Positions 1 to 64,000 of a stretch of DNA of 64,000 bases are shown one piece after another. The stretch lies in NCBI GenBank assembly GCA_011389985.1, contig JAABTH010000002.1, forward strand, positions 58,599-122,598, read 5' to 3'. The notes below the pieces were generated by a model. That model saw only the letters and a list, made by a program, of their open reading frames with translations. It did no database searches and had not been told where the DNA came from. The position numbers were made by a program, and so were the translations under genes. Every line of letters starts with the position of its first letter. The stretch's first letter is position 1. The DNA comes from Bacillota bacterium. Its GTDB lineage: Bacteria; Bacillota; Dethiobacteria; DTU022.

Positions 1-795
1 GGTGTCGGCCAGTACCAGCACGATATGCCACCGAAAGATTTAGATATCGTGCTTGATGGTGCGGTTGAGAGTTGTGTTAACAATGTCGGTGTTGAACTGA
101 ACAATGCCTCAGCTGCATTACTCTCCTATGTTGCCGGGATCAACAACCCGGTAGCCGTAAAAATTATAGATTATCGTGAAGAAATAGGTACTTTTAAGTC
201 TCGTGAACAACTTCTGGATATATCCGGGCTTGGGCCGAAAGTATTCAAACAGTGCGCCGGTTTTCTGCGTCTGCCGGACAGTGATAATTACCTTGAACAC
301 AGTGCCGTGCATCCTGAATCATACGAGTTGGCTGGAAGAGTAATGGAGGAACTGTCTATAGGACCTGCAAATCTCGGTTCAGCGGATCTGGTCCCACAGC
401 TTTCGGCTGAAGAACTAACTGCGCTTGCTATCAGACTTGATGCAGGCGAGCCGACAATCAGTGATATCCTTGATGAGTTTCGTCGGCCAGGACGCGACCC
501 CCGCGAAGATCTTCCGAAACCGGTATTTCTGCAGTCTATTACTGAACTCGACGATCTTGAACCGGGTATGATTCTGATGGGGATCGTCCGAAACATTGTC
601 GATTTCGGCGCTTTTATCGATATCGGGGTTCACCATGACGGCCTGGTGCATATTTCGGAAATAGCTGATCGCTATATAAAGCATCCTTTAGAAGTGTTGC
701 AAATAGAATCGGTAGTCCGAGTTAAAATTCTTTCAATTGATCGCGATCGAAACCGTATTGCCCTGTCAATTAAACAGGCCGGGCAGCAGGTGTAG
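1..795 (+). CDS. tex: Tex-like RNA-binding protein, C-terminal part (HhH plus S1 domain), 5' truncated by window
   Basis: Frame open from window start (GVGQYQHDMPPKDL...); HhH-like segment LLDISGLGPKVFKQCAGFLRL and S1 domain PGMILMGIVRNIVDFGAFIDIGVHHDGLVHISEI. Confidence 0.92.
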   Translation, partial: GVGQYQHDMPPKDLDIVLDGAVESCVNNVGVELNNASAALLSYVAGINNPVAVKIIDYREEIGTFKSREQLLDISGLGPKVFKQCAGFLRLPDSDNYLEHSAVHPESYELAGRVMEELSIGPANLGSADLVPQLSAEELTALAIRLDAGEPTISDILDEFRRPGRDPREDLPKPVFLQSITELDDLEPGMILMGIVRNIVDFGAFIDIGVHHDGLVHISEIADRYIKHPLEVLQIESVVRVKILSIDRDRNRIALSIKQAGQQV

Positions 796-818
796 AAATT
801 AAGAAAGAATGATAAAGT

Positions 819-1895
819 GTGGTGAATAATAATATGGCCGTTGTCCTGGCTGTAAACCCGGGTTCTACTACAACCAAAATTGGCTTATTTGAAGATAATC
901 GCTGTTTGGTTAAAGAGACTCTTTACCACACAGTTGAAGAAACATCTCCGGAACTTCCACGTGAAGACCAGGCCGCATTCCGTCGTGGTGCGGTGATGCG
1001 ATTTATAAAGGAAAAGAAGATCTCCCCGGAAAATATTTCTGCATTTGTTGTCCGGGGCGGACTGCTCAAACCGCTGAAATCGGGAACATACGAAGTAGAT
1101 AATCTGCTTTACCAGGATCTGGTAACGGCTAAATACGGTTGGCACGCATCAAACCTGGGATCTATGATCGCATTGCCTTTGGGGCGCGAGCTGGGTATTC
1201 CTGTTTATACTGTAGATCCTGTTACAGTTGATGAATTTGAATTGCCGGCGAGATATTCAGGTTTAAAAGGTTTGTCCCGCTTAAGTATGTCTCATGCCTT
1301 AAATATGAAGGCCATGGCCAGACGTGCTGCTGCGTTAACAGGTAAAACCTACGATGAACTGAATTTGGTTGTAGTTCATCTCGGCAGCGGCATTTCGGTA
1401 TCTGCTCATAAAAAAGGTAAAATGGTTGATGTAAATAACGCAAATGAAGAGGGTCCTTTTTCACTTGAACGTTGCGGCACTCTGCCTGCCCTGGGACTGG
1501 CCCGCCTTTGTTATAGCGGCAGGTACGGCCTGGATGACATGATCAGGTTGCTTACTTCAGAGGCAGGCATCTATTCCTACCTGGGTACGAAAGATTTTAA
1601 AATGGTAGAAAAAGAAGTTTCAAAAGGTGATAGTAAAGCTCTTGAAGTTGTAACAGCCATGGCCTACCAGGTAGCGAAAGAAATAGGGGCAATGACAGCA
1701 GTTTTAAATGGCCTTGTTGACGGGGTTGTCATCACCGGAGGCATGGCTCATGCTAAAAACCTGGTCGGTCTGATCAAGGAAAAAACAGAATATATTGCAC
1801 CGGTAATAATTCTGCCTGGTGAAGAAGAGCTGGAAGCACTTGCTGCCGGCGCTTTTCGTGTTCTAAGTGGCGAGGAAGAGTCTTTAAAGTATTAA
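819..1895 (+). CDS. buk: Butyrate kinase
   Basis: Acetokinase-family motifs NPGSTTTKIGLF, VVHLGSGISVSAHKKGKMVDVNNANEEGPFS; GTG start; next to phosphate butyryltransferase. Confidence 0.93.
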   Translation: MVNNNMAVVLAVNPGSTTTKIGLFEDNRCLVKETLYHTVEETSPELPREDQAAFRRGAVMRFIKEKKISPENISAFVVRGGLLKPLKSGTYEVDNLLYQDLVTAKYGWHASNLGSMIALPLGRELGIPVYTVDPVTVDEFELPARYSGLKGLSRLSMSHALNMKAMARRAAALTGKTYDELNLVVVHLGSGISVSAHKKGKMVDVNNANEEGPFSLERCGTLPALGLARLCYSGRYGLDDMIRLLTSEAGIYSYLGTKDFKMVEKEVSKGDSKALEVVTAMAYQVAKEIGAMTAVLNGLVDGVVITGGMAHAKNLVGLIKEKTEYIAPVIILPGEEELEALAAGAFRVLSGEEESLKY

Positions 1896-1919
1896 GAAGA
1901 TGGGGGAGAGTGATAAACA

Positions 1920-2834
1920 GTGTCTTTTGAAAATTTCTACCAGGTTATCGCTGCCGTAAAAGAACTTCCACCCTGCCGTCTTTGTGTCGCAGCTGCCAAT
2001 GAAGAAGCAGTGTTGGAAGCGGTTCGGGATAGCCGCAAGGAAGGTTTGGTCGACTTTACACTGGTCGGGCCTGAAGAAAAAATATGGCGGATGGCGATGA
2101 CAGTAAGTTTGAACCTGCAGGGTATTGAAATCATAGATGTAGCCGATCCGGTTGAGGCTACCAACCGGGCAGTTAAAGAAGTTGCTGAAGAACGTGCTGA
2201 TATTCTAATGAAGGGTATGGTTAACAGCACGGATTTCTTAAGGGCTGTCCTCAACCCAAACGGCGGCATGAGAAGGGATCGTATTTTAAGTCACCTGGCA
2301 ATCTACGAAGTTCCCGGTTATTACAGGTTAATCTACATGACTGACGGCGGGTTAAATGTTAGCCCCAACCTGGAGCAGAAGAAGTTTATTATGCAAAATG
2401 CCATTGATTTTTTGCATTCAATTGGCCTGGCCGAACCGAAAGTGGCAATACTCTCAGCTAATGAAAAGGTTGATCCCAAGGTGCCTGCTACGATTGATGC
2501 CAGGGATCTTAAAGCAATGGCTTCTGAAGCTTTTCCCGGTGCTATTATTGATGGTCCTACACCGCTCGACATTGCTGTCAGTTTTGAAGCAGCACTGCAC
2601 AAAGGTATCGATAGCCCAATCGCTGGTAAAGCAGATTTGCTGATGGCACCGAATATTGAAGCCGGCAATTTATTGGGTAAAGCAATTATCTATTTTGCAG
2701 GGGGGCGTATGGCCGGACTGGTCCTCGGTGCTTCACGTCCGGTGATACTTACTTCGCGTAATGAGCCGCCAATGGGTAAAATGGCCTCTATTGCACTTGC
2801 GGCGTATTCCGTTGCCCGTAACAGAAAGGGCTGA
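1920..2834 (+). CDS. ptb: Phosphate butyryltransferase
   Basis: Phosphate acetyl/butyryltransferase-like sequence (DILMKGMVNSTDFLRAVL, LLMAPNIEAGNLLGKAI); GTG start. Confidence 0.9.
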   Translation: MSFENFYQVIAAVKELPPCRLCVAAANEEAVLEAVRDSRKEGLVDFTLVGPEEKIWRMAMTVSLNLQGIEIIDVADPVEATNRAVKEVAEERADILMKGMVNSTDFLRAVLNPNGGMRRDRILSHLAIYEVPGYYRLIYMTDGGLNVSPNLEQKKFIMQNAIDFLHSIGLAEPKVAILSANEKVDPKVPATIDARDLKAMASEAFPGAIIDGPTPLDIAVSFEAALHKGIDSPIAGKADLLMAPNIEAGNLLGKAIIYFAGGRMAGLVLGASRPVILTSRNEPPMGKMASIALAAYSVARNRKG

Positions 2835-2840
2835 TCAGTT

Positions 2841-3710
2841 ATTGCCACATTAACCGCCCTCGGACGACCTATCGTTCCGGGATATATAACAAACCGGATT
2901 ATTTTAACAATATTTTTTACTGCCTTCCTGTTATCATTGGCCATTCTGGTCTACACAGGAGAGTCTTTTACGGCTGCCTTTTTCAGCTCTTTTTCAACAG
3001 CAATAGCAGTTTTTCTCACATGGGCGGTTGGTCGTGAATTAGATCCTGCCCACGAATGGTCTGCTTTTGTTGCTTTACCTGTTGTATTTATTGCAACCTT
3101 TATATTAGGACGCCCTTCTTTGTTGGTTCCTTTCTTTATTATCCTTTGCTGCCGCATGATTACCCGAATTTGTGGTTTACAGCCTAAAAAAAGCGATGCT
3201 TTCCTTTTAATTGTAATGGGGATAGCACTTTATATCAATCACTTATATATTGCTTTGCCTTTTCTTTTGCTGCTGTTTGTATTAGATGCTGCCCTGAAAC
3301 CGACTAATAGTTTTCAGTTTATCTCTGCCCTGCTCACATCTTTCAGTTATATTATTCTCCTGATGTTTTTTCAACCCCGTTTTTCAGCATTATTCCAAAA
3401 TGGCCCTTCAGTTTTTTGCCCGGTTTTTGCCATTATACTGGTAGCAGCGTCGGGCGTATTTGTCGCTTTTTATACCAGGCATGACAGAGTTGTAGATGAT
3501 CTGAATATATCTGAAATAAGCAAGCTTAGATTAAATCTAGCCCGGCTTGCCACCGCGGCCTGGATCATCGCTGAAGTCTTCAGCGGCGGTACCGTTAACC
3601 TGCTGCAGGTCTACCCGGTAATTGCCGCTTACGGGGGTATCTTCCTTTATCATCTGGCCGGGATAATTCTTAATAAAGCTCATCCATTTTCAAATATTAA
3701 GGTGCTTTAG
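2841..3710 (+). CDS. Hypothetical multi-pass membrane protein, possible ATT start
   Basis: Hydrophobic ORF; frame open upstream of the listed TTG start to just after the ptb stop (ATLTALGRPIVPGYITNRIILTIFFTAFLLSLAILVY). Confidence 0.6.
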   Translation: MATLTALGRPIVPGYITNRIILTIFFTAFLLSLAILVYTGESFTAAFFSSFSTAIAVFLTWAVGRELDPAHEWSAFVALPVVFIATFILGRPSLLVPFFIILCCRMITRICGLQPKKSDAFLLIVMGIALYINHLYIALPFLLLLFVLDAALKPTNSFQFISALLTSFSYIILLMFFQPRFSALFQNGPSVFCPVFAIILVAASGVFVAFYTRHDRVVDDLNISEISKLRLNLARLATAAWIIAEVFSGGTVNLLQVYPVIAAYGGIFLYHLAGIILNKAHPFSNIKVL

Positions 3711-3726
3711 TGAGATGGCTAGAAGA

Positions 3727-5340
3727 TTATTCGTTTTGGTAGACAATCTGCTGTTCAGGGTCAGGCTCGAAATATTTCAGGGTCTCTGTATTTAGGTCAT
3801 AAGCAGCCAGCCATAGGTAATCGCCCAGAGGATCGGGTGTAAAAGTATAGTTGTACCGGGTAAGTTCAAGCTCATCAGAAACAAAGGTTAAGGTGGCCTC
3901 AGTTACCGGATCACCTGTATTTCCCATATAGACATAGACATCGTGCAGACCCTTTGTAAAATCATAAGCCTGCTCTTCAATGTCAAATACTCCGAAGCGG
4001 AAAGTTTCCAGCCCAAGCTTCCCGTCCATAATGTCGTAACCGTACCAGAAATCGAATGGGGCAAAGTAAGAATCGTAGTTTTCTGACCATATTATAAGGT
4101 CAAGGTCTGCTTCCGTGTCCCATTCAAGCAAAGCAATCATTGGTGCATCAAAGTATAAATCGAGAACTTTTATGTTTTCTTCGCCGGCATCAACAAGCAG
4201 GGTAAACCACTGGTCGTAAGGTGGTGAATACCACAGATCTTCGATTAAGTAAATTTCGCTGCTGCCGTCGGGGTAATAAACCCCGATAGTTGCTTCAGTT
4301 TCACCGATGCCGTCTGCAGGTTCAGGACCGTAATAATAGACGGCAACTAGATACTTACCGCTGGAATAGTCGGCCATTTCTCCGTTGTCAGCAGTTTCAT
4401 AACGGGTAAAGGCAAACCACTCTTCACCCTGACTCCCCTGCGTAATATCGGGGCTGTCACCGATAAAAGGCGCCGCTCCGATAAATTCAAAATCTGCTGT
4501 CCAAATTTCAAGATCTAGATCTGCTTCACCCTCCCAGTTAAGGACAACGGCCAGTTCACCCGGCCGGTGTTCATAATAGCCGGTTCCTCCCTGCGAGCCG
4601 TAACCAAATACAGCGGAAATGCTCTGAGGCTGTTCCCGGCTTTCAATCAGATTGTGGACAAGATCGATCGGTACGGCGAAGTTTAAATTTTGCCCGGTCA
4701 GGTAGGTAAGTGTATTAACCCCGATTACCTCCCCCCTCATATTCATCAGAGGTCCGCCACTGCTGCCTTTCGAAATAGGTGCGGTGGTTTGAATATGATC
4801 GTAATTGAAACCTTCCAAACGCCGGTAAACGGTACTGATAATGCCGTCGGAAACAGTTTTTTTCAAGCCCTCAGGATTACCCATAGCGATAACCTGTTCG
4901 CCTAGCCTTACATCGTCAATTGTTGAAGCCAAGGGTAAAGGTTGAAGGTCGGTTGTGTTTACTTTTAACAGAGCCAGGTCCCATTCTTCGTTGGCAGCCA
5001 GCACCTGCACATCATCGTAAGTAACACCATTAATTTCAACAATGGCAGAGACAGCGCCATCCATTACATGGTAATTGGTTACGATCATGCCGTCACTGCT
5101 GACGACAAAACCGGAGCCAAACCAATAATAGCCGGTTTGATCGTCACCTTCAGCTTCAATATAGGCTAACCCCGGATCAGCTATTTCTGCCAGATCAGCA
5201 ATACTGTACTCCCGTGGTGTTTCTTCCATGATCTCGGATGCAGGGGGGCTGCCACAACCTGCCATGTAAAGAAGAAGGGCTGCAGTTATAAGCGATATAA
5301 ATGGCAAAATCCTTACAGGTAATCTGTTTAATATTCTCAT
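3727..5340 (-). CDS. Secreted trypsin-like (S1C/HtrA-like) serine protease lipoprotein with duplicated C-terminal beta-rich domains
   Basis: Lipobox-like LLLYMAGCGS; protease motifs TNYHV, DLALLK, GSSGGPL; start chosen at MRILNRLPV. Confidence 0.85.
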   Translation of the reverse strand: MRILNRLPVRILPFISLITAALLLYMAGCGSPPASEIMEETPREYSIADLAEIADPGLAYIEAEGDDQTGYYWFGSGFVVSSDGMIVTNYHVMDGAVSAIVEINGVTYDDVQVLAANEEWDLALLKVNTTDLQPLPLASTIDDVRLGEQVIAMGNPEGLKKTVSDGIISTVYRRLEGFNYDHIQTTAPISKGSSGGPLMNMRGEVIGVNTLTYLTGQNLNFAVPIDLVHNLIESREQPQSISAVFGYGSQGGTGYYEHRPGELAVVLNWEGEADLDLEIWTADFEFIGAAPFIGDSPDITQGSQGEEWFAFTRYETADNGEMADYSSGKYLVAVYYYGPEPADGIGETEATIGVYYPDGSSEIYLIEDLWYSPPYDQWFTLLVDAGEENIKVLDLYFDAPMIALLEWDTEADLDLIIWSENYDSYFAPFDFWYGYDIMDGKLGLETFRFGVFDIEEQAYDFTKGLHDVYVYMGNTGDPVTEATLTFVSDELELTRYNYTFTPDPLGDYLWLAAYDLNTETLKYFEPDPEQQIVYQNE

Positions 5341-5410
5341 GGCTGACACTCCCTTTATATAAAACAGCTGTAATCGTTTAGAAGTTTTGCAAAGATAAAG
5401 ATAATGTGAC

Positions 5411-5728
5411 TTAACACATTTTACCATGCACGGCCAGCCAAATACAAGGAGGTTCTTTTGAGGTTCTGTCAACACGATGTTCTTCACCTGAGGGGATGAA
5501 AACCCAGTCGCCCGGCCTCATTTCCAGGCTCCTGCCGTCTTTCCATAAGAGCCTTGCGTCTCCCTGCAGCAGAACTACCCACTCATCGCGATCCTGGTTA
5601 TACCAGAAGCCTTCCGGTGATCTCTGTCCCGTTGAAATAATTCTTTCGATGGCAATCCCCCTGTCGGGAATCAACTGCTCAACCAACTCATTTTCGACAG
5701 GTAATTTATTGATTGAAAACAAATTCAT
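5411..5728 (-). CDS. Cupin domain protein
   Basis: RPGDWVFIPSGEEHRV cupin motif; WVVLLQGDARLLW. Confidence 0.8.
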   Translation of the reverse strand: MNLFSINKLPVENELVEQLIPDRGIAIERIISTGQRSPEGFWYNQDRDEWVVLLQGDARLLWKDGRSLEMRPGDWVFIPSGEEHRVDRTSKEPPCIWLAVHGKMC

Positions 5729-5930
5729 CTATCGGTCACCTCATCTTTAGAATATAATATCAGTGACTTGTCTTAAACTAAGGTTATAGTGCATCTAGTT
5801 TGGGTACAGCAGCATATTGCAGACCCTGTGCCGGATGGCGGTATTATTAAATGTTTCATTGCTGTTTATTCTAATCCTGGCCTTGTAAATCCTGCTCACA
5901 GTTTAAACCTGGAAAGGAGATTGCGGTTTA

Positions 5931-7643
5931 ATGGAATCAAATCTGAAAAAAAAACAAACAGGTGGTGTGGATATTGTATTTTATAACGGGATAATCTACA
6001 CTGCTGATCATAAAGATACTGTAGTTGAAGCGCTTGCTGTTAAGAACGGGCTTATAATTTTTGCAGGAAGCAACGAAGATATAAAGCAATATCTGCGTGC
6101 GGCAGGTGAAGTTGTTGACCTCAGGGGAAAAATGATTTTGCCAGGCTTCATAGATTCTCATCTGCATGCACCCGGCCGGGCGCTTACTGATTTATATAAT
6201 ATCAGCCTTTACGAAGCCCAAAGTCTTGAATCAATTCTCTCCCAGATCGAAGCATTTATCCAAAACAACCCTGGCCTTGAAATCTATTACGGCGAAGGTT
6301 TTTCACTGGGTCACTTTAGCGGAGAGGAAGTTTCCCGTGGCCCCAGAAAAGAACATCTCGACAGGATCTGCCCCGATAAGCCTGTGGTAATTTATTCATC
6401 TGACTGCCATTTAGCCTGGTTGAACAGCGCAGCGTTGAAAACTTTTAACATAAATAAACTTACATCCGGACAGCCAGGCGGAGTTATAGAAAAAGATCCC
6501 CTGACCGGTGAATTGTGGGGGACTTTAAAGGAAACAGCAATGCGATTAATTCCGGAGCAGGTTTTCAGTAAAGGACAAATGAAAGATGCTGTGCTGGAAT
6601 TTCAAACCTATCTGCATAGTCTGGGTTACACCGGCATATTATCAGTTTCTATTGCTTCTGCTCCACCCCTGGAGACATTTTATGTTCTGGAGCAGCACAA
6701 AGAGTTAAAGCTGCATGTCAGTTCAACAATAACTATTGAGCCGGGAGTTGAACTAAGCGGCCAGATTGATCTGCTAAATGAAATGAGAAATAAATACAGC
6801 AGCAAATATCACAATGTAACTACAGCAAAATTCTTTGCTGACGGTGTAGTTGAAGGAGCAACTGCTTATCTGCTTGAACCGTACAACCCCGCAGCAGGTA
6901 AAGACTTAAATTACAGGGGTGAATTGCTCTGGGATTTCGAACAGTTGGCTAAAGCTATATCCATGGTTAATGGTATTGGTTTGCAAGCTCATATTCATTC
7001 TATAGGCGATGCCTCCACTAAAGCAGTGCTTGATGCTATTGAAAAAGCTGCTGCTGTGAGTTTGCCCGGCGACTACCGTAATACAATTACTCACCTGCAG
7101 CTTGTTGATCCAGATGACATCAAGCGGTTTAAGACTCTTAAAGTGATTGCTTCCGTTCAACCTTACTGGCACTGCAAGGAACCGGGATGGTGGGATGTTG
7201 TTGATTATCATATGCTTGGCGATAGGGCAGAGCATGAATACCCGCTAAAGTCATTTTTTGAAGCCGGGATAACAGTAGCGTCATCGTCAGATCACCCGGT
7301 GACACCGGTTCCAAATCCGTTGCGGGCGATCAGGGCTGGTGTTACCAGGAACCTCACTGCGGAAGAAAGTTACGGGCTGCCGCCACTGGGTGATATTGAT
7401 GATGTCCGGGGACTTTTAAATAATAATGAACGGGTTTCACTGACTGAAATGATCAAAAGCTTCACCATAAACGGAGCTTATGCACTTTTCCGGAATAAGG
7501 TAACCGGTTCTCTGAAGCCGGGAAAACAGGCCGACCTGGTTATCCTTGATCAAAATCTATTTAGCGTCGCCCCATCAGAAATTGAAGAAGTCAGGGTCCT
7601 CAAAACCTATTTTAATGGGGAATTAGTTTATGCCCGTGACTAA
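5931..7643 (+). CDS. Amidohydrolase family protein (YtcJ-like)
   Basis: MILPGFIDSHLHAPG, QAHIHSIGDASTKAVLDAIE, SSSDHPVTPVPNPLRAIRAGV, GSLKPGKQADLVILD. Confidence 0.9.
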   Translation: MESNLKKKQTGGVDIVFYNGIIYTADHKDTVVEALAVKNGLIIFAGSNEDIKQYLRAAGEVVDLRGKMILPGFIDSHLHAPGRALTDLYNISLYEAQSLESILSQIEAFIQNNPGLEIYYGEGFSLGHFSGEEVSRGPRKEHLDRICPDKPVVIYSSDCHLAWLNSAALKTFNINKLTSGQPGGVIEKDPLTGELWGTLKETAMRLIPEQVFSKGQMKDAVLEFQTYLHSLGYTGILSVSIASAPPLETFYVLEQHKELKLHVSSTITIEPGVELSGQIDLLNEMRNKYSSKYHNVTTAKFFADGVVEGATAYLLEPYNPAAGKDLNYRGELLWDFEQLAKAISMVNGIGLQAHIHSIGDASTKAVLDAIEKAAAVSLPGDYRNTITHLQLVDPDDIKRFKTLKVIASVQPYWHCKEPGWWDVVDYHMLGDRAEHEYPLKSFFEAGITVASSSDHPVTPVPNPLRAIRAGVTRNLTAEESYGLPPLGDIDDVRGLLNNNERVSLTEMIKSFTINGAYALFRNKVTGSLKPGKQADLVILDQNLFSVAPSEIEEVRVLKTYFNGELVYARD

Positions 7644-7700
7644 TCAGTATTTTTTTATTATCGAAGCAATGATCATTAAGTAAAAAGAAGTGGTGATCTG

Positions 7701-8633
7701 ATGAATAAATTAAAATTGACCATATTAGTTGTTATATTTGTCATGATTGTTTTTACAGGTTTGGTTTTTCAGGCCGGTTTTTCGGCTGGCAGAACCGTGT
7801 TGAACAGCAGTTATCAACGTGATTTGCTTAGCGAAACCGATCTTTCGCCATTTCTCCATGCTGTTATGCAGGAGCATTTATTCCGGGAAGTATCCGCTGA
7901 ACTGCCAGGCAACCTGGCTCTGCTAATTACAGGGACTCTCTCCCGGGTTTTCGATCAGGAATGGTTAAGCGAGCAGTATTTACTGGTATCTGATCAATAT
8001 ATTGCTTATATTAAAGGGAAAAAAGATTCACCGGAAGCTTTTATCGATCTTCAGCAGAAAAAGAAGCAGCTGCAGAAGGGAATTGAAAATGCTCTTGATC
8101 TGATCCCCGGGCAGATAATTGCCATGATGGGTTTTGAGCCTCAGGATCTGAAAGAACTGGCAGCAGGGCTTGTTACTGAAATATCTTTACCGGACAAGAT
8201 AGATGTAAGTAAGCTTCTGGAAGAACAGGGAGTAAATGAGCAATTTTCAAAAATGCTCGGTAAATTGCGGCAGTATCATGTCCATTACACTTACTTGCCC
8301 TATGCGCTTTTTATGATCTTTTTTCTCATCATCTATAAACTGGCCGGTTTGGCAGGCGCATTGAAGTGGGCAGGCGGTGCAATCCTGGTTTCCGGTGTGA
8401 TGTTTTCTCTCTTCTTACAGTGTATCCGCAGCTATTATCTTAAACAGCTGGTAACGGAGTTGGCCTTCCGGGGTCTGCCTGAGCCGGATATGTTACTGTC
8501 TTCAATACGTTATGTCATTGACACCATGGCTGCCATTTCAATTTATTTCGCCCTGTTTGGCCTTTTGGTAATGTTAATTGGCGGTATTATGGCATGGGTC
8601 GGCCTCTTTAGAAAAAAACCTTCGCTTAATTAA
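7701..8633 (+). CDS. Hypothetical membrane protein
   Basis: N-terminal signal/TM and three C-terminal TM segments; no family recognised. Confidence 0.6.
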   Translation: MNKLKLTILVVIFVMIVFTGLVFQAGFSAGRTVLNSSYQRDLLSETDLSPFLHAVMQEHLFREVSAELPGNLALLITGTLSRVFDQEWLSEQYLLVSDQYIAYIKGKKDSPEAFIDLQQKKKQLQKGIENALDLIPGQIIAMMGFEPQDLKELAAGLVTEISLPDKIDVSKLLEEQGVNEQFSKMLGKLRQYHVHYTYLPYALFMIFFLIIYKLAGLAGALKWAGGAILVSGVMFSLFLQCIRSYYLKQLVTELAFRGLPEPDMLLSSIRYVIDTMAAISIYFALFGLLVMLIGGIMAWVGLFRKKPSLN

Positions 8634-8700
8634 ATGTTTTTATGTAAATGAGCAGGGAAAAAGCTTTTAATATTTTATGGCTATGTTATAATAACAAAGT

Positions 8701-8722
8701 GGCCGACCGACCGGTCAGCCGG
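8701..8722. promoter_or_regulatory. Candidate TetR-type operator upstream of RND pump
   Basis: ggccgaccgaccggtcagccgg contains the perfect palindrome GACCGGTC (8709-8716), just after the -10-like tatgttataat. Confidence 0.5.
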
Positions 8723-8735
8723 TTTTTAAAAGATA

Positions 8736-11700
8736 TTGGAGGCTATGCCAATGAATCTGCCCTCCATGGCAGTTAAACGTCCCGTAGCAACAGGGACTAT
8801 ACTTGTGTTGATTTTAATTATTGGCCTGGTAAGCCTTTACCAGAGTCCGCTTGATCTTCTACCCGAAATACAAGCGCCGGTTTTAGCAATTATTACAACG
8901 TTCCCAGGCAGTTCTCCCCAGGAAACTCTTGAGTTGGTAACTAAACCAATTGAAGAAGGCGTCGCCGCCGTCAGCGGCCTCACCGGAATAAATTCTTTTT
9001 CACAGGAAAACTTATCCCTGGTTATTCTCAGGCTTGATTGGGGCTCTGATATAAAGAGTTTGCGTGAAGAAGTAAATGTGCGTATGGATCTGCTTTCTTT
9101 CCCGGATGGAGTGCAAAGGCCAATGCTTCTTGAATTTGATCCGACCCTGCTTCCTATCATGCAGGTTTCGGCCAGTGGTAATGATGATCCGGTTGCCTTG
9201 ACTGAATGGTTGGAGGAAACTGCTTCACCGCGGCTCGAATCGTTGCGGGGTGTTGCCAGTGTCCAGGTGCAGGGCGGTGCCAGGCAGGACCTTTTTATCC
9301 GCACTCTCCCAGAAGATATGGCAGATTACCAGGTTTCATTTGAGCAGATTGCCAATATTATCAGGGCCAGCCTGGTAGATCTTCCGGCCGGGATTATAGA
9401 TATTGATGACCGCCAGGTCCGCATACGTTTTCTCGGCAGATTTACCGATAGTGCAATGCTCGAAGATCTCATTGTCGGATTTAAGGTTGATCAGGAAGCA
9501 TTGGAAGATATGCTTGGTGAGGAGATTGATATTAATCTTAACCACTTATTTGCCGGACAGGATAACCTTTTTTCCGGTATTGGCAGCAGCACAGGTTCAG
9601 TACCTGTACGGGAAATATACTGGGACGATATATTTGATTTTAGTCGTGTCTCTGTGACAGGAAGTGAGCTTTTTCTGCCTCTTGATGAACAGTGGGCCGC
9701 TGAAAATGCTGAATCAGCTGAAAGCAGAATGCTTATATTCACCGCTAATCCTGCCGTTTCATATGATAGTAATTCCCGCAGACTGGTTCTTGACATTGAT
9801 AGTTTTGGCGCATTGCCGCTGCCGGACAGCCCGGGGAAACTTGGTGATATCTGGCTTCCCGAACAAGCAGTATGGGATAGCGGTTTTATAATTATACCGA
9901 TAGATCCCTCCGCTTCAGAGCAATTTTCACTGACAGCGGAACAGCTTAATGCTTTAGAAGATCGATACCCTCTCATAGTCAGGGCTAACCCAAATCAGGT
10001 TCTGATTTCTTTTCATGAAAACTGGGAAAAAATTCGTCTTGAACCCCTGGTTAGCATACCTGATTATGGGGCATGGCTAAGCAATGTTCAAAGTGAAGTT
10101 AGCAGTGGAGTTAGCGATGCATCAAACCTTCTGGAAGAAGGCTTGACTGACCTTGCTATTGCAATGGTTTTAAATTCAATGGTACCGGGAAGCTCCTCCT
10201 TTGGTGATTTTGATCTTGGTGATGATTATCCTGTTACCCCGGTCTCACTGGGGATGTTGGCTGAAATTGAACGGGATACCTATAATCCTACAACAATCAG
10301 TCGTTATAATGGTCAACCCAGTATTAGCCTGGCCATACAGAAAGAAGGTGACGCCAATACTGTATTGGTTGCCCGTCAGGTAAGAACTGAGCTGGAAAAG
10401 CTTTCTGAAGAGAAAGCAGTTGATTTATCGCATATTAGTTTCAATACTGTTTTCGATCAGGCCGAAGAGATTGAACGGGCCCTGGCTGACCTTGCCAGAT
10501 CACTGGTCGGAGGCGCCATTCTGGCTATTGCAGTATTGATTCTTTTCCTGAAAAATTGGCGGACAACAATGTTTATCGCTATTAGTATTCCGGCTGCAAT
10601 TATTACTACATTTACACTGCTCTATTTTACCGATATAACTATAAACCTGATGACCCTGGGCGGGCTTGCTCTCGCTGCCGGTATGCTTGTTGATAACGCT
10701 ATAGTCGTCAGTGAAAATATCTACCGTCATTATCAGATGGGAAAAGAACCGGCTGATGCGGCAATTGATGGAGCACGTGAGGTTTCGGGCGCGGTTACCG
10801 CTTCTACTTTAACTACCATTAGCGTCTTTTTCCCGGTTGTTTTTCTTAGCGGTCTGGCCGGTCAACTCTTCTGGGAGTTTGCACTTACTGTTGCTTGTGC
10901 TATACTCGCATCGCTTCTTATTGCTCTTACGATTATTCCACTGCTGGCATCACGCTCTCTGAGCTTGCGACGTGAAGACAGTGCAGGGGCACAGAAAAAA
11001 TCAAAACGTTTGCCTGAATACAGGAAAACTTTACAAACAGCAGTAAAACACCCCTGGTGGGTTTTACTGCTGGCAGCGCTCTTTATTGCTGTTGGAGTTT
11101 ACGGCTATTTCACTCTGGGCAGTGAACTTTTTCCGTCGCCTGATGAGTCTGCATTTAATATTGATATTAACTTGCCACCGGGCAGCACCCTGAATACAAC
11201 TGACACATATTTTGGTCAGGTCGAAAATATCCTTAATGATAGAATTGAGGTCACATCTTTTTCAACCAGTGTAGGCAGTTCAGGTTTTATGGGTATGCCC
11301 GGAGGGCCTGGTGTCGCAAACCAGGGCCAAATCAGAGTGGAGATAGGATCTAAATATACAGAAGAGATCGATCTGATCATTGAAGATCTAAGAGAAGTTG
11401 TGGCTTCCCTGCCAGGCGAAGCCGAGGTATCTTTTTCCCGGGAATCGCTGCTTGACTCTGCCGGTTTGGAAACAACCTTAGACCTTGTTGTTAGCGGCAG
11501 CGATTTAGAAAAGGTAACAGCGATTACTGAAGAAACTGTTGCTTTGCTTGCCGAGCATCCCAACTTTACTGATGTTGACTCATCCCTTGAGGAGAGTCGG
11601 CCTGAGGTGCACATCACCCTTGATCATGGCAAAGCCCTGCAAAAAGGAGTTACTCTTGTCCAGGTAGCTACCGCAGTTCGACAAGCGCTTGAGGGTATTC

Positions 11701-12707
11701 CTGTCAGCCGCATTGAAACAGAAATTGGTATATTAAATATTGTCCTTGGTTACCAGAGAGCGGATATTAATACTATTGAAGATCTTGGGCAGATTGGTTT
11801 TTATTCGCCGGCAGGTGAATATCTGATCCTGGAAGATGTCGCTGAACTCTCAGAATCATTTGGCCCCCAGAGCATTCCCCGTGAAAATCAAGAGGTTGTT
11901 GGGCAGATCAAGATTCAGTACAGTGATCTGGATTTGGGCACAGCTACCAGTGAGGCATTTGCAATTACAGATGAAATTGCTTTGCCGGCCGGTTTTGAAA
12001 TAAGGGCTGCAGGCAGCTCAAATATAATGGGCGATGTTCTCTCTGAACTGCAGATGGTTTTAATTATTGCCGCCCTGCTGGTTTACCTGGTAATGGCAGC
12101 CCAATTTGAGTCACTGCTGCATCCGTTCATTATTATATGCAGCCTACCCCTGGCTTATACCGGCGCCGTGCTGGGCTTGATTATTACTGGTAATTCGGTC
12201 AGCATACCGGCGATGATTGGGGTTGTCGTTCTTTCAGGCATACTGGTTAACGATGGTATTATAATGGTTGACTTTATTAACCAGCAGAGAAGAATTCACG
12301 GTTTGCCCCTGAACGAGGCAATTATTGAGGGAGCCTCTGCTCGCTTGCGCCCGATTTTGATGACCACAGCGACAACTGTACTTGGATTGGTGCCCCTGGC
12401 TCTCGGTTTTGGTGAAGGCAGCCAACTTCAGGCTCCAATGGCGATTACAATCATTGGCGGGCAGATTACCGGTACGATTTTGCTTCTTTTGGCAATACCT
12501 TCAATCTATAAAGTGGTAACCAAAGATGTGCCCGTTTTAAGCGGAGCAGAAATCGGTATTTTAGGCGAAAGCAGAAGCGAGAGGCGCAATTTTAATAAAC
12601 CCTTTTATAAGATTATTTTGAGAGTGATAGCAATTCTTATACTGGCCGCTGTTATTATCTACCTGGTTACGATTGCCGGAGAAGATTTAATGACGGTTAT
12701 CCGTTAA
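8736..12707 (+). CDS. RND superfamily efflux transporter (AcrB/SwrC-like), 1323 aa
   Basis: SMAVKRPVATGTILVLILIIGLVSLYQSPLDLLPEI, GLALAAGMLVDNAIVVSENIYRH, GVVVLSGILVNDGIIMVDFINQQR. Confidence 0.93.
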   Translation: MEAMPMNLPSMAVKRPVATGTILVLILIIGLVSLYQSPLDLLPEIQAPVLAIITTFPGSSPQETLELVTKPIEEGVAAVSGLTGINSFSQENLSLVILRLDWGSDIKSLREEVNVRMDLLSFPDGVQRPMLLEFDPTLLPIMQVSASGNDDPVALTEWLEETASPRLESLRGVASVQVQGGARQDLFIRTLPEDMADYQVSFEQIANIIRASLVDLPAGIIDIDDRQVRIRFLGRFTDSAMLEDLIVGFKVDQEALEDMLGEEIDINLNHLFAGQDNLFSGIGSSTGSVPVREIYWDDIFDFSRVSVTGSELFLPLDEQWAAENAESAESRMLIFTANPAVSYDSNSRRLVLDIDSFGALPLPDSPGKLGDIWLPEQAVWDSGFIIIPIDPSASEQFSLTAEQLNALEDRYPLIVRANPNQVLISFHENWEKIRLEPLVSIPDYGAWLSNVQSEVSSGVSDASNLLEEGLTDLAIAMVLNSMVPGSSSFGDFDLGDDYPVTPVSLGMLAEIERDTYNPTTISRYNGQPSISLAIQKEGDANTVLVARQVRTELEKLSEEKAVDLSHISFNTVFDQAEEIERALADLARSLVGGAILAIAVLILFLKNWRTTMFIAISIPAAIITTFTLLYFTDITINLMTLGGLALAAGMLVDNAIVVSENIYRHYQMGKEPADAAIDGAREVSGAVTASTLTTISVFFPVVFLSGLAGQLFWEFALTVACAILASLLIALTIIPLLASRSLSLRREDSAGAQKKSKRLPEYRKTLQTAVKHPWWVLLLAALFIAVGVYGYFTLGSELFPSPDESAFNIDINLPPGSTLNTTDTYFGQVENILNDRIEVTSFSTSVGSSGFMGMPGGPGVANQGQIRVEIGSKYTEEIDLIIEDLREVVASLPGEAEVSFSRESLLDSAGLETTLDLVVSGSDLEKVTAITEETVALLAEHPNFTDVDSSLEESRPEVHITLDHGKALQKGVTLVQVATAVRQALEGIPVSRIETEIGILNIVLGYQRADINTIEDLGQIGFYSPAGEYLILEDVAELSESFGPQSIPRENQEVVGQIKIQYSDLDLGTATSEAFAITDEIALPAGFEIRAAGSSNIMGDVLSELQMVLIIAALLVYLVMAAQFESLLHPFIIICSLPLAYTGAVLGLIITGNSVSIPAMIGVVVLSGILVNDGIIMVDFINQQRRIHGLPLNEAIIEGASARLRPILMTTATTVLGLVPLALGFGEGSQLQAPMAITIIGGQITGTILLLLAIPSIYKVVTKDVPVLSGAEIGILGESRSERRNFNKPFYKIILRVIAILILAAVIIYLVTIAGEDLMTVIR

Positions 12708-12713
12708 AAATTA

Positions 12714-13349
12714 ATGAAGCCAGGTCGGGGAGGTAAAACTATGCCTGTAAATTTAAACTATAAGAATGAAGAATTAGGCAAGAAGGAGCTCATCCTGCTG
12801 GCAGCAATTGAGATGTTCCTGGAAAAGGATTACTACCAGGTAACAGTTGTTGAAATTGCTGAGCGTGCCGGTGTTGGCAAAGGGACAGTTTATGAATACT
12901 ATTCCAGTAAAGAGGTTCTTTTTCGCGAATGCTTTTCATATTGCACCAATTCTTACCTGAACTCATTTATTGAACACCTAAATAAGACCTCAAATGTTAA
13001 AAAAACTATGCGTGATATCATTAATACACATCTTCAAATGCTAAGTGAAAATCGTAGGGGAATTCGCCTGCTCTATAAAGAGCGACCTTATAATTTTCAG
13101 GAACTTCAGAATTGGGTAATTGAACAGCGGCAAACACTTCTCGCTGGCATTACCGAACTTATTAAAGAAGGCATCAGGCTGAAAGAAATAAGATCTGATG
13201 TTGATGCCGAGATGGCCGGTCGTATATTCCTGGCTTTGAATTATGTAGTTTTGGGCGGAATTATAGTCATAGATGAAGATGAAGTGCGAAAGGATCAAAT
13301 CGACAGCATGCTTGATATTCTCTGGCACGGAATTGGGGAAATACAATAA
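12714..13349 (+). CDS. TetR/AcrR family regulator
   Basis: ILLAAIEMFLEKDYYQVTVVEIAERAGVGKGTVYEYYSSKEVLFRE HTH; immediately downstream of RND gene. Confidence 0.92.
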   Translation: MKPGRGGKTMPVNLNYKNEELGKKELILLAAIEMFLEKDYYQVTVVEIAERAGVGKGTVYEYYSSKEVLFRECFSYCTNSYLNSFIEHLNKTSNVKKTMRDIINTHLQMLSENRRGIRLLYKERPYNFQELQNWVIEQRQTLLAGITELIKEGIRLKEIRSDVDAEMAGRIFLALNYVVLGGIIVIDEDEVRKDQIDSMLDILWHGIGEIQ

Positions 13350-13350
13350 A

Positions 13351-13375
13351 ACTCCCTCCCCTTGAGGGGGAGGGT
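13351..13375. terminator. Hairpin between TetR and FprA genes
   Basis: actccctcccc-ttga-gggggagggt stem-loop at the 3' ends of convergent genes. Confidence 0.5.
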
Positions 13376-13417
13376 TGAAGTAAAGGGAACAGTATTTAGG
13401 CTTTTAAGGAGTTTACT

Positions 13418-14614
13418 TTAAGCCAGGGCAGACCCTATCTCTTTTCCGTAAGCGCTGCAGGCTTCAATCGCCTCTTCATTGGGATTCCAGAGTATTTTCA
13501 GACCATCCTGGTTGATCAATTCAAAACCGGCTTTATCCAGCATTTCGTTTACCAGTTTAACCGATTCTCCGCTCCACCCGTAGCATCCAAAGGCTGCTCC
13601 TTTTTTATTCTTAAATTGCAGGCCTTTTACCATCTCCATCAGTGAAGCAATTGAATGCAATACACCCTTATTGATAGTTGGTGAACCGACGACTATTCCT
13701 TTTGATTTAAATATTTCTGTAACGATATCATTAGTGTCTGCTCTTGCTGCATTATAAAGCTTAATGGTGATGCTGTCATTTGCTTCTTTGATGCCTGCTG
13801 CAATAGCTTCAGCAGCACGCCTGGTGCCGTCCCACATGGTATCGTAAATAACTGTGACCTGGTTTTCCTGATAGTCATCAGCCCATTCAGCATATTTATT
13901 TACTATCTGCAGGGGATCATCACGCCAGATCACCCCGTGGCTCGGGCAAATCATATCTACAGGCAAATTTAAATCAACCACTTCCTTGATTTTGGCTGCA
14001 ACCAGCTTGCTGAAAGGTGTAAGAATATTGGCGTAGTATTTAATAGCCTCACCGTAAAGGTCACACTGATCGACAAGATCGTTGTAGAAAAGTTCAGTGG
14101 CAAAATGTTGTCCGAAAGCATCATTGGGGAATAAAATATTATCACCGGTCAGGTAACAAAACATACTGTCGGGCCAGTGAAGCATTTTTGCTTCGACAAA
14201 GATTAGTTCTTTGCCCCCCAGGTCAAGCTTGTCACCCGTTTTTACGGGATGGAAATTCCAGTCTTGGTGATAATGACCGCTCAGTGATTTAACTCCGGTT
14301 TTGGTGCAGTATACAGGGGTTCCCGGTATCTCTTCTAACAGTTCGGGCAGTGCGCCGCTGTGATCGCTTTCGGCATGATTGGCAACAATATAATCGATCT
14401 CTTTTAAATCAATCTCCTTTTTCAGGTTTGCCACAAATTCCTTGGCAAATGGTTTCCAGACAGTATCAATTAATACCGTTTTTTCCCCGCCCCTGATCAG
14501 GTAAGAGTTATAACTGCTTCCTTTATGAGCGCTAAGTTCTTCTCCATGAAATTTACGTAGTTCCCAATCAATCTTACCCACCCAGGTAACATTGTCGTTA
14601 ATTTTATAGGCCAT
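13418..14614 (-). CDS. Flavodiiron protein / FprA family A-type flavoprotein
   Basis: NHAESDHSGALPELL metallo-beta-lactamase site, flavodoxin domain VTVIYDTMWDGTRRAAEAIAAG, CPSHGVIWRDDP. Confidence 0.93.
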   Translation of the reverse strand: MAYKINDNVTWVGKIDWELRKFHGEELSAHKGSSYNSYLIRGGEKTVLIDTVWKPFAKEFVANLKKEIDLKEIDYIVANHAESDHSGALPELLEEIPGTPVYCTKTGVKSLSGHYHQDWNFHPVKTGDKLDLGGKELIFVEAKMLHWPDSMFCYLTGDNILFPNDAFGQHFATELFYNDLVDQCDLYGEAIKYYANILTPFSKLVAAKIKEVVDLNLPVDMICPSHGVIWRDDPLQIVNKYAEWADDYQENQVTVIYDTMWDGTRRAAEAIAAGIKEANDSITIKLYNAARADTNDIVTEIFKSKGIVVGSPTINKGVLHSIASLMEMVKGLQFKNKKGAAFGCYGWSGESVKLVNEMLDKAGFELINQDGLKILWNPNEEAIEACSAYGKEIGSALA

Positions 14615-14664
14615 TTATAAATACCTCCTTTGATTATTAGGCTATGTTGCCTTAAAAACAGCTA

Positions 14665-14991
14665 TTATGATCTTATCATGATCAGCATCATTTTGAAACG
14701 TTCGTTTGCTTTCAGTTCATGTGGTTCATCGGCAGGCATGATAATCATTTCTCCTTCACATACCGTATGCGACTTGCCTGATATGATGATCTCTGCCCTG
14801 CCGTCAAGAACAGAAACAAGGGCATCGAAAGGAGCGGTATGTTCACTTAAACCCTGGCCTTTTCCAAAAGCAAAAAGGGTAACAGTCCCGGTTTCTTTCT
14901 TAAGGATTTCCTTACTAACCACGGCCCCATCCTGGTAATCAGCCAGATTTTTTAGATTCAGCACATTAGCTAAAAGATTATTTTGGTCCAT
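14665..14991 (-). CDS. Cupin domain protein
   Basis: FGKGQGLSEHTAPFDALVSVLDGRAEIIISGKSHTVCEGEMIIMPADEPHELKA. Confidence 0.88.
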   Translation of the reverse strand: MDQNNLLANVLNLKNLADYQDGAVVSKEILKKETGTVTLFAFGKGQGLSEHTAPFDALVSVLDGRAEIIISGKSHTVCEGEMIIMPADEPHELKANERFKMMLIMIRS

Positions 14992-15094
14992 TGTAATCCC
15001 TCCGCTGCTTTCAATAATTGTAACTATATTGGTTATATATATAATAGCATACGCTACTGTATCTTACAACCATTAATTATTTCTATCCTCAATT

Positions 15095-15349
15095 TTATTC
15101 ATGATCAGGTAAAAGCATTTCATCTAAGGGTTTCAGGGCTTCAACTACCCAATTAAATGACCCTTCTTTGCTGGCTTTGTATGCTGCAGGAGCTACTTCA
15201 GCCATAATGTGTTTTATAATCTCGCGAACTGCATCTTCGTCGCCGCTATAACGAGCTTTTCTGGCTTCGACCAGGGCCCGGTGAATCTTTTTTTTAAGGG
15301 CTTCCTTTTCTTCAGGTCGCAATTTTTGATCATCGTAATCGCTGGACAT
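15095..15349 (-). CDS. Small hypothetical protein
   Basis: 84-aa ORF in an otherwise uncovered interval; charged helical composition. Confidence 0.55.
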   Translation of the reverse strand: MSSDYDDQKLRPEEKEALKKKIHRALVEARKARYSGDEDAVREIIKHIMAEVAPAAYKASKEGSFNWVVEALKPLDEMLLPDHE

Positions 15350-15479
15350 TTTGTAACTATCCTGGCTGCTGACCGGAACAGTATGTTCACCTCTTTATCA
15401 TTTGTGTTATATTTATTATAGCTTTCCGGCTGCTGTTGAACAATGCATACGGCTGCCGGCACACCAAATCCGGGAGTGA

Positions 15480-16301
15480 ATGCTAGTTAAAGACAATAAT
15501 AATAGTGAAGATCAAAAGATTATCGATGAAATAAACCGCAAATATGAGGGGCAGAGTGACAGGCTGGATGGCGGGCAGCGGCGGAAAAAAATTAACTTCT
15601 TTGTTAGAATTTCAGCCCTGCTGCTTGCTCTTGTTTTTTTATTTACAGTAACAGGCAGGTGGCTTACTGTATTTTCAGGACCGGCTTTAACTTTTCTCAG
15701 GGAATCCTGGGAACTCTCATCAGATCCTCTTGTTTCTGATCTAAAAAATTCTGTAGTCCAGATTTACATCGAAACAAAATCTGGTACCTCAAGAGGACAG
15801 TTAAGGGGAAGCGGTTTTAATCTAGATCCTGATGGTCTTGTGGTAACAAATCGGCATCTGGTTGAAGATGCAGCGTTGATCAGGGTTTCTTTTCCGGGAA
15901 AAGGCACTTATATCGCCAGTGAGTGGATTCTTTCCCCTCATGTCGATCTAGCTCTTGTTTTGCTTGAAGCTGAAGATATGCCTGCAGTTATACTTGCAGA
16001 TCAACCTCTTTTAATCGGTGAAGAATTAATACTTATCGGTAATCCTCTCCAATTCACCCGAATTGCAAACAAGGGTGCTCTTATTGGGCATCGACACACA
16101 GGCAAAGATGATCTGCCTTTACTTGTGCTAAGCGCTAATATTTACCCTGGAAGCAGCGGTAGTCCTGTTTTTAACAGCAACGGCGAAGTTGCAGGTGTTG
16201 TTTTTGCCATTGTTCGTAGTGAAGATCCTTCTGAGCGAATCGGTCTCGCTGTTTCTGCAGAAGAACTGAAACTTTTTCTTGAAGAAGAAGGCTTTGAATA
16301 A
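15480..16301 (+). CDS. Membrane-anchored trypsin-like serine protease
   Basis: TM segment then GSGFNLDPDGLVVTNRHLV, VDLALVLLE, YPGSSGSPVFNSNGEVAGVVFA. Confidence 0.88.
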   Translation: MLVKDNNNSEDQKIIDEINRKYEGQSDRLDGGQRRKKINFFVRISALLLALVFLFTVTGRWLTVFSGPALTFLRESWELSSDPLVSDLKNSVVQIYIETKSGTSRGQLRGSGFNLDPDGLVVTNRHLVEDAALIRVSFPGKGTYIASEWILSPHVDLALVLLEAEDMPAVILADQPLLIGEELILIGNPLQFTRIANKGALIGHRHTGKDDLPLLVLSANIYPGSSGSPVFNSNGEVAGVVFAIVRSEDPSERIGLAVSAEELKLFLEEEGFE

Positions 16302-16371
16302 TCAGGATTAAGTTAGTGCAGGCATGAAGCCAGGCCCCTCGAATATACATTAACTATTTAGTAGGTCGTGT

Positions 16372-16405
16372 AAAAAACCCCCGGATAGTCTTGCCGGGGG
16401 TTTTT
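16372..16405. terminator. Bidirectional rho-independent terminator
   Basis: aaaaaacccccgg-atagtcttg-ccgggggttttt. Confidence 0.88.
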
Positions 16406-16437
16406 AAGCTTACTGATGCGGTTTAATTAAACATCGC

Positions 16438-17064
16438 TTAGTCCAGCAGCTTATAGCCTTTTTCTGCCAGTTTAGCTTTAACATCATCGACATCTTCGGT
16501 TTTCAGACGCAGAATCAGGTTAGCCCCCCCATCGCGGGTTCTCACAACTACAACGCTGATAATATTGATTCCTAGAGCGCTGATAGTTTCGGCAATTTTG
16601 CCAAGAACGCCGATGTCATCCTCAACTTCTATGGCAATTCTCGATCCGGAATAATCGAACCCGAAAACATCGATAAAAGCTTTAAAGAGATCGCTTTCAG
16701 TAATCAGGCCAAGAAGTTTTCCATGTTGTTCAACCAGCAATGTTCCAATTTTATTCTCACGCATTACAACAGCTGCTTCTTCTATAACGGTATCCGGACT
16801 AATTGTGATGACATCCTTGGTCATAACCTCTTTGATCTTAATCTTGGGGTAGAGGTAATTTATTTCGTGGATCGACAGGCTGGTAGCAGGTGAGGGAGCA
16901 GCTTTAAGCAAATCAAGATTGGTAACCAACCCTGTGATCTTGCCGTTTAATATAACGGGCAGACGCCTGATTGAGTGCGCTTCCATCAGTTTTAAAGCTT
17001 CACCGACGGACTCTTCCGGCCCAATAGTGACCGGATTAATTGACATGTAATCGCGAACAAACAT
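16438..17064 (-). CDS. CBS-domain pair plus ACT domain protein (AcuB-like)
   Basis: MFVRDYMSINPVTIGPEESVGEALKLMEAHSIRRLPVI, second CBS, C-terminal ACT RIAIEVEDDIGVLGKIAETISALGINI. Confidence 0.88.
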   Translation of the reverse strand: MFVRDYMSINPVTIGPEESVGEALKLMEAHSIRRLPVILNGKITGLVTNLDLLKAAPSPATSLSIHEINYLYPKIKIKEVMTKDVITISPDTVIEEAAVVMRENKIGTLLVEQHGKLLGLITESDLFKAFIDVFGFDYSGSRIAIEVEDDIGVLGKIAETISALGINIISVVVVRTRDGGANLILRLKTEDVDDVKAKLAEKGYKLLD

Positions 17065-17487
17065 TATGAACCCTCCCTTGAGCAATTTAAGAGTAGTGCA
17101 TTTTAAAATTCCAGGCAAAGTCAAGTGTTAATACTTTTTCCACCCGGGCAGGCAAAATCCTGCTTACGCCGTGAATTAAGACATAATTATTAGTTTATTA
17201 GTAACTGTTCAGGCTAAATGTTTTTATTTTTAATATGTTTAGGTTATTCCAGTAAGGGCGATCATGATGCTCCACATCGTTTTCAACTGTAACACCTTTT
17301 TGGGTTCATGGCGCTGCCCTAATTATATAACATGAAGTAGTTTGCCATCAATTGTAACGGCTCGCCTTAACCGGTCGGAAACAGTGATGTAGGGGCTGTT
17401 CATACTCTTCCAAGCAGGAATGATCTTCCTTTTGTCGAATCATTTAGAAAAGTAGACTGACTGTTTGTTTTGAAGGGAGAGTAAAAA

Positions 17488-19818
17488 ATGCATCATGAAA
17501 AGTATGTTGGGAAATCGCAGCTGCGCAGGGACGGGCGCGATAAGGTGCGGGGGAAGCTGCGCTATCTCGGCGACAGATTTTCACCTCAGATGCTACACGC
17601 GGCGCTGGTGGTCAGCCCGCATGCCCATGCCCTGATAAAAAAGATTGATACCGGAGCCGCTTTAAAATCAGTCGGTGTGCGCAAAGTGCTGACCGGTGAT
17701 GACATTCCAGGTAATATCGGTATTTATCTCGGGGATAAACCGCCTCTCGCCCGCCATAAAGTACGTCATTACGGTGAGCCTGTAGCGGCGGTTGTTGCCG
17801 ACAGCGAAGCCGAGGCAAAAGCTGCCCTTTCACTGGTAGAAGTTGAATATGAACCACTTGCGGTGATCCATTCACCATCTGAAGCCCTGTCTGAAGATGC
17901 TCCCCTGCTGCACGAAGATATGGCCACATATAGCCATATACCGGCAATTCTTCCTGAACCGGGCAGTAATATTTCAAACAGGACAAAAATACGTAAAGGT
18001 GATATATTAGCCGGTTTTAAGGCCAGTGAAACTGTTATTGAAGAATCTTTCAGTTTTCCGCCCGGCGATCATGTCGCCATGGAAACGCGGGCATCAACTG
18101 CTGAAATCCTGGACGATGGTCAGGTAATTATTCATTCAACCACTCAGGCTCCTTTTGTCGTGCGCAGTCTTTTGTCGGCAGCGTTTGAACTGCCTCTGGG
18201 CAAGATCACTGTAATTACATATCCTTTAGGTGGCGGATTTGGCGGAAAAGCAGGTATTCAGCTTGAAGGTTTAGCCTACCTTCTTTCCAAATCTGTGGGT
18301 GGCAGACTGGTCAGGCTGGTTAACAGCAGGGAAAATGATCTTGTTTCATCTCCCGGCCGGACCGGCCTTGAGGCGAGGGTTAAACTTGGCTGCTCAAAAG
18401 AAGGGCTGCTGCAGGCCGCTGAAATTCATTTCTGTTTTGACAGTGGTGCGTATGCCGATTATGCAGTTAATATCAGCAGGGCGGCAGCGATAGCCTGCAC
18501 CGGTCCGTATAATGTTCCAAATGTATGGTGTGATTCACTGTGTGTATACACTAATCATCCCTTTGCCACTGCTTATCGCGGTTTCGGGCATATCGAACTG
18601 GCTTTTGCCATGGAACGTGCGGTTGAACTGCTGGCTGAGAAAGCAGCTATAGATCCTCTTGAATTTCGTCTCTTAAATGCAATCCGTGAGGGTGATACCA
18701 CTCCCACCCAGAGCCGCATGGATGCTAATACAGGCGATTTACGCGGCTGCCTGCGCAAGGTATCAGAAATACTCAAATGGAATGATGGGAATAGAAAAGA
18801 ATTATCCGATGGCAAAGTGCGGGCCAAGAGTATTTCGGTGTTCTGGAAAGCTCCGGCAATGCCGACCAATGCCGATGGTGGTGCTATTCTTACCTTTAAC
18901 GAGGACGGAACGGTTAACCTTCACTGTGGTGTAATTGAGATCGGTCAGGGTATAAAAACTGCCCTTGCCCAGGTTTTAGCTGAAAAACTGGGCATTGCGC
19001 CTGATCAGGTTCACGTGGTTGATGAGGTTAATACAAGGGTGGCACCGCACGACTGGGCTACAGCCGCAAGCCGCTCTCTTTTCATGATCGGGAGGGCTCT
19101 GCTTGAAGCAGCAGATGATGCCATCAGGCAGCTGCGTCGCACTGCCTCGATTGTCTTGAAATGCCCCCCGGACGATTTAACGGTGAGCGGGGGACGGGTC
19201 TTCCTGACTGATGAACCTGAAATTGGCCTTGCCATGAGCGAAGTTGCTCTCGGCTACATGTATCCGGAGGGTCAGTCTATCGAAGGTCAGGTAATCGGGG
19301 TCGGCAGGTACATAGCGAGACGTCTTACAGCTATTGATCCGGAAACCGGTGCCGGTCGCCCTGCCCTGGAATGGACCATGGGTTCACAGGGCATTGAAGT
19401 TGAGCTTAATCCCGTTGACGGAACTTATAGGGTAGTAAAGGCAGTATGCGCCATGGATGTTGGCAGGGTAATCAACCCCTTTCTTGCTCGCGGGCAAATT
19501 GTCGGTGGAATGTCGATGGGCCTCGGTTTTGCCGGCTGGGAGGGGTTTAGCTTAAACCGGCAGGGTCAGGTAGTTAACGATGATTTGCGCAGCTATAAGA
19601 TCCTTCGTTACGGCGAAGAGCCTGAATATGTAGTTGAGTTTCTGGAAACACCTCAGCGTGACGGACCCTTTTGTGCAAGAGGCCTTGGTGAACAGGGTGT
19701 TCTCGGTATGCCCGGAGCTCTGGCAGGGGCTCTTTCAAGAGCATCAGGACAGCCTTTGAACAAGCTGCCGCTGACGCCGCAGAGTATCTGGGAAGCAGGA
19801 AAGGAGGCGTCGAAATGA
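17488..19818 (+). CDS. Xanthine dehydrogenase family, molybdopterin-binding subunit
   Basis: GGGFGGKAGIQLEGLAYLLS, AYRGFGHIELAFAMERAVELLA, ARGLGEQGVLGMPGALAGAL. Confidence 0.92.
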   Translation: MHHEKYVGKSQLRRDGRDKVRGKLRYLGDRFSPQMLHAALVVSPHAHALIKKIDTGAALKSVGVRKVLTGDDIPGNIGIYLGDKPPLARHKVRHYGEPVAAVVADSEAEAKAALSLVEVEYEPLAVIHSPSEALSEDAPLLHEDMATYSHIPAILPEPGSNISNRTKIRKGDILAGFKASETVIEESFSFPPGDHVAMETRASTAEILDDGQVIIHSTTQAPFVVRSLLSAAFELPLGKITVITYPLGGGFGGKAGIQLEGLAYLLSKSVGGRLVRLVNSRENDLVSSPGRTGLEARVKLGCSKEGLLQAAEIHFCFDSGAYADYAVNISRAAAIACTGPYNVPNVWCDSLCVYTNHPFATAYRGFGHIELAFAMERAVELLAEKAAIDPLEFRLLNAIREGDTTPTQSRMDANTGDLRGCLRKVSEILKWNDGNRKELSDGKVRAKSISVFWKAPAMPTNADGGAILTFNEDGTVNLHCGVIEIGQGIKTALAQVLAEKLGIAPDQVHVVDEVNTRVAPHDWATAASRSLFMIGRALLEAADDAIRQLRRTASIVLKCPPDDLTVSGGRVFLTDEPEIGLAMSEVALGYMYPEGQSIEGQVIGVGRYIARRLTAIDPETGAGRPALEWTMGSQGIEVELNPVDGTYRVVKAVCAMDVGRVINPFLARGQIVGGMSMGLGFAGWEGFSLNRQGQVVNDDLRSYKILRYGEEPEYVVEFLETPQRDGPFCARGLGEQGVLGMPGALAGALSRASGQPLNKLPLTPQSIWEAGKEASK

Positions 19819-20651
19819 TTCCCTTCAATTTAGAATATTATGCACCGGATAATCTGGATGAAGCCGTAGAACTATTTCTCACACTGGAAGCAGAGAATAA
19901 AAAACCGGTTTATTATGGCGGAGGTAGCGAAATTATTTCGTTTAGCCGTCATCGTAAGATCAACACAGGAGCTGTCATTGATCTGAAAAGTATACCGGAA
20001 ACCAGAATTTTTGAGGTTAAAGAAGAAAAGCTGATCACCGGGGCTAATGCTACTCTGAGTATATTAACCGACCAGGATATATATCCCCTGCTTGCCCGTA
20101 TTACCCGTCACATAGCTGATCGCACTGTTCGCAACCGGCTGACTGTTGGCGGTAATATCTGTGGCAAATTGCCTTATCGCGAAGCGGTGCTTCCATTTTT
20201 GCTCAGTGATTCTGAAGCAGTACTGGCTGGCCCGAACGGCCGCCGCAAGGAAAAACTTGGCAATATCTTTGATAAGCGACTCCGCTTGGATAAGGGCGAA
20301 CTATTGGTACAACTGCTTACACCTCTTTCCAGTCTGAAATTTAAAAGCTGGAGCAGAAGAAGAGAAAAACACGGACCTGTCGATTATCCTCTGCTGCACC
20401 TGGCGGCAGTTGAAGATGGCGAGCGTATTAGTGTTGCAGTCAGCGGGCTCTGCGCATTTCCATTCCGTGATCTGGGTCTTGAAAATATGCTGAACGATAA
20501 GAATTTGCAGGTTTTAGAAAAAGTTGAAAAATCGCTTACGCTTTTGCCGGGTGATATCAGGTCGGATGATATTGGTTCTGCTGATTACAGGCAGGCGTTG
20601 TGGAAGCACGAACTGTCTGAAATGTTGAATGAAATGGAGGGAGCGCGGTGA
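19815..20651 (+). CDS. Xanthine dehydrogenase family, FAD-binding subunit
   Basis: YYGGGSEIISFSRHRK, DRTVRNRLTVGGNICGKLPYREAVLPFLLSD; overlaps upstream subunit by 4 nt. Confidence 0.88.
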   Translation: MIPFNLEYYAPDNLDEAVELFLTLEAENKKPVYYGGGSEIISFSRHRKINTGAVIDLKSIPETRIFEVKEEKLITGANATLSILTDQDIYPLLARITRHIADRTVRNRLTVGGNICGKLPYREAVLPFLLSDSEAVLAGPNGRRKEKLGNIFDKRLRLDKGELLVQLLTPLSSLKFKSWSRRREKHGPVDYPLLHLAAVEDGERISVAVSGLCAFPFRDLGLENMLNDKNLQVLEKVEKSLTLLPGDIRSDDIGSADYRQALWKHELSEMLNEMEGAR

Positions 20652-21127
20652 GCAAATCATATCGTGTTGAATCGGTAATTGAGTTACAGGTAAATGAGGA
20701 AATGCGCCGCGTGGTTGTTGGACCGTCTGAGACCCTGTTAAGAGTTCTTCGTGAAAAACTTGGTCTAACAGGACCTAAACCAGGTTGTGAAAATGGAGAC
20801 TGTGGCGCTTGTACAGTTTTGCTGGATGGTATACCTGTAAAATCCTGCCTTGTTCTTGCAGTTGAAGCAGTCGGAAAAGTGATTACCACTATTGAAGGAC
20901 TTAAAGATAGCGCTATACAGCAGGCTTTTCAGGAAGAAGGCGGTTTTCAGTGCGGTTATTGCACTTCCGGATTTCTTATAAATGCCTATGCTTTACTTGA
21001 AAAACATCCCGAGGCGCCGGAAGAAACTGCCCGGGAATGGCTGGAGAGTAATCTATGTCGCTGCACCGGTTACGAAGGTATAAAACGTTCGATAGCAAAG
21101 GCAAAACAGATTAAGGCGGATCTGTAA
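20648..21127 (+). CDS. Xanthine dehydrogenase family, 2Fe-2S subunit
   Basis: GCENGDCGACTVLLDG, FQCGYCTSGFLINAYALL, ESNLCRCTGYEGI. Confidence 0.94.
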   Translation: MSKSYRVESVIELQVNEEMRRVVVGPSETLLRVLREKLGLTGPKPGCENGDCGACTVLLDGIPVKSCLVLAVEAVGKVITTIEGLKDSAIQQAFQEEGGFQCGYCTSGFLINAYALLEKHPEAPEETAREWLESNLCRCTGYEGIKRSIAKAKQIKADL

Positions 21128-21231
21128 ATACATCTTGATTGATTTTTTCGGTGAGAGGTGTATCTTAAAACCAAAGCAGGGGCAGAAGTATTACGCCCCT
21201 TTTACTGTGATGGCAGGGGAGGTTTACTAAA

Positions 21232-21771
21232 ATTATTGATCACAGCAAACTTAAAAAAATCTTTGATGAATTTGGTTTTACCGACTACCGGTGGATAAAA
21301 TCTACTAATATTGATGTAGCACACTGGGTTAGATTTAAATGTACTTTTGGTTGCACAAGTTATGGTAAAAAAGGAACCTGCCCGCCACAGGTGCCTTCAG
21401 TTGAAGACTGTAGAGCTTTCTTTAATGAATATAGCGAAGCAGTAATTTTCCACTTTGCCAAAAAAGTTGAGAAACCGAAGGATCGTGTCCCCTGGAGCAG
21501 GGATATCAGTAAAAAACTGATTAAGTTGGAAAGAGAAGTTTTTTGGGCCGGATATCATAAAGCTTTTGTCCTATTTATGGATGAGTGCCGCTTTTGTGAA
21601 GCATGTACGGGAACAAGGGAAGAATGTATCAACAAAGAAGAGGCCAGGCCGGGTCCGGAATCACTTGCTGTTGATGTTTTTTCAACAGTTAGAAGTATCG
21701 GTTACCCCATTGAGGTGCTTAAAAACTATGATGACGAGATGAACCGCTACGCATTTCTAATGGTTGACTAG
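21232..21771 (+). CDS. DUF2284-like Cys-rich metal-binding protein, apparent ATT start
   Basis: FKCTFGCTSYGKKGTCPPQVPSVEDC and ECRFCEACTGTREECINKEEARPGPES; the first Cys cluster lies upstream of the listed GTG start (21391). Confidence 0.82.
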   Translation: MIDHSKLKKIFDEFGFTDYRWIKSTNIDVAHWVRFKCTFGCTSYGKKGTCPPQVPSVEDCRAFFNEYSEAVIFHFAKKVEKPKDRVPWSRDISKKLIKLEREVFWAGYHKAFVLFMDECRFCEACTGTREECINKEEARPGPESLAVDVFSTVRSIGYPIEVLKNYDDEMNRYAFLMVD

Positions 21772-21787
21772 TACACAAGTACACGGA

Positions 21788-21851
21788 GTACACAAGGGGA
21801 CGGTTCTTTTGTGTTATAATTTGAACACAAAAGAACCGTCCCCTTGTGTAC
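21788..21851. repeat. 28-bp perfect inverted repeat (8-nt loop)
   Basis: gtacacaaggggacggttcttttgtgtt / aacacaaaagaaccgtccccttgtgtac around ataatttg. Confidence 0.92.
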
Positions 21852-21888
21852 AGCGGGAAACTGGCTGGAGAAGCCACCGAACCCTAAA

Positions 21889-21969
21889 GTGCGCGCGCCT
21901 GTTTTCTATCCCGACCGCATCATATAGCGGGTGAGAATCCCGTCAGGTAAAGATTAGCCATCAGCACGT
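21889..21969 (+). other. Possible group II intron 5' domain-like RNA fragment (remnant)
   Basis: GTGCGCGCGCC... start-like motif and GCGGG-TGAGAAT-CCCGT hairpin; flanked by direct repeats gtccccttgtgta (21838-21850, 21973-21985). Confidence 0.4.
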
Positions 21970-22008
21970 ACTGTCCCCTTGTGTAATTACTTGTGTATTC
22001 TTGTGTAG

Positions 22009-22037
22009 AAAAGCCCGCGGATAAATCGCGGGCTTTT
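22009..22037. terminator. Rho-independent terminator
   Basis: aaaagcccgcg-gataaat-cgcgggctttt. Confidence 0.85.
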
Positions 22038-22062
22038 GTTAAAGCATTAATAATTTGATTGA

Positions 22063-22569
22063 TTACTCAGCCGCAGGTGTAAATGTGCGCGAAGCCAGTT
22101 CCCGGTCAATCATCAGAATTCCGTGACCTTGCTCACCAACTCGCTTGATCTGGTTAAGCAGTTTGCTCATGGAAGCTTCTTCTTCAACCTGCTCGTCAAT
22201 AAACCACTGCAGGAAGCTTATGCTGGGATAATGTTTTTCTTCCTGGGCCAAAGCCATCAGATCATTAATAAGGCTGCTGACCAGCTTTTCATGCTCAAGG
22301 GCCAAACTAAAAATCTCTTCAACAGAATCAAAGTTTCTTTTAGGATCTTTAAAACCGGTTATGATTGCTTCGTGTCCCTGCTCAACGATAAATTCAAAAA
22401 ATTTCATGGCATGGGAACGTTCTTCTTCGGCCTGGACAATGAAGAAGTTTGCAAAACCGTCAAGATCTTCATTTTTAAAATAGGATGCCATTGCAAGGTA
22501 GTAGTGTGCCGAGTAAAACTCATGAGTGATCTGTTCGTTAAGCTTTCCAAGTAATTTTTCAGATAGCAT
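22063..22569 (-). CDS. ftn: Ferritin
   Basis: MLSEKLLGKLNEQITHEFYSAHYYLAMASYFKNEDLDGFANFFIVQAEEERSHAMKFF. Confidence 0.95.
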   Translation of the reverse strand: MLSEKLLGKLNEQITHEFYSAHYYLAMASYFKNEDLDGFANFFIVQAEEERSHAMKFFEFIVEQGHEAIITGFKDPKRNFDSVEEIFSLALEHEKLVSSLINDLMALAQEEKHYPSISFLQWFIDEQVEEEASMSKLLNQIKRVGEQGHGILMIDRELASRTFTPAAE

Positions 22570-22737
22570 AGTAAATCTCCTCCTAAATTTTGGTGATACC
22601 TGTTAATAAACAGGATTCTATTTAATGATGATACCGTTTGTCCTCTATTATTCAATGAAGCCGTACTTCCGAACTTTTTACTTTATGTTAACATTATAAT
22701 ATAAGCATATAGTTTTTACAAGCTATAATCCAGACAA

Positions 22738-22754
22738 TTAAGAATAATTCTTAA
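22738..22754. promoter_or_regulatory. 17-nt palindrome in ferritin / fdh-operon intergenic region (candidate Fur/PerR-type site)
   Basis: ttaagaat-a-attcttaa perfect dyad. Confidence 0.45.
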
Positions 22755-22907
22755 TAAAATAGTCAATCAATACTGTCTATTGCGTCTTTTAACTTGAAGG
22801 AGAAAAAAAGATTTTGCGGCAGGATTCACAAAGCAGAATCGAGAATAAGAACAGGTCTGTTTATAACCAAAAATAGTTGCAATAAATGTGGTAAGGGGAG
22901 TGATTTC

Positions 22908-23381
22908 ATGGAAGAACAATTAAATTCAGTCTTTGCTTCATATAAGGGCAGCAAAAACGAGCTTATCCCCGTCCTGCAGGACGTCCAGGAAGAGATTGGC
23001 TATTTGCCTGAAGAAGCAATGAGAGCCGTATCCCGTTTCGTTAAGGTTCCGGAAAGTAAGGTTTTTGGGGTGGCAACTTTTTATGCCCGTTTTCACCTTA
23101 AACCAAGAGGTGAACACATTGTCCGCCTTTGCTGTGGCACTGCATGCCATGTGCGAGGCGCTATGAAAGTAGCCGATAAAGTAAAAGATGTTCTTAAAGT
23201 TGAAGTCGGTGAAACTACCGAAGATAAGAAATTCACCTATGAAGAGGTTGCCTGTATCGGTGCTTGCGGTCTTGCTCCGGTCATGACCATTGACGATAAA
23301 ACATTTGGCAAACTTGATCCTGACAGAACAAAGAGCATAATTGAAACCTTCGTTGAAGAACCGGAAGGGGGGCAGGTGTAA
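22908..23381 (+). CDS. NADH dehydrogenase subunit E-like 2Fe-2S protein (NuoE/HndA/HylA type)
   Basis: LIPVLQDVQEEIGYLPEEAM, FGVATFYARF, VRLCCGTACHVRGA, CIGACGLAPVMTIDD. Confidence 0.93.
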   Translation: MEEQLNSVFASYKGSKNELIPVLQDVQEEIGYLPEEAMRAVSRFVKVPESKVFGVATFYARFHLKPRGEHIVRLCCGTACHVRGAMKVADKVKDVLKVEVGETTEDKKFTYEEVACIGACGLAPVMTIDDKTFGKLDPDRTKSIIETFVEEPEGGQV

Positions 23382-23561
23382 TTGGAACATTTCATTGATC
23401 ACTGCTGTGAAAAATGTTTTAACAGCAAAGAAAAACCGTGCGACGTTTTTATAGAATGCTGTCTTGAAGGTCCGCTTTGCCATGAGAGTGAGCCATGCAA
23501 ACAAGCCCGGATTGCTATAGTTGAAAAATATTCGCACAGCCCATTGTTCCGTGAACAATAA
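23382..23561 (+). CDS. 59-aa Cys-rich protein inside the formate dehydrogenase operon (TTG start)
   Basis: LEHFIDHCCEKCFNSKEKPCDVFIECCLEGPLCHESEPCKQARIAIVEKYSHSPLFREQ; fits the gap between the nuoE-like stop and the nuoF-like start; purine-rich SD ggaaggggggcagg. Confidence 0.7.
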   Translation: MEHFIDHCCEKCFNSKEKPCDVFIECCLEGPLCHESEPCKQARIAIVEKYSHSPLFREQ

Positions 23562-23600
23562 TCTAAAGCTAACAGTAGAGCGAAAGGAGAGAAGAGCATA

Positions 23601-25454
23601 GTGTATGAAAGACACATATTAATCTGTGCAGGAACGGGCTGTATTTCGTCAGGGGCGCTTGAAGTAAAAGAGGCCCTGATCGAGGAGCTCGATAAGCATG
23701 GACTAAAAGATAAAGTACGGATAATCATGTCCGGTTGTCACGGCTTTTGTGAAAAAGGACCAATCTTTATAGTATATCCCGAAGATGTATTTTACTGCGG
23801 GGTACAGGCTGAAGATGTTCCGGAGATTGTTGAAGAATATCTGATAAAGGGTAATATGGTCGAGCGTTTGCTGTATCACGACCCTGTATCTGGTGAAACC
23901 CATGTTTCCCACGACCAGATCATGTTTTACCATAAACAGCTGCGTCAGGCTTTACGCAACTGTGGGGTAATTGACCCTGAAAATATTGATGAATATATTA
24001 TTCGAGGCGGTTATATCGGTCTTAAAAAAGCGCTTCAGATGGAACCGATGGAAGTCGTTAACGAGGTTAAAACTTCGGGTCTGCGCGGTCGGGGCGGAGC
24101 AGGTTTTCCGACCGGTATGAAGTGGCAGTTTGCCAACAGCAGCAAAGGTGATAAAAAATATGTAGTTTGCAACGCTGACGAGGGCGACCCCGGTGCTTTT
24201 ATGGATCGCAGTTTATTAGAGGGTGATCCCCATGCTATTCTAGAAGGTATGATGATCTCCGGAAGAGCCATTGGCGCCGATGAAGGTTATATTTATGTTC
24301 GCTCGGAGTATCCCCTGGCAATCAAACGTTTACGCACCGCCATTAGGCAGGCAGAAGAATATGGTATGCTGGGTGAAAATATTTTAGGTTTTGATTTTAA
24401 CTTCAAAATCAAAATTAAAGAAGGCGCAGGAGCATTTGTTTGCGGTGAGGAGACAGCTCTTCTTGCCTCAATTGAAGGACAGCGGGGGGTTCCCCGTCAC
24501 CGACCGCCATTCCCTGCGGTTGAAGGTTTATGGAGCAAGCCGACCTGTATCAATAACGTGGAAACCCTGGCCAATGTGCCTTTAATTTTGCGTCGTGGTG
24601 CGGAGAAGTTTGCTACAATCGGCACTGAGGGTAGTAAAGGCACAAAGGTTTTTGCCCTGACCGGTAAGGTGAACAATACAGGCCTGGTAGAAGTGCCCAT
24701 GGGTGTTACAATCCGGGAGGTTGTTTTCGATATCGGTGGTGGAATCCGCTATGGCAAAAAATTTAAGGCGGCCCAGATTGGCGGTCCTTCGGGAGGTTGT
24801 ATCCCTGATGAACATCTTGACCTTCCCATTGATTTCGACTCGCTGACAGCGGCCGGGGCGATGATGGGCTCCGGGGGCCTCGTTGTTGTCGATGAAGATA
24901 CATGTATGGTTGATATGGCCCGTTACTTTCTTAACTTTACGAGAAAAGAGTCATGCGGGCAGTGTATTCCCTGCCGGCTCGGCACAACCCAGATGTATGA
25001 AATCCTGGAGGATATAACAGAAGGGCGGGGCAAGCCTGAAGATATCAAGCTGCTGGAAGAGCTGGCCTGGGCCATAAAAAAAGGCTCAATGTGTGGCCTC
25101 GGGCAAACTGCTCCAAACCCTGTATTAACCACTCTGCGTTATTTCCGCGATGAGTATGAAGCGCATGTATACGAAAAACGCTGTCCGGCGCTAGTTTGCA
25201 AGGCACTTTTACAATACCGCATAGATCCCGAGAAATGTATCGGCTGCAGAAGGTGTGCCAAAGAGTGCCCCGTTGATGCAATCAGCGGAGAGAAGAAAGA
25301 GCCGCATGTAATTGACCAGGAAAAGTGCATCAAGTGCGGTGCCTGTTTCGAGGCTTGTCCGAAAAAAGTTCAAGCTGTCGAAGTGCTCTCCGAAGGTCTG
25401 CCTGAATTAAAAGAAACTGAAGCATGCGAGGGGGACTGCAAATGTCAGAGTTAA
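23601..25454 (+). CDS. NADH dehydrogenase subunit F-like flavoprotein with C-terminal 2x[4Fe-4S] (NuoF/HndC/HylB type)
   Basis: GLRGRGGAGFPTGMKWQF, CNADEGDPGAFMDRS, ESCGQCIPCRLGT, CIGCRRCAKECPVDAI, CIKCGACFEACP. Confidence 0.95.
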   Translation: MYERHILICAGTGCISSGALEVKEALIEELDKHGLKDKVRIIMSGCHGFCEKGPIFIVYPEDVFYCGVQAEDVPEIVEEYLIKGNMVERLLYHDPVSGETHVSHDQIMFYHKQLRQALRNCGVIDPENIDEYIIRGGYIGLKKALQMEPMEVVNEVKTSGLRGRGGAGFPTGMKWQFANSSKGDKKYVVCNADEGDPGAFMDRSLLEGDPHAILEGMMISGRAIGADEGYIYVRSEYPLAIKRLRTAIRQAEEYGMLGENILGFDFNFKIKIKEGAGAFVCGEETALLASIEGQRGVPRHRPPFPAVEGLWSKPTCINNVETLANVPLILRRGAEKFATIGTEGSKGTKVFALTGKVNNTGLVEVPMGVTIREVVFDIGGGIRYGKKFKAAQIGGPSGGCIPDEHLDLPIDFDSLTAAGAMMGSGGLVVVDEDTCMVDMARYFLNFTRKESCGQCIPCRLGTTQMYEILEDITEGRGKPEDIKLLEELAWAIKKGSMCGLGQTAPNPVLTTLRYFRDEYEAHVYEKRCPALVCKALLQYRIDPEKCIGCRRCAKECPVDAISGEKKEPHVIDQEKCIKCGACFEACPKKVQAVEVLSEGLPELKETEACEGDCKCQS

Positions 25455-28114
25455 TCACTTTAACTGTTGATGGAGTTGAAATAAAGGCTGCACCGGGCAC
25501 CTCGATCCTACGGGCCGCTCTGGCCAATGGTATTTACATACCGCACCTGTGCGATCATCCCGATCTCACTTCGGTTGGAATATGCCGGGTCTGCCTGGTG
25601 GAAATCGAAGGACGTCGTCCTACGGTATCCTGTATGACACCGGTTGAGGAAGGTATGGTTGTTACCACTGCCAGTGAAGATCTTGATCAGACCCGCAAGG
25701 TAAATCTTGAGCTGCTGGTTTTAAACCACGACTACAATTGTCAGAGCTGTGACAAGAACAGCAAGTGCCAGCTGCAGGAGCTAACCCGTTATATCGGACT
25801 TGATGAAGAGCGAATCAAGGCGATGCGTAAGCCAATGCTTGACTCTCCCATTGATGATTCCAATCCATACTATATCCGAGACATGGATAAATGCGTGCTC
25901 TGCGGAATTTGTGTCCGTACCTGCGATGAAATTCAGGGGGACGGCTGCATCGATTTTGCTTACCGCGGGATTAAGACCAAGATTGCAGTACTCGGTGACA
26001 AACCGATTATTGATTCAACCTGTGTGACTTGTGGCGAATGTGTAGCACGCTGTCCTGTCGGAGCACTGGTACCCCGGAATGCCGTAGAACCGACATATGA
26101 AGTCGAAACAATATGCCCCTTCTGCGGCTGTGGTTGCGGAATGGTGGTTGGCGCGCGTGGTAATAAAATTGTAAGCTCAAGGGCTGTATCCGGCAGCCCT
26201 GCCAATAACGGCAGCCTTTGTGTTAAGGGGCGTTTTGGTTTAAGTTTTGTTAACCACCCCGATCGCCTCACCAAGCCGCTGATTCGCAAAGAAGGCGAGT
26301 TGGTTGAAGCAAGCTGGGAAGAGGCAATTTCGCTCATAGCCGACAAGTTTGGTCAGTATAAAGGCGATCAATATGCTACTATAGCTTCGGCCAAATGTAC
26401 TGTTGAAGATAACTATGTTATGCAAAAATTTACCCGTGCAGTGATGGAAACAAATAATATAGATCACTGCGCCCGTCTCTGACATGCTCCAACCGTGGCC
26501 GGTCTGGCCACAGCGCTTGGTAGTGGAGCGATGACGAATACTATCGCTGAAATAGGCGATTCGGCTTGTATCCTGGCAGCAGGTACCAGTACTACAGAAG
26601 CTCATCCAATTATAGGTTACCAGGTTAAGAAAGCAGTGCGGAATGGCGCAAAATTAATTGTTGTTAATCCTCAGGAAGTTCCGCTGACCCAGTTCGCCAC
26701 TCTGCATCTCCCCTTAAAACCGGGCACTGATGTAGTTCTATTAATGGGTATGGCAAAGGTAATAATCGATGAAGGTCTTCATGACCAGAACTATATAGAT
26801 GAACGCTGCGAGAACTTTGACAAGTTCAAAGAATCCCTGGAAGTATATACCCCGGAATTTGTAAGTGACACAACCGGTTTGCCATGGGAAGATGTGGTTG
26901 AAGCAGCAAGAATGTATGCTGAAAACGGCCCTGCTTCAATTCTTTACTGCATGGGTATTACCCAGCATTCACATGGTACTGATAATGTTCTTGCCGTAAG
27001 TAACCTGGCGCTGATCACCGGCAATCTTGGCCGTTTATCTGCAGGGGTTAACCCTCTTCGCGGTCAGAATAATGTCCAGGGTGCCTGCGATATGGGTTCA
27101 CTGCCGAATGTTTTCACCGGGTATCAAAAAGTTGAAAACGATGAAGCAAGGCAAAAGTTCGAAAAGGCATGGGGAGTATCGTTGAGTGGGAAGCCGGGCC
27201 TTACGCATACTGAAATTTTTGATGCCGCCTACAAGGGCGATATTAAGGCAATATACCTGATCGGCGAAAACCCGGTTCTAACAGAAGCAAACGCCGCTCA
27301 TTCGAACGAAGCGATGGATAAACTTGATTTCTTGGTTGTTCAGGATATCTTCCTTAACGAAACTGCCCAGAAAGCAGATGTAGTTCTGCCGGCAGTATCT
27401 TTTGCCGAAAAAAACGGCACCTCTGTTAATACAGAACGTCGTGTGCAGCGTGTTCGCCGTGTGATCGATCCCGTTGGAGAATCTAAGCCCGACTGGTGGA
27501 TTGTAAGCGCTATAGCAAATGAAATGGGTTATGAAGGGTTTGCCTATAACAGCGCTGAAGAAATCTTCAACGAGATGGCGAAGCTCACTCCAAGTTTTGC
27601 CGGTATCAATTACGAGAGGCTTGATCAGGGTAGCATTCAGTGGCCTTGCCCAAGTAAGGATCATCCCGGAACTCCAGTGCTGCATAAGGAGAAGTTTGCC
27701 ACCCCTTCGGGTAAGGCTAAGCTGGCTCCACTGGAATACAGGCCGTCTGAAGACTGTTGTGATTTTGATTTTCCGCTTATACTCACGACAGAGCGCAGTT
27801 TGTACCAGTTCCATAGCACTATGACCCGCTACTCGGAAGGGCTTGATGAACTAAGCGGCGGCGAGCAGATTCTGATTAACCCGGTCGATGCAGAAAAACT
27901 TGGCATAGCAGATGGCGATCTGGTTGAAGTTTCATCACGTCGCGGCAAGCTTAAAGTTAAGGCGACTATTACCAGGCGCAGCCAGCCCGGGGTGGCATCT
28001 TTAAGCTTCCATTTTGCTGAATGCCCTACAAATTTGCTGACCAGTTCAGCTCTTGACCCTGTGGCAAAGACTCCGGAAACAAAGGTCTGCGCTATCCGTA
28101 TCGACAAAGTATAA
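25442..28114 (+). CDS. fdhA: Selenocysteine-containing formate dehydrogenase alpha subunit with N-terminal 2Fe-2S/4Fe-4S domains (TGA at 26480-26482 read as Sec)
   Basis: Two track ORFs are one frame across TGA: ...[28 protein letters not shown]...; the RL(U/C)HAPTVAGL motif is the FDH active site; GGTCT-loop hairpin 13 nt downstream. Confidence 0.96.
26495..26511 (+). promoter_or_regulatory. Bacterial SECIS element of fdhA
   Basis: gtggcc-ggtct-ggccac: 6-bp stem with GGUCU loop, as in the E. coli fdhF SECIS. Confidence 0.88.
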
Positions 28115-28169
28115 TAACTCCTTATTTCCCTTCTGCCTTTAAAGGGTAGAGACGGATTGGAATAAAACA

Positions 28170-28205
28170 ATTAGCGGTTCCGGTTACGGAATCGCTAATC
28201 TTTTT
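28170..28205 (+). terminator. Rho-independent terminator of the formate dehydrogenase operon
   Basis: attagcggttccg-gtta-cggaatcgctaat followed by cttttt. Confidence 0.9.
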
Positions 28206-28319
28206 AGGGTGTCTACGATTACTGATCATAAAAAGCATACTTGATCGGTTAAAAAGCCTATATGATATAATAATGATTATTCCCGAATGATCCACCAGGA
28301 AGGCGGTAACAATTTATAA

Positions 28320-28997
28320 ATGTTTCCCCTGCGAGATACAATCACATATCATGGTGCGAAATTCGCCACCTTTGGTTTATTAATCTTAACCGGTTTGGCT
28401 TACCTATACCAGCTTTCCTTTGGTCTGGAATCTTTTTCAAATATATTTTATTCCTATGGTTTCATTCCCGATGCTTTCTTTCGGAATCCTGTTGGAGAAT
28501 TTTATACTATTATAACAAGCATGTTTATTCACGGATCTTTTGCCCATCTTCTCAGTAACCTTTGGTTTTTGTGGGTTTTTGGACCTGCAGTTGAAGGGCG
28601 ACTTGGTTTTTTGCGGTTTCTGCTTCTTTACCTGTTGTCCGGTGTGGCTGCTGCCTTTCTGCAGGGTTTTTCCTTGCCGGACAGCTTAACGCCAATGGTT
28701 GGAGCGTCAGGCGCTGTATCAGGAGTGCTTGGAGCGTACCTGGTTCTTTTCCCACGGGCGCGTGTTTTAACTGTAATACCGCCGCTGATATTCTTTTTCT
28801 TCTGGCTGCCTGCCCCGATCTATCTCGGTTATTGGATCATAATTCAATTTTCACAGGCTTTCTTTGATGTACCGGGTGTTGCCTGGTGGGCTCATATCGG
28901 CGGTTTTGCCCTTGGCCTGGCGCTGGTTTTATTGATGCGGCCGAAGCGTAATTACCGTGCAGATCCTTTTTGGGAGTGCTGGCGCGATTATTGTTGA
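28320..28997 (+). CDS. Rhomboid family intramembrane serine protease
   Basis: HGSFAHLLSNLWFLWVFG, VGASGAVSGVLGAYL (GxSG), WWAHIGGFALG. Confidence 0.94.
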   Translation: MFPLRDTITYHGAKFATFGLLILTGLAYLYQLSFGLESFSNIFYSYGFIPDAFFRNPVGEFYTIITSMFIHGSFAHLLSNLWFLWVFGPAVEGRLGFLRFLLLYLLSGVAAAFLQGFSLPDSLTPMVGASGAVSGVLGAYLVLFPRARVLTVIPPLIFFFFWLPAPIYLGYWIIIQFSQAFFDVPGVAWWAHIGGFALGLALVLLMRPKRNYRADPFWECWRDYC

Positions 28998-29046
28998 TTT
29001 GGTTTCTACTAAATTAAGTGATTGAAATGAACAGGAGGCTTCAATA

Positions 29047-29880
29047 ATGGAAAACCTATCGCAGTTTTTCTGGATTTTTATAATAATAACAGCCCTTACC
29101 CCCTACCTTCAGCAACAGTTGCTTCGTGCCAGCCGTGCCCGTAAAATGGCAGAACTTGAACGTAAGCGTGGCAGTCGGGTTATTACATTAATTCACCGTC
29201 AGGAAGCTGTTGCTCTGTTAGGGATACCGCTAACACGATTCATTAACATTGAAGACTCCGAACAGGTTTTAACAGCTATTCGTCTTACCTGTAAAGAATG
29301 TGCCATTGATTTAATTATCCATACACCCGGTGGCCTGGTCCTTGCATCCGAGCAGATAGCCGAGGCGCTGTTGCGTCACCCGGGCAAGGTAACTGTTTTT
29401 GTGCCGCATTATGCGATGTCCGGAGGGACCTTAATTGCCATGGCTGCTGATGAACTGGTTATGGATCAAAATGCTGTGCTCGGCCCGCTTGACCCGCAGC
29501 TTGGCCAGTACCCTGCCACATCAATCCTTAAAGTGCTCGATACCAAACCGATCAAAGAAATTGATGATCAAACCATCATATTGGCTGATGTTGCATCCAA
29601 AGCGCTCAACCAGATTAAAATAACCGTGAAGAACCTATTGGAAAAACATATGGATGAAGAAAAAGCCCATGAAACTGCTGAGCTTCTCACCCAGGGAACA
29701 TGGACCCATGATTACCCCATTGATGTTGACCAGATTGCTTCTATGGGGATTAATGTGAATACTGATATGCCCGGAGAAATATACAGCCTGATGAGTATGT
29801 ACCCGCAGCCGCGAACATCCCGGCCCAGCGTCGAGTACAGCCCCGGACCGGTTTACCCCACCACCCCGAAAGACAAATAA
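29047..29880 (+). CDS. SDH-family Clp-fold membrane serine protease (SppA-like)
   Basis: IDLIIHTPGGLVLASEQIAEAL, VPHYAMSGGTLIAMAADELVMDQNAVLGPLDPQLGQ. Confidence 0.88.
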   Translation: MENLSQFFWIFIIITALTPYLQQQLLRASRARKMAELERKRGSRVITLIHRQEAVALLGIPLTRFINIEDSEQVLTAIRLTCKECAIDLIIHTPGGLVLASEQIAEALLRHPGKVTVFVPHYAMSGGTLIAMAADELVMDQNAVLGPLDPQLGQYPATSILKVLDTKPIKEIDDQTIILADVASKALNQIKITVKNLLEKHMDEEKAHETAELLTQGTWTHDYPIDVDQIASMGINVNTDMPGEIYSLMSMYPQPRTSRPSVEYSPGPVYPTTPKDK

Positions 29881-29897
29881 ACCTTGACAATAAGAAG

Positions 29898-31454
29898 TTG
29901 CAGGAGGTTGAGCCATTGTCTGATCAAATTGATCTTTCAAAAATTGAAAAGAAAATTATCATTCGGCGGGTTGAGGAAAAAGACATTGACGCTATTGTCG
30001 ATTTAACCAAAACCTGTTTTCCCAACATGGATCCCTGGACGAGAGAGCATCTTGAAAGCCATATTAAAATATTTCCCGAAGGGCAGTTCTGTGTTGAATA
30101 TGATGGCAAAATAATTGGCGCTTCTTCAAGCCTGATTGTAGATTTTAACGAGTATGAAGACCGTCATACTTTTGACGAGATCACCGACGACGGTTATATC
30201 ACCAACCATGATCCTGAAGGTAAACACCTTTACGGAATCTCCATTATGGTTCATCCTGATTTTCGCCGCCTGCATATTGGCACCCGTATTTATGAAGCCC
30301 GTAAAGAATTATGCCAGCGTCTTAACTTGAAAAGCTTTCTGGTCGGCGGGCGTATTCCCCATTACCATAAATATGCCGACAAAATGTCAGCGACTGAGTA
30401 TGTGCAGGACGTAATTCAGCAGAAAATATATGATCCTGTCTTAAGCTTTCAACTGCTGAATGATTTTAAGCTCAAATGGGTTAATCCTCACTACCTCAGT
30501 GACGATAAAGCCTCACTAAGTTATGCAGTTCTGCTTGAGTGGAGCAATGTGGATTACCTGCCCAAATCGAAAAGGCTCTACCTGCGCGCTTTCCCCGTGC
30601 GTATCTGCGCCGTGCAGTACATGCTGAAAAAGATTAATTCATTCGAAGAATTTGCTTCCCAGTGTGAGTACTATGTCGATGTTGCTGCCCTGGACGAATC
30701 TGATTTTGTTGTTTTTCCGGAGACATTTACGATTCAGCTTTTATCATTTCTCGATGAAACAATGCCAAGCCGCCAGGTGCGCCGCTTGGCCAAATTTACT
30801 GAACAGTATATAGAGCTTTTTAGTATGCTGGCTGTCAAGCATAATGTTAACATCATTGCCGGCTCGCATTTTGTTGAGGAAGAAGAGCTCATATACAATG
30901 TGAGCTATCTTTTTCAGCGCGACGGCTCAATAGACCGTCAATACAAACTGCACATTACGCCTGATGAAAAGCAGTGGTGGGCTATCCAGCCCGGCAAGGA
31001 ATTACAAATATTCAACACTGATTGTGGTAAAATAGCGATTCTTATCTGTTACGACATCCAGTTTCCGGAATTGTCCCGCCTTGCTGTAGAGCGAGGCGCC
31101 CGGATGATATTTACACCCTTTTGTACCGATGATCGTCAGGGCTACCTGCGTGTACGCTACTGTGCCCAGGCCCGGGCTGTCGAAAACCAGATATATACAA
31201 CTATAGCCGGCACGGTTGGTAACCTTACTCACGTACCCCGCACAGATACCATGTATGCTCAGTCGGGTATCTTTTCGCCTTCAGACTTTCCTTTTCCCCG
31301 TGATGGCATTGTCGGTGAGTGTAGTTCTAATGTGGAGACAATTGTTATCGGTGAAGTTGATCTGGAAATTCTCCGTCGTGCCCGCAGCACAGGTACTGTA
31401 ACACATTTAAAAGATCGCCGTAAAGATCTTTACAAGATTATAGGAAATCAGTAG
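29898..31454 (+). CDS. Bifunctional GNAT N-acetyltransferase / carbon-nitrogen hydrolase (nitrilase superfamily)
   Basis: N-terminal GNAT (YGISIMVHPDFRRLHIGTRIYEAR); C-terminal nitrilase (VVFPETFT, YKLHITPDEKQWW, KIAILICYDIQFPELSRLAVERGARMIFTPF). Confidence 0.93.
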   Translation: MQEVEPLSDQIDLSKIEKKIIIRRVEEKDIDAIVDLTKTCFPNMDPWTREHLESHIKIFPEGQFCVEYDGKIIGASSSLIVDFNEYEDRHTFDEITDDGYITNHDPEGKHLYGISIMVHPDFRRLHIGTRIYEARKELCQRLNLKSFLVGGRIPHYHKYADKMSATEYVQDVIQQKIYDPVLSFQLLNDFKLKWVNPHYLSDDKASLSYAVLLEWSNVDYLPKSKRLYLRAFPVRICAVQYMLKKINSFEEFASQCEYYVDVAALDESDFVVFPETFTIQLLSFLDETMPSRQVRRLAKFTEQYIELFSMLAVKHNVNIIAGSHFVEEEELIYNVSYLFQRDGSIDRQYKLHITPDEKQWWAIQPGKELQIFNTDCGKIAILICYDIQFPELSRLAVERGARMIFTPFCTDDRQGYLRVRYCAQARAVENQIYTTIAGTVGNLTHVPRTDTMYAQSGIFSPSDFPFPRDGIVGECSSNVETIVIGEVDLEILRRARSTGTVTHLKDRRKDLYKIIGNQ

Positions 31455-31461
31455 TTGGCTC

Positions 31462-32829
31462 TTATTTACTCTCAGTATTTTTAAAATCGGGCACGGGTAG
31501 CGTTATATTAATACGGGCGCCGCCTCCGGGTCTGTTTTCGGCACTGATAGAACCACCATGTTTTTCTGCTATTGCCCGGGAAATGGCCAGTCCGAGTCCG
31601 CTTCCCTCTTTATCACTGCTGTAGAAGGGATCAAATATTTTCTTTTCATCGCCCGGTTTAAAACCGGGGCCATCATCATCGATTGTGATATCGCCATTTG
31701 AGATAGTGATTTCAACCATGCTTTGAGAGTGTCGCAGGGCATTACCGAGTGTATTAATCATAAGACGGTGTATTTTTTCTGGATCTCCTAAAATATAATT
31801 GTTCTCACCCGAAACTTTAACAACAATTTTCAATTCTTTTTCAAGAGTAAGGCTGTGCACCGCATTAACAGCCTCTTCAATTGCTTTTTCTAAATTAAGC
31901 TGCCCCGGGTTATAATCTTCATTTGGTTTTTCCATTTTAGAAATGTAAATCAGCTGTTCAACCAGCGCCTTCATGCGTTGTGATTCTTTAATTATTATTG
32001 AAAGGCTTTGTTCAACTTCATCAGGTGGAATTACTTCGTCTTTTATTGCTTCGGCGTAGCCTTGGATAGACATCAGCGGAGTTTTCAGTTCATGTGAAGC
32101 TTTTTGAAAAAAATCTTTCTGAGAGAGGTCGTAAGCTGCCAGCCTGTCTGACATTTCGTTAAAGGCATCGGCCAGTTCTTCGAGTTCATCGCCAGTATTT
32201 ATTTCCAGTTTACCACCAAAACGTCTTCCGGCTAATTCAAGCGCTCTTGTTTTTAACTGGCGCATCGGTCGGACTACAACTCTAGTCGCCAGGACTCCTG
32301 CAATGAGTGAAACGGCAACTCCGGCAATAAGGGCAAGGGCCAATATCCCTAAAATAGCTTGATTAAGCTGGGTTAGCAGATCGGGTCTTGTGTAAAGAAC
32401 AAGGGTTGCTCCGGTGGCTTCACCATCAATAGCAATCGGATAAGCTACCGCAACTCGTTCACTTGTAACAAGTTTGCCGTTTGTATCGGAATTAAAAGCC
32501 AGGTTCATAAAAGCATCGTCACCCACAGCGATTCCGGCAGGGTATATTTCCTGTTCACTGCTGTCCATGACAATACCGTTATCCTGAAGAATTAAATAAT
32601 CTGCGTAAGCAATTCGGTTAGCCAAACTAAAAAAAGCGCCGCGTAAGTGCCACCCGCCCTGCATTTTCTGCTGGGTAGCAGAAGCAGAGAGTGTTTCAGC
32701 CACACGATGAAGGTTGGCGATAGTATCGTTGATCAGGTATTGGCGCACAGTCAGGCTGAAGGCAAGGGTTAAAACCACGAAAGATACGAGAAGAACAGCC
32801 AGGTATCCTAAAAATATTCTTTTAAACAT
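31462..32829 (-). CDS. Sensor histidine kinase (HAMP)
   Basis: FFQKASHELKTPLMSIQGYAEAI H-box; ITIDDDGPGF and GSGLGLAISRAIAEKHGG ATPase motifs. Confidence 0.95.
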   Translation of the reverse strand: MFKRIFLGYLAVLLVSFVVLTLAFSLTVRQYLINDTIANLHRVAETLSASATQQKMQGGWHLRGAFFSLANRIAYADYLILQDNGIVMDSSEQEIYPAGIAVGDDAFMNLAFNSDTNGKLVTSERVAVAYPIAIDGEATGATLVLYTRPDLLTQLNQAILGILALALIAGVAVSLIAGVLATRVVVRPMRQLKTRALELAGRRFGGKLEINTGDELEELADAFNEMSDRLAAYDLSQKDFFQKASHELKTPLMSIQGYAEAIKDEVIPPDEVEQSLSIIIKESQRMKALVEQLIYISKMEKPNEDYNPGQLNLEKAIEEAVNAVHSLTLEKELKIVVKVSGENNYILGDPEKIHRLMINTLGNALRHSQSMVEITISNGDITIDDDGPGFKPGDEKKIFDPFYSSDKEGSGLGLAISRAIAEKHGGSISAENRPGGGARINITLPVPDFKNTESK

Positions 32830-33496
32830 CCAACCTGTACCCGTAGCCCCGAATAGTGGACAAGTCCGGCGAGGCTTCTTTCTCGCGCAGTTTTTTACGT
32901 ATTCTTTTTACTGTGTCATCAACTGCTCTTTCATCGCCTTCGTAGTTGTACCCCCAGATTTTTTCCAATAAAAGCTGACGGCTAAACGATCGTCCTGCCT
33001 CGGCTGCAAGTAGGGCGAAGAGATCGAATTCTTTCGTAGTCAAATTAGTTTCTTCTCCACTTACTGTAACCTTTCTTTGATCGGGATAAATAGCTGTATT
33101 GCCAAAATTAATTATCCTGGAAGCTCCTTCTGCAGGCTGCATTCTTTTAAAAATATTATTAACCCTGATAACCAGTTCACGTGGGCTGAAAGGTTTGGCG
33201 AGGTAATCGTCGGCGCCAAGTTCCAGGCCGAGAATTCGATCGAATTCTTCTCCACGTGCCGATACAAAAATTACCGGTGTTTCAAATTTATTCTTGATAT
33301 TGCGGCACAGGGTCAATCCGTCAGATCCCGGAAGCATAATATCAAGAATAAACATATCCGGAACTTCTGAAACAAGAGCGTTTTCAAGCTCCTCGGCATT
33401 CGCAAATGTTTTTATTTTGTAGCTCTCTTTTTCAAGATAACGTCTGATCAGTTCGCGAATATTCACTTCGTCATCGACAACCCAGATCGTATGCAT
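32822..33496 (-). CDS. Response regulator, OmpR/winged-helix family
   Basis: MHTIWVVDDEVNIRELIRRYL, DMFILDIMLPGSDG, C-terminal winged helix; 8-nt overlap with kinase gene. Confidence 0.95.
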   Translation of the reverse strand: MHTIWVVDDEVNIRELIRRYLEKESYKIKTFANAEELENALVSEVPDMFILDIMLPGSDGLTLCRNIKNKFETPVIFVSARGEEFDRILGLELGADDYLAKPFSPRELVIRVNNIFKRMQPAEGASRIINFGNTAIYPDQRKVTVSGEETNLTTKEFDLFALLAAEAGRSFSRQLLLEKIWGYNYEGDERAVDDTVKRIRKKLREKEASPDLSTIRGYGYRLDV

Positions 33497-33633
33497 GCAA
33501 AAAGCTCCTTTTTTGGTAGGGCTTAAAAATCTAATATATTTATCAATTATATAATATCATACAGTAAAAATTTTGCTCATACTTTGCTTATGACAGGTTG
33601 GTATTGTAATCACATCGTAAATGTAGGTATAAA

Positions 33634-33678
33634 TACTAAATCCGGCACATGGTATGGTGCTGTGTGCCGGATTTAGTA
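33634..33678. terminator. 16-bp perfect inverted repeat, possible terminator of the Spy-like gene
   Basis: tactaaatccggcaca ... tgtgccggatttagta with 13-nt loop. Confidence 0.6.
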
Positions 33679-33694
33679 CCTAAATATTCTGCTG

Positions 33695-34087
33695 TTAGCG
33701 GTTAAAGCCGCCGCTACCTTTTTCCCAGCCGTTATTGCGCATACCTCTTCCACCGTTTTGAAAGCGTTCAGCAAATTCCGGCGCTATTTCGATGATGCTA
33801 TTGCGTTTTTCTTCCATGAGCTGAAATCTTTCTTGTTTCGCATTTTCAAAAGCTTCATTGTCACCACTTTCTCTCGCTTTTACAATCTTTTCCCTGACTT
33901 CACCCATTCTATTGCGGAAAGTCTCCATAATTCTTTCGAATTCAGTTTGTTGTTCAGGAGTTAGGTTCTCCTGTATACAATTGTCGCTTCTTCCCTGGCC
34001 GAATCCGCCTCCAAAAGCGAAAGCGCTTGTAGATAGGATCAGGAGCGACAGAGTTACAACTGCCAGTGTAAATATTGTCTTTTTCAT
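33695..34087 (-). CDS. Secreted Spy/CpxP-like or DUF2680-like small protein
   Basis: Signal peptide MKKTIFTLAVVTLSLLILSTSAFA; helical TPEQQTEFERIMETFRNRMGEVREKI. Confidence 0.7.
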   Translation of the reverse strand: MKKTIFTLAVVTLSLLILSTSAFAFGGGFGQGRSDNCIQENLTPEQQTEFERIMETFRNRMGEVREKIVKARESGDNEAFENAKQERFQLMEEKRNSIIEIAPEFAERFQNGGRGMRNNGWEKGSGGFNR

Positions 34088-34311
34088 TTCTTTTCCTCCT
34101 TTTAAAGCGGTTATTTGGTCTTGCATTATCAGTATACGGTAGAGTTAAGGTAGCTTAGTGGCATAAGTTTTAAGATTTAATAAAGATTTCAGGTTTATTT
34201 GCCCTGGAATTGTTATCTGCAGGATGAATTAATCGGTTTTATACACTTGATTACCATCTGTTTTGAGTCTATAATAAACAATTGTCAGGATTTAAATTTG
34301 GAGGATTTCTT

Positions 34312-35052
34312 TTGAACGAAGTACTAATGATAACGCTCATCGGTTTGGGTGCAGGGGTGATCGGAACAGGTTCAGGAACGCTCATTGCTTTTTTTGTCAG
34401 GCATCCCGGTAAGATTCTTATGAGTTTTATATTAGGTTTTGCCGGCGGTATTATGATGGCCATAGTATTAATTGATCTTATGCCGGAAGCAATAGATGCC
34501 GGTAATTTCATCAGCGCATTTACCGGTTTAATGATCGGTGTTGTTTTTATTCTATTCCTTGATTTGAAGATGCCTCACTTTCATTTTTTCGAAACCACTG
34601 AAGATCTGGCACGTTTTATTCGAACAGGTACAATTCTTGGTCTTGGTATAGCCATGCATAATTTGCCTGAAGGTATAGCAATTGGGGCAAGTTACGTAGC
34701 GTCGCCTGCACTTGGTTTTACCCTGGCCCTGACCATATCTTTACACAATATACCCGAAGGAATTGCCATGGCCTGTCCGCTGTGTGCTGGTGGTATGCGT
34801 ATGCGCTGGATTCTGCTCTATACAGCCATGGCCGGGTTGCCTATGGGGCTTGGCGCTTTTGTCGGGGCAAGCCTCGGCTTTATATCGCCATTTGTGCTTT
34901 CCCTGGCGCTAGGATTTGCAGCAGGAGCCATGTTGTATATTATATTTGGTGAACTTATTCCAGGTGCTCAGAAAGCGGGTAACGGCCATGCAGGAACCTT
35001 TGGCGCTGTTTTCGGCACCATTGCCGGTATTCTGCTTCTTTCGGTCATCTGA
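34312..35052 (+). CDS. ZIP family metal transporter
   Basis: MHNLPEGIAIGA, LHNIPEGIAMACPL motifs; TTG start after ggagg. Confidence 0.92.
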   Translation: MNEVLMITLIGLGAGVIGTGSGTLIAFFVRHPGKILMSFILGFAGGIMMAIVLIDLMPEAIDAGNFISAFTGLMIGVVFILFLDLKMPHFHFFETTEDLARFIRTGTILGLGIAMHNLPEGIAIGASYVASPALGFTLALTISLHNIPEGIAMACPLCAGGMRMRWILLYTAMAGLPMGLGAFVGASLGFISPFVLSLALGFAAGAMLYIIFGELIPGAQKAGNGHAGTFGAVFGTIAGILLLSVI

Positions 35053-35265
35053 TTTTAAAAATTGCTTACTAGGCTCATTTACTCTTGGTTTAATCTCTCT
35101 TATTCTTCTTGCTTTCACCTTCTGATATTAATGCAATTGATAATGCCCCCCCTGTTGGTTAAAACTATTAATAACGAAAAAATTTGTTTAAAGCCCTGGC
35201 CTGGTTATTAAACTATTGTCTGGTGTCTGGCTATTTAATGATGTGATCAACTATGGTATAATATC

Positions 35266-35279
35266 TTTACTATAGTAAA
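35266..35279. promoter_or_regulatory. Palindrome just downstream of a -10 box (35257-35262 TATAAT)
   Basis: tttactatagtaaa perfect 14-nt palindrome. Confidence 0.4.
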
Positions 35280-35309
35280 TATAGGAAATATATTTGGAGT
35301 TGATTTAAG

Positions 35310-37205
35310 ATGGAGTTTAATGGTGATCATGAAACGGGAAAAGCAAACCGGTTAATTAATGAGAAATCGCCGTATTTGCTGCAGCATGCGTATAACCCTG
35401 TCCAGTGGTATCCCTGGGGTGATGAAGCCTTTAAAAAGGCTGAAGATGAAAATAAGCCTGTATTTCTAAGTATCGGCTATTCAACCTGTCACTGGTGCCA
35501 TGTCATGGAAAAAGATTCGTTTGAGGACGAAGAAGTGGCGCGTCTTTTAAATCATAATTATGTTCCGGTAAAAGTAGACCGTGAAGAAAGACCTGATATT
35601 GATCAGAAATATATGGCTGTCTGTCAGGCTTTAACTGGTCAGGGAGGCTGGCCGTTAACCGTTTTTCTTACACCGGATAAAAAAGCCTTTTACGCAGGAA
35701 CTTTCTTTCCGAAGCATTCACGATACGGCATTACCGGAATGGTTGATCTGCTGCCAAGGTTAAGTGAGTTTTGGCAGCGAGATCGAAAAAGGGTACTTCA
35801 GGCCGGAGAAGAATTAGAAGATGCGTTAAAAAAGATGTCACCGGAAACTAAATCAGTTGATAAGCTTGCAGCAGTTGATCTTCCCGGCGAAGAGCTACTA
35901 GATGAAGCCTACAGGCAGTTGAATGCGGGGTTTGATCATAAATATGGCGGGTTTGGGGAAGCTCCTAAATTTCCTGCGCCTCATCAACTTCTTTTTCTGA
36001 TAGAGCACGGCAGGCGAACCGGCAAGCAGGAAGCAATCGATATGGCGGTGAAAACTCTGCGGGCGATTCACCGCGGCGGTATTTTCGACCAGCTTGGATA
36101 TGGCCTGCACCGTTATTCAGTTGACAGGTTCTGGCTTGTACCCCATTTCGAAAAAATGCTTTACGATCAGGCGGTAACCGCTCTTGCAGCTCTTGAAGCT
36201 TACAGAGAGGTTGGAGATCCCGAAATGGCTGAACTGGCAGGAAAAATATTTACTTATGTATTACGGGATCTTACATCTGATGAAGATTCTTTTTATGCTG
36301 CCGAAGATGCCGACAGTGAAGGTGAGGAAGGAACATTTTATGTGTGGAAGCCTGAAGAGTTAAAAAAAGTTTTGGGCAGCGAAATTGGAAAGCTTGTTGC
36401 TGATTACTATGGAGTAAGTGAAGAAGGAAACTTTGAACGGGGCAGCTCTGTAATGCATCGCCCCCATGAAGATAATATTTTTGCCGGATCAAACAACATT
36501 GAACCGGAAAAAATGTTGAAGATACTTAAAGATTCACGCAAGCCTCTTATGGAAGAGCGTTCTGCCAGAATCAGGCCTTTTCGTGATGATAAGATTATTG
36601 CCGCCTGGAATGGACTCATGATTGCTGCGCTGGCCCGTGGTTCAAAAATACTGAAAGAGCCGGCCTACCTTGAAGCTGCTGAAAAGGCCGCTGCCTTTAT
36701 CATCGATAAAATGGTAAGTGATAAGGGGCGCCTGCTCCGTCGCTACCGTGAAGGAGAAGCAGCCATACCGGCATTTCTTGATGATTATGCGGCTCTTACC
36801 TGGGCATATCTCGAACTGTATCAAGCATCGGGCAAGACCGATTACCTGGAAACAGCCGAGCGGCTTAACCGGCAGTTGTCAGAGTTTTTTCTGCTCGAAA
36901 ACGGTTTACTACGCTACAGCGCCGAACCGGCTGGAGAAGATAGCGCCGGTCTGATCGCTGAGGCTTATGATGGAGCTTCACCTTCAGGTGTGTCGATGGC
37001 CGCAATGAACTTTCTAAGGCTGGGGCATCTGCTGCAGAATAACAGCCTATCAGAAAGAGGAAAAGAAATAATCGCAGCTCAGGTTTCCGTTGTCAAAAGA
37101 CAACCGACAGGATTTACCTACCTCTTGTCTGCATTGGGCTATGCCCATTCAGTTAATGAAGCTTCTCCTCATTGCAATGCCGGGGGCAGCTGCGATTTGG
37201 AATAA
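35310..37205 (+). CDS. Thioredoxin-domain DUF255 protein (YyaL/SPATA20-like)
   Basis: [58 protein letters not shown]. Confidence 0.95.
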
Positions 37206-37551
37206 CTTTGCGGATACCACCCCTGGGGTCTTCAACATCTCCCCGGTAGCGTGGAATTATATGCATGTGAAAATGGAAAACGGTCTGGCCGGCAGCCGGG
37301 CCGATATTAGCCCCGATATTGTAACCGTCGGGGTTAAGTTCTTTTTCAAGCATATCCTTTACAACACCGGCAAGAAGGCTTATCGCCCCGTGCTCTTCGG
37401 GAGTAGCGTCAAAATAGGTTTCCACGTGTCTTTTTGGAATTACAAGTGCATGACCTTCGCTGACCGGGCAGGCATCAAAAAAGGCCAGGGCCAGATCATT
37501 TTCGGCTATAATTTCAAGTGATTCCCGATCGCAAAAAATACATTCCTTCAT
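37153..37551 (-). CDS. HIT family protein
   Basis: CIFC start; [22 protein letters not shown] (HxHxH). Confidence 0.94.
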
Positions 37552-37669
37552 TATTTTCCTCCCTGCTGAGATCCACTCCTGTTTTTATTTCTCTACTATG
37601 ATAACATATAGGCAATTAATGTGAATCGGTTTTACCTATTTATCTCCGTCAGCAAAAAAAGGAGGATGA

Positions 37670-38383
37670 TTGATGACTGACTACAGAAACAGCGCATTCA
37701 TGTTTGTGCTTGGTGCTATTGTTGCTCTATTTGTTACGGTGCAGTCGATTGTTTTCTTAAGAAGAGCCTGGCAGGAAGGTAAGCGCAGGAACATTGCCCC
37801 CGAGGTTATGCGTAAAGCAGTAATTTCAAGCGCTGTTTTTACCCTTGTGCCTTCGCTGTCTATACTATTGACCATGCTTACACTGTCGGGGGCTCTGGGA
37901 TTAGCTCTTCCCTGGATTCGCCTGTCGGTTATCGGGGCTGTTACTTACGAACTGCCGGCGGCTGAAGCAGCAGCACAGGCAATGGGAGCAAGCCTGATGA
38001 CATCTGATATTCCCGTGTCGGTTTTTTCCGTCATAATCTGGGTTATGACCCTGGGGATCATGTCTGGGCCGATCTTTATTATTGCTTATTTTAAGAAACT
38101 TCAGGGACGGGTTAATAAGATTAAAGTGGAAGATAATCGGTGGGGAACGTTACTTATATCTGCCATGTTTGTCGGTTTAATAAGTTCATTTTTAGGCAGT
38201 GCCCTGGCAGGCGGTATTGTATCGATTCTTACTCTTTTCTCTTCTGCGCTATTGATGGTTTTCTGCATCATGCTCGAACAAAAGGCCGGTCTTAAGATTT
38301 TTAAAGATTTTGCCCTGCCTCTTAGCATGATCGGGGCCATGGCCCTGGCGATACTTTACTCCGGCCTTCTGGGAGGAATGTAA
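37670..38383 (+). CDS. DUF5058-like membrane protein
   Basis: Multi-TM ORF MTDYRNSAFMFVLGAIVALFVTVQSIVFLRRAW; operon with M20 peptidase. Confidence 0.65.
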   Translation: MMTDYRNSAFMFVLGAIVALFVTVQSIVFLRRAWQEGKRRNIAPEVMRKAVISSAVFTLVPSLSILLTMLTLSGALGLALPWIRLSVIGAVTYELPAAEAAAQAMGASLMTSDIPVSVFSVIIWVMTLGIMSGPIFIIAYFKKLQGRVNKIKVEDNRWGTLLISAMFVGLISSFLGSALAGGIVSILTLFSSALLMVFCIMLEQKAGLKIFKDFALPLSMIGAMALAILYSGLLGGM

Positions 38384-38384
38384 A

Positions 38385-39053
38385 ATGGAAAAAACAACTG
38401 GAGATAATCAAAATTACGAACAGTCAATTCATCGCATGGGGCGAATATGGATGTCAATGGCTTTGCTGGTAATTCTTGCTGTACCCCTGGCAATCTCGGT
38501 GAATTTTCAGACCTGGCCGGCCCTGGGCTACCTAATGGGCGGTCTGTTACCGATTATGATGATCTATGTTCCAATTGGTATAATAGAAGTAATTACTTTT
38601 TCTCCCATGCTTGGCAGCGGGGCGACTTACCTTGCTTTTACAACAGGAAACCTTACAAATTTGAAGGTGCCCTGTGCGCTTAATGCCCTGGAAATTGCAG
38701 AAATTGAACCGGGTTCAAGTGAAGGAGAAGTAATTTCAACTATAGCGGTGGCAGCCTCATCGCTGGTGACCAACATTGTTCTTGTTATTGGTGTTTTGAT
38801 GTTTGTTCAGCTGGCGCCGGTATTGTCATCGCCCGTGTTGCAGCCGGCCTTTGAGAATATTTTGCCGGCCCTTTTTGGAGCGCTCGGCTATCTCTATATA
38901 TCTAAAAACTGGAAATTAGCAGTGGTGCCATTAGCGCTGATGGTGGTTATATTTATGATAGCTCCTACAGCTCCCGTCGGTATTCTAATACCGGTTAGTG
39001 CCTTATCGGCGATAGCGGCAGCCAGGTTTATGTATAACAGGAAAATGATTTAA
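38385..39053 (+). CDS. Hypothetical membrane protein (operon partner of DUF5058-like protein)
   Basis: Multi-TM ORF starting 2 nt after the upstream stop. Confidence 0.65.
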   Translation: MEKTTGDNQNYEQSIHRMGRIWMSMALLVILAVPLAISVNFQTWPALGYLMGGLLPIMMIYVPIGIIEVITFSPMLGSGATYLAFTTGNLTNLKVPCALNALEIAEIEPGSSEGEVISTIAVAASSLVTNIVLVIGVLMFVQLAPVLSSPVLQPAFENILPALFGALGYLYISKNWKLAVVPLALMVVIFMIAPTAPVGILIPVSALSAIAAARFMYNRKMI

Positions 39054-39066
39054 AGGGGGCCTTGCA

Positions 39067-40557
39067 ATGATTCTCTGGATAATTGCCGTATTAATTGTTT
39101 TATGGATCGTAATTATCCTGACCAGGGCGGCGCTCTTAAGGACGGAACGAAATAAAGCTTGTTCAATGCCGAACTTTGTCCCTCTAATAGATATTGATAA
39201 AAAGAGGGCGGTAGAACGTTTTGTAGAATTAATTCGATGCCGAACAGTAGCGCCGCAAAGCGATAGTGATAAAAATGAGGATAAAGATTTCGCTGAGTTT
39301 GTCAGGTTTAGAGAATTATTAAAGGAATTCTATCCTCTGGTTCATGAAAACCTTGAATATGAATTAGTAGATGACCATTCGCTTTTATATCATTGGGTTG
39401 GTCGAAACAGCGAGAAACCACTGCTTCTGATGGCCCATTATGATGTGGTTCCTGCAGATGCAGCCCAGTGGAGCAGGCCTCCCTTTGCCGGTAGGGTTGA
39501 AGAAGGGGCTGTCTGGGGGCGTGGTACGCTTGATACGAAAGTAACTCTTTGTGGTATTTTTGAAGCTGTTGAAGCTCTTCTTTCAGTTGATTTTAAGCCG
39601 GATCATGATATTTACCTGGCCTTTGGTCATGACGAAGAAATTATGGGCCATGGTGCACCGGCTATTGTTGAAGTGCTTAAGAAGAGGGGTATTCGCCCTG
39701 AAATAGTCCTTGATGAGGGCGGGGCGATAGTAGAGAATATATTTCCAGGTGTTAAAAAGCCTCTAGCTGTTGTTGGTATGGCTGAAAAAGGAGTAGCTGA
39801 TATTGAAGTTGTGCTGGAAGGCAGCGGTGGCCATTCATCAACCCCGGGTCGAGTTACTCCGCTTGCTTTGATCAGTAAAATAATACTGGAGATCGAAAAA
39901 AAACCATTTAGAGCACATCTGCCGGTAGAAGTACAAGAAATGTTTACAATATTGGGGAGGCATATGCCCTTTAAATTCAGAATAATATTTGCCAATCTGT
40001 GGTGCTTTAAACCGCTGCTTCTAAAAATGCTTCCCCTGATCAGCCGTGAACTCAATGCCTTGTGTCGTACCACTTGTGTTTTCACGATTGCAGAAGCAGG
40101 CAGCGCAAGTAATGTTATTCCGGAAAAGGTGCGTGTCTTGGCCAACCTGCGCCTGGCGGCGGTTGATCCCCTTGAAAGCGCTCTTAAGCATCTGACAGAT
40201 CATGCTGAACGGGTTTCTAAAAAAGCGTTGGCAGGCAAAGATCCCTTGAATTTAGAAGTCAGGATAGCTCATGGACATAATGCTTCGCCATCATCAAGCA
40301 CATCTTCATCGGCATTCCGCAAATTAACGGATACTGTTGAAAATGTTTTCAGCGGCACGATTGTAACCCCTTATATAATGCTTGGCGCTTCTGATTCACG
40401 GCATTACTGCTCAATCAGTGAAAATGTTCTTCGGTTTTCACCTATTCAGATGAGCAGAGAAGAGCTGCGCAGTATACACGGAATTGATGAAAGAATACCG
40501 GTTGAAAAGTTTGGCCGGGTTATTGATTTCTATCTTAACCTGATAACCCGTCCGTGA
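39067..40557 (+). CDS. M20 family metallopeptidase (PM20D1-like), N-terminally anchored
   Basis: LLLMAHYDVVPADAAQWSRPPFAGRVEEGAVWGRGTLDTK, FGHDEEIMGHGA, GASDSRHY. Confidence 0.93.
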   Translation: MILWIIAVLIVLWIVIILTRAALLRTERNKACSMPNFVPLIDIDKKRAVERFVELIRCRTVAPQSDSDKNEDKDFAEFVRFRELLKEFYPLVHENLEYELVDDHSLLYHWVGRNSEKPLLLMAHYDVVPADAAQWSRPPFAGRVEEGAVWGRGTLDTKVTLCGIFEAVEALLSVDFKPDHDIYLAFGHDEEIMGHGAPAIVEVLKKRGIRPEIVLDEGGAIVENIFPGVKKPLAVVGMAEKGVADIEVVLEGSGGHSSTPGRVTPLALISKIILEIEKKPFRAHLPVEVQEMFTILGRHMPFKFRIIFANLWCFKPLLLKMLPLISRELNALCRTTCVFTIAEAGSASNVIPEKVRVLANLRLAAVDPLESALKHLTDHAERVSKKALAGKDPLNLEVRIAHGHNASPSSSTSSSAFRKLTDTVENVFSGTIVTPYIMLGASDSRHYCSISENVLRFSPIQMSREELRSIHGIDERIPVEKFGRVIDFYLNLITRP

Positions 40558-40633
40558 ATCAGCGTCTCGCCTGAGCAGGATAAATATACTGCCTGGTGAA
40601 TAATAACCTTTAAAAAGATTTTGGAGGTCTGGT

Positions 40634-41383
40634 ATGACTGAACGTGAACTGAACAATGCGGACCGTTTTTTGAATGCCTACTCGGCAATTGAACATGAAA
40701 TGGAACGAATCCTTAACTTAAAAGATCACCGGCGTTTTTTTGAACTCGTTGACAAGAGCGCAAGAGTTAGCCCTGTAATTGATCAATATCGCTTTGACCT
40801 GAAAGAATACAGTGAACTGCGAAATGCCATTGTCCATGATCGAGCCGGCGGCGAAATAATTGCAGTACCCACAGACGAAGTCATAGCCAGAATAGAAAGA
40901 ATAGTTGTACTGCTGCTTGAGCCGCCCAAAGTGTCACCTCTATTTTTGAAAGAAGTATTAACACTTTCGTGTAGTTATCCCGTTTCAAGGGCAATTCGTG
41001 AATTTGGTCGTATGTCGTATACCCAGGCTCCCGTAATTGATGATCATGGTAATACAAATTGCTTGTTAACTTCGAGCATGATCGTCAAATGGATGGGCCT
41101 CACTTTAGAGAATAACTCTCTTGATATTGAAAAAACAACCGTGCAGGATGTTGTTGAGACTGCTGGGCATGAAAAAAATTATGAAATAGTTTCTGTAAAC
41201 ATGTCTCTGTTTGATATTCCCAACCTTTTTTATCGCTGGCAGCAGGAAGGGCGAAAACTGGAAGCGGTTTTAATCACCCAACATGGTGTAAGTGATGAAA
41301 AATTGCTTGGTATAATCACCAATCGCGATATGCCCCTGGTTTACAGGGAGCTCGGGCAAACGAACCAAAGTCAGGGTGATTAA
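40634..41383 (+). CDS. CBS-domain protein
   Basis: C-terminal CBS-like pair (YTQAPVIDDHGNTNCLLTSSMIVKWM, LLGIITNRDMPLVYRE). Confidence 0.65.
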   Translation: MTERELNNADRFLNAYSAIEHEMERILNLKDHRRFFELVDKSARVSPVIDQYRFDLKEYSELRNAIVHDRAGGEIIAVPTDEVIARIERIVVLLLEPPKVSPLFLKEVLTLSCSYPVSRAIREFGRMSYTQAPVIDDHGNTNCLLTSSMIVKWMGLTLENNSLDIEKTTVQDVVETAGHEKNYEIVSVNMSLFDIPNLFYRWQQEGRKLEAVLITQHGVSDEKLLGIITNRDMPLVYRELGQTNQSQGD

Positions 41384-41462
41384 TGTTTACTGCCGGTTTA
41401 GATGAATTCTTTAATGTGGCACTTGTTCTGATATCCCCCTTTGTTGAGGTGTGTGGCATAAA

Positions 41463-42200
41463 ATGATAAAAAAATATATGCATCTTTGCATTTTTGGTGT
41501 GCTCACCTTATTGCTTCCCTTCATACTTTTTATTACGGACGGTGGCGCTTCTTGTTTGATACCGAACATAATTGAAAATGAAGGTATTGAAGAAACTGAT
41601 CACAGTGAAAAGACTAACTATTATGTTCTTCTCTTTTCAGAAGATAAGAATGCAGGAGTAAAACCGGGTGATAAAGTTACCCTTGAATCGAATCATGACC
41701 AACAAACAGATTCCGACAAAAGCCCAGAATCTGCGCCTGAACAAAACCAGCAAGTTTCAGTTGTTGCCAGTGCTGAAACCGGCCAGCAATCTGCTGGAAG
41801 TTCTCCATCCTTCAGCCAGAAAGAGCAGCAGATGGTTAATTTGATTAATGAGGCAAGAAAAAACGCCGGCCTTCCTGCGTTGCAGGTTAATAGCCAGCTT
41901 ACCTCAGCTGCAAGGGCAAAAAGTAATGATATGGTTAATTATAATTACTTCAGCCATACATCTCCAACCTATGGAGATCTTGGCGGACTTCTTCGGAGGT
42001 TTGGCATTACTTATAGTGCCGCTGGTGAGAACCTGGCTATGAATTCCAACGGAAGTGTTAGTGCCGCTCATAATTCCTTGATGGGGTCAGCGGGGCATCG
42101 TGCTAATATCTTGAATATAAAATTCCGTTATGTTGGTATCGGCATTCATACAAAAAATGATGGTTCACATTACTATACTCAATTGTTTATTGGGCGTTAA
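41463..42200 (+). CDS. CAP/SCP domain protein (YkwD-like), secreted or anchored
   Basis: MVNLINEARKNAGLPALQVNSQLTSAARAKSNDMVNYNYFSHTSPTYG ... GHRANILN. Confidence 0.92.
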   Translation: MIKKYMHLCIFGVLTLLLPFILFITDGGASCLIPNIIENEGIEETDHSEKTNYYVLLFSEDKNAGVKPGDKVTLESNHDQQTDSDKSPESAPEQNQQVSVVASAETGQQSAGSSPSFSQKEQQMVNLINEARKNAGLPALQVNSQLTSAARAKSNDMVNYNYFSHTSPTYGDLGGLLRRFGITYSAAGENLAMNSNGSVSAAHNSLMGSAGHRANILNIKFRYVGIGIHTKNDGSHYYTQLFIGR

Positions 42201-42222
42201 CGTTAAGAATAGGAGAATAGTT

Positions 42223-43338
42223 ATGTCAAGAAAAAATATATTTACAATTGTTATATTGGTTCTGGTAATGGTTTCTATTTCTACCGCAGGATTGACCCAG
42301 GAAGAATATTATGAAGATTATGCTGAAGAACATTTCTACCGGGGCCGTGTTCTTGAAGTAAGGGAATCGGTAGAAGAAGAACAGGAATATTTTACCGCGG
42401 TTGAGCAGGAAGTAATCGTGCTTCTCACAAGCGGCCCTTATAAGGGAACAGAAATAACTATATATAATACTTTCTTTGCCGGAGATCCGGTTTATGATTT
42501 TTTGCTTGAGCAGGGGCAGGAAGTAATAGTGGTTACACTCGGTGAGGAAGGCTCATTTGAAGAGGCCTACGTTCAGGATCTGGCCAGGGACAGAGGGGTT
42601 TATTACCTGGTGATTGTTTTTATTTTAGGCCTGCTTATAGTCGGCCGTATGAAAGGTCTTAAAACAATAATCACTCTTGTAGTAACGATAGCCCTTATTT
42701 TTGGTGCATTGCTGCCACTTTTACTTAAAGGATACAGCCCTATCTGGCTGGCTATCGGTGTAGCCAGCGTGGCAATAACATTTACTCTTTTTGTTATTGG
42801 CGGATTTAACACCAAATCGTTGATCGCCATACTTGGCACTGTTAGCGGCGTGATCGTGGCCGGTCTCATGGCTTTCTGGGCAGGCAGCATAGCTAAACTT
42901 ACCGGCTTTGGTACTCACGAAGCCCAGATGCTCTATTTCATGGATCAAACAATAGATTTCAGGGGCCTGCTTTTCGCCGGTATTATTATTGGGTCATTGG
43001 GGGCAATAACCGACATAGGTATGTCAGTTGCATCTGCTGCTGCAGAAATAAAACAGGCCCGCCCGGATATACGTTTTAAAGAGCTAACCGGAGGAGCTTT
43101 TAATGTTGGCCGTGATGTCATGGGGACTATGGCCAATACACTCATCCTTGCCTATGTTGGAGCAGCAATACCGATGTTGCTGTTGGTGATGGGTTACGAT
43201 ATAGACTGGCTTAAAGTGATAAACATGGATATTATCGCCACCGAGTTCGTACGTGGTATAGCCGGTAGCATTGGCTTAATTGCTGCTGTTCCCGTAACAG
43301 CAATTCTCTCCGGTTATTTTTTGTCTGATCATTCTTAA
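42223..43338 (+). CDS. YibE/F family membrane protein
   Basis: GRVLEV ... VTLGEEG; IGVASVAITFTLFVIGGFNTKSLIAILGT; GSLGAITDIGMSVASAA. Confidence 0.9.
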   Translation: MSRKNIFTIVILVLVMVSISTAGLTQEEYYEDYAEEHFYRGRVLEVRESVEEEQEYFTAVEQEVIVLLTSGPYKGTEITIYNTFFAGDPVYDFLLEQGQEVIVVTLGEEGSFEEAYVQDLARDRGVYYLVIVFILGLLIVGRMKGLKTIITLVVTIALIFGALLPLLLKGYSPIWLAIGVASVAITFTLFVIGGFNTKSLIAILGTVSGVIVAGLMAFWAGSIAKLTGFGTHEAQMLYFMDQTIDFRGLLFAGIIIGSLGAITDIGMSVASAAAEIKQARPDIRFKELTGGAFNVGRDVMGTMANTLILAYVGAAIPMLLLVMGYDIDWLKVINMDIIATEFVRGIAGSIGLIAAVPVTAILSGYFLSDHS

Positions 43339-43407
43339 AAGGTTGATCAAGGCCGATTAATTTAGGCTTCCTTGATGCAACCTGCTAAAAAAGGTGGTTC
43401 GGAATAG

Positions 43408-44769
43408 ATGAAAAAATACGATTTGGCAGTTATAGGCGGCGGTTCTGCAGGTATGAATCTGATCAGGCCTGCCGCGGCTAAAGGTTGGAAGTGCGCACTG
43501 GCTGAATCGAGCCATCTCGGAGGCACCTGTATTAATGTTGGTTGTATCCCTTCCAAGACTTTAATCTTCTCGGCAAGGGTTATGAGAATGGTGTCTGAGG
43601 CTAATAATTACGGGGTTACTGTTAATCAACCGGAAGCAGACTGGCCGGCCATGGTTCGCCGCAAAGACAGGCTGGTCGGGCGTATTCGCAACCGTAATTA
43701 CAGTGAAGTTGAACAGAACCGTAACATAGATCTGTTTGAAGGTGAAGCAACCTTCAGTAATCCGCAGGAACTTAATATCAATGGAGATAAAATTTTTGCA
43801 GATAAAATTGTGATAGCTGCCGGTTCACGTCCTTCAATACCGCCAGTTTCCGGTCTTGATCAGATTGAATATCTCACTTCTACAACAGCAATGGAGATGG
43901 ATGAACTGCCTGAGAGTATAATCATCCTTGGCGGTGGCATTATTGCCCTGGAATTTTCACAGCTCTTTAATCACCTTGGTGTTAAGATTACTGTATTGCA
44001 GCGCAATCAGCGCCTGGCGCCGGTTCTTGATCCCGATATTTCTGCTGAGATTCAAAAAATCATCACCGAAGAGGGAATCGAAGTAATTACCGGTGTTGAA
44101 GTACGTTCTGTCGGCAGTCAGGGTTCAAGAGTGTACGCTGAAGATTACAGCACGGGAAGTCCTGTTCGCTACAGCGCAGAAAAATTGTTTATTGCCACCG
44201 GACGTATCTCAAATGGCGATCGCCTCGCTCTCGATAGGGCCGATATCGAAACTGATGAAAGCGGGTTTATAAAAGTTGACAACTCCTTCAAAACCAGCAG
44301 GGACGGCATCTGGGCTATCGGGGATATAACAGGAGGGCCAATGTTTACCCACAGAGCCTGGCATGATGGCATGCTGCTCGGGAAGCACCTGGTTGAAGAA
44401 GCTGAGATCACAAATGTTGGTCGGCTGATTCCATTTGCTGTTTTTACTTCTCCCGAAATCGCCACAGTGGGCATGTTAGAAAAGGAGGCGGTTCGGGCCG
44501 GGTATGATGTTCGGGTCCAGCGCTTTGAAATCGGGCATTTGGGCAGGGCTCTTTCGATGGATCAGTACAAAGGTTTTGTAAAACTTGTTTCTGACAGAAA
44601 TAGCGGTAAATTACTTGGCGCTCACTTGCTAACTCCGGAAGCGGGAGAACTTATTCATGAACTAATTATAGCAATCCGGTTTGGCGCAAAAATTGAAGAT
44701 CTGAAGGATATGATGCATGTCCATCCCACCCTGTCTGAATCTATCGGCAAAGCAGCCTGGGCAGAATAA
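43408..44769 (+). CDS. Dihydrolipoamide dehydrogenase-like FAD/NAD disulfide oxidoreductase
   Basis: AVIGGGSAGMNL, GGTCINVGCIPSKTLI, AIGDITGG, MHVHPTLSE. Confidence 0.92.
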   Translation: MKKYDLAVIGGGSAGMNLIRPAAAKGWKCALAESSHLGGTCINVGCIPSKTLIFSARVMRMVSEANNYGVTVNQPEADWPAMVRRKDRLVGRIRNRNYSEVEQNRNIDLFEGEATFSNPQELNINGDKIFADKIVIAAGSRPSIPPVSGLDQIEYLTSTTAMEMDELPESIIILGGGIIALEFSQLFNHLGVKITVLQRNQRLAPVLDPDISAEIQKIITEEGIEVITGVEVRSVGSQGSRVYAEDYSTGSPVRYSAEKLFIATGRISNGDRLALDRADIETDESGFIKVDNSFKTSRDGIWAIGDITGGPMFTHRAWHDGMLLGKHLVEEAEITNVGRLIPFAVFTSPEIATVGMLEKEAVRAGYDVRVQRFEIGHLGRALSMDQYKGFVKLVSDRNSGKLLGAHLLTPEAGELIHELIIAIRFGAKIEDLKDMMHVHPTLSESIGKAAWAE

Positions 44770-44885
44770 TAAAAAAATGTCGGTAGTTAAACAGCAAATT
44801 AAGTCATAACGCGCAAAGCTAAAAGCCTCTTTAATGTAATATTTAACCAAGATAACCATGAAACTTAATCAACCAAAAAAATAAA

Positions 44886-46058
44886 TTACCCAAAAAAAGT
44901 ACTCACAAACCTGCTGATAACTTCTGCCCCGCCGATAATTGTTCCCACAGTACTGCCAAGATTAACAAACACAACCACCAGCAGAATGCGCGTCACCTTG
45001 TTGCTCCAGAAACCCTTGATAGAATGGATATCGTCTGCCAGTGTTTCGAAATCGTTAACACTTGGCTTTCTAACCAGGGCTTCAGTCAGGCCGGCAAACC
45101 AGCCTGCGGCTAAAAGAGGGCTCAATGAACTTATCGGGGCAGCGAGTAGGGCGGTTATTATAGCGAGAGGGTGGGCGAGCGCAATGATGGCGCCGACCAT
45201 GCCCAGTGAACCATTCCAGAGCACCCAGGTTACAATCTGTTCAGTTCCTGTTGCCCGGTCTACAGAAAAGGTTGAAACAATCAAAGCAATAATAAATACA
45301 GGAATACTCCAGGCAATAATTTTTGTTGTTATCGAAGCCGGTTTAACTTTTGATAGTTGATCAAGATCGTGATCCTTATTGATTTCTTCTTTTATCCCGG
45401 GAATATGCCCTGCGCCCAGTACTGCTAATATTTTATTACCCGGGGCAGTTTTGATTTTTTGTGATAGATACTGATCACGTTCATCAATAATGATCGATTT
45501 TAACTGGGGAAACGATTGCGAAAGTTCTTCAAGAGCGGCGCTTAACATATCCTTGCTTTTCATCTTTTCCATCGCTTCTTCAGTGAGCTCTTCATCGTAG
45601 AATATGCCCAGTATAAGCTGAAAGAAAAGTTTAAGTTTTCCCCAGAAGCCGATGCTCCTCCAGAGACGTAACATAGTCACTTGTATGTCGCGATCGGCAA
45701 GGCAGAGTTCAGCCCCGATTTCTTTGGCGGAATTTATTCCCTGGATCATTTCCTGTCCGGGCTGGATGCCGAATTTCTTTGCCAATCTCTTCTGGTAGGA
45801 TGAAAGAGCCAGGTTAGCGAGAAGCAATAGCGCTTTTTTCTCCCTGATTATTTTGATTATATCAGTTTTTTTCCAGCGGTCACTATCAGTTACAGCCTGG
45901 TATCGTGCCTGGCATAACTCCACGCAGACCGTATCGGGTTTTTCTGTTTCAATAATTTCTTTAACTTCGGTAACACTCAATTTTGAAACGTGGGCAGTGC
46001 CGATTAAAATAATTTCGCGCCCATCGAGATCAATGCGGTGTATGTTTTCGCTTTCCAA
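44886..46058 (-). CDS. TraB/GumN-like membrane protein
   Basis: IILIGTAHVSKLSVTEVKEIIETEKPDTVCVELCQARYQ; AVLGAGHIPGI; C-terminal TMs. Start approximate. Confidence 0.88.
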   Translation of the reverse strand: MESENIHRIDLDGREIILIGTAHVSKLSVTEVKEIIETEKPDTVCVELCQARYQAVTDSDRWKKTDIIKIIREKKALLLLANLALSSYQKRLAKKFGIQPGQEMIQGINSAKEIGAELCLADRDIQVTMLRLWRSIGFWGKLKLFFQLILGIFYDEELTEEAMEKMKSKDMLSAALEELSQSFPQLKSIIIDERDQYLSQKIKTAPGNKILAVLGAGHIPGIKEEINKDHDLDQLSKVKPASITTKIIAWSIPVFIIALIVSTFSVDRATGTEQIVTWVLWNGSLGMVGAIIALAHPLAIITALLAAPISSLSPLLAAGWFAGLTEALVRKPSVNDFETLADDIHSIKGFWSNKVTRILLVVVFVNLGSTVGTIIGGAEVISRFVSTFFG

Positions 46059-46365
46059 CAGATCACATCCTGTACTATAGTCAACTGCAACAACAGTTAT
46101 CATATCATATTCTATTTGTTTTGTAGCAAACTGTAATATAGATAGCCAAAGTTTTTCAGACCCTATCACCAGTTTTGATGCTAGCTTAATGAATGGCTCA
46201 TAATTCATGGATGTGTGGGCTAAATCAAGGACATCGGGAACATATATAACATGTAAGCATAACCAACATAAAATATTCGTCAAACCTGAAATCATACAAT
46301 AAGATATGAAGCAAAACTTTGACTTGTTTTAGAGTTTGATCAACCGTTAATCATATGCTTTTGCT

Positions 46366-47844
46366 CTAGCGTTTTTTCATTTTGTCTTCATACATTAAAA
46401 CATCAGCTTTTTTCATTAAATCTTCAATTGTTTCGTTGTCGCTCTCACTCATCGCATAACCAATAGAAACGCTTAGTTCTAAATACTTCTCCTTCAATTT
46501 TTCATTATTCGTATTAACTAAGTCAATAATCCTTTGCTGTATCGTTTTTGCTTTTTTTTCATCCCCATCAAAGAGAACGGCAGTAAATTCATCTCCACCA
46601 ATTCTGGCCACAATATCAGCTTTCCTGAAACTCTGTCTGATAACATCAGCAAAGCTATTTATCAGTTTATCTCCTGCAGCATGTCCAAAATTATCATTGA
46701 CATATTTTAGTTTATCAATATCAAACATAAAGACAATTGTTTTTTCGTTTTTCACCTCGTCAGTTAATAGTTGGTTGATGTAAGTTCTATTGTACAATCC
46801 TGTCATCGAATCGTGAAAACTGAGGTATTTCAGTTTTTTCTCTGATTTCACTATTTTTTCATACTGCTCATTATTATGAAGAACTAAGCCTAAAAACTTA
46901 GTGATGTTTAGTGCCAGGTTAAGGTATCTATCAGTATGCTGGGGAAACATAAATTCACTGGCATCTAAAATACCGTAAAGATGATCGTCCCATGAAACTT
47001 TAATGCAAAACTTATTTTCGTTATTCATCATCGCATAGTTAGCATGATTTGATTTAAACTCTCTTAGTTCTGTTGGCATTAGCTCTGAGTCTCCACTCCA
47101 AAACCTGAAATTCTGAGCACCAAAGACCATCATAAAAAGTTCTTTAACTTTACCTATTACATCTCTTTTGCTTGTGTATGATGATATTTTTCCAAGCATG
47201 TCAAAAACAGCAGAGTAATCAGCAGATTGACTTCTCAGTTCATTAATGGCCCTGGTATTCTCTGTATTTTGATGTTGGAGACGCCACTCATATATTTTGC
47301 TTTTTAACATAAGTCGAATTGTTTCAAGTTCGACTGGGACGATTAAAAAGGGAAGACCCAGATAAGAAGATAGTTCTAATAATAAACCCTCTGCATTGTC
47401 ATCAATCTTTGCATCAAGAAAAACGATTTGTTTACTTGTTTCTTGAAAAAAGCTTCTTGCTGTGTCTTTATCGAAGCCCATAGCTGCAAGATGGTCTTTC
47501 CATTGTTTTAGCCATCCTAAACTCACAATATAGCTTCCCTGGGAAGTGAGGTAATCCAAAAATTCATTACAGGTCAAATGAGTAAAACAATAATTGCCGG
47601 TAATCCTTTCGGTAATAATATCCTCATCTATGAGCTTTAAAGCATCACAGGATTTGCTGCAAATAAGAATATTCTCTCCTGTACTGGCCTGAGATAATAT
47701 TTCTTTTGCTTTACTCTTGCTTGCTTTATGATCACATAAAGTTGGGTATACATGCAGCTCTACATCAGTAATGTCCTCTTTTAAAAGGGCAGTCTGATAT
47801 TCAGGATAAAAATTTTCGCAAATAAAAAAATGTAATTTATCCAT
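46366..47844 (-). CDS. GGDEF diguanylate cyclase with N-terminal DUF1638-like domain
   Basis: DSMTGLYNRTYINQLL, ARIGGDEFTAVL; N-terminal NYCFTHLTCNEFLDYLTSQGSYIVSLGWLKQW resembles DUF1638 from memory. Confidence 0.82.
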   Translation of the reverse strand: MDKLHFFICENFYPEYQTALLKEDITDVELHVYPTLCDHKASKSKAKEILSQASTGENILICSKSCDALKLIDEDIITERITGNYCFTHLTCNEFLDYLTSQGSYIVSLGWLKQWKDHLAAMGFDKDTARSFFQETSKQIVFLDAKIDDNAEGLLLELSSYLGLPFLIVPVELETIRLMLKSKIYEWRLQHQNTENTRAINELRSQSADYSAVFDMLGKISSYTSKRDVIGKVKELFMMVFGAQNFRFWSGDSELMPTELREFKSNHANYAMMNNENKFCIKVSWDDHLYGILDASEFMFPQHTDRYLNLALNITKFLGLVLHNNEQYEKIVKSEKKLKYLSFHDSMTGLYNRTYINQLLTDEVKNEKTIVFMFDIDKLKYVNDNFGHAAGDKLINSFADVIRQSFRKADIVARIGGDEFTAVLFDGDEKKAKTIQQRIIDLVNTNNEKLKEKYLELSVSIGYAMSESDNETIEDLMKKADVLMYEDKMKKR

Positions 47845-48879
47845 CTACTCATCCACCTGAATTGGATATGTGCCGTATTCTTTGACTGTTTCAGCAATTT
47901 CCAATAAAACATTTTCCGTTACCTGCCACGGGATTTCACCATGGTTGTCAGACAGAATAAACCCTCCTCCCGGGGCAGCTTTTTTGATAAGTTCCTTTAC
48001 TTCTTTTCTGGTTTTTTCTTTATCCCAGTTTACCATATCAATAGCATCAAGATTACCAATCATTGCCACTTTTTTGTTTGCTATTCTTTTAGCTTCATCA
48101 ATATTGTCTTTTACGCTAACAGCAACTGCTTTAGTACCTGTTTTTATCAAATCCATCATTACAGGTAATGCGATACCAGAAGCTAAATTTGTAGCAACCG
48201 GGCCCCTTATTCTAGCAATAGTTTTTCTTGCCACTTCGAACCCAGTGGAAATATATGTATCTCGTTCAACTATGGTAGGAGAAGCCAAAGGATTCGCATA
48301 TGATATTGCTGTAGCACCTGCTTCGAGCTGTGCATTCGCCCAGGCTACACAGAATTCTTCATTGATTTTCATTAACTGGTTAAACTCATCTTTCCTAAAA
48401 TATATTAATTCCAAATATTTTTCAAACCCCATCTGCATAACCGGCAAAGAGAACGGCGCTGTAACTGCACCAATAATAGGTGTATCTTCGTTTACTATTT
48501 TCTTAAGTTTTTTAATAATTTCAAGACCTTTTAAAAGACCGGCGATATTGTTAATATTTGGTATTTCCATTTTGAATATGTCTTCAATCTTTTTTATAAA
48601 TGGCTCGCCAGAATTAGGTGGTCCGTCTTCGTAAAAGATAACTTCTCCACCCCAAGCCTCGATTTCAGCAGCAGAATACAAAAAAGCTGTAACCATATCG
48701 TTGCTATACTTGTTTTTCATAAGAAGCTGGCCTTTAACAACATTATCAGCGCTAGAAAAATAATCTTTAATTGACATCTCTAATTCTTTTGCTCCGGTAA
48801 TTGTTAAATTTAAGAATATTGGTACTCGGTCGGGTTCTTTATAACTAAGAGCTGTCATTACGCGTTCCATCGAATTCAT
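47845..48879 (-). CDS. Uroporphyrinogen decarboxylase-family (MtaA/MtbA-like) corrinoid methyltransferase
   Basis: MNSMERVMTALSYKEPDRVPIFLNLTITGAKEL, VAMIGNLDAIDMV; next to corrinoid protein. Confidence 0.85.
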   Translation of the reverse strand: MNSMERVMTALSYKEPDRVPIFLNLTITGAKELEMSIKDYFSSADNVVKGQLLMKNKYSNDMVTAFLYSAAEIEAWGGEVIFYEDGPPNSGEPFIKKIEDIFKMEIPNINNIAGLLKGLEIIKKLKKIVNEDTPIIGAVTAPFSLPVMQMGFEKYLELIYFRKDEFNQLMKINEEFCVAWANAQLEAGATAISYANPLASPTIVERDTYISTGFEVARKTIARIRGPVATNLASGIALPVMMDLIKTGTKAVAVSVKDNIDEAKRIANKKVAMIGNLDAIDMVNWDKEKTRKEVKELIKKAAPGGGFILSDNHGEIPWQVTENVLLEIAETVKEYGTYPIQVDE

Positions 48880-48881
48880 GA

Positions 48882-49526
48882 TTATCGTCCCTCTTCCACA
48901 AATTTTTCAATAATTTGTATTACATGCGCGCCATTCTTCCCATCGGCATCGGCATTTACCTTTTGCCACAGACTACTATCCAATCTGAATGGTGCGCCAC
49001 CTGCGACAATTTTAACGGACGAACCATTCTTCCGAAGGCTTTCAACAACAGTTTTTACTTTTAATGCCGAGGGTAGCATTAATGTTGATATTAGAAGAAT
49101 GTCTAGTTCTGCTTCAATGGTTTTTTCAACAATTTTTTCTACACTCAAACCCTGCCCAAAATCAACAAGGTCATATCCCCCTGCCTTCAATACCGAGTAA
49201 ACAATTCGCTTACCCAATGCATGGTGGTCCTGTAAAACAGCAATGGCTATTTTAGGATTCTTTTTATATGATGACTCGCATTTGGGTTTGTGATTTTCGA
49301 TCAGTTCTTCGCAAATGACTCCGCTCATATATACCTGTGATAAGGATAATTGGCCTTCCTCCCAACCAACCCCGATTCTTTCCAATGATTCCATAATCAA
49401 ATGCTCCAAGGGTTCAAAACTTTCAGCTTTCAAATAAATACTTTTAAACATCTCCGCAGCTTTGATTCGATCGATTTGAAGCAAAGCCGTTTGAAAATCT
49501 TTGATTGGTAAATTAATTGCTTCCAC
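48882..49526 (-). CDS. Corrinoid (B12-binding) protein, MtaC/MtbC-like
   Basis: B12 motif DHHALG (DxHxxG), GGYDLVDFGQGLSVEKIVEKTIE, IVAGGAPF. Confidence 0.9.
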   Translation of the reverse strand: MEAINLPIKDFQTALLQIDRIKAAEMFKSIYLKAESFEPLEHLIMESLERIGVGWEEGQLSLSQVYMSGVICEELIENHKPKCESSYKKNPKIAIAVLQDHHALGKRIVYSVLKAGGYDLVDFGQGLSVEKIVEKTIEAELDILLISTLMLPSALKVKTVVESLRKNGSSVKIVAGGAPFRLDSSLWQKVNADADGKNGAHVIQIIEKFVEEGR

Positions 49527-49650
49527 TGTCTATTCCTCCATTTTTATCCTGAAATCCAGGCTAATGGCCACAAGTGTTCAGGCCGGTTTGGCAGCAAAAG
49601 CCGAACCGAGCTATATATTGGATGCACTATCTATATCTACGCTGCAGTTA

Positions 49651-49806
49651 TTATGACACTGTCTCTTTTACGTTGATCGAAGCGAGCCCTTTAGGATAAT
49701 CTTTGCCATCCCAGTGCTCGTGATGAGATTTAACGATATAAACAAGATCTTTATACTTCTCCGTTTCTTTTCTAATTATAACACTTTTTACCGGGTGCAT
49801 TTTCAT
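49651..49806 (-). pseudogene. HD-GYP domain fragment (51 aa)
   Basis: MKMHPVKSVIIRKETEKYKDLVYIVKSHHEHWDGKDYPKGLASINVKETVS; matches the HHExWDGxGYPxGL core of HD-GYP phosphodiesterases. Too short for the ORF track. Confidence 0.72.
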
Positions 49807-49892
49807 TATTATTCATTCAACCTCATTAAGTTATCGAGACTGATTTGCGGTCTTAGATCGTAGTTCTATATATTGAAGTTTATTCATATCAT

Positions 49893-50753
49893 TTAGAAAC
49901 TAGCGGTTGTCTGGCTAACGGATAGGGGTTCATCTCCAGGATAAAGAACTGAGGTTACAACATTGCTGTGGGCAAACATTGTTCTTCGTTTGAAGATCAC
50001 TATTAGCAACGCAGCTAAACCAAACAGGACTGTATCCCAGGGTTGAGCATCCGGCCATATCGGGTTATTAAGCTGGAAGTGTAACAGTGCGACAGTAAGA
50101 ATGCTGCCCTTTGATGCGTTGAACATTGCGGTCATGATAATCGAGAGTACGATGGCGGCGATAAAAAAATGAGCAAAAACCCATTCAGAATGCGGTGTTC
50201 CACCGATCAGGAAAGCAGGCAGATGCCATATGCCCCAGATTATACCGATGATCACGCTTGCCCCAAATGGGGTGAATCGTCGCTGTAGCAGAGGGAGAGC
50301 CAGGCCGCGCCAGCCGAACTCTTCTACAGGACCCAGGATCAGCATAAGCAACAATGCCGGTATAACGGTATGCCATGGATTAAATGGAAAAGGATCAGAG
50401 ATTGTGCCGGTTATTGCTGAGGCCAGGTAGAAGAGGGCGGGGGTTCCAAATATCAGAAACAGCCACCAGGCAAGCGGCATCCGCCACAATGTCAGACGAC
50501 GAAGATAACTACCAAGGCCACTTAACCCGTAGTAGCGCCAGATTAGTATAAACGCAGCAATGGCCGGGGCGTAGACAGCCAGAATATACAAGGGGTTTGA
50601 AGGACCTATCTCCCCGAATATGGCAATAACCGGGTCATGAAAAAAGATTAACAGAGAGGCAATACCCCATGTCAATCCAAAGCTTATCAAAATAAATGGG
50701 AAAATAGCCTTTATTTTCATAGTAGTTTGAGGTTTATCATTTTTATTAATCAT
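49893..50753 (-). CDS. CPBP family intramembrane metalloprotease
   Basis: GPVEEFGWRGLALPLLQRRF (EExxxR), IIGIIWGIWHLPAF, FNASKGSILTVALLHFQLN. Confidence 0.93.
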   Translation of the reverse strand: MINKNDKPQTTMKIKAIFPFILISFGLTWGIASLLIFFHDPVIAIFGEIGPSNPLYILAVYAPAIAAFILIWRYYGLSGLGSYLRRLTLWRMPLAWWLFLIFGTPALFYLASAITGTISDPFPFNPWHTVIPALLLMLILGPVEEFGWRGLALPLLQRRFTPFGASVIIGIIWGIWHLPAFLIGGTPHSEWVFAHFFIAAIVLSIIMTAMFNASKGSILTVALLHFQLNNPIWPDAQPWDTVLFGLAALLIVIFKRRTMFAHSNVVTSVLYPGDEPLSVSQTTASF

Positions 50754-50962
50754 TTATTTACCTGCTCTCTCGAAGTTTATTATAAATGCTTGTAATTTAC
50801 AGATAGTAGCGAATATGGCTTACCTCAATAATACCAGGAAAACTCCTGTATGGGCAATTCGCTAAGCTTAGGTAGTATATCACAATTGAATCATTAAATT
50901 GTTAGATGGTAAAATTTTTTGTGAATAATGTCTTGCAAGGGTGAACAAGATAATCTATAATA

Positions 50963-50999
50963 AACTTAACCAATAAGTTAAGTTACCTAAAAGGTTAAG
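50963..50999. promoter_or_regulatory. Operator-like inverted repeats upstream of the TA operon
   Basis: aacttaac-caataa-gttaagtt perfect 8-bp dyad, plus further half-site ggttaag at 50993-50999. Confidence 0.65.
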
Positions 51000-51018
51000 C
51001 GGGTGGTGGTCGCAAAAG

Positions 51019-51366
51019 GTGCTTATTGAATACGAAAGCGAATCAGTTTATGAAATTTTTAATGACTTTGATTTGATTAAGAAAAAGATTGGAAAGGATA
51101 AAGCTAGAGCAACTAAGAAGAGACTTGATCATTTGAAGGCAGCGTTAAATTTTAGCATCTATTTGACGACAGGGCTTGGAAAACCGCACCCATTGTATGA
51201 AAATCTAAAGGGTTATTATGGAGTAACCATTACTGGGAATGTAAGACTTATTTTGAAGCCTGATACCGAAAGCTTGGAGCCAGAAGTTTTGAAAGAATGC
51301 AAGACTGTGATTATTAAGGGGGTGATGGATTATCATGGCAGAAAAAACAAATGGCTTATCCCGTGA
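51019..51366 (+). CDS. HigB/RelE-like toxin
   Basis: DKARATKKRLDHLKAALNFSIYLTTGLGKPHPLYENLKGYYGVTITGNVRLILKP; overlaps a HigA-like antitoxin. Confidence 0.82.
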   Translation: MLIEYESESVYEIFNDFDLIKKKIGKDKARATKKRLDHLKAALNFSIYLTTGLGKPHPLYENLKGYYGVTITGNVRLILKPDTESLEPEVLKECKTVIIKGVMDYHGRKNKWLIP

Positions 51367-52441
51367 ATTGATCATACACCCGGGAGAAACTTTGAAAGAA
51401 ATGCTGGAAGACAGGAATATGACGCAACGCGAATTAGCAATGAGAACAGATGTGAAAGAGCCACACATTAGCGGTATCGTGAATTGTAAAAAACCAATTT
51501 CTGTTTCTTTTGCAAAAAAATTGGAGTATGCATTGGGGGTAGATGCAAGTTTTTGGATTAATCTCCAGGCAAACTATGAAAAGGAACTAGCTGATTTTGA
51601 AGAGATTAACCAGATCTCGAGTGAAGAATTGCTGATTCTTCAAAAATTAAAATGTATCACTGAGTACGCTCAGGATATCGGTCTACTCAATCCTGAAGCA
51701 AAAGGTTCAATGCTTGTCATTGAGTGGCGAAAGCGGTTAAACGTCAGCAGCTTGGCGCGAATACCTGAAATATCTCGGGCCGGGGCGTATCGTTTGGCAG
51801 TGGCGGATAATGTGGATCCATATGTTCTATATACCTGGCTTAGAATTTGCGATCTAATCACAAAAAATCAGTTGGTAAACCAGGAGCTGAATAGTGATAG
51901 GCTAAAGAGCAAACTGCATTTAATTCGAAAGCTCACTTTCGAAGATGTGGAGACGATTCATTCAAGACTGAAGGAGTATTTTGCAGAGTGTGGGATTAAA
52001 TTCGCCATTGTCAAGCATTTTACTGGAGCACCTGTGCAAGGCGTTATAAAGAAAAATAATGATGGTAGCCTCAATCTAATCATGACATTAAGGCGCAAAT
52101 TTGCGGATGTCTTTTGGTTTACGCTTTTTCATGAAATCGGGCACATTCTCAATGGAGATATAGAGGATCGGCTCATTGACTATGAGGATACAAAAAATGA
52201 AATAGAAAATCGAGCAGATGAATTCGCGGCCAATACACTGATTGCTCCAGAAATGTATAATCTTTTTGTTGACACCGGCGATTATTCGTTGTCGCGCATT
52301 CACCAGTTCTGCTCAGAACAGAATATTCCCGCTTATATCTTGATCGGCAGATTGCAGCGAGACAAGCACCTTGAGTATAATCACTATGTTCAAGAGAAAA
52401 TCAAGTATGAACTAGACGGTATCGAAAAGACAATAGAGTAA
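51335..52441 (+). CDS. HigA-type HTH antitoxin fused to ImmA/IrrE (M78) metallopeptidase domain
   Basis: HPGETLKEMLEDRNMTQRELAMRTDVKEPHISGIVNCKKPISVSFAKKLE; FTLFHEIGHILNGD zinc motif. Confidence 0.92.
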   Translation: MAEKTNGLSRELIIHPGETLKEMLEDRNMTQRELAMRTDVKEPHISGIVNCKKPISVSFAKKLEYALGVDASFWINLQANYEKELADFEEINQISSEELLILQKLKCITEYAQDIGLLNPEAKGSMLVIEWRKRLNVSSLARIPEISRAGAYRLAVADNVDPYVLYTWLRICDLITKNQLVNQELNSDRLKSKLHLIRKLTFEDVETIHSRLKEYFAECGIKFAIVKHFTGAPVQGVIKKNNDGSLNLIMTLRRKFADVFWFTLFHEIGHILNGDIEDRLIDYEDTKNEIENRADEFAANTLIAPEMYNLFVDTGDYSLSRIHQFCSEQNIPAYILIGRLQRDKHLEYNHYVQEKIKYELDGIEKTIE

Positions 52442-52557
52442 GCTGCCAATAAGACATAAGATAAAAAAGATGAATAAGACCTCACAACCGTTGGCTATTT
52501 TTTTAGCATTAAACAGCAGACACTGGGAAGCCCTTTCTTATTGGTTATTTTCGTATA

Positions 52558-53925
52558 TTATTTTTCAACCTTTGTTATCAATACTACACACTCAACATGT
52601 GTAGTATGTGGGAACATGTCTACCGGCTGGACCTCTTTTACTCTGTAGCTCTCTTTCGCCAGCAGGGCCAGATCGCGGGCCAGCGTGGCCGGGTTGCAGG
52701 ATATGTAAACAATGCGTTCAGGTTTTGCCGCAACTACGGAGTTTAAGAGCGCTGGAGAAGCGCCTCCCCGGGGTGGATTCAGGTAAACAGTTTTTGGATG
52801 AGCGCCCTCTAAAAGAATGTCCTTAATTTTCTCTGCCGGGCTATTAATGAAGGTAGTATTTATTACATTATTTAATGCAGCGTTTGCTCTGGCATCTTTT
52901 ATAGCTTCATCAGCAACATCAATACCGATTACATGTTTTGCCTTTTGGCTCAAATATAATGAAAAATTCCCTGTCCCACAGTACAGATCATAGGCCGTGC
53001 GGGGTTCGCCTGAAAGTGAGGCGCCCTTTTCATAAAGGATTCCGGCCTGGCCGGGGTTGACCTGGAAAAATGACAGTGGAGATATACGGTAACGAAATGG
53101 GGGTATCTCTTCCTCAAGCACTGTTTCGCCACTTAATGCTGTTTCACCGGATTTTCTTTTCCCTTTATGAAGAAGAGTGATTCCTTTGACAAGGCCGTCT
53201 GAATCGGCTGTAATCTGCGCGGCCAGCTCTTTTAGTTTATTTATGTAGGTTCTACCGGGTGCGGCGTGAAAAGCTATTACGCAGCTGCCTTTTTTAAAAG
53301 AAGTGCGGACTGTAGCACCTGTTACGGGCAGCTTTGTTTCTGCGCTGTTTTCTGCCCGGTCAATGAAAGCCTGAAGTCCCCGGCGGATAATATTTATTGT
53401 CTGTTCATTAGCTAGGTGCTGAACTATACACTGTTTGATATCAATAATATTTCGGCTGCCGTGCTCGTAGAAACCGGCAATTACTTTGCCCTTTTCAAGG
53501 CTAAAATGTATCTGTGCCTTATTCCGGAAACGCCATGGGTTCTGCATACCTGCAACTGGTTCAACGGGGATATCTATGCCGGCGATTCTGCGCAGAACCT
53601 CGGAGATCATTTTTTGCTTCCAGTTTAGCTGCGCGTTGTACGATAAATGCTGCAGCCTGCATCCGCCGCAGCGGGGGAAATAAGGGCAGAGAGATTTTTC
53701 CCTGAATGGAGAAGTCTTTATAATAGATACAGGTTTTGCTTCGCCGAAGCTTTTGTGTAAGGTAGTTACGATGGCAGTCACATTTTCACCGGGCAGGACA
53801 TGGGGAACAAAAAGGGTAAAGCTGTTCACTTTACCCACGCCTTCACCACGGTGATTTATATCAGTAATTTCAAGGTTAACTATTTCTTCTTTTTTTATAA
53901 TCAATGAATCTTTTGATTTTGACAT
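52558..53925 (-). CDS. rlmD: 23S rRNA (uracil-5-)-methyltransferase RumA/TrmA family with TRAM domain
   Basis: TRAM region ITDINHRGEGVGKV; CPYFPRCGGCRLQHLSY; YDLYCGTGNFSLYLS; VYLNPPRGG; VYISCNPATLARDL. Confidence 0.93.
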   Translation of the reverse strand: MSKSKDSLIIKKEEIVNLEITDINHRGEGVGKVNSFTLFVPHVLPGENVTAIVTTLHKSFGEAKPVSIIKTSPFREKSLCPYFPRCGGCRLQHLSYNAQLNWKQKMISEVLRRIAGIDIPVEPVAGMQNPWRFRNKAQIHFSLEKGKVIAGFYEHGSRNIIDIKQCIVQHLANEQTINIIRRGLQAFIDRAENSAETKLPVTGATVRTSFKKGSCVIAFHAAPGRTYINKLKELAAQITADSDGLVKGITLLHKGKRKSGETALSGETVLEEEIPPFRYRISPLSFFQVNPGQAGILYEKGASLSGEPRTAYDLYCGTGNFSLYLSQKAKHVIGIDVADEAIKDARANAALNNVINTTFINSPAEKIKDILLEGAHPKTVYLNPPRGGASPALLNSVVAAKPERIVYISCNPATLARDLALLAKESYRVKEVQPVDMFPHTTHVECVVLITKVEK

Positions 53926-53938
53926 TTTTCCGCCTGTC

Positions 53939-54196
53939 CTATTTTATCAGCCTGGCAATGTAGAGGATAATGACCGCTCCGAGAAATGATACAATGATCG
54001 TGGTGAAGTTAAATCCGCTGACGGCATTGTGGATATTGAACAGCGCGCCTGCCAGCCAACCTCCAACTAACGCTCCGATAATACCGATCACCATATTGCC
54101 GATCAAACCAAAACCCCGGCCTTTCATCACCAGGCCGGCCAGCCATCCGGCAATAATACCTACGATTAACCAGGTTAGCAGTCCCATTAATAACAC
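53939..54196 (-). CDS. GlsB/YeaQ/YmgE family membrane protein
   Basis: IIAGWLAGLVMKGRGFGLIGNMVIGIIGALVGGWL. Confidence 0.93.
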   Translation of the reverse strand: MLLMGLLTWLIVGIIAGWLAGLVMKGRGFGLIGNMVIGIIGALVGGWLAGALFNIHNAVSGFNFTTIIVSFLGAVIILYIARLIK

Positions 54197-54210
54197 CTCC
54201 CTGTGAATTA

Positions 54211-55578
54211 CTATTTCGATACAGCTAATAGTTTATTCCTGTCTAAAAAGAAATAATCTCTGTGCCGCCTGATCAGCCAGAGGGCGAGGGCAAATGAGAA
54301 TATATCAGCCACGGGAAAAGCAAGCCAAATACCGTTAAGACCAAAATGCAGAGGTAGCAGAATCAGCATCGGTATCAGAAAGAGAATCTGCCTTGCCATT
54401 GACATCACAAAAGCTTCCCTGGCTTTGCCAAGAGCCTGGAAAACCCCGCCTGTTACCATTTGTATTCCCACTGTAGCAGTTAGAGCGAATAAAATCCTGA
54501 GGGCGGGGATGCCCATTTCGATCAGCACCGGATCATCGGTAAAAATTTTCATAAGAAACCCGGGAAAGGCGACGACAAGAAGAAAACCGAAAAGCGCTAT
54601 AGCCGTTGATACCTTCATACCAAGCACAATTGCTTCATTTACTCTTATTTTTTTCTTTGCTCCGTAATTAAATCCCACAATTGGCAGTAATCCCTGGACA
54701 ACTCCCATGATTGGCATTAAGGTAAACATCATCACACGATGAATTATTCCCAGGGTTGCTATGGCAAGATCTCCGCCATAACTTACCAGCAGATTGTTTG
54801 CAATGATCAGCATAACACTTGAAGCGCCCAAACGAACGAAGGCCGAAGCGCCGATAGTAAGTATCTCCCTGACCAGATGCAGTTTGATTGAAAAATAACG
54901 CAACCTTATTGAAAGAGTGCTTCTTCCTGATGCGAAGTAATAGTAGAGGAAGGCCGAAGTTAAACCCTGGGCGGTAATAGTGCCGTAAGCTGCTCCACTC
55001 ATCCCCAGATCCATGGCAAACATATATACAGGAGTAAATAGTATATTTAAGAAAGATGACAGGATCATCGTTATCATAGCTATTCGGGCATTACCTTCTG
55101 CCCGGACAATATTGTTGACAGCGAAACTAAAAGAGAAAAAGATAGTGCCGTATAGGATGATACTTATATATTCACAACTGTAGGGCAAAATCGTGTCGCT
55201 GGCCCCGAAAAGCTTTAGCATTGGCGTTAAAAAAGTAAGCCCCAGCAATAAGCCGCTGATACTGACAACCAGAATCATCGCCAGAATACTGCCAAAAGCC
55301 TTGTTTGCTTTTTCGAGCTGACCGGCGCCAAGAGCTCTGGATATCACCGAGGCCCCGCCGATGCCGATGGCCCCGCTAAGGGCCATTATGATCATACTCA
55401 TAGGAAAGGTAATAGCCACGGCGGCTACTCCAATTGTGCCGACTCCCCTTGCAATGTAAATGGCATCTATAACACTGTGCAGTGCCATAGCGATCATGCC
55501 GACAGTCGCCGGAACGGCTAAATCGGCTAGCAAACCGGGTATGGGATCAATCCCAAGACGTTCACTCTGTTGCTTCAT
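54211..55578 (-). CDS. MATE family efflux transporter
   Basis: 12-TM ORF; GIGGASVISRALGAGQLEKA, GVVQGLLPIVGFNYGAKK. Confidence 0.93.
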   Translation of the reverse strand: MKQQSERLGIDPIPGLLADLAVPATVGMIAMALHSVIDAIYIARGVGTIGVAAVAITFPMSMIIMALSGAIGIGGASVISRALGAGQLEKANKAFGSILAMILVVSISGLLLGLTFLTPMLKLFGASDTILPYSCEYISIILYGTIFFSFSFAVNNIVRAEGNARIAMITMILSSFLNILFTPVYMFAMDLGMSGAAYGTITAQGLTSAFLYYYFASGRSTLSIRLRYFSIKLHLVREILTIGASAFVRLGASSVMLIIANNLLVSYGGDLAIATLGIIHRVMMFTLMPIMGVVQGLLPIVGFNYGAKKKIRVNEAIVLGMKVSTAIALFGFLLVVAFPGFLMKIFTDDPVLIEMGIPALRILFALTATVGIQMVTGGVFQALGKAREAFVMSMARQILFLIPMLILLPLHFGLNGIWLAFPVADIFSFALALWLIRRHRDYFFLDRNKLLAVSK

Positions 55579-55841
55579 TAATTACTGCAGCTCCCTGCCG
55601 GAAAACTTGCTGTGATTTAATTATTATAACCTAAACCAATAATTTTTGCTTAGCTTAAAAATATACCCGCTTGGGCTCCGCTTGATTTAATAAGCAGGTA
55701 TGATAAAATTACAAGGGCAAGTTTCAGCGGATATTTATAAGATGCCGCTTCGGGCATCAGCTGATGTCCGGTTTTATCAGGCAAACTGGTTATGATCATT
55801 AGAATTTGTAAGCAGTAATTAATGTGTAACGGAGGTTAAAT

Positions 55842-56438
55842 ATGACTAAGAAAATGCTGCTGACGCTCATCTGTGTAAGCTTTCTGCTGGTAGTTTTCGG
55901 CTGCGGAAGTGATGAGCCTGCCGTTGTTGACGAAGATACTATAACGATTGAGGTTACCAATAGTACTGAAGATATTATAATATCATGGGCTGCCTTTTTT
56001 GGTCCTGAACTTGATGAGTGGGGAGAAGATCTGCTTGGTGAAAAGGTAATTGAACCGGGTGAAACATTTGAATTTGTATTACCTGAAGGCGAATATAATA
56101 TGGCTCTCTTTACTTACGAATTTTACGTGGTCTACAGCACCTGGGAGATAAGTGAAGATACAAGTATCGAGGTTGGCGGAGAAGGCAAAGTCCCCGTACT
56201 TTTAGAGAACAAGATGGAAAAAGATATTGCCCTTGTTTTTATTTCTCCCAGCGACAAGGAAGACTGGGGTGAAGACTGGCTTGGCGATAACGATGTTATC
56301 CTGGCCGAAACAGGGGGGCGGATATTTTTCGTTGAGCCCGGGGTTTACGATGTGATGGCCATTGATGTTGACGAGGAAGTAATTTTCGATGTCCGTGATA
56401 TGGAAATAGATTCTCACAGAGTTTTTAGAGTTGAATAA
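55842..56438 (+). CDS. Lipoprotein with two internal repeats
   Basis: Lipobox-like LLVVFGCGS; repeated E/DWGEDxLGxxxVI....EPG(E/V)Y segments. Confidence 0.75.
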   Translation: MTKKMLLTLICVSFLLVVFGCGSDEPAVVDEDTITIEVTNSTEDIIISWAAFFGPELDEWGEDLLGEKVIEPGETFEFVLPEGEYNMALFTYEFYVVYSTWEISEDTSIEVGGEGKVPVLLENKMEKDIALVFISPSDKEDWGEDWLGDNDVILAETGGRIFFVEPGVYDVMAIDVDEEVIFDVRDMEIDSHRVFRVE

Positions 56439-56509
56439 GTCTTATTCAAGTATGCAGTATTGATATTTTAATTTTCTCGATTACTACGAGTCTGTTCGTG
56501 TGTAAACAT

Positions 56510-56586
56510 GAGAGAAGCATATCGAACGGTAAGTACGGTTCTGTGAAAGATCGGCTGACCCACTTAAGGTCAGCCTCTTACCCGAT
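56510..56586 (+). other. Possible group II intron 3' end (domain V/VI-like) remnant
   Basis: ...cggtaagtacggttctgtgaaagatcggctgacc-cacttaa-ggtcagcctcttacccgat resembles DV 3' strand plus DVI hairpin ending CTYTTACYCGAT; DV 5' strand degenerate. Confidence 0.5.
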
Positions 56587-56601
56587 TAAATAACGACTTT
56601 C

Positions 56602-57741
56602 TTATTTATTCTTTACTGCGAGTCGAAATAACATCAACTCCCTGATCTTGCGTTCAATCAATTCCGGACCCCTTTCAAGAGATTCTGAAAGGGTTAAAGG
56701 GCCGTCAGCTATTGCAAAACAGGCATTTATGCCGACACTGTGGAAAATAGTGGGGTCGTCCGATATCCTACCGGCAAGAGCGATTACCGGAACCGAATAT
56801 AAAGCGGCCCTTCTGGCCACGCCAGCCGGAGCTTTGCCATGCAGAGTCTGGCTGTCAAGACTTCCTTCCCCGGTGATTAAGAGGTCGCATTCCGGTAACA
56901 AATTTTCTATTTTTAGAGCATCAAGCACAAGCTCTATCCCGGGATAAAGGGTTGCGCCTAGAAAAGCCATTAACCCTGCGCCAAGACCGCCTGCTGCGCC
57001 TGCGCCTGGTTTTTTATCAATATCTATACCAAGGTCTTTATGGATTACATGGGCCAGCTGGACTAAGGCCCTGTCAAGTTCCTTCACCGTATCGGGATCG
57101 GCACCCTTTTGCGGCCCGTAAATATGTGAAGCCCCGTGCAAGCCAGTGAGCGGATTGTCAACATCACAGGCAACTTTTACTGAAACTTCTTCAAGGCGTT
57201 TATCCAGACCGGAAATATCGATGCGCTTTAACTTACGCAATTCAGACCCGCCCCGTCCGATTGTCTCTCCCTCAGCATCATAAAATTTTATCCCGAGAGC
57301 TTCAGCCATACCCGCGCCGCCATCATTCGTAGCGCTGCCTCCTATTCCGATGATAACTTCTTTACAGCCGTGATCCAGCGCAGCCCGGATTAATTCACCA
57401 GTACCGTAAGTGGTTGTTTTTTTGGGATCACGTTCCTCCGGAGAAATTAAGCTTAAACCCGAAGCTGCGGCCATCTCAATTACCGCTAAATCACCATTGC
57501 CTGTTATACCCCACCGGGCTTCTACGGGTTTGCCGAGGGGGCCTGAAACACGTGCTGTTTTGAAGATGCCCTTGCCTTCTCCGCATAACGCTTCCGTTAA
57601 ACCTTCGCCACCATCAGAAAGAGGAAAAAGGTTTAATACGGCCTCCGGCATAACAGATTTAATTCCTGCGGCAATTCTGGCGGCTGCTTCCGTAGCGCTC
57701 ATACTGTCTTTGAATTTATCCGGGGCGATCATAATTCGCAT
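56602..57741 (-). CDS. glxK: Glycerate kinase
   Basis: MRIMIAPDKFKDSMSATEAAARIAAGI, PLSDGGEGLTEAL, GIGGSATNDGGAGMAEALG. Confidence 0.96.
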   Translation of the reverse strand: MRIMIAPDKFKDSMSATEAAARIAAGIKSVMPEAVLNLFPLSDGGEGLTEALCGEGKGIFKTARVSGPLGKPVEARWGITGNGDLAVIEMAAASGLSLISPEERDPKKTTTYGTGELIRAALDHGCKEVIIGIGGSATNDGGAGMAEALGIKFYDAEGETIGRGGSELRKLKRIDISGLDKRLEEVSVKVACDVDNPLTGLHGASHIYGPQKGADPDTVKELDRALVQLAHVIHKDLGIDIDKKPGAGAAGGLGAGLMAFLGATLYPGIELVLDALKIENLLPECDLLITGEGSLDSQTLHGKAPAGVARRAALYSVPVIALAGRISDDPTIFHSVGINACFAIADGPLTLSESLERGPELIERKIRELMLFRLAVKNK

Positions 57742-57950
57742 TAATTTTACCTCCGCAATTTCACCTGATTCGTTTTAATTCTATTCTTACGTAATTATCC
57801 CTGTTCTGATGTAATTAACCCTGCCCTGAAAAGAGAAGCGCCGGCCTGTATCTTTAATTTGTGATCTTGTTTACTATTTGGCGGTAGGATATAATTGTAA
57901 CATAATTAATAATCAGAATTTATAACCAGACAAAAAGAAGTGATAAAAGG

Positions 57951-59090
57951 TTGAACTTCAAAAGAGAATATTTTGCTGAATCTTATGAAGAAAGCCGGGC
58001 TAAATTCCGCGGTTTTCTGCAGCAGGTACAGGCAATGTGGCCTGCGGCTGCATTAGAACAACATTCAGTCGGAATTGAAGAAGATCTGACAATAGAAGCT
58101 ATCCAGGCCCTTCCCCTTCACAAGAAAAAGCGCCTGATTATTATATCAACCGGTCTGCACGGAATTGAAGGTTATCTAGGGGGCGCTTCCCAACATCTGT
58201 TTGTTTCTGAATTTATGCAGCTTCTTGATCCTGATAATACCGGTTTGCTTCTTGTCCATTCAATTAACCCCTGGGGAATGAAATATAGACGTCGGGTTAA
58301 TGAAAACAATGTTGATTTAAACCGTAACTTTATCTTTGAAGAGACCCTTCCCGCTAAAAAGGTTAACCCGGCATACGATCAAGCAATGAAACTCCTGAAC
58401 CCCCAAAAGCCTTTGATTATTGCTGAAAACCCCTTTGCCTGCCTGAGTTTAATCAATAAAATTTTGGTGATGGGGCCGGCAGTATTCCGGGAAGCTGTAC
58501 TTTATGGTCAGTATCGCCACCCCAAGGGTCTTTATTACGGGGGTAGCAGTTTTGAACGTTCTACTGAAGTATTCAACGAGCTATTTACAAATGCTGTCTC
58601 TGGATTCGAACAAATTTTATTTATTGATATGCACAGCGGATATGGACCGCGCTACCAGATGACTCTTGTCAATTCATTTCATGAAAAACGAGATTCTGAT
58701 GATCTGAAAAAACTATTTTCGTACCCCCAGGTGGCAAAAACCGATCCTGATGAATTTTACCAGATGCAGGGTGATATGATCGATTATTTCTATCAACTGA
58801 TAAAAGCTAAATCTCCTGAAAAAAGTTTTTATGGAACAAGCTTCGAGTTTGGAACCTACGGTGAGTCATTCACAGCAGTGCTTAGAAGTCTTAAAACTAT
58901 GATTAATGAAAACCGCCTTTTTCATCATGGATCTAAAAATAAGAGAGCAGCAAGGAAAGTCCGGGAAAATTTTGAAGCGCTCTTTAATCCAAAAGAAGAA
59001 CAATGGAGAGAAAAAGCCTTAAAAGACTCCAGGCAGGCTTTTGCAGGTATTTTATGTGGAGAAGGTTATGTGAAGAGCGTGTCGAGTTAA
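57951..59090 (+). CDS. DUF2817 (M14-like) family protein
   Basis: STGLHGIEGYLGGASQ, HSINPWGMKYRRRVNENNVDLNRNF, FIDMHSGYGPR. Confidence 0.9.
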   Translation: MNFKREYFAESYEESRAKFRGFLQQVQAMWPAAALEQHSVGIEEDLTIEAIQALPLHKKKRLIIISTGLHGIEGYLGGASQHLFVSEFMQLLDPDNTGLLLVHSINPWGMKYRRRVNENNVDLNRNFIFEETLPAKKVNPAYDQAMKLLNPQKPLIIAENPFACLSLINKILVMGPAVFREAVLYGQYRHPKGLYYGGSSFERSTEVFNELFTNAVSGFEQILFIDMHSGYGPRYQMTLVNSFHEKRDSDDLKKLFSYPQVAKTDPDEFYQMQGDMIDYFYQLIKAKSPEKSFYGTSFEFGTYGESFTAVLRSLKTMINENRLFHHGSKNKRAARKVRENFEALFNPKEEQWREKALKDSRQAFAGILCGEGYVKSVSS

Positions 59091-59112
59091 ACAAATTCTT
59101 TGGGGTGTCATA

Positions 59113-60186
59113 TTGCAGACTTTTCACCGTGTTATATTCAGTAATGCCTCATCAATGAATGAAATCAAAAGCGGTTCAGTAAACCTTGTCGTTACTTCCC
59201 CGCCTTACCCGATCATAAAAATGTGGGATGATTCATTTGCCGCTGTTGAACCGGCGCTAACCGACCTGATTGCAGAGGGCCGGGGAGACGAAGCATTTGA
59301 AAAGATGCACCTTCAGCTTGATCCGGTATGGACAGAGCTGAAAAGGGTTATGGCTGAAGGAGCAATTGCCTGCATAAATATTGGTGACGCTGTTCGCAGT
59401 TTTAACGGTAGCTTTAAAATCTATTCTAATCATGTGCGAATCATCAATAAATTTAACATGCTCGGGTTCCAACTTCTTCCGGGAATTATCTGGCGCAAGC
59501 CAACTAACTCCCCAAACAAGTTTATGGGTTCGGGAACCCTGCCGGCAGGCGCTTATGTTACCCTTGAACATGAACATATTCTTATTTTTCGCCGGGGTGG
59601 TAAAAGAGAATTTAAAACAGCTGAAGAGAAAATGAACCGCCGGAAGAGCGCCCTTTTTTGGGAAGAGAGAAACAGTTGGTACTCAGATCTCTGGCAGCTA
59701 AAAGGGACGCGTCAGAATAAAGGCCCTGATAATCAGAATAAGGGTCCTGATAACCCTGATAAAATGGAAGGACGCAGCGCCGCCTTTCCGCTAAAGCTGC
59801 CTTTTCGCTTGATCAACATGTTCTCAGTGTATGGCGATACGGTACTTGATCCCTTTATCGGTACAGGTACTACGATGTTTGCCGCGCTGGCGGCTGCCAG
59901 GAATAGCGTTGGCTATGAAATTAATGAGGCAAATTGTACCTATCTGGAAGAGAGATTAAAGAAAGAGAAGATGGAGCTGAGTCAATATAATCTCGGGCGT
60001 CTTAATGAGCACTGTAAATATGTTACCGAGAACACTCTGAAGGGAAAAATTTTTAAATATACCAACAGTCAATACGGCTTTCCAGTGAAATCAGGTCAGG
60101 AAAAAGATTTGCTCCTATACGGGCTTGAAAATTATGTTTTAGAAAAACCTTTTATTGTAAAAGGACTGCACAGTTTGCTACTGTGA
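59113..60186 (+). CDS. Site-specific DNA methyltransferase (TSPPY class)
   Basis: LVVTSPPYPIIKMWDDSF; DPFIGTGTTMFAALAAARNSVGYEI; TTG start. Confidence 0.92.
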   Translation: MQTFHRVIFSNASSMNEIKSGSVNLVVTSPPYPIIKMWDDSFAAVEPALTDLIAEGRGDEAFEKMHLQLDPVWTELKRVMAEGAIACINIGDAVRSFNGSFKIYSNHVRIINKFNMLGFQLLPGIIWRKPTNSPNKFMGSGTLPAGAYVTLEHEHILIFRRGGKREFKTAEEKMNRRKSALFWEERNSWYSDLWQLKGTRQNKGPDNQNKGPDNPDKMEGRSAAFPLKLPFRLINMFSVYGDTVLDPFIGTGTTMFAALAAARNSVGYEINEANCTYLEERLKKEKMELSQYNLGRLNEHCKYVTENTLKGKIFKYTNSQYGFPVKSGQEKDLLLYGLENYVLEKPFIVKGLHSLLL

Positions 60187-60253
60187 TATAATAACTATGA
60201 TTTAAGCTTTTCATCGGATAATCTACAAAAAGAGTTGTGAAGGAGGTATTTTC

Positions 60254-60526
60254 ATGTCAAAGATAACTATTAAGCCTGCTGCCCTTGATAAAATGAAAAA
60301 AAGTTCAAAAACTTATACTCTCTATCTTGCCAGTCGAGGCGGCTGAGGTGGCTGCGTAGTTACGCCTGCCGTGCAAGCAGGCATACCGGTAGCACAGAAT
60401 GATTATGAGAAAACAGAGATAGAGGGAGTTCCTTTTTTTATCAGAAAAGATATGGTTGATAAAAATTTTGAAATTAACTGGGTCGGTTTCTGGATTTTTG
60501 GCCAGTTTACAGCGAACGAAATTTAG
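60254..60526 (+). CDS. HesB-like selenoprotein (90 aa), Sec at TGA 60344-60346
   Basis: MSKITIKPAALDKMKKSSKTYTLYLASRGG-U-GGCVVTPAVQAGIPVAQNDYEKTEIEGVPFFIRKDMVDKNFEINWVGFWIFGQFTANEI; aggaggt SD; Sec aligns with the first conserved Cys of HesB/IscA. Confidence 0.88.
60364..60382 (+). promoter_or_regulatory. Candidate bacterial SECIS hairpin of the HesB-like gene
   Basis: gcctgc-cgtgcaa-gcaggc: 6-bp stem, loop begins 23 nt after the TGA. Confidence 0.7.
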
Positions 60527-60647
60527 GGGTAGCCTGATTTGGCAGCAATTTTAAAACTCCATATTTTTAGAAGTTTATATTATTCTGCCCCGGTATTTGT
60601 TTAATGAACCGGGGCAGAAGTATGAATAAGACTGGTTATTTTAAATA

Positions 60648-60821
60648 CTATAGAGAGGTTTCAGGCACAGCCTGGAAATCATCCTTGTCCGCGCCGCAAA
60701 CAGGGCACTTCCAATCATCCGGCAGGTCTTTAAAAGCAGTGTCAGGAGCAACTCCGTGTTCCGGGTCTCCCTGGGCTGGGTCATATGTATAATCGCAGAG
60801 TTCGCACACATAGCTTTGCAT
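60648..60821 (-). CDS. Rubredoxin
   Basis: [49 protein letters not shown]. Confidence 0.96.
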
Positions 60822-60834
60822 TCTTAGTTCCTCC

Positions 60835-61332
60835 TTAAAATTGTTTAAATGCTTTTTTAGCTGTATTGCAGATAGGGCAGTTGTCGGGAGCAGGTTCAAA
60901 GCCAACCCACCCGCAAACCGGACAGAGGAAGACTGCTTTATCTTCAGTGTCATCTCCCTTGGCTACCTTGTTCTTAAGCTCATTAAATATACCGCCATGA
61001 ACTTTTTCTGCGGCATTGGCATATTCAAAAGTTTTAAGGGCTTCTTTATTTCCTTCCTGATCTGCCGTCTTAATAAACTCTGGGTACATCTCCGTAAACT
61101 CATAATTTTCACCCGCGGCAGCGGCCTGCAGGTTTTCAAGTGTGTCATTAATCTTTCCGGCTATTTCAAAGTGCTTGAGAGCATGAATTGTTTCAGCTTC
61201 GGCTATAGCCTGAAAAACACGCCCGACATTTTTGAAGCCATCCTTTTCTGCCTTGCGGGCGAAGGCCAGGTATTTGCGGTTGGCCTGTGATTCTCCGGCG
61301 AAAGCGTCCATCAAATTTTCTTTTGTTTTCAT
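60835..61332 (-). CDS. Rubrerythrin
   Basis: [48 protein letters not shown]. Confidence 0.96.
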
Positions 61333-61430
61333 TAACATCGCTCCTTTAAATATTAAGTATAAAGAATTAAACGTAAAACAATAATTCAACGGGTGTCATC
61401 GAATTCCTTTTTTGTTTCCTGATTTTCAGG

Positions 61431-61479
61431 TTGACAGTATCCTTAAAATACCCTATAATTTTAGTAGGAATTATAGGGT
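61431..61479 (+). promoter_or_regulatory. Sigma70-type promoter with 11-bp inverted repeat overlapping the -10
   Basis: TTGACA (61431-61436) - 17 nt - TATAAT (61454-61459); ACCCTATAATT-ttagtagg-AATTATAGGGT (61450-61479). Confidence 0.8.
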
Positions 61480-61537
61480 AAATAAATAAGCAAAACTTGT
61501 GCAAGAGTAATTCAATTTAATTATACGAGGTGCTCCC

Positions 61538-62725
61538 ATGAAAACGATTAATCTCGACTATGCTGCAGCGTCCCCCCTGGATAAAAAGGTTTTAGATAAA
61601 ATGCTTCCGTTTTTTACGGAGCATTACGGTAACCCTTCCAGTGGTCACAGTCTTGGGGAAATGCCCCGGAAAGCAGTTGCGGAAGCCCGTGAGCAGGTTG
61701 GTTCATTACTTGGCGCTGAAGCGAGGGATATTATTTTTACTGCATCAGCTTCAGAGTCAAACAATCTGGCTATTAAAGGTTTAATTGCAGGGGGTAAGAA
61801 AAAGGGTAACCATATTATTTCTTCGGAAATTGAACATTTTTCAGTTTTGAACCAACTGAAAACTCTCCGTAAACAGGGTTTCGAAGTAACCCTTTTGCCC
61901 GTTGACAGTGATGGACTGGTTGATCCCGAAGAACTGAGGAAAGCAATAAAAGAACAAACCGTACTTGTATCTATCCAGGCTGCCAACCCGGAGATCGGAA
62001 CCGTGCAGCCTCTTGAAAAACTTGCATCAATTGCCAGGGAGAAGGAAGTTATTTTCCATACCGATGCTACTGCAGCTGCCGGGTGGTTGCCTCTTGATCT
62101 TAAAAAAACAGAAGTTGATCTTCTCACCCTGGCCGGAGACCAGTTTTACGGACCAAAAGGTTCTGCCGCGCTGTATATAAAGCGGGGCATAAGGCTGGTG
62201 CCACAGGTTGAAGGGGGGATACAAGAGCGCGGTCTGAGAGCCGGCACAGAAAATGTTCCTGCAATAGTTGGTTTGGGTGAAGCCGCACGGCTTGCCCATG
62301 AATCGTTGACTGATCGCTCTGAAGCTATTGCTGCGATACGGGATGAACTTAAAGAGAACCTTTTAACCAGGGTTCCTTATATGCACTTAAATGGCCATCC
62401 CGATAAACGTTTGCCCCATAACCTGAATCTGTCGGTAGAATTTGTGGAAGGTGAAGCGCTTCTTATGCGTCTTAACATGGCTGGTATTATGGTCTCAAGC
62501 GGTTCATCATGCACCTCACAGGCCTTAAAATCTTCACATGTGCTTGCAGCGATTGGACTACCGCCTGAACTGGCCCAGGGGTCACTTCTTTTTACTTTGA
62601 GTGAGAGAAACAAGGTTGAAGATATACCTTACATTACCGAGCAAATGGAAAGCGTAGCGGCTCTATTACGCAACATGTCGCCGCTCTATCATAAGTTTTT
62701 AAAGGAGGATCAGATTAATGCCTGA
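61538..62725 (+). CDS. Cysteine desulfurase (NifS/IscS family)
   Basis: INLDYAAASPLDKKVLDKMLPFFTEHYGNPSSGHSLG; SGSSCTSQALKSSHVL. Confidence 0.95.
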   Translation: MKTINLDYAAASPLDKKVLDKMLPFFTEHYGNPSSGHSLGEMPRKAVAEAREQVGSLLGAEARDIIFTASASESNNLAIKGLIAGGKKKGNHIISSEIEHFSVLNQLKTLRKQGFEVTLLPVDSDGLVDPEELRKAIKEQTVLVSIQAANPEIGTVQPLEKLASIAREKEVIFHTDATAAAGWLPLDLKKTEVDLLTLAGDQFYGPKGSAALYIKRGIRLVPQVEGGIQERGLRAGTENVPAIVGLGEAARLAHESLTDRSEAIAAIRDELKENLLTRVPYMHLNGHPDKRLPHNLNLSVEFVEGEALLMRLNMAGIMVSSGSSCTSQALKSSHVLAAIGLPPELAQGSLLFTLSERNKVEDIPYITEQMESVAALLRNMSPLYHKFLKEDQINA

Positions 62726-63113
62726 TTATAGTGATAAAGTAATGGATCATTTTACAAACCCGCGCAACATCGGGGAACTCAGTGAAGCCGATGGAACTGG
62801 TGAAGTCGGAAACCCGGTATGCGGAGATATGATGAAATTCACCATTAAGGTAAAAGACAACCGGATTGAAGATGTTAAATACCTTACCTTTGGCTGTGGA
62901 GCAGCTATTGCTGTTTCAAGCATGGTCTCAGAAATGGCAAAAGGGAAGACATTGGAAGAAGCTTTAAAGATAACCAACAAGCAGGTTGCAGAAGAATTAG
63001 GAGGTCTTCCGGGTAATAAGCTACACTGTTCCAACCTGGGAGCCGATGCCCTTCATAAGGCCATTGAGGATTACATGGAAAAGCATGGCATTAAGAGTGC
63101 GAGCGCTACCTGA
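62718..63113 (+). CDS. IscU/NifU-type Fe-S scaffold
   Basis: YSDKVMDHFTNPRNIGELSEADGTGEVGNPVCGDMMKFTIKV; HCSNLGADALHKAI. Confidence 0.95.
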   Translation: MPDYSDKVMDHFTNPRNIGELSEADGTGEVGNPVCGDMMKFTIKVKDNRIEDVKYLTFGCGAAIAVSSMVSEMAKGKTLEEALKITNKQVAEELGGLPGNKLHCSNLGADALHKAIEDYMEKHGIKSASAT

Positions 63114-63168
63114 TAACAGGGGTGATGCTAATGATTCGGGCAACCTTGACTGCCTGAAAGGAGGATAA

Positions 63169-63528
63169 ATGATGAGTAAAACAGATGGTTCAATTGTAAA
63201 CAACAAATCCTGTTCGTGTCAATTTTGTGATGAACCTATATGTCCTGATCCGACCGATGAGCGTTATATATGTAAATGTGACAAGAACTTAAAAATTCAC
63301 CTGGTTGACTGTGTTGGTCTATACTGCCCGGTGCCGGTCATGACTGCCAAAGAAGAGATCGACAGACTGGAGAAAGGTAATATGATGGAACTGATCGCAG
63401 ATGATCCGGCTTCAGCAGAAGATATACCACGCTGGGCTAAAAGAGCGGGGCATAAGCTTTTAGCAACGCGAAAACTTGAAAATGACTACCACTTTCTTAT
63501 TCAAAAAGATACAGAGGAGGCATCATGA
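63169..63528 (+). CDS. TusA-family sulfurtransferase with Cys-rich N-terminal extension
   Basis: VDCVGLYCPVPVMTAKEEIDRLEKGNMMELIADDPASAEDIPRWAKRAGHKLL; N-terminus CSCQFCDEPICP...CKC. Confidence 0.9.
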   Translation: MMSKTDGSIVNNKSCSCQFCDEPICPDPTDERYICKCDKNLKIHLVDCVGLYCPVPVMTAKEEIDRLEKGNMMELIADDPASAEDIPRWAKRAGHKLLATRKLENDYHFLIQKDTEEAS

Positions 63529-63529
63529 A

Positions 63530-63904
63530 ATGGCTGAAACCAAAAAGATTTTATATATGCAAACCAGTGGGACAGATACCCCTGAAAGACTTTATTCACC
63601 GCTGATCCTGGCCCAGACTGCCAAAGCGATGGGAGTGGATGCAACAGTATATTTCCTGGGCATGGGGCTCAAAAACCTGGTTAAGGAAGAAGCGGAGAAG
63701 GTTAAGATTGGCGAATTTCCGACATTGCTGGAAGTATTGAAACAGGCTGCTTCCCAGGGGGTTAAAATAATGGCTTGCCAGCAGAGCATGCAGCTTTTCG
63801 GTGGTGAAATTCAAGCCGATGATCTGCTTGATGAAGCAGTTATTGCCGGGGCGGCAACTTTAAATGATCTGGCCCTGGAAGCAGATACAGTTTTGAGCTT
63901 CTGA
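63530..63904 (+). CDS. DsrE-family protein
   Basis: YSPLILAQTAKAMGVDATVYFLGMGLKNLVKEEAEKVKIGEFPTLLEVLKQAASQGVKIMACQQSMQLFG. Confidence 0.85.
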   Translation: MAETKKILYMQTSGTDTPERLYSPLILAQTAKAMGVDATVYFLGMGLKNLVKEEAEKVKIGEFPTLLEVLKQAASQGVKIMACQQSMQLFGGEIQADDLLDEAVIAGAATLNDLALEADTVLSF

Positions 63905-63912
63905 TAAAATAA

Positions 63913-63940
63913 AAAAATCCTGCCGTCCGGAAGGATTTTT
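63913..63940 (+). terminator. Candidate rho-independent terminator
   Basis: aaaaatcct-gccgtccgga-aggattttt. Confidence 0.65.
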
Positions 63941-64000
63941 ACAAAACATGGCGAACTGTAACAGGCGTAGCATGGTAGGACGGCAGGGATTGTAAAGGAT

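Follow-up and report, generated by a model that had tools for sequence, protein, structure and literature searches.

On the minus strand of the 64,000 nucleotide stretch of Bacillota DNA studied here (the window), three tightly spaced genes between positions 49526 and 46366 encode a corrinoid protein, a URO-D-family methyltransferase, and a sensor-transducer that ends in a diguanylate cyclase domain. Taken together, the evidence tips slightly towards the trio being a self-contained sensory cassette, in which a modular signalling protein has the corrinoid methyltransferase pair as its detector. Anaerobes might in this manner monitor a methyl-donor compound or the status of their own B12. The chances appear about even that such cassettes form an undescribed signalling class spanning phyla, where a metal-binding DUF1638 domain, together with a GAF domain, reads the methylation or redox state of a B12 protein and relays it to interchangeable GGDEF or histidine kinase outputs. 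The initial annotation had proposed a corrinoid methyl-transfer pair tied to a DUF1638 signalling protein that makes c-di-GMP; the association stands, being conserved over many phyla, but the output is not c-di-GMP alone.

Gene products of the locus

As read from the open reading frames, the genes are separated by 2 nt and then by 0 nt. Their initial identification as encoding a B12-binding protein with a DxHxxG motif, a UroD-family methyltransferase, and a diguanylate cyclase was exact in its coordinates and agrees with Pfam. There is no Rfam match to a cobalamin or other riboswitch between positions 40000 and 55000 of the window, and scans for promoters and terminators gave results near the shuffled expectation.

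The corrinoid protein gene (48882 to 49526, minus strand, 214 aa) has a GTG start with GGAGG upstream. Its product carries the PF02607 helical cap (B12-binding_2, 8.3e-6) and the PF02310 B12-binding domain (3.2e-16), with the DxHxxG cobalt-ligand motif present as DHHALG at residues 100–105 (49212 to 49229), which is the arrangement of MtaC/MtbC-type proteins. The closest solved structures are 4jgi, the MetH fragment 1bmt, and the monomethylamine corrinoid protein 3ezx. The D, H, and G of the motif are kept in 76 of 76 members, in all of which the Glu-His pair of CarH is replaced by V/I/L-Tyr, with the Trp retained. A CarH-like photoreceptor identity was rejected because this pair is missing, and the retention of DxHxxG without the pair indicates a protein of the methyl-carrier type. 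The best NCBIfam model is TIGR02370 (pyl_corrinoid), with 76 bits against a cut-off of 215; judged by its sequence, the window protein is outside this named subfamily.

The second gene (47845 to 48879, minus strand, 344 aa; PF01208, 7e-49) belongs to a distinct URO-D subfamily, for which the best solved relative is MtaA (4ay7). The zinc-ligand positions of MtaA in this structure are a His-x-Cys and a C-terminal Cys. The first of these, the His, is kept in 85 of 89 subfamily members and is Asn in the window protein, the second is Ala in all 89, and the third has no conserved Cys. The NCBIfam scores of the window protein are far below the MtaA/MtbA cut-offs. Membership of the MtaA/MtbA thiol methyltransferases was rejected on the family-wide absence of two zinc ligands, a loss that also makes a thiol (CoM-type) methyltransferase role unlikely. 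As some URO-D proteins are aromatic O-demethylases (PMC10418091), a role as the donor-side enzyme is plausible, although catalysis by the window protein itself is uncertain, given the Asn where 85 of 89 have His. There are many invariant residues and a strongly conserved DNHGEIP stretch near the C-terminus. Among the products of the trio, this one shows the strongest conservation, with 51–81% identity across phyla among the best 80 of at least 302 relatives. With the subfamily HMM, the other URO-D proteins of the host give either no match or one of 1e-8 to 1e-20, and by the same profiles none has DUF1638 or GAF neighbours. In loci of a cable bacterium and of Desulfobulbaceae (L059, L084), the subfamily is represented by a pair of URO-D genes at close distance.

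The third gene (46366 to 47844, minus strand, 492 aa) encodes a protein that Pfam, hhalign, AlphaFold2, and Foldseek together resolve as DUF1638-GAF-GGDEF. It had been described as a DUF1638-GGDEF fusion; both of these domains are present, but a GAF domain predicted between them had been missed. At the N-terminus (residues 1–190, 47275 to 47844), PF07796 matches residues 48–177 with 2.5e-6 and 27.9 bits, against a gathering cut-off of 27. This margin is slim, and therefore a profile-profile comparison was made, in which 61 sensor N-termini aligned with 24 stand-alone DUF1638 proteins over 180 columns (hhalign probability 98.3, E 1.7e-14). The proposed resemblance of the first 190 or so residues to DUF1638 is thus borne out. 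A DUF1638 match at E ≤ 0.001 is found in 51 of 66 sensors.

The conserved residues of the DUF1638 domain are Cys9, Glu15, Cys37, Cys66, and Cys86. Across the sensors, Cys9 and Cys37 are each present in 60 of 61, a Cys in the loop at 62–69 in 61 of 61, and Cys86 in 58 of 61. The equivalent positions of the stand-alone proteins are Cys/His/Cys/Cys, each in 24 of 24, with His instead of Cys at the second; C13, H41, C71, and C93 of the stand-alone protein from the same genome align with C9, C37, C66, and C86 of the window protein. These four near-invariant cysteines point to a previously unrecognised metal or Fe-S site. In the AlphaFold2 model, each follows the end of one of the successive strands E4-9, E28-33, E58-63, and E79-83, a placement that would be consistent with a single metal site. 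A Foldseek search of the 95-pLDDT model against the PDB returned nothing at E ≤ 1e-3 (best 2.5e-3, query-normalised TM ≤ 0.37), and DUF1638 is for this reason given no fold assignment. In-frame stops in some of the stand-alone matches look like alignments overrunning the ends of short ORFs.

In Phaeobacter, B12-dependent methionine synthesis needs a stand-alone DUF1638 protein, which co-occurs with a RamA-like activase and has been suspected of a role in reactivation (PMC5764234). The requirement and the co-occurrence place DUF1638 beside corrinoid redox chemistry. In other Firmicutes, a stand-alone DUF1638 gene of about 190 aa adjoins a gene for a Crp/FNR-family regulator (L130, L133, L138, L142, L145, L150), possibly a second signalling use of the domain, and in another case the gene directly follows one for a hybrid-cluster protein (prismane; L100:3-1322).

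The GAF-like domain (residues 205–330, 46855 to 47232) is the second domain of the AlphaFold2 model of the whole protein (pLDDT 93.8; about 94 for this domain), and its strongest structural matches by Foldseek are the GAF-domain proteins 6oaq, 3e98, and 4g3k. It is followed by the GGDEF domain (residues 343–492, 46369 to 46818; PF00990, 8.2e-39), in which the catalytic motif (46585 to 46599) and the RxxD inhibitory site just upstream of it (RKAD) are both intact. From these residues, the cyclase looks competent and this version of the protein should make c-di-GMP. Similarly, in the further GGDEF-type sensors the motif is intact in 28 of 28 and the I-site in 27 of 28. The host genome also encodes several other GGDEF proteins and one PilZ protein.

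Conservation of the trio and exchange of outputs

Co-occurrence of the three genes in other genomes, which the initial annotation had made a test of its proposal, is found at every level of the comparison. In the order of the window genome, 10 genomes have full-length or near-full-length homologues of the third gene, at about 30% identity. Where the contig allows, the URO-D gene is directly upstream in 9 of 9 and the B12 gene follows in 8 of 8; there is no other widely shared neighbour of the trio within the order. When the DUF1638-GAF profile alone was used against 399 genomes of the phylum, there were six full-length matches besides the window, one apparently frameshifted, and this sensor-seeded search found the URO-D and B12 genes upstream in 6 of 6 further genomes.

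A URO-D profile scan of one genome per species, for 84,980 species, identified at least 302 relatives (two seed patterns), of which the best 80, 51–81% identical, were read as loci. The corrinoid gene is present in 77 of these 80 and a sensor with DUF1638 and/or GAF in 75; as the loci were picked by URO-D similarity, these frequencies describe this subfamily and not URO-D proteins overall. A contig end cuts two of the three loci without the corrinoid gene and three of the five without the sensor. The true exceptions, where the contig continues, are L042, without a sensor, and L083, with neither sensor nor B12 gene. Chance adjacency of the trio was rejected on this conservation and the reciprocal search.

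The carriers of the 80 loci are mainly anaerobes and, by the submitters' titles, belong to 14 named NCBI phyla, plus Aminicenantes and SAR324. Many are MAGs, so that an isolated placement, the lone archaeal bin for instance, may reflect faulty binning. Cultured carriers include Halanaerobium saccharolyticum, Acetobacterium fimetarium, Desulfonema magnum, and Geomesophilobacter sediminis.

Fusions of DUF1638 to histidine kinases and to GGDEF domains, for which a search had been suggested, are both found beside corrinoid and URO-D genes. Over all trios the output is a histidine kinase in 43 and GGDEF in 27. The proposed coupling of such a sensor to c-di-GMP would accordingly apply to the 27, but it is one of several outputs and histidine kinases are commoner. 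Among 66 sensors, the domains present are HATPase_c (39), HisKA (32), GGDEF (19), receiver (9), and several PAS. On the URO-D tree with duplicates removed, there have been at least nine output changes, four of them forced by well-supported branches, against a shuffled mean of 23.6, which shows outputs that are clustered yet repeatedly exchanged. The plainest examples, L017 and L013, are close to the window version. In L017, the DUF1638-GAF part is 71% identical to that of the window, and HK-REC replaces GGDEF. In three Geobacter-type loci (L050, L063, L072) there is a downstream receiver/HD gene of the HD-GYP kind, which is likely to encode a c-di-GMP phosphodiesterase, making c-di-GMP turnover once more a probable output.

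About ten members of the cassette have GAF but no DUF1638, a domain that the proposed mechanism can therefore do without. One of these, L013, has the closest URO-D protein of all those read (81%), with a GAF domain 54% identical to that of the window and a histidine kinase output. The GAF-only sensors of Desulfobacterota and Nitrospirota (L041, L065, L070, L078, L082) end in an unnamed CxxCKxIRDDxGYW module, which occupies the place of the kinase or cyclase.

Proposed function and alternatives

If the trio is a sensory cassette, the URO-D-type enzyme would move a methyl group from a small donor to the Co(I) of the corrinoid protein. Docking of this protein to the DUF1638-GAF part would then report its loading state (methyl-Co(III), Co(I), or oxidised Co(II)). 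The four-Cys metal or Fe-S site of DUF1638 could exchange electrons with the cobalt or report on its redox state, and the GAF domain would pass the change to the output, GGDEF here and a histidine kinase in other genomes. GAF, being retained in some members that lack DUF1638, is perhaps the actual receiver. The cassette includes no activase gene, and therefore regeneration of Co(I) would have to use a protein from elsewhere. We infer the methyl transfer, the physical contact, the metal site, the direction of the signal, and the identity of the donor, and likewise that the methylation or redox state of the corrinoid is the signal. The genes in the neighbourhood suggest no methyl donor.

It is possible, though on the unlikely side, that the trio is instead a sensor of corrinoid redox state or cobamide supply, which would report oxidation to Co(II) or the availability of B12 without any particular donor, the URO-D protein being non-catalytic or house-keeping. 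The four-Cys site of DUF1638, the mainly anaerobic carriers, the missing His of the window URO-D protein, and the stand-alone DUF1638 genes beside Crp/FNR-type regulators or, once, a hybrid-cluster protein would all fit this. However, the 51–81% identity of the URO-D protein and its invariant DNHGEIP suggest retained catalysis or ligand binding, and it is because this is the most conserved part that sensing of a donor is rated above sensing of redox or B12 status. It is very improbable that GGDEF or histidine kinases are fed here by a CarH-like light sensor that depends on cobalamin. The two B12 domains are those of CarH, and cobalamin photoreceptor domains do occur with varied signalling domains (PMC11796333), but the Glu-His pair (CarH W131, E141, H142) is V/I/L-Tyr in 76 of 76 even though the Trp is kept, the partner of the protein is a methyltransferase, and its best scores are those for corrinoid proteins of methyltransferases.

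Rather improbable, if less so than a light sensor, is a metabolic system in which the URO-D and corrinoid proteins demethylate catabolically while the DUF1638 protein reactivates the corrinoid or adjusts lifestyle. Both families are metabolic elsewhere, DUF1638 has been suspected in reactivation (PMC5764234), and the host is rich in methyltransferases. Its 1.9 Mb genome encodes, away from the trio, 19 MttB homologues, one RamA-like protein, two pterin-binding proteins, and five other B12 proteins, and methylotrophy on methylamines or betaine is probable for this organism. Four of the 19 MttB genes (which include L165-L174) have a single in-frame TAG, as expected for pyrrolysine-containing methylamine methyltransferases. 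Against a metabolic role, no conserved second methyltransferase, activase, or transporter is found beside the trio, and with the host's own proteins as queries a RamA-like activase, a pterin methyltransferase, and MttB are each near it in only 1 of 90 loci; the second methyltransferase and/or reductive activase of a catabolic corrinoid operon are thus absent from the cluster. Furthermore, the third gene always bears a signalling output and is never a stand-alone DUF1638, the type of output changes repeatedly, and the operon persists where the sensor has no DUF1638. As outputs swap and catabolic partners almost never adjoin, a dedicated sensory module is favoured over a catabolic operon. Since the activase, pterin, and MttB genes lie elsewhere and the other URO-D proteins of the host score poorly, the trio would be a specialised unit within a genome rich in methyl transfer.

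Relation to known systems

In the open-licence literature searched, no description was found of a signalling system of this kind, linking corrinoid proteins with c-di-GMP, kinases, or DUF1638, and no system is known in which a dedicated corrinoid methyltransferase is coupled to exchangeable signalling outputs. The stand-alone DUF1638 proteins PGA1_c13340 of Phaeobacter inhibens and SPO2162 of Ruegeria pomeroyi have a homologous domain with the same four ligand-like positions, and their genes adjoin those of corrinoid proteins and are needed for B12-dependent methionine synthesis (PMC5764234, PMC12478193). They differ from the cassette sensor in being single-domain and metabolic, without a signalling output. 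MtaA/MtbA and the mlp clusters share with the cassette the URO-D family fold and a partner corrinoid protein, but MtaA has three zinc ligands, two of which are absent across the cassette subfamily. The account of the mlp clusters in PMC10418091 has several Mlps with a Ram activase and makes no mention of a sensor, histidine kinase, diguanylate, or DUF.

The mec cassette for dichloromethane, compared here by its published description, likewise has a corrinoid protein (MecB) and a URO-D protein (MecC) beside two-component proteins, the MecA kinase and the MecD regulator; it differs in that MecA is a PocR-domain kinase, there are further MT I and MT II genes, and the function is catabolic (PMC9768040). 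CarH photoreceptors share the use of PF02607 and PF02310 in signalling, but the cassette protein has no Glu-His pair, is a separate polypeptide, and has an obligate methyltransferase neighbour. GAF-GGDEF cyclases and GAF histidine kinases share a GAF domain linked to GGDEF or kinase domains with intact catalytic motifs, and in the cassette this input is extended by DUF1638 and the neighbouring corrinoid and methyltransferase gene pair.

Were the sensory reading correct, anaerobes of at least 14 named phyla would turn corrinoid chemistry into signalling, in a way absent from the literature searched. DUF1638, a domain with a methionine-auxotroph phenotype and no proposed function, would gain a role as a metal-binding domain that reads corrinoid proteins, and C1 compounds or redox state would be linked to c-di-GMP, a common regulator of biofilm and motility. 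Should it fail, a variant form of corrinoid methyltransferase operon remains.

Elsewhere in the window, the formate dehydrogenase alpha gene (25424-28114) is split into two ORFs by an in-frame TGA at 26480-26482. Read through, this gives DHCARLUHAPTVAGLA, a selenocysteine site.
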